From contig CACXGS010000270.1 of assembly GCA_902767195.1 (NCBI GenBank), positions 1 to 12,253 on the forward strand: a stretch of 12,253 nucleotides of DNA, written 5' to 3'. This stretch comes from an uncultured Lachnospiraceae bacterium. GTDB taxonomy: Bacteria; Bacillota_A; Clostridia; Lachnospirales; Lachnospiraceae. The notes beneath the pieces are model-generated. The model made no database searches and was not told the DNA's origin. It saw nothing but the letters and a program-made list of their open reading frames with translations. Each line of letters begins with the position of its first letter. The first letter of the stretch is position 1. The position numbers and the translations under genes are program-made. Of this stretch, positions 1 to 12,253 are shown piece after piece.

Positions 1-606
1 CTTTCCGCTCTCAAGGGAGTAATACAGTTTATTATCTGTAGAAAAGCCGTTGGTATATTTAGAGTTGAAGGAGAGAGCTGCATTTGCAAAATACACATAC
101 TCTCCGCCTGCCTCCGAAAAGGTTTTCATGTTGGACTTAATCTTGTATTGTTCTACAGTGCCATCCGGGAATTTGAATTCAAATTGCGGCTGGCAGGGTT
201 CGTCGGATACAAAGACTGTAAGACTGTCTTTCTTTAAGGTGACATTCCAGCTACTGGCGTCAAGACCGTAATATTTGGCAGTGATGATCTTGGGGCTTGA
301 TAAAGTAGCGAGGTATCCGTCCTCTCCCACATACCATACGCCGCCCATGAGACGGTACTTCTGTCCATTCAGTTCAAACACGTAGTGTTTGGGAATTAAA
401 AGGAAACAGTTCTTAAGGTTCACGTTATTCGCCGGTTTAATCTTCAGTTTCTTTCCTGAAGCGGCCCAGAATTTCTCACTGGCTTCGGCATCTTGTCTTT
501 CGGCATCTGCTTTTCTCTTTGCTGCCTGGGTAGAAGTGGCTCCTACTGCAAAGATGGCAATCAGAAGAAACAAAGACAGGGTCAGGTGTTTCAATGTTTT
601 TCTCAT
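1..606 (-). CDS. Secreted protein of unknown function (partial, runs off left edge)
   Basis: The reverse strand is open from the ATG at 606-604 to the window edge, 202 codons with no stop. An AAGGAGGAATC ribosome site lies directly upstream, which fixes the start. The product begins with a typical Sec signal peptide: MRKTLKH, a hydrophobic stretch LSLFLLIAIFAVG, then a likely cut after TQA near residue 28. The mature part is hydrophilic, rich in Lys, Tyr and aromatic residues, with alternating beta-strand-like segments (for example YRLMGGVWYVGEDGYLATL). I recognise no domain or catalytic motif. It is divergently transcribed from the ddrA-like gene and has its own promoter at 687-715. It is probably exported or surface-attached; its C-terminus, which could hold an anchor, is outside the window. 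Confidence 0.8.
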   Translation of the reverse strand, partial: MRKTLKHLTLSLFLLIAIFAVGATSTQAAKRKADAERQDAEASEKFWAASGKKLKIKPANNVNLKNCFLLIPKHYVFELNGQKYRLMGGVWYVGEDGYLATLSSPKIITAKYYGLDASSWNVTLKKDSLTVFVSDEPCQPQFEFKFPDGTVEQYKIKSNMKTFSEAGGEYVYFANAALSFNSKYTNGFSTDNKLYYSLESGK

Positions 607-686
607 GATTCCTCCTTCTTGTATAAAGCTTTAGAAAAGATTAAAAAGTTATTACAATATAATTACAATTATTTCTATGTTATTTA

Positions 687-715
687 ATGATAACTTGAGG
701 ACGGTAAAAAGTCAA
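687..715 (-). promoter_or_regulatory. SigA-type promoter for the leftward secreted-protein gene
   Basis: On the reverse strand, TTGACT (715-710) and TATCAT (692-687) are separated by exactly 17 bases. Transcription would start near 680, giving a leader of about 75 nt before the ATG at 606. Called by eye from consensus match and spacing. Confidence 0.6.
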
Positions 716-764
716 GACGTTTTCAATATAATGATAATAATTCTCTAATACTCACAAAAAATTT

Positions 765-782
765 CCTTAATATTCATTAAGG
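765..782. repeat. Short perfect palindrome, possible operator
   Basis: CCTTAAT and ATTAAGG form a perfect 7-bp inverted repeat around a 4-base centre (ATTC). It lies between the two divergent promoters, about 50 bases upstream of the leftward -35 and 135 bases upstream of the rightward -35. It could bind a dimeric regulator. In AT-rich DNA a repeat this short may also be chance. Confidence 0.3.
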
Positions 783-917
783 TTTCTCCGTGTTCAAAAA
801 TACACGTTTTTCAGAGGGAAAACAACTGCAGGGGATTCCTCGAATTTTTTGCACAGGAAGCGGAGGAACTTTGATAAAAAGTACATACGGATATCAAGAA
901 AGTATTTTTCCATTTAT

Positions 918-946
918 TTGACCCTATTATTACAAAATGATATAAT
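918..946 (+). promoter_or_regulatory. SigA promoter with extended -10 for the ddrA-like gene
   Basis: TTGACC (918-923) and TATAAT (941-946) are 17 bases apart, and the -10 is preceded by TGA, an extended -10 element. Transcription would start near 953, leaving a leader of about 100 nt before the start chosen at 1052. Confidence 0.7.
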
Positions 947-1051
947 TATACACAGATAATTGGGTTTTCAGACGGTTGTTCTGGAGTGCCTGTTTAATAA
1001 CTGATCATGAAACATATTATTATGGAACGACATACGGAAAGGAAGGTCGGC

Positions 1052-2866
1052 ATGAGGTTTGTAGCTGGTGTTGATATTGGAAATGCTTCAACAGAAGTAG
1101 CTCTTGCCAATATAGAAGGAGACCAGATTTCATTTTTAGCCAGTGGAATCGGTCCGACAACAGGGATCAAGGGTACCCTGCAGAATATTAACGGTGTTTT
1201 TCATGCACTGAGCAGTGCACTGAATAAAATAGGAAGAGAAGTAAACGAGCTTGATGAGATCCGGATCAACGAGGCGGCACCCGTTATCGGTGACGTGGCT
1301 ATGGAGACCATCTCAGAGACCGTTATTACGGAATCCACAGTAATCGGACATAATCCCAATACCCCCGGCGGTACCGGGATTGGTGTGGGCGTATCTGTTA
1401 TGGTGACAGATCTTCCCAAGCTTCGCAAGACAGGGGATGTCATCGTAATTATCCCTGCCAGTATAGCTTTTGATGAGGCAGCTCTGATCATTAATAATGT
1501 CAAAGAGGGCGTTAACGTTGTAGGTGCCATCCTTCAGGCTGATGATGGTTCCCTTCTTTATAACAGACTCGATCACGGAGTTCCCGTTATTGATGAAGTT
1601 ACAGATATTCAGAAGGTACCTCTGGGCGTGGAATGCGCTATTGAGGTTGCCCCGATGGGAAGTGTTATCCGTGAGCTTTCCAATCCTTACGGAATTGCCA
1701 CCCTTTTTAATCTCACTGCGGAGGAGACCAAGAGGATCGTCCCGATTGCCCGTTCACTGATTGGTAATCGCTCTGCTGTTGTTATCAAGACCAATACCGG
1801 TAACGTCAGTGCCAGGAGTGTTAAGGCCGGAACCATTACCATCATCGGAGCAAGGAAAGAGGTTACCGTTGATGTGGATGAGGGAGCAGAGAAAATTATG
1901 GAAGGTGTTCGCAGTGTGGAAGACATTGCGGATATCACCGGTGAGAAGGATACGAACGTAGGCGGTATGCTCCATAAGGTTCGCCAGGTTATGGCCAACC
2001 TGACCAACAAGCATAATCGGGATATCAAGATTCAGGATATCCTTGCGGTAGACACTTTTAATCCTCAGAGAGTAATCGGCGGTATTGCCGACGAGTTCGC
2101 TCTTGAGAATGCTGTCGGAATCGCTGCCATGGTTAAGGCAGACCGTCTTCAGATGGAGATGATCGCAGATGTCCTTTCACAGAAGCTGGGTGTTCCGGTT
2201 TACGTTGGCGGAGTAGAGGCCGATATGGCGATCAAAGGCGCACTTACCACACCGGGAACCAGCATTCCGCTGGCGATTGTAGATATGGGAGCCGGGTCCA
2301 CAGATGCTTCTATTATTAACCGGGAAGGCAAAGTCAAGCTGATCCATCTGGCCGGTGCAGGCGATATGGTATCTCTGCTGATTAACTCCGAGCTTGGACT
2401 GGATGATATCGAGCTGGCAGAAGATGTGAAGAAATATCCTCTGGCTAAGGTGGAGAGTCTCTTCCACATCCGCCATGAGAGCGGCACGGTTCAGTTCTTT
2501 GACAAGCCCATCGCAGCAAATCTTTATGCCAAGACGGTTCTGGTGAAAGGCAAAGAGCTTGTTCCAATAGAAGGACATGATAATCTGGAGAGGGTAAAAC
2601 AGGTTCGTCAGGAGGCAAAGAAGAAGGTCTTTGTAACGAACTCTATCAGGGCCCTTTCCATGGTAAGTCCTACCGGCAATCCCAAGGATATTTCCTTTGT
2701 CGTTATGGTAGGCGGTTCTGCTCTTGATTTTGAGATCCCGAACTTTGTTACGGATGCCCTTTCAGATTATGACATTGTCGCAGGCAGAGGAAATATTCGT
2801 GGAACAGAGGGTCCCAGGAATGCAGTAGCTACCGGACTTGCCATGGCCTGTCTGCCGGCTGAATGA
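1052..2866 (+). CDS. ddrA: Diol/glycerol dehydratase reactivase, large (ATPase) subunit
   Basis: This is a 604-residue protein of the DdrA/GdrA (PduG) family, the ATP-dependent chaperone that ejects damaged cobalamin from B12-dependent diol or glycerol dehydratase. Family members are about 605-610 residues, so it looks full length. The Hsp70/actin-like ATPase motifs are visible: GVDIGNASTEVAL at residues 6-18 (phosphate 1), IVDMGAGSTDASII at 409-422 (phosphate 2) and VVMVGGSALDFEIP at 550-563 (adenosine). An in-frame ATG at 1007 would add 15 residues but has no ribosome site. The ATG at 1052 follows GGAAAGGAAGG at good spacing and gives the family-typical start MRFVAGVDIG. No small subunit (ddrB) and no dehydratase gene lies beside it; the gene is monocistronic between its own promoter and terminator. 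The partner enzyme, if any, must be elsewhere. Confidence 0.93.
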   Translation: MRFVAGVDIGNASTEVALANIEGDQISFLASGIGPTTGIKGTLQNINGVFHALSSALNKIGREVNELDEIRINEAAPVIGDVAMETISETVITESTVIGHNPNTPGGTGIGVGVSVMVTDLPKLRKTGDVIVIIPASIAFDEAALIINNVKEGVNVVGAILQADDGSLLYNRLDHGVPVIDEVTDIQKVPLGVECAIEVAPMGSVIRELSNPYGIATLFNLTAEETKRIVPIARSLIGNRSAVVIKTNTGNVSARSVKAGTITIIGARKEVTVDVDEGAEKIMEGVRSVEDIADITGEKDTNVGGMLHKVRQVMANLTNKHNRDIKIQDILAVDTFNPQRVIGGIADEFALENAVGIAAMVKADRLQMEMIADVLSQKLGVPVYVGGVEADMAIKGALTTPGTSIPLAIVDMGAGSTDASIINREGKVKLIHLAGAGDMVSLLINSELGLDDIELAEDVKKYPLAKVESLFHIRHESGTVQFFDKPIAANLYAKTVLVKGKELVPIEGHDNLERVKQVRQEAKKKVFVTNSIRALSMVSPTGNPKDISFVVMVGGSALDFEIPNFVTDALSDYDIVAGRGNIRGTEGPRNAVATGLAMACLPAE

Positions 2867-2942
2867 TGACGGAATTCCATCCGATAAAGAATAATCGGAA
2901 GGATCACATAGTAATTCCATAATATTAAGGAAGATTTAAATC

Positions 2943-2976
2943 AGGAAGTCAAGTTTAATACTTGGCTTCCTTTTTT
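2943..2976 (+). terminator. Rho-independent terminator after ddrA
   Basis: An 11-bp stem, AGGAAGTCAAG pairing with CTTGGCTTCCT (one G-U pair), encloses a 7-base loop and runs into a T6 tract. It lies about 75 bases after the ddrA stop and ahead of the next promoter. Confidence 0.9.
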
Positions 2977-3004
2977 AATAATTGTTATTAAAAGCATTCT
3001 TTGC

Positions 3005-3033
3005 TTGACAGATAAATGTAAAGAGATTATAAT
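3005..3033 (+). promoter_or_regulatory. Consensus SigA promoter for the SGNH hydrolase operon
   Basis: TTGACA (3005-3010) and TATAAT (3028-3033) are both perfect consensus hexamers with a 17-base spacer. Transcription would start near 3040. It should be strong and would drive the SGNH hydrolase, the C39-like gene and ilvE, since no terminator separates them. Confidence 0.85.
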
Positions 3034-3075
3034 ATTTTCGTAATATTTGTAATTTTTATAATGAGGGATAGTATT

Positions 3076-3705
3076 ATGATTATTTCTGTTCTAGGAGATT
3101 CATTAAGTACATACGAGGGATATACGCCCTCAAGAGCTGTTTTTTTTGATCGATACAACAGTGCTCAGACAGGACTTGAATCTGTGGAAGATACCTGGTG
3201 GATGCAGGTAATCCGCTCTTTAAAGGGAGAATTGGGAGTGAATCATTCTCTTTCAGGAAGCACAGTTGCCGGGGGACTTCTTTCCAGTGGTACCTCTGAG
3301 GAGCGGATCAATGCGCTTGGAGCAAAAGGGGAGCCGGATATCATTCTTGTGATGATGGGCTCCAATGACTGGGCATATGGTGTTCTTCCGGATGTTTTTG
3401 AAGAGGCATATGGACGAATGCTGAAGATGATACAAAGACAGTATCCCAACGCAGACATCTGGTGCGGAACGATTCCTTCCGGAAAGCTGGTAGATCCGGC
3501 TGAGCGTTTTTTCTTCAACATGGACAGTCTGATCTCTCCGGCAATATACAGTAATATCATAGGAAAGCTTGCGGAAAGGGAAGGAATGAATGTTGCTGAC
3601 CTTAGTAAGAACGGTGAAGAATATGAGACAATTGACGGAGTGCATCCCAACAAAGAGGGGATGAAGACACTGGCTTGTCTCTGGATCAGCAGTATGGAGA
3701 AGTGA
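3076..3705 (+). CDS. SGNH/GDSL-family hydrolase, cytoplasmic
   Basis: The 209-residue product carries the full SGNH signature: GDSLS with nucleophile Ser9 near the N-terminus, the block II glycine in NHSLSGS (Gly61), the block III GSND (Asn97), and the block V DGVHPN with Asp187 and His190. These enzymes cleave esters, often acetyl groups on carbohydrates or acyl chains on lipids; the substrate cannot be read from the sequence. There is no signal peptide, so it should act in the cytoplasm. An ATG at 3061 would add five residues but has no ribosome site; GAGGG about 8 bases before 3076 supports the later start. It is the first gene of an operon, 25 bases ahead of the C39-like gene. Confidence 0.88.
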   Translation: MIISVLGDSLSTYEGYTPSRAVFFDRYNSAQTGLESVEDTWWMQVIRSLKGELGVNHSLSGSTVAGGLLSSGTSEERINALGAKGEPDIILVMMGSNDWAYGVLPDVFEEAYGRMLKMIQRQYPNADIWCGTIPSGKLVDPAERFFFNMDSLISPAIYSNIIGKLAEREGMNVADLSKNGEEYETIDGVHPNKEGMKTLACLWISSMEK

Positions 3706-3730
3706 CAGTTACTTAAAGAAGGGAGTGGTA

Positions 3731-5176
3731 ATGATGGATGTCCGCAGAAACGGACGGCATGCCGGCCTGATTCTGTTTTTGGCTTTGTTCCTGTGTCTGG
3801 CAGGGAGCCTTCAGGTAAAGGCAATGAAGTTAAGCACATCGAAAATCCGACTTGACAAGGGAAGCAGCAGGAAAATATATCTGGAAGGTGCCAAAGGACC
3901 TGTCATCTGGAAGAGCAGCAATCGTCAGGTTGTGACAGTGAAAGGCGGAAAAATCTATGCCCAAAGTGGCGGAACCACCTATGTCCGGGCGACCTGCTGT
4001 GGCCGCAAGTATTACTGTCAGGTAAAAGTCGTCGGACTTAACCGCAGAAGAATAACAATGGCACCGGGCCAGTCTTATAAATTGAAGATGTATAATGGTC
4101 AGAACATTAACTGGTCGACCGATAATTCTGTGATCGCTGAGGTTTCAAAGGACGGAAAAGTTCTTGCGAAAGCACCGGGCCCTGCGACCATCACCTGCAC
4201 AAGTAATAATAAGAAGTATGTCTGCAAAATCTATGTAGCAGAATTGAACGCTTACAGTCTCTCTATGGAAGAAGGAGAGTCCTTTACCCTTGTCAGAATG
4301 CAGTCTGATGCGAAACCACGGTGGTCTTCCGATGATCCTACTGTGGCCAGGGTGAGTTCCAATGGAACCGTGACAGCAGTTTCCGGCGGACAGGCTGTAA
4401 TAACCTGTCTTTGTGGCTCCGCAATCCTGAGATGTCAGATAAATGTAGCGGGAGATTATAACGTAGTCTCTCAATATGATGTTCCGGTTACCAAAAGCCA
4501 TCGTAAGCTTGTGACTGTGAGAGGGCCTTTCAGAGACCTGCATTACTACGTTTATAACCAGGCCTCCTCTAAAAACAGGATTCAGAGAGCGTCTCTGAAG
4601 TCATATTTGCCTGCCCATGGCTGTGCCGGTACTACAGCATCCACGATTTTGGGAGGAATGCTCGGAAGAGAGATTCGTCCGGCAGTCATGATAACCAGGA
4701 TCGAGAGAAAAATATTCGGAGAGAAGTCCTGGAAAAGAAACTACAAGAAAAACGGCAGGAGAATGCCGGTATGCCTGAACGGAATCTCGAAGATTTACAG
4801 TGCTTACCATATTAACACTACCTATGTCCGGCAATTTACCGACAGTCAGGCCAGAGAGCAGATTACAAGACACTTAAAGAGAGGGAATCCCATTATATTT
4901 GTTGTTTCCAAGAAAAATCGCAAGACCGGAAAGAAAAACGGTAAATGGACCAATGGCTACCATACCATGGCCATGATCGGAATGACCAAAGACGGAAAAG
5001 TTATAGTAGCTGATTCTGTGAACCGTCCGTCTTTTGGTTCCGCTCAGAGATTGAAATTAACGACGCTTAATGCTATACTACCTTATATGTTCCCGGCAAC
5101 TAAGATCAAAGATAACAATTACTGGGGCAGCAGCAGAAGCAGCGGGGGATATCTCCTCGTTTACTCGAATCGCTAG
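3731..5176 (+). CDS. Secreted three-Big2 protein with C-terminal C39-like cysteine-peptidase domain
   Basis: This 481-residue protein starts with a signal peptide (hydrophobic LILFLALFLCLAG at 13-25, likely cut near VKA-31). Three consecutive bacterial Ig-like group 2 domains follow (about 33-100, 101-170, 171-240), each with the W-S-S/T-D/N...V..V pattern and each ending in a cysteine pair. The C-terminal part resembles the Peptidase_C39_2 / papain-like fold: HGCAGTTAS with candidate nucleophile Cys298, GYHTMAMIG with His411, and VADSVNR with Asp428. It is probably exported and could cleave peptides or bind them; substrate and activity are unknown. GTG at 3725 is an alternative start, but AGAAGGGAG is best spaced for the ATG at 3731. 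It shares its C-terminal domain with the protein at 10795-11613. Confidence 0.83.
   Translation: MMDVRRNGRHAGLILFLALFLCLAGSLQVKAMKLSTSKIRLDKGSSRKIYLEGAKGPVIWKSSNRQVVTVKGGKIYAQSGGTTYVRATCCGRKYYCQVKVVGLNRRRITMAPGQSYKLKMYNGQNINWSTDNSVIAEVSKDGKVLAKAPGPATITCTSNNKKYVCKIYVAELNAYSLSMEEGESFTLVRMQSDAKPRWSSDDPTVARVSSNGTVTAVSGGQAVITCLCGSAILRCQINVAGDYNVVSQYDVPVTKSHRKLVTVRGPFRDLHYYVYNQASSKNRIQRASLKSYLPAHGCAGTTASTILGGMLGREIRPAVMITRIERKIFGEKSWKRNYKKNGRRMPVCLNGISKIYSAYHINTTYVRQFTDSQAREQITRHLKRGNPIIFVVSKKNRKTGKKNGKWTNGYHTMAMIGMTKDGKVIVADSVNRPSFGSAQRLKLTTLNAILPYMFPATKIKDNNYWGSSRSSGGYLLVYSNR
5051..5079 (+). promoter_or_regulatory. Probable internal promoter for ilvE
   Basis: TTGAAA (5051-5056) and TATACT (5074-5079) are 17 bases apart with a TGC extended -10. 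The site lies inside the 3' end of the C39-like gene, about 127 bases before ilvE. It would let ilvE be transcribed independently of the upstream promoter. The call rests only on consensus match within coding DNA. Confidence 0.45.
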
Positions 5177-5205
5177 ATTATTCAGGAAAGAAGGGAAACA
5201 CGTTT

Positions 5206-6234
5206 ATGGAAAAGAAGGATATCAACTGGAGTGGACTTGGTTTTCAATATCATGTTACAGATGCCCGTTTTGTATCGAATTACAAAGACGGCAAGTGGGA
5301 TGAGGGGACAATTACTTCAGATGCCAATATTACCCTGAATGAATGTGCCGGTGTATTTCAGTATGCACAGACCATTTTTGAGGGACTGAAGGCCTATACC
5401 ACGGAAGACGGGAAGATCGTATGCTTCCGTCCCGACCTCAATGCCTCCCGTATGGCAGACTCTGCCAGAAGACTGGAGATGCCTGTCTATCCGGAAGAGA
5501 AGTTCGTGGAAGCCGTGGTGAAGACGGTAGAGGCTAATGCGGCATGGGTTCCGCCCTTCGGATCCGGAGCAACCCTTTACATTCGCCCCTATATGTTCGG
5601 AACCAATCCTGTCATCGGTGTAAAGCCGGCAGATGAATACCAGTTCCGTATCTTTGTTACTCCCGTGGGACCATACTTTAAAGGCGGCGCTAAGCCCATT
5701 ACCATCCGGGTGTCTGATTTTGACCGTGCAGCGCCCCATGGTACCGGACACATCAAGGCAGGCCTCAATTATGCTATGAGTCTTCATGCTATCGTGGATG
5801 CCCATAAGAAAGGCTTTGACGAGAACATGTACCTTGATCCCGGAACCAGGACCAAGGTGGAGGAAACCGGCGGAGCGAACTTTATTTTCATCACCAAAGA
5901 CGGGAAGCTGGTAACTCCCAAGTCGGACAGCATCCTTCCTTCCATTACACGTCGTTCCATCATGTATGTGGCGGAGCACTATCTTAATATGGAAGTAGAA
6001 CACAGAGAGGTTCTCTTTGATGAGGTTAAGGATTTCGCAGAATGCGGTCTCTGTGGTACTGCTGCGGTTATTTCTCCGGTGGGCAAGATTGTCGATCACG
6101 GAAAAGAGATTTGTTTCCCGAGCGGTATGGAAGATATGGGACCGTATACCAAAAAGCTGTATGAAACCCTGACCGGTATCCAGATGGGACACATTGAAGC
6201 ACCGGAAGGATGGATCAAGGTAATCTGTGAATAG
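5206..6234 (+). CDS. ilvE: Branched-chain amino acid aminotransferase
   Basis: This 342-residue class IV PLP aminotransferase interconverts leucine, isoleucine and valine with their 2-oxo acids using glutamate/2-oxoglutarate, in the cytoplasm. Its length and motifs match the bacterial IlvE form closest to eukaryotic BCATs. Visible motifs are FEGLKAY at 58-64, the PLP lysine Lys184 in GTGHIKAGLNYAMS, the EETGGANFIF cofactor-binding segment with Glu220, and GTAAVISPVG at 284-293. A Cys-x-x-Cys (280-283) precedes the last motif; it is not in the same position as the CxxC of mammalian BCAT. An AAGAAGGG ribosome site lies upstream at slightly long spacing. It follows the C39-like gene by 29 bases and ends before a strong terminator. 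No T-box or leader peptide for branched-chain amino acids is visible. Confidence 0.95.
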   Translation: MEKKDINWSGLGFQYHVTDARFVSNYKDGKWDEGTITSDANITLNECAGVFQYAQTIFEGLKAYTTEDGKIVCFRPDLNASRMADSARRLEMPVYPEEKFVEAVVKTVEANAAWVPPFGSGATLYIRPYMFGTNPVIGVKPADEYQFRIFVTPVGPYFKGGAKPITIRVSDFDRAAPHGTGHIKAGLNYAMSLHAIVDAHKKGFDENMYLDPGTRTKVEETGGANFIFITKDGKLVTPKSDSILPSITRRSIMYVAEHYLNMEVEHREVLFDEVKDFAECGLCGTAAVISPVGKIVDHGKEICFPSGMEDMGPYTKKLYETLTGIQMGHIEAPEGWIKVICE

Positions 6235-6290
6235 AGGCAATCCATATTTTTAAAGAGTATAGATAGCTGAATAACAGGAATTTTTTAAGG

Positions 6291-6350
6291 GAGGATATTC
6301 TTTCCCGGTTTCCCCGAAAAGGAAAGCGGAGAAGAATATCCTCTTTTTTT
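6291..6350 (+). terminator. Rho-independent terminator after ilvE
   Basis: A perfect 12-bp stem (GAGGATATTCTT with AAGAATATCCTC) encloses a 29-base loop and is followed directly by T7. It closes the SGNH-C39-ilvE unit. Bases 6351-6440 after it are AT-rich, with no clear gene and no convincing promoter. Confidence 0.9.
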
Positions 6351-6442
6351 CCTGCCCTTTTCCAAAAAAATTATTCCCCTCTTTCTAAAGATTTTCTTCT
6401 AAATATTTTCTCCCTTCGAATCTATACTATGGTTAATCACGA

Positions 6443-6459
6443 AAGGAGGGGTACGAGTG
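6443..6459 (+). promoter_or_regulatory. Strong ribosome site with GTG start now leading to a dead frame
   Basis: AAGGAGGGG (6443-6451) stands 5 bases before a GTG at 6457. That GTG opens only 28 codons, in a frame different from the rhaM remnant that follows. It is likely the original ribosome site of rhaM left after the deletion of its 5' coding part (inference). Confidence 0.45.
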
Positions 6460-6472
6460 GCAGAAGATTTAA

Positions 6473-6685
6473 GAACATGGCGGAAAGAATTACACGATTT
6501 TCCTGGACCGCGAAACACTGACGCTTTTTGGATATATCGAAATTGAGGATGAAGAGAAGTGGAGCGCAGGAGCTGACACTGCCATTAATCGGAAGTGGTG
6601 GGACTTTATGGCCGACATCATGGAGACCAATCCTGATAACAGTCCGGTCGCCATCGACCTTGACAATGTATTCCATCTTGATTAA
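6473..6685 (+). pseudogene. rhaM: L-rhamnose mutarotase remnant lacking its N-terminal third
   Basis: Seventy codons, ending in a stop just before rhaB, encode the C-terminal two thirds of an L-rhamnose mutarotase, the enzyme that interconverts the alpha and beta anomers of L-rhamnose. Recognisable family segments are NYTIFLDRETLTLFGYIEIE, KWWDFMADIMETNPDNSPV and VFHLD, close to E. coli RhaM (NYAIYLD, RWWKYMTDVMPANPDNSPV, VFYLP). Family proteins are about 104 residues, so roughly 34 are missing, including the region of the catalytic histidine (His22 in E. coli, from memory). The frame has a TAA at 6470-6472 directly upstream and no usable start until an ATG deep in the domain. Only about 20 bases separate the ribosome site from the remnant, so sequence has been deleted rather than merely frameshifted. 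Confidence 0.85.
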
Positions 6686-6699
6686 CAGGGGGTAAAAAT

Positions 6700-8073
6700 A
6701 TGAACTATTATCTTGCGATTGATATCGGTGCTTCCAGCGGACGTCATATGCTGTGCCATCTGGAAGACGGGAAGATGATCCTGGAAGAGATCTATCGTTT
6801 CCCTAACGGAATGAAAAATGTAGAAGGTTCGCTGTGCTGGGATATTCCGGAACTGTTTTCCCATATCAAAGCCGGTATGAAAAAATGTAGTGAGATCGGT
6901 AAAATACCGGTTTCCATGGGAATTGATACCTGGGCCGTTGACTATGTTCTGCTGGACAAGGATGACCAGATCATCGGAAAAACTTACGGCTATCGCGACA
7001 GCCGTACAGAAGGTATGGATGAACAGGTATATCGTCAGATTTCCAAGCAGATTCTTTACGCCAAGACCGGCATTCAGAAACAGCTGTTTAATACCATCTA
7101 TCAGCTGATGGCAGTGAAAGTACAGGAGAGCGGGAATCTGGAGAAGGCAGAGACCATGCTCCTGATTCCGGATTATTTCAACTTCCTTCTGACTGGTGTA
7201 AAGATGACCGAATATACGAATGCTACTACAACGCAGCTGGTAAGTCCGGCCACAAAGGACTGGGATGAATACATCATCGAACGTCTGGGATATCCCCGGC
7301 GAATCTTTACAAAGATTGAAAAGCCCGGAACACTGGTAGGACGTCTCACAAAAGAGATGGAAGAAGTAGACGAAATTCGCGACGATTTGAAGACAGATGC
7401 AGAGTGGATTGAGATTGGAACAGAAGTACCGAAGCTGGCAAAGGAATATTTCCTGGTAACAGGCAGCGGCAAGTATTTCCGGAATGTGATCCTGGATCCG
7501 GAAGATTCCATCTGTGTCATCGAACTCGATGAGACCGGAACCAAATACCGTATTCTCTGGGGTCTTGTGAATGGTGGAAAGCCAACCAGCGAACTCCCTT
7601 CTCATCTGATGAATCATGCAGTAAAAATGATTGCCAGTGGCGGAAAACATCGTGTCATTTACCATGCACATACTACCAATACCATCGCTTTGACTTTCGT
7701 TCTTCCTCTGACTGATGAAGCATTTACAAGAGAACTTTGGGAAATGGCAACGGAATGTCCGGTTGTGTTCCCTTCCGGAATCGGTGTAGTAGGCTGGATG
7801 GTTCCCGGCGGAAGAGATATCGCTGTTGCTACCAGTGAACTGATGAAGAGTTATGATGTAGCGATCTGGGCTCATCATGGCATGTTCTGTTCCGGTGAGG
7901 ACTTCGATTTAACCTTCGGACTGATGCATACCGTTGAGAAGTCTGCGGAGATCCTTGTCAAGACATTATCCATGACTTCCGAGAAGAGACAGACAATTAC
8001 ACCGGATGATTTCAGAGCACTTGCTAAAGATTTCCACGTTGAACTTCCGGAGAAGTTCCTCTATGAGAAATAG
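6700..8073 (+). CDS. rhaB-rhaD: Chimeric rhamnulokinase (N-half) - rhamnulose-1-phosphate aldolase fusion, both parts truncated
   Basis: One 457-codon frame joins two L-rhamnose catabolic enzymes. Residues 1 to about 214 are the N-terminal FGGY-kinase domain of RhaB, with DIGASSGR at 8-15, GIDTWAVDY at 74-82 and GYRDSRT at 97-103. RhaB is normally about 480-490 residues; here the second domain, with the catalytic Asp of the HDTASA motif and the ATP site, is absent. From about residue 215 the sequence is RhaD, with TGSGKYFRN (254-262), Glu298 in TSELPSH, zinc ligands His322 and His324 in YHAHTTN, and His393 in AHHGMF. It lacks about the first 35 residues of the aldolase, including the phosphate-binding NGGN loop. 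The kinase half cannot be active; aldolase activity is doubtful. AGGGGGT is its ribosome site. It looks like an in-frame deletion product, possibly spanning rhaA. Confidence 0.88.
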   Translation: MNYYLAIDIGASSGRHMLCHLEDGKMILEEIYRFPNGMKNVEGSLCWDIPELFSHIKAGMKKCSEIGKIPVSMGIDTWAVDYVLLDKDDQIIGKTYGYRDSRTEGMDEQVYRQISKQILYAKTGIQKQLFNTIYQLMAVKVQESGNLEKAETMLLIPDYFNFLLTGVKMTEYTNATTTQLVSPATKDWDEYIIERLGYPRRIFTKIEKPGTLVGRLTKEMEEVDEIRDDLKTDAEWIEIGTEVPKLAKEYFLVTGSGKYFRNVILDPEDSICVIELDETGTKYRILWGLVNGGKPTSELPSHLMNHAVKMIASGGKHRVIYHAHTTNTIALTFVLPLTDEAFTRELWEMATECPVVFPSGIGVVGWMVPGGRDIAVATSELMKSYDVAIWAHHGMFCSGEDFDLTFGLMHTVEKSAEILVKTLSMTSEKRQTITPDDFRALAKDFHVELPEKFLYEK

Positions 8074-8629
8074 GAGCTCCATTTCACTAAATAAAAAAAC
8101 CAATAATCTTCATCGGTTTATTGCTGCTGCATCCACCTGCCTGGAGCGGACGACTTTTGATAAGCTCACTGTCTGGCAGATTGTCAGTGAGGCAGGCTTG
8201 AGCAGACAGACTTTTTATCGTTGCTGCAACAATAAGTTTGACCTCCTGAACCGGTATATCAGTGAGCTCATTGAATTATCCTTTAACCGTGCGGAAAAGG
8301 AAGGAGCCATGAGCAGGTTTCCGGAATACCTGGTCCGCCAGTTGGAACCGGAACGGGAACTGTTTGCGGCTGCCGGAATATCCGGTGAATACGAAAGCCC
8401 TGTCAGCACGACGAAAAGAAGCCTGTATAACCGGTTTATGAAATATGTTTTCGAGAATGGGTGCAGGATGGACCGTTATCAGGAAGATTTGCTGGATGTA
8501 TATTGTGAAGCCTTTGTTTACATTTTAAGAAGGTGGTGTCTCCATGATATCGAGGGAGACAGTGCGGATATCGCTGCAAGGATTCTGGATATGATGCCGG
8601 TGAAGATAAAAAAGATTCTCCTCTTATAG
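8063..8629 (+). CDS. TetR/AcrR-family transcriptional regulator
   Basis: The 188-residue product has the TetR DNA-binding signature near its N-terminus: LTVWQIVSEAGLSRQTFYRC followed by NNKFDLLNRY (about 35-65). The C-terminal ligand/dimerisation part is helical and unrecognised. The frame is open from 8006, but the ATG at 8063 gives the normal TetR start and follows GGAGAAG. It overlaps the last 11 bases of the RhaB-RhaD frame in another register, which implies translational coupling, so it probably belonged to the rhamnose operon. TetR-type regulation of rhamnose genes is not the usual arrangement, so its target is uncertain. No operator is evident. Confidence 0.85.
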   Translation: MRNRSSISLNKKTNNLHRFIAAASTCLERTTFDKLTVWQIVSEAGLSRQTFYRCCNNKFDLLNRYISELIELSFNRAEKEGAMSRFPEYLVRQLEPERELFAAAGISGEYESPVSTTKRSLYNRFMKYVFENGCRMDRYQEDLLDVYCEAFVYILRRWCLHDIEGDSADIAARILDMMPVKIKKILLL

Positions 8630-8652
8630 TATATATATATATTGAATCAGGA

Positions 8653-8691
8653 AAAAGCGGAAAGAGAAGTGCTTCTTCTCTTTCCGCTTTT
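8653..8691 (+). terminator. Long-stem terminator after the TetR gene
   Basis: A perfect 17-bp stem, starting AAAAGCGGAAAGAGAAG and closing with its exact complement, encloses a 5-base loop. The T-run at its 3' end is part of the stem. A short (TA)n run at 8630-8642 precedes it. It ends the rhamnose/TetR unit. Confidence 0.85.
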
Positions 8692-8709
8692 CCTGTTCTG
8701 TGATATAAT
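8681..8709 (+). promoter_or_regulatory. Probable promoter for glgB
   Basis: TATAAT (8704-8709), preceded by TGA (extended -10), has a weak -35 (TTTCCG at 8681-8686) at 17 bases. The -35 overlaps the preceding terminator stem. Transcription would start near 8716, right at the base of the hairpin at 8717-8763. Confidence 0.55.
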
Positions 8710-8716
8710 TATTGTC

Positions 8717-8763
8717 AGAATTGCGGAAGCTGCTTAACGCCGGCTTACTCCGCAATCCATTCT
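8717..8763 (+). other. Hairpin at the 5' end of the glgB leader
   Basis: ATTGCGGA (8720-8727) pairs perfectly with TCCGCAAT (8749-8756). Flanking AGAAT/ATTCT and inner AGC/GCT could extend it with bulges. It has no T-tract and lies about 70 bases before the glgB start, so it is not a simple terminator. It may stabilise the transcript end or serve regulation; it matches no riboswitch I know. Confidence 0.5.
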
Positions 8764-8833
8764 GGACATATTTATTTTTAACCAGGATAATGCTGCTCGT
8801 TACTCAGGAGAAGGATAATATAGGAGGGTGATT

Positions 8834-10747
8834 ATGGCAGAGAATAATGACTTGAATTTTGTAACAGAATATGATCAGTATCTGTTCGGAACAGGTACAC
8901 ATTACGATATCTATAATAAGCTGGGAGCTCATGTCCTGACCCATGAAGGGAAAAAAGGGGTTTATTTTGCTGTGTGGGCACCCAAAGCGGAAGCAGTTCA
9001 TATTGTAGGTGATTTTAATGGCTGGAATGAAGAGGCAACACCTATGAAGAGACTGGAGCCTCTTGGCATCTATGAACTGTTTATTCCCGGATTCAAGGAA
9101 GGCCAGATATACAAGTACTGTATTACCACCCAGAAGGGAGAGAAGATCCAGAAAGTCGATCCTTTTGCTTTCCAGGCAGAGAAGCGGCCCAACAATGCTT
9201 CCGTGGTAGCTGATCTTTCCAACCTGCGTTGGAGCGATAAGAAGTGGATGGATAAGAGGGTGAAGTTCTCCCCCCGTAAGAGTGCCATGACGGTATATGA
9301 AGTTCATCCCGGTTCCTGGATGCGCCATCCGGTATCGGAGGAGGACAAGGACGGTTATTATAATTACAGGGAACTGGCAGTAAAGCTGACAGAGTATGTA
9401 AAGAAGATGGGCTATACCCATGTGGAATTGATGGGTATCGCAGAACATCCTTTTGACGGATCATGGGGATATCAGGTGACCAATTATTTTGCACCCACAT
9501 CCCGCCACGGAACCCCTAAAGATTTCCAGTTCTTTGTGAATTATCTGCATAAGAACAATATTGGTATCATCCTTGACTGGGTGCCCGCTCATTTCCCCAG
9601 AGACCAGTTCGGCCTGGCGGAGTTTGACGGAACCTGCCTTTACGAGTATGCCGATCCCCGTAAGGGAGAGCATCCCGACTGGGGAACCAAGGTCTTCGAT
9701 TTCAGCAAGACCGAGGTGAAGAACTTCCTGATATCCAATGCCCTTTACTGGGTGGAGAAGTTCCACATCGATGGTCTTCGGGTCGATGCTGTAGCCTCCA
9801 TGCTTTATCTGGACTATGGAAGAGAGGACGGACAATGGGTTGCCAACCAGTATGGCGGCAATGAGAACCTGGAAGCTATCGAGTTCTTTAAGCATCTGAA
9901 TACAGTGGTCAAAGGACGGAATCCAGGTGTGGTCATGATTGCGGAGGAGTCCACGGCATGGCCTAAGATTACAGATCAGGCCCAGTACGGAGGCCTGGAC
10001 TTCAGCCTCAAGTGGAATATGGGCTGGATGCATGATTTCCTGGAATATGTGAAGCTGGATCCCATCTACCGGAAGGGCTGCCACAATAAGATGACTTTTG
10101 CTATGAGCTATGCATATTCTGAGAACTATATGCTGGTCCTCTCCCACGATGAAGTGGTCCACCTGAAATGTTCCATGCTGGAGAAGATGCCGGGTCTTTA
10201 TGACGACAAGTTCCGCAACCTCATGGTTGCCTATGCCTTTATGTTCGGTCATCCGGGCAAGAAGCTCCTTTTTATGGGCCAGGAGTTCGGCCAGCACAGA
10301 GAGTGGAGCGAGGCCAGGGAGCTTGACTGGTTCCTCCTTGCCAAGGACCGCAACCGGTGGATGCAGGATTATGTAAGGGATCTCCTTCATCTTTACAAGA
10401 GCAACAAGTGCCTTTATGAGTATGATTGCTGGCCGGAGGGCTTTGAGTGGATTAATGCCGATGATGCGGATCGCAGTATTTTCTCCTTCGTCCGTCATTC
10501 AGAGAACGGCAGGAACAACATGCTTTTCGTCTGCAACTTCACTCCGGTAGCCCGTCCGGATTACCGTGTTGGGACTACATGCTTGAGAAAACATACTCTG
10601 GTCCTGAACAGTGATGATCCGAAATATGGCGGAACCGGCCAGGAGAGACCGCTCACCTATAAGCCGGTTAAGTCTGAGTGTGATGGGAAGCCCTTCTCGA
10701 TTGCTTATGATCTGCCGGCCTACGGAGTAGCCGTATTTAAGTATTAG
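8834..10747 (+). CDS. glgB: 1,4-alpha-glucan (glycogen) branching enzyme
   Basis: This 637-residue GH13 enzyme introduces alpha-1,6 branches into glycogen-type glucan in the cytoplasm. The N-terminal part is a CBM48-type domain (YFAVWAPKAEAVHIVGDFN, about 44-62). The four GH13 motifs follow: DWVPAHF (248-254), DGLRVDAV with nucleophile Asp318, AEES with acid Glu371, and SHDEVVH with His438-Asp439. The GSWGYQ segment typical of branching enzymes is at 209-214. Family members of this type are 630-650 residues, so it is complete. After HDEVVH it reads LKCSM where many branching enzymes have a glycine first. GTG at 8828 is possible, but AGGAGGG places the ATG at 8834. No other glycogen genes are in the window. 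A C39-like gene follows after 47 bases without a terminator. Confidence 0.96.
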   Translation: MAENNDLNFVTEYDQYLFGTGTHYDIYNKLGAHVLTHEGKKGVYFAVWAPKAEAVHIVGDFNGWNEEATPMKRLEPLGIYELFIPGFKEGQIYKYCITTQKGEKIQKVDPFAFQAEKRPNNASVVADLSNLRWSDKKWMDKRVKFSPRKSAMTVYEVHPGSWMRHPVSEEDKDGYYNYRELAVKLTEYVKKMGYTHVELMGIAEHPFDGSWGYQVTNYFAPTSRHGTPKDFQFFVNYLHKNNIGIILDWVPAHFPRDQFGLAEFDGTCLYEYADPRKGEHPDWGTKVFDFSKTEVKNFLISNALYWVEKFHIDGLRVDAVASMLYLDYGREDGQWVANQYGGNENLEAIEFFKHLNTVVKGRNPGVVMIAEESTAWPKITDQAQYGGLDFSLKWNMGWMHDFLEYVKLDPIYRKGCHNKMTFAMSYAYSENYMLVLSHDEVVHLKCSMLEKMPGLYDDKFRNLMVAYAFMFGHPGKKLLFMGQEFGQHREWSEARELDWFLLAKDRNRWMQDYVRDLLHLYKSNKCLYEYDCWPEGFEWINADDADRSIFSFVRHSENGRNNMLFVCNFTPVARPDYRVGTTCLRKHTLVLNSDDPKYGGTGQERPLTYKPVKSECDGKPFSIAYDLPAYGVAVFKY

Positions 10748-10794
10748 GATGCAGCTTCTCTGCCCGATTAAGGAAAACATCACAGGAGTACTAT

Positions 10795-11613
10795 ATGAAT
10801 AATATAAAGTCGGTTACTCTTCAGAGGAACCGAGACGATAAGGGGGATTATTATCTGACTTTCAGAGGTAATCCCTCTGTTCTTAATGATGAAGAAGTAT
10901 TTGTGAAAATGGTTAATGCTCCGGAAGCCGGAGGATCTTCAGAGGGAAAGAAGGGGAGAGCGGAACGCATCTTCCCGGTTTTCCGGCAAAATGCCATGAA
11001 TTACGGAGAGTACAGTGAATATATCAGAGATCATGGCTGCGCCTGCTGCAGCCTGACCAGCATGCTGGCGGCTTACTGCCCTCAATATCGTAACCTTCGG
11101 CCGGAGGAGACCATCACCCGGGTGGAGCGGAAGCATTTTCCGGAGAACATCTGGAAGAAAAACTATGGTAAACCGGAGAAGAAGCAGATGCCAGTGACTC
11201 TTTACGGTATTTCCCGCATATTTGAAGAGGAAGGAATTCTCAACCGCTATGTGGGACCTTTCCGGGATCGTGAGGCAGAGAGAGAGATCCGCGATCATCT
11301 GAGGAGAGGGATGCCCGTATTGGTGGAGGCCAGCCGGCTCCGCCGCTGGAAAGGACTTCCGGTGTCCCTGAATGACCGGAAATATGCGGGCTCTTATCAC
11401 ACCATGATCCTTCTGGGACTTGATAAGAAAGGCTATGTTATCTTCACCGATTCTGCCACCAGAGACTGGGCCGGTGACCGGCAGAGACTGAAGCGGGACA
11501 GCCTGCCCAACATGATTTCCTATATGTTCCCGCAGATAAACAGAAAAGCCACCAACCTGTACTACGATCATCGGTGGAATACCGGTGGATATTTATTGAC
11601 AAATGTATTTTGA
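10795..11613 (+). CDS. C39-like cysteine-peptidase domain protein without signal peptide
   Basis: This 272-residue protein is a paralogue of the C-terminal domain of the secreted protein at 3731-5176. Shared landmarks in the same order are HGC with candidate nucleophile Cys82, ITRVERKHF / WKKNY, MPVTLYGIS (132-140), F-D-x-x-A...HLRRGMPV, SYHTM with His202, TDSATR with Asp219, QRLK, YMFP and GGYLL. It has no signal peptide and no Big2 domains; its first 60 residues are hydrophilic and unrecognised, so it should stay in the cytoplasm unless exported unconventionally. Cys84, Cys85 and Cys95 lie near the candidate nucleophile. AGGAG at 7 bases supports the start. It follows glgB by 47 bases and may be co-transcribed. 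The fold assignment is fairly sure; activity and substrate are unknown. Confidence 0.8.
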   Translation: MNNIKSVTLQRNRDDKGDYYLTFRGNPSVLNDEEVFVKMVNAPEAGGSSEGKKGRAERIFPVFRQNAMNYGEYSEYIRDHGCACCSLTSMLAAYCPQYRNLRPEETITRVERKHFPENIWKKNYGKPEKKQMPVTLYGISRIFEEEGILNRYVGPFRDREAEREIRDHLRRGMPVLVEASRLRRWKGLPVSLNDRKYAGSYHTMILLGLDKKGYVIFTDSATRDWAGDRQRLKRDSLPNMISYMFPQINRKATNLYYDHRWNTGGYLLTNVF

Positions 11614-11625
11614 TTATTATATATT
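11596..11625 (+). promoter_or_regulatory. Promoter for tyrS inside the end of the C39-like gene
   Basis: TTGACA (11596-11601) is a perfect -35 overlapping the last codons of the preceding gene. The -10 is TATATT at 18 bases (11620-11625) or TATATA at 16 bases. Transcription would start near 11632, just before the long hairpin. Confidence 0.55.
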
Positions 11626-11637
11626 TTTATAAGTCCA

Positions 11638-11694
11638 GTCTCAAAGCAGAGACAGATGCGTGCTCGCACGCACATCTGTCTCTGCTTTAGAGAC
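11638..11694 (+). other. Long near-perfect hairpin in the tyrS leader
   Basis: A 16-bp perfect stem (11643-11658 with 11673-11688) continues inward through a CA bulge as CGTG/CACG, and outward through one bulged A as GTCTC/GAGAC, giving about 25 bp. No T-tract follows, so it is not a standard forward terminator. It stands between the C39-like gene and tyrS and would lie at the 5' end of a tyrS transcript. It lacks the conserved T-box antiterminator sequence. Confidence 0.7.
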
Positions 11695-11715
11695 GACAAG
11701 CAAAATCGAGAAGAA

Positions 11716-11727
11716 GCACGAAAGTGC
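11716..11727 (+). other. Small GNRA-loop hairpin before tyrS
   Basis: GCAC-GAAA-GTGC forms a 4-bp stem with a GNRA tetraloop, 12 bases before the tyrS ribosome site. It is too weak to be a terminator, and any role is uncertain. Confidence 0.35.
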
Positions 11728-11753
11728 GGAATAATTAACAGGAGGTTAAGGAC

Positions 11754-12253
11754 ATGCAAATATATGATGAATTGGTCGCCAGAGGCCTGATTGCCCAGGT
11801 GACCAATGAGGAAGAGATAAAGAAGATGGTCAACGAGGGAAAAGCAGTCTTTTATATTGGCTTTGACCCTACAGCCGACAGTCTTCATGTGGGACATTTT
11901 ATGGCCCTCTGCCTGATGAAACGCCTTCAGATGGCAGGGAACAAGCCCATCGCCCTTCTTGGCGGAGGAACCGGAATGATCGGAGATCCCTCCGGAAGAA
12001 CCAATATGCGTCAGATGATGACCAAAGAGACCATCGCTCACAATATCGAATGTTTTAAGAAACAGATGAGCCGCTTTATCGACTTCTCTGACGGTAAGGC
12101 TTTGATGGTTAATAATGCCGACTGGCTGCTGGATCTGAACTACGTGGAACTTCTTCGGGAAGTGGGTGCATGTTTCTCTGTCAACACCATGCTCCGTGCT
12201 GAGTGCTACAAGCAGCGTATGGAGAAGGGACTTTCCTTCCTTGAGTTCAACTA
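11754..12253 (+). CDS. tyrS: Tyrosyl-tRNA synthetase (N-terminal part, runs off right edge)
   Basis: The 166 visible codons encode the N-terminal part of the class I synthetase that charges tRNA-Tyr with tyrosine. The start [20 protein letters not shown] is typical of the bacterial TyrS type. The class I HIGH motif appears as HVGH at residues 45-48 in [14 protein letters not shown], and the nucleotide-binding GDPSGR is at 77-82. The KMSKS loop and the tRNA-binding S4 domain lie beyond the window. AGGAGG (11740-11745) at 8 bases fixes the start. Firmicute tyrS genes are often controlled by a tyrosine T-box, but no T-box signature is visible in the roughly 120-nt leader. Confidence 0.95.

Follow-up and report, generated by a model that had tools for sequence, protein, structure and literature searches.

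An in-frame RhaB–RhaD chimera, probably an accidental product of deletion, in a truncated L-rhamnose island at the ilvE–glgB site

Two-domain proteins are known in rhamnose catabolism. RhaEW is a bifunctional aldolase/dehydrogenase described as assayed and active (PMC3870299). No account of chimeras or fusions between rhamnulokinase (RhaB) and rhamnulose-1-phosphate aldolase (RhaD) was found in the parts of the searched literature that were accessible, including those of PMC7478625 and PMC3870299. Here, a DNA stretch of 12,253 nucleotides (the window) is described, in which one open frame begins as RhaB and ends as RhaD. The window likely holds the stump of an L-rhamnose island lying between ilvE and glgB, with two internal deletions, and the chimera would be accidental. 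The features of the locus are collected in Table 1.

Table 1. Features of the rhamnose stump and of its flanks, in window coordinates.
Feature	Coordinates	Strand	Evidence or remark
ilvE, branched-chain aminotransferase, upstream flank	5206..6234	+	NCBIfam NF009897
Hairpin and T-run, probable ilvE terminator	6287..6350	+	RNA fold of 6285-6352, -33.8 kcal/mol
Retained start of the ABC transporter ATPase gene of the rha island: leader, ribosome-binding site and 5 codons (GTG 6457, VAEDL)	6365..6471	+	
Junction 1, ATPase codon 5 to rhaM codon ~34	6469..6478	+	End point of a putative ~10 kb deletion
rhaM stump, the final 68 codons of an L-rhamnose mutarotase gene without its start	6479..6682	+	Stop TAA 6683-6685
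RhaB-derived part, residues 1-222	6700..7365	+	P0121 match, FGGY_N
Junction 2, GAAGAA (EE, residues 221-222)	7360..7365	+	Position-by-position comparison with P0121 and P0008
RhaD-derived part (RhaD 39-275), stop TAG	7360..8073	+	P0008 match, TIGR02624, 1gt7 alignment
tetR-type regulator, open frame	8063..8629	+	TetR_N; start overlaps the end of the aldolase frame
Terminator-like hairpin after tetR	8653..8691	+	17-pair stem
glgB, branching enzyme, downstream flank	8828..10747	+	NF003811

The chimera is encoded by a single ATG-started open frame of 457 codons (6700..8073, + strand), ahead of which AGGGGG forms the ribosome-binding site. In Pfam, residues 3–221 match FGGY_N (E 2.9e-30) and residues 247–419 match Aldolase_II (E 4.6e-18), and FGGY_C is absent. 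In NCBIfam, the chimera covers profile positions 1–221 of 454 of the rhamnulokinase family TIGR02627 (260.7 bits; cut-off, 527.95) and positions 38–270 of 270 of the aldolase family TIGR02624 (284.7 bits; cut-off, 400.95), while it passes the laxer cut-off of NF002963 (283.3 bits vs 170). The protein thus falls outside the RhaB family, taken as FGGY_N plus FGGY_C with a full-length TIGR02627 match above the cut-off, and outside the RhaD family, taken as a full-length TIGR02624 match above the cut-off. Nor does it hold both enzymes whole in one chain, as judged by alignment with the complete fusions P0002, P0003, and P0006. BLASTP aligned residues 1–222 with residues 1–222 of RhaB P0121 (85%) and residues 221–457 with residues 39–275 of RhaD P0008 (89%); these are the closest intact proteins among the matches listed, from which the exact parents are absent. 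The first-pass annotation had described one RhaB-to-RhaD frame, which Pfam, NCBIfam, and BLASTP confirm as no chance frame, and had attributed it to an in-frame deletion, which the domains, the BLASTP halves, and the gene order in relatives support. Its claim that the second half of the kinase is lost agrees with the missing FGGY_C and with the end of the TIGR02627 match. The start of the aldolase is indeed lost too, but by 38 residues rather than about 35.

On an alignment with E. coli RhaD (1gt7), in which positions were counted by hand, Glu298, His322, His324, and His393 of the chimera correspond to residues 117, 141, 143, and 212, which we take to be the catalytic acid and the zinc histidines. 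The acid and the three histidines of RhaD are therefore intact, as had been annotated. The NGGN motif (residues 29–32 in 1gt7 numbering), presumably the phosphate loop, is missing, again as annotated, since the RhaD part starts at residue 39. Drawing on the family biochemistry of RhaB and RhaD, the product probably has neither kinase activity, because the ATP-binding domain is missing, nor aldolase activity, because the N-terminal NGGN phosphate-binding loop is missing. Its expression may be possible, as the leader, the ribosome-binding site, and the terminator are all kept.

The joint between the two halves falls on two glutamates that are compatible with both parents and by which the BLASTP halves overlap. 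Upstream of and including these glutamates, GRLTKEMEE of the window is identical in RhaB P0121. The junction had been placed near residue 214, about seven residues too early, on the grounds that the RL pair at residues 215–216 and its spacing to TGSGK fitted RhaD. Yet GRLTKEM (residues 214–220) belongs to the stretch identical to P0121, and the stretch between R215 and TGSGK exceeds its counterpart in the RhaD of locus L003 by two residues (counted by eye). The suggestion that a GRL/xRL-like similarity between the parents guided the event is likewise incorrect.

In the three loci closest to the window (L001–L003, from the best 80 of at least 581 places), rhaM, rhaB, rhaD, and a tetR-like gene are separate genes in the same order, the last of them being a weak homologue (32–38% identity) of the window's tetR lying 3' of rhaD. 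In L001, L002, and L003, rhaB codon 222 and rhaD codon 39 are separated by 897, 923, and 890 bases, respectively, so a deletion of ~0.9 kb would account for the chimera. A 10-base word near the joint is common to rhaB codons 217–220 and rhaD codons 38–41 in L003, while the longest common rhaB/rhaD words in L001 (6 bases) and L002 (5 bases) are located elsewhere than the joint; these words were sought in sequence flanking the joint in relatives, which are not the true parents. The joint would have a repeat-guided origin, with repeat length and deletion size as estimates taken from the relatives.

In the genomes G002 and G003, the island has the order ABC-perm-perm-SBP-HK-RR-isomerase-rhaM-rhaB-rhaD-tetR, where gene families were checked on the G003 copies only and the two permease-like genes were called by eye. 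The histidine kinase and the AraC-type response regulator sit on the opposite strand, and the isomerase-like protein is a weak match to arabinose isomerase. In G022 (L121, 4272–8452), the ATPase gene and two permease genes are followed directly by a rhaD with its own start, inside which the contig ends. The order of the rha island thus varies between relatives. Among 24 genus genomes, RhaD-like matches (E <1e-50) were found in five (G001–G003, G009, and G022), with those of G009 and G022 cut by the contig, and RhaB in three. The separate rhaB and rhaD of relatives, which had been named beforehand as a possible sign of an artefact, stand at loci other than the ilvE–glgB site and show the ancestral state rather than an artefact. 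Two candidates were rejected: a 766 aa open frame of G001 was not a fusion, as rhaB and rhaD share a frame but have stops between them, and a short RhaD frame of G122 was not a chimera but a frame cut by a contig end. Separately, in G347 (L127, 5053–6208), an AraC-type-like regulator (by eye) continues into RhaD 103–275 in a different frame near a contig end, a further rha deletion joint.

A second deletion, absent from the first-pass annotation, was found just upstream of the chimera (window 6365–6685). Positions 6365–6463 are 77% identical to contig C74 of G003 where its ATPase gene begins, and positions 6364–6468 are 75% identical to contig C35 of G022 at the ATPase gene start; with G002, the match is limited to 26 bases around the ATPase start. 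A consensus promoter was not found in this leader (the consensus scan gave 6 sites in the region, with 4.9 expected). The ATPase frame survives as a 29-residue peptide, and from ~6473 on, the window matches rhaM from codon ~34 onward. The two sides of this first junction are ~10 kb apart in relatives (G002 and G003; L115, reverse strand, and L116). The rhaM stump covers positions 35–102 of 102 of TIGR02625 (E 9.1e-29) and, with a stop directly upstream in its frame, would not be translatable as rhaM. Compared with G002 and G003, this locus has no transporter, no two-component system, and no isomerase-like gene, and its rhaM has lost the front part. Adjoining operon genes are thus cut or lost in comparison with kin, as in a deletion remnant. 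Because this larger deletion adjoins the rhaB–rhaD joint, the locus appears to show the whole rhamnose island being lost.

Wrong joining of rhaB and rhaD pieces, and of ATPase gene and rhaM pieces, during assembly would offer another origin for the two joints. Each joint is carried by one contig, the same 12,253-base one, and the joints lie no more than 0.9 kb from each other, which fits an artefact. However, common words at the joint of at most 10 (L003), 6 (L001), and 5 (L002) bases would be short for a k-mer join. Besides, an artefact built from an intact strain predicts an intact RhaB or RhaD at least 90% identical to either half, and none was present among the 120 matches listed in each search. 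The protein cluster of the window protein comprises 8 member sequences, i.e., it is not a single sighting. Assembly error is therefore considered unlikely.

The surroundings of the stump indicate how it relates to its kin. The distance between ilvE and glgB, taken from match rows, is at most 0.7 kb in 17 of the 24 genus genomes; six gave no distance (absent, weak or partial match, or separate contigs). In G001–G003, glgB directly follows ilvE with no rha genes between. One genome of the 24, G011, has the two genes 3.7 kb apart, and the fact that it carries such a stretch there suggests that the site tolerates insertions. By eye, radical-SAM-like genes occupy this stretch (L123). Since kin have ilvE and glgB adjacent, the rha stump of the window would be an insertion relative to them, bounded by a hairpin on each side; the upstream one, which forms the boundary of the rha remnant, is not among the consensus-scan results. 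DNA identities of 74–80% for ilvE and 71–81% for glgB point to membership of the window in the genus of these genomes, and the source bacterium is probably from an animal gut. Elsewhere in the window, positions 1007–2866 encode the large subunit of a diol dehydratase reactivase, and no dehydratase gene was recognised alongside it there; rhamnose fermentation yields propanediol as an end product. Positions 3725–5176 and 10795–11613 encode proteins with a related C-terminal domain (IERKxFxxxxWKxNY...MPVxLxGIS, by eye), of which the former has Big_2 and C39-like peptidase matches and the latter has no Pfam match.

Under the reading preferred here, a deletion of ~10 kb would have joined the start of the ATPase gene to mid-rhaM, and one of ~0.9 kb would have joined rhaB codon 222 to rhaD codon 39 at a short GAAGAA-type match. 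Both joints would have formed in the cell at short repeats, and recently. The frame at the second joint would have been kept by a one-in-three chance; the open frame, regarded as unexpected in the first-pass annotation, is hence no surprise. The ribosome-binding site and the leader would still permit expression of a product that is probably inactive as kinase and aldolase and would decay. The differing island order in G022, the 8 members of the protein cluster, and the many unique changes of the window described below count against this reading. The gene content, both joints, the order in relatives, and the lack of decay are direct observations, and the chimera is most likely a deletion leftover and not a new enzyme.

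Conservation bears on the age of the two events. With conserved columns defined as the same in at least 95% of other sequences, none of 59 was changed in the RhaB half (65 others compared) and 2 of 156 were changed in the RhaD half, where 18 of 80 others were changed at as many or more. In the rhaM stump, none of 44 conserved columns was changed (90% threshold, 15 homologues). As this headless stump is undecayed, conserved sequence at the locus needs no present selection. Its conservation also indicates that the upstream deletion is young, although the stump serves as a clock for that deletion only and not for the rhaB–rhaD joint. The latter would be recent as well, because its halves are undecayed and no diverged relative with the same junction was found. 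Should the rhaB–rhaD joint have formed earlier, selection may explain its undecayed state. Of the two options raised in the first-pass annotation, a very recent origin thus agrees with the undecayed halves and stump, within this limit, whereas retention for some use is disfavoured by the adjoining larger deletion and by the search for same-junction relatives described below.

Comparisons of coding changes with L001–L003 add little on time. The dN/dS values were undefined, 0.075, and 0.085 for the RhaB half and 0.058, 0.045, and 0.045 for the RhaD half (dS >1.6 or undefined), undefined in all three comparisons for the rhaM stump (67 of 68 codons compared), and 0.020–0.074 between relatives where defined. 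Because dS exceeds 1.6 or is undefined, dN/dS says nothing on the time since the joint. Unique amino-acid changes numbered 16 in the RhaB half of the window vs 12, 10, and 2 in L001–L003, and 10 in the RhaD half vs 6, 2, and 8. This excess may simply reflect the greatest distance of the window among the four.

Searches with the whole window protein (best 120 of 7994 scored proteins) returned no other protein with the same junction: the window protein scored 1054 bits and the next, a complete fusion, 523 bits. With residues 1–226 (best 120 of 7998), only intact or truncated RhaB appeared besides the window protein. At the DNA level, no match listed spanned both halves, either among the best 80 of at least 581 places or in 397 family genomes, of which 179 matched at 1e-45. 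The same fusion in many diverse genomes, which had been allowed for as a sign of a conserved family, is thus not seen, in that the 120 listed relatives share no junction with the window. Among the matches listed, truncated in-frame RhaB–RhaD chimeras amount to at least 13 records including the window's, with five different joints. Given as RhaB/RhaD positions, which are approximate BLASTP match ends, these are 222/39 (P0001, the window form), ~75/64 (P0004 and P0005), ~285/132 (P0045), ~283/144 (P0242, P0243, and P0245–P0250; 8 records, 97.8–99.8% identical to one another), and ~368/156 (P0244). The tally covers rhaB–rhaD joints alone. As out-of-frame joints do not appear in a protein database, selection for the frame is not required to explain the recurrence. 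The 283/144 joint may be an allele that has become established in a single species; no genome with a chimera of this type was found among the 4 and the 396 genomes in which it was sought. Besides these, P0002, P0003, and P0006 (758–764 aa; P0006 is named from Bacilli) hold rhaB and rhaD both whole in one frame and are plausibly bifunctional enzymes.

These data also bear on whether selection maintains the chimera as a new protein, e.g., one that binds a sugar or sugar phosphate or that acts together with the adjacent TetR-type regulator. Such a role would be in keeping with the open frame, the retained ribosome-binding site and leader, the aligned acid and histidines, the undecayed halves, the dN/dS of 0.045–0.085 in the five of six comparisons in which it was defined, and the recurrence of similar chimeras, one of them in 8 nearly identical records. 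On the other hand, the headless rhaM stump, which dates the upstream deletion only, is equally conserved, dS is above 1.6 or undefined, the junction is absent from the 120 relatives listed, and the five joints differ and keep different parts, leaving no common product. We regard selection for a new protein as very unlikely. A related idea is that gut Clostridia repeatedly create and keep such chimeras since a dead sugar-recognising protein, or a frame-preserving double loss ahead of the regulator, is useful; this seems highly improbable, but if true, the kept chimeras could, for example, sense rhamnulose or buffer it while leaving it unmetabolised.

Loss itself might instead have been favoured. 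Sugar phosphates are toxic in aldolase mutants; a cut rhaB would halt rhamnulose phosphorylation and, once other parts of the island are broken, protect the cell from such a compound. This idea would fit the five different in-frame rhaB–rhaD joints, each of which removes parts of kinase and aldolase. However, neutral loss is explanation enough, given that the transporter and the isomerase have also disappeared, and a literature search on the toxicity of this particular sugar phosphate gave no paper. Favoured loss is accordingly rated as doubtful, and accidental loss is preferred. The window then offers a snapshot of the loss of a sugar island, with two joints and an undecayed headless stump that roughly dates one of the joints. 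Gene callers report an accidental in-frame chimera of this kind as one protein, which calls for caution before new bifunctional enzymes are announced, and the recurrence of rhaB–rhaD joints could help to examine whether selection favours loss of the rhamnose pathway.

Compared with known systems, the chimera resembles RhaB (TIGR02627; E. coli 2cgj) in the first half, i.e., its residues 1–222, but is without the whole second half, FGGY_C. It resembles RhaD (TIGR02624; E. coli 1gt7) in having residues 39–275, in which the acid and the three histidines align, but is without the first 38 residues including NGGN. With the complete fusions P0002, P0003, and P0006, it shares the same two genes, their order, and a single frame, whereas both enzymes look whole in those proteins and the window form is the result of a putative deletion. 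The chimeras P0004/P0005, P0045, the P0242 group, and P0244 likewise consist of an in-frame RhaB front and RhaD back, yet their joints lie elsewhere than the 222/39 joint of the window. Finally, RhaEW is similar in being a two-domain protein of rhamnose catabolism, but it is composed of other domains (PMC3870299).
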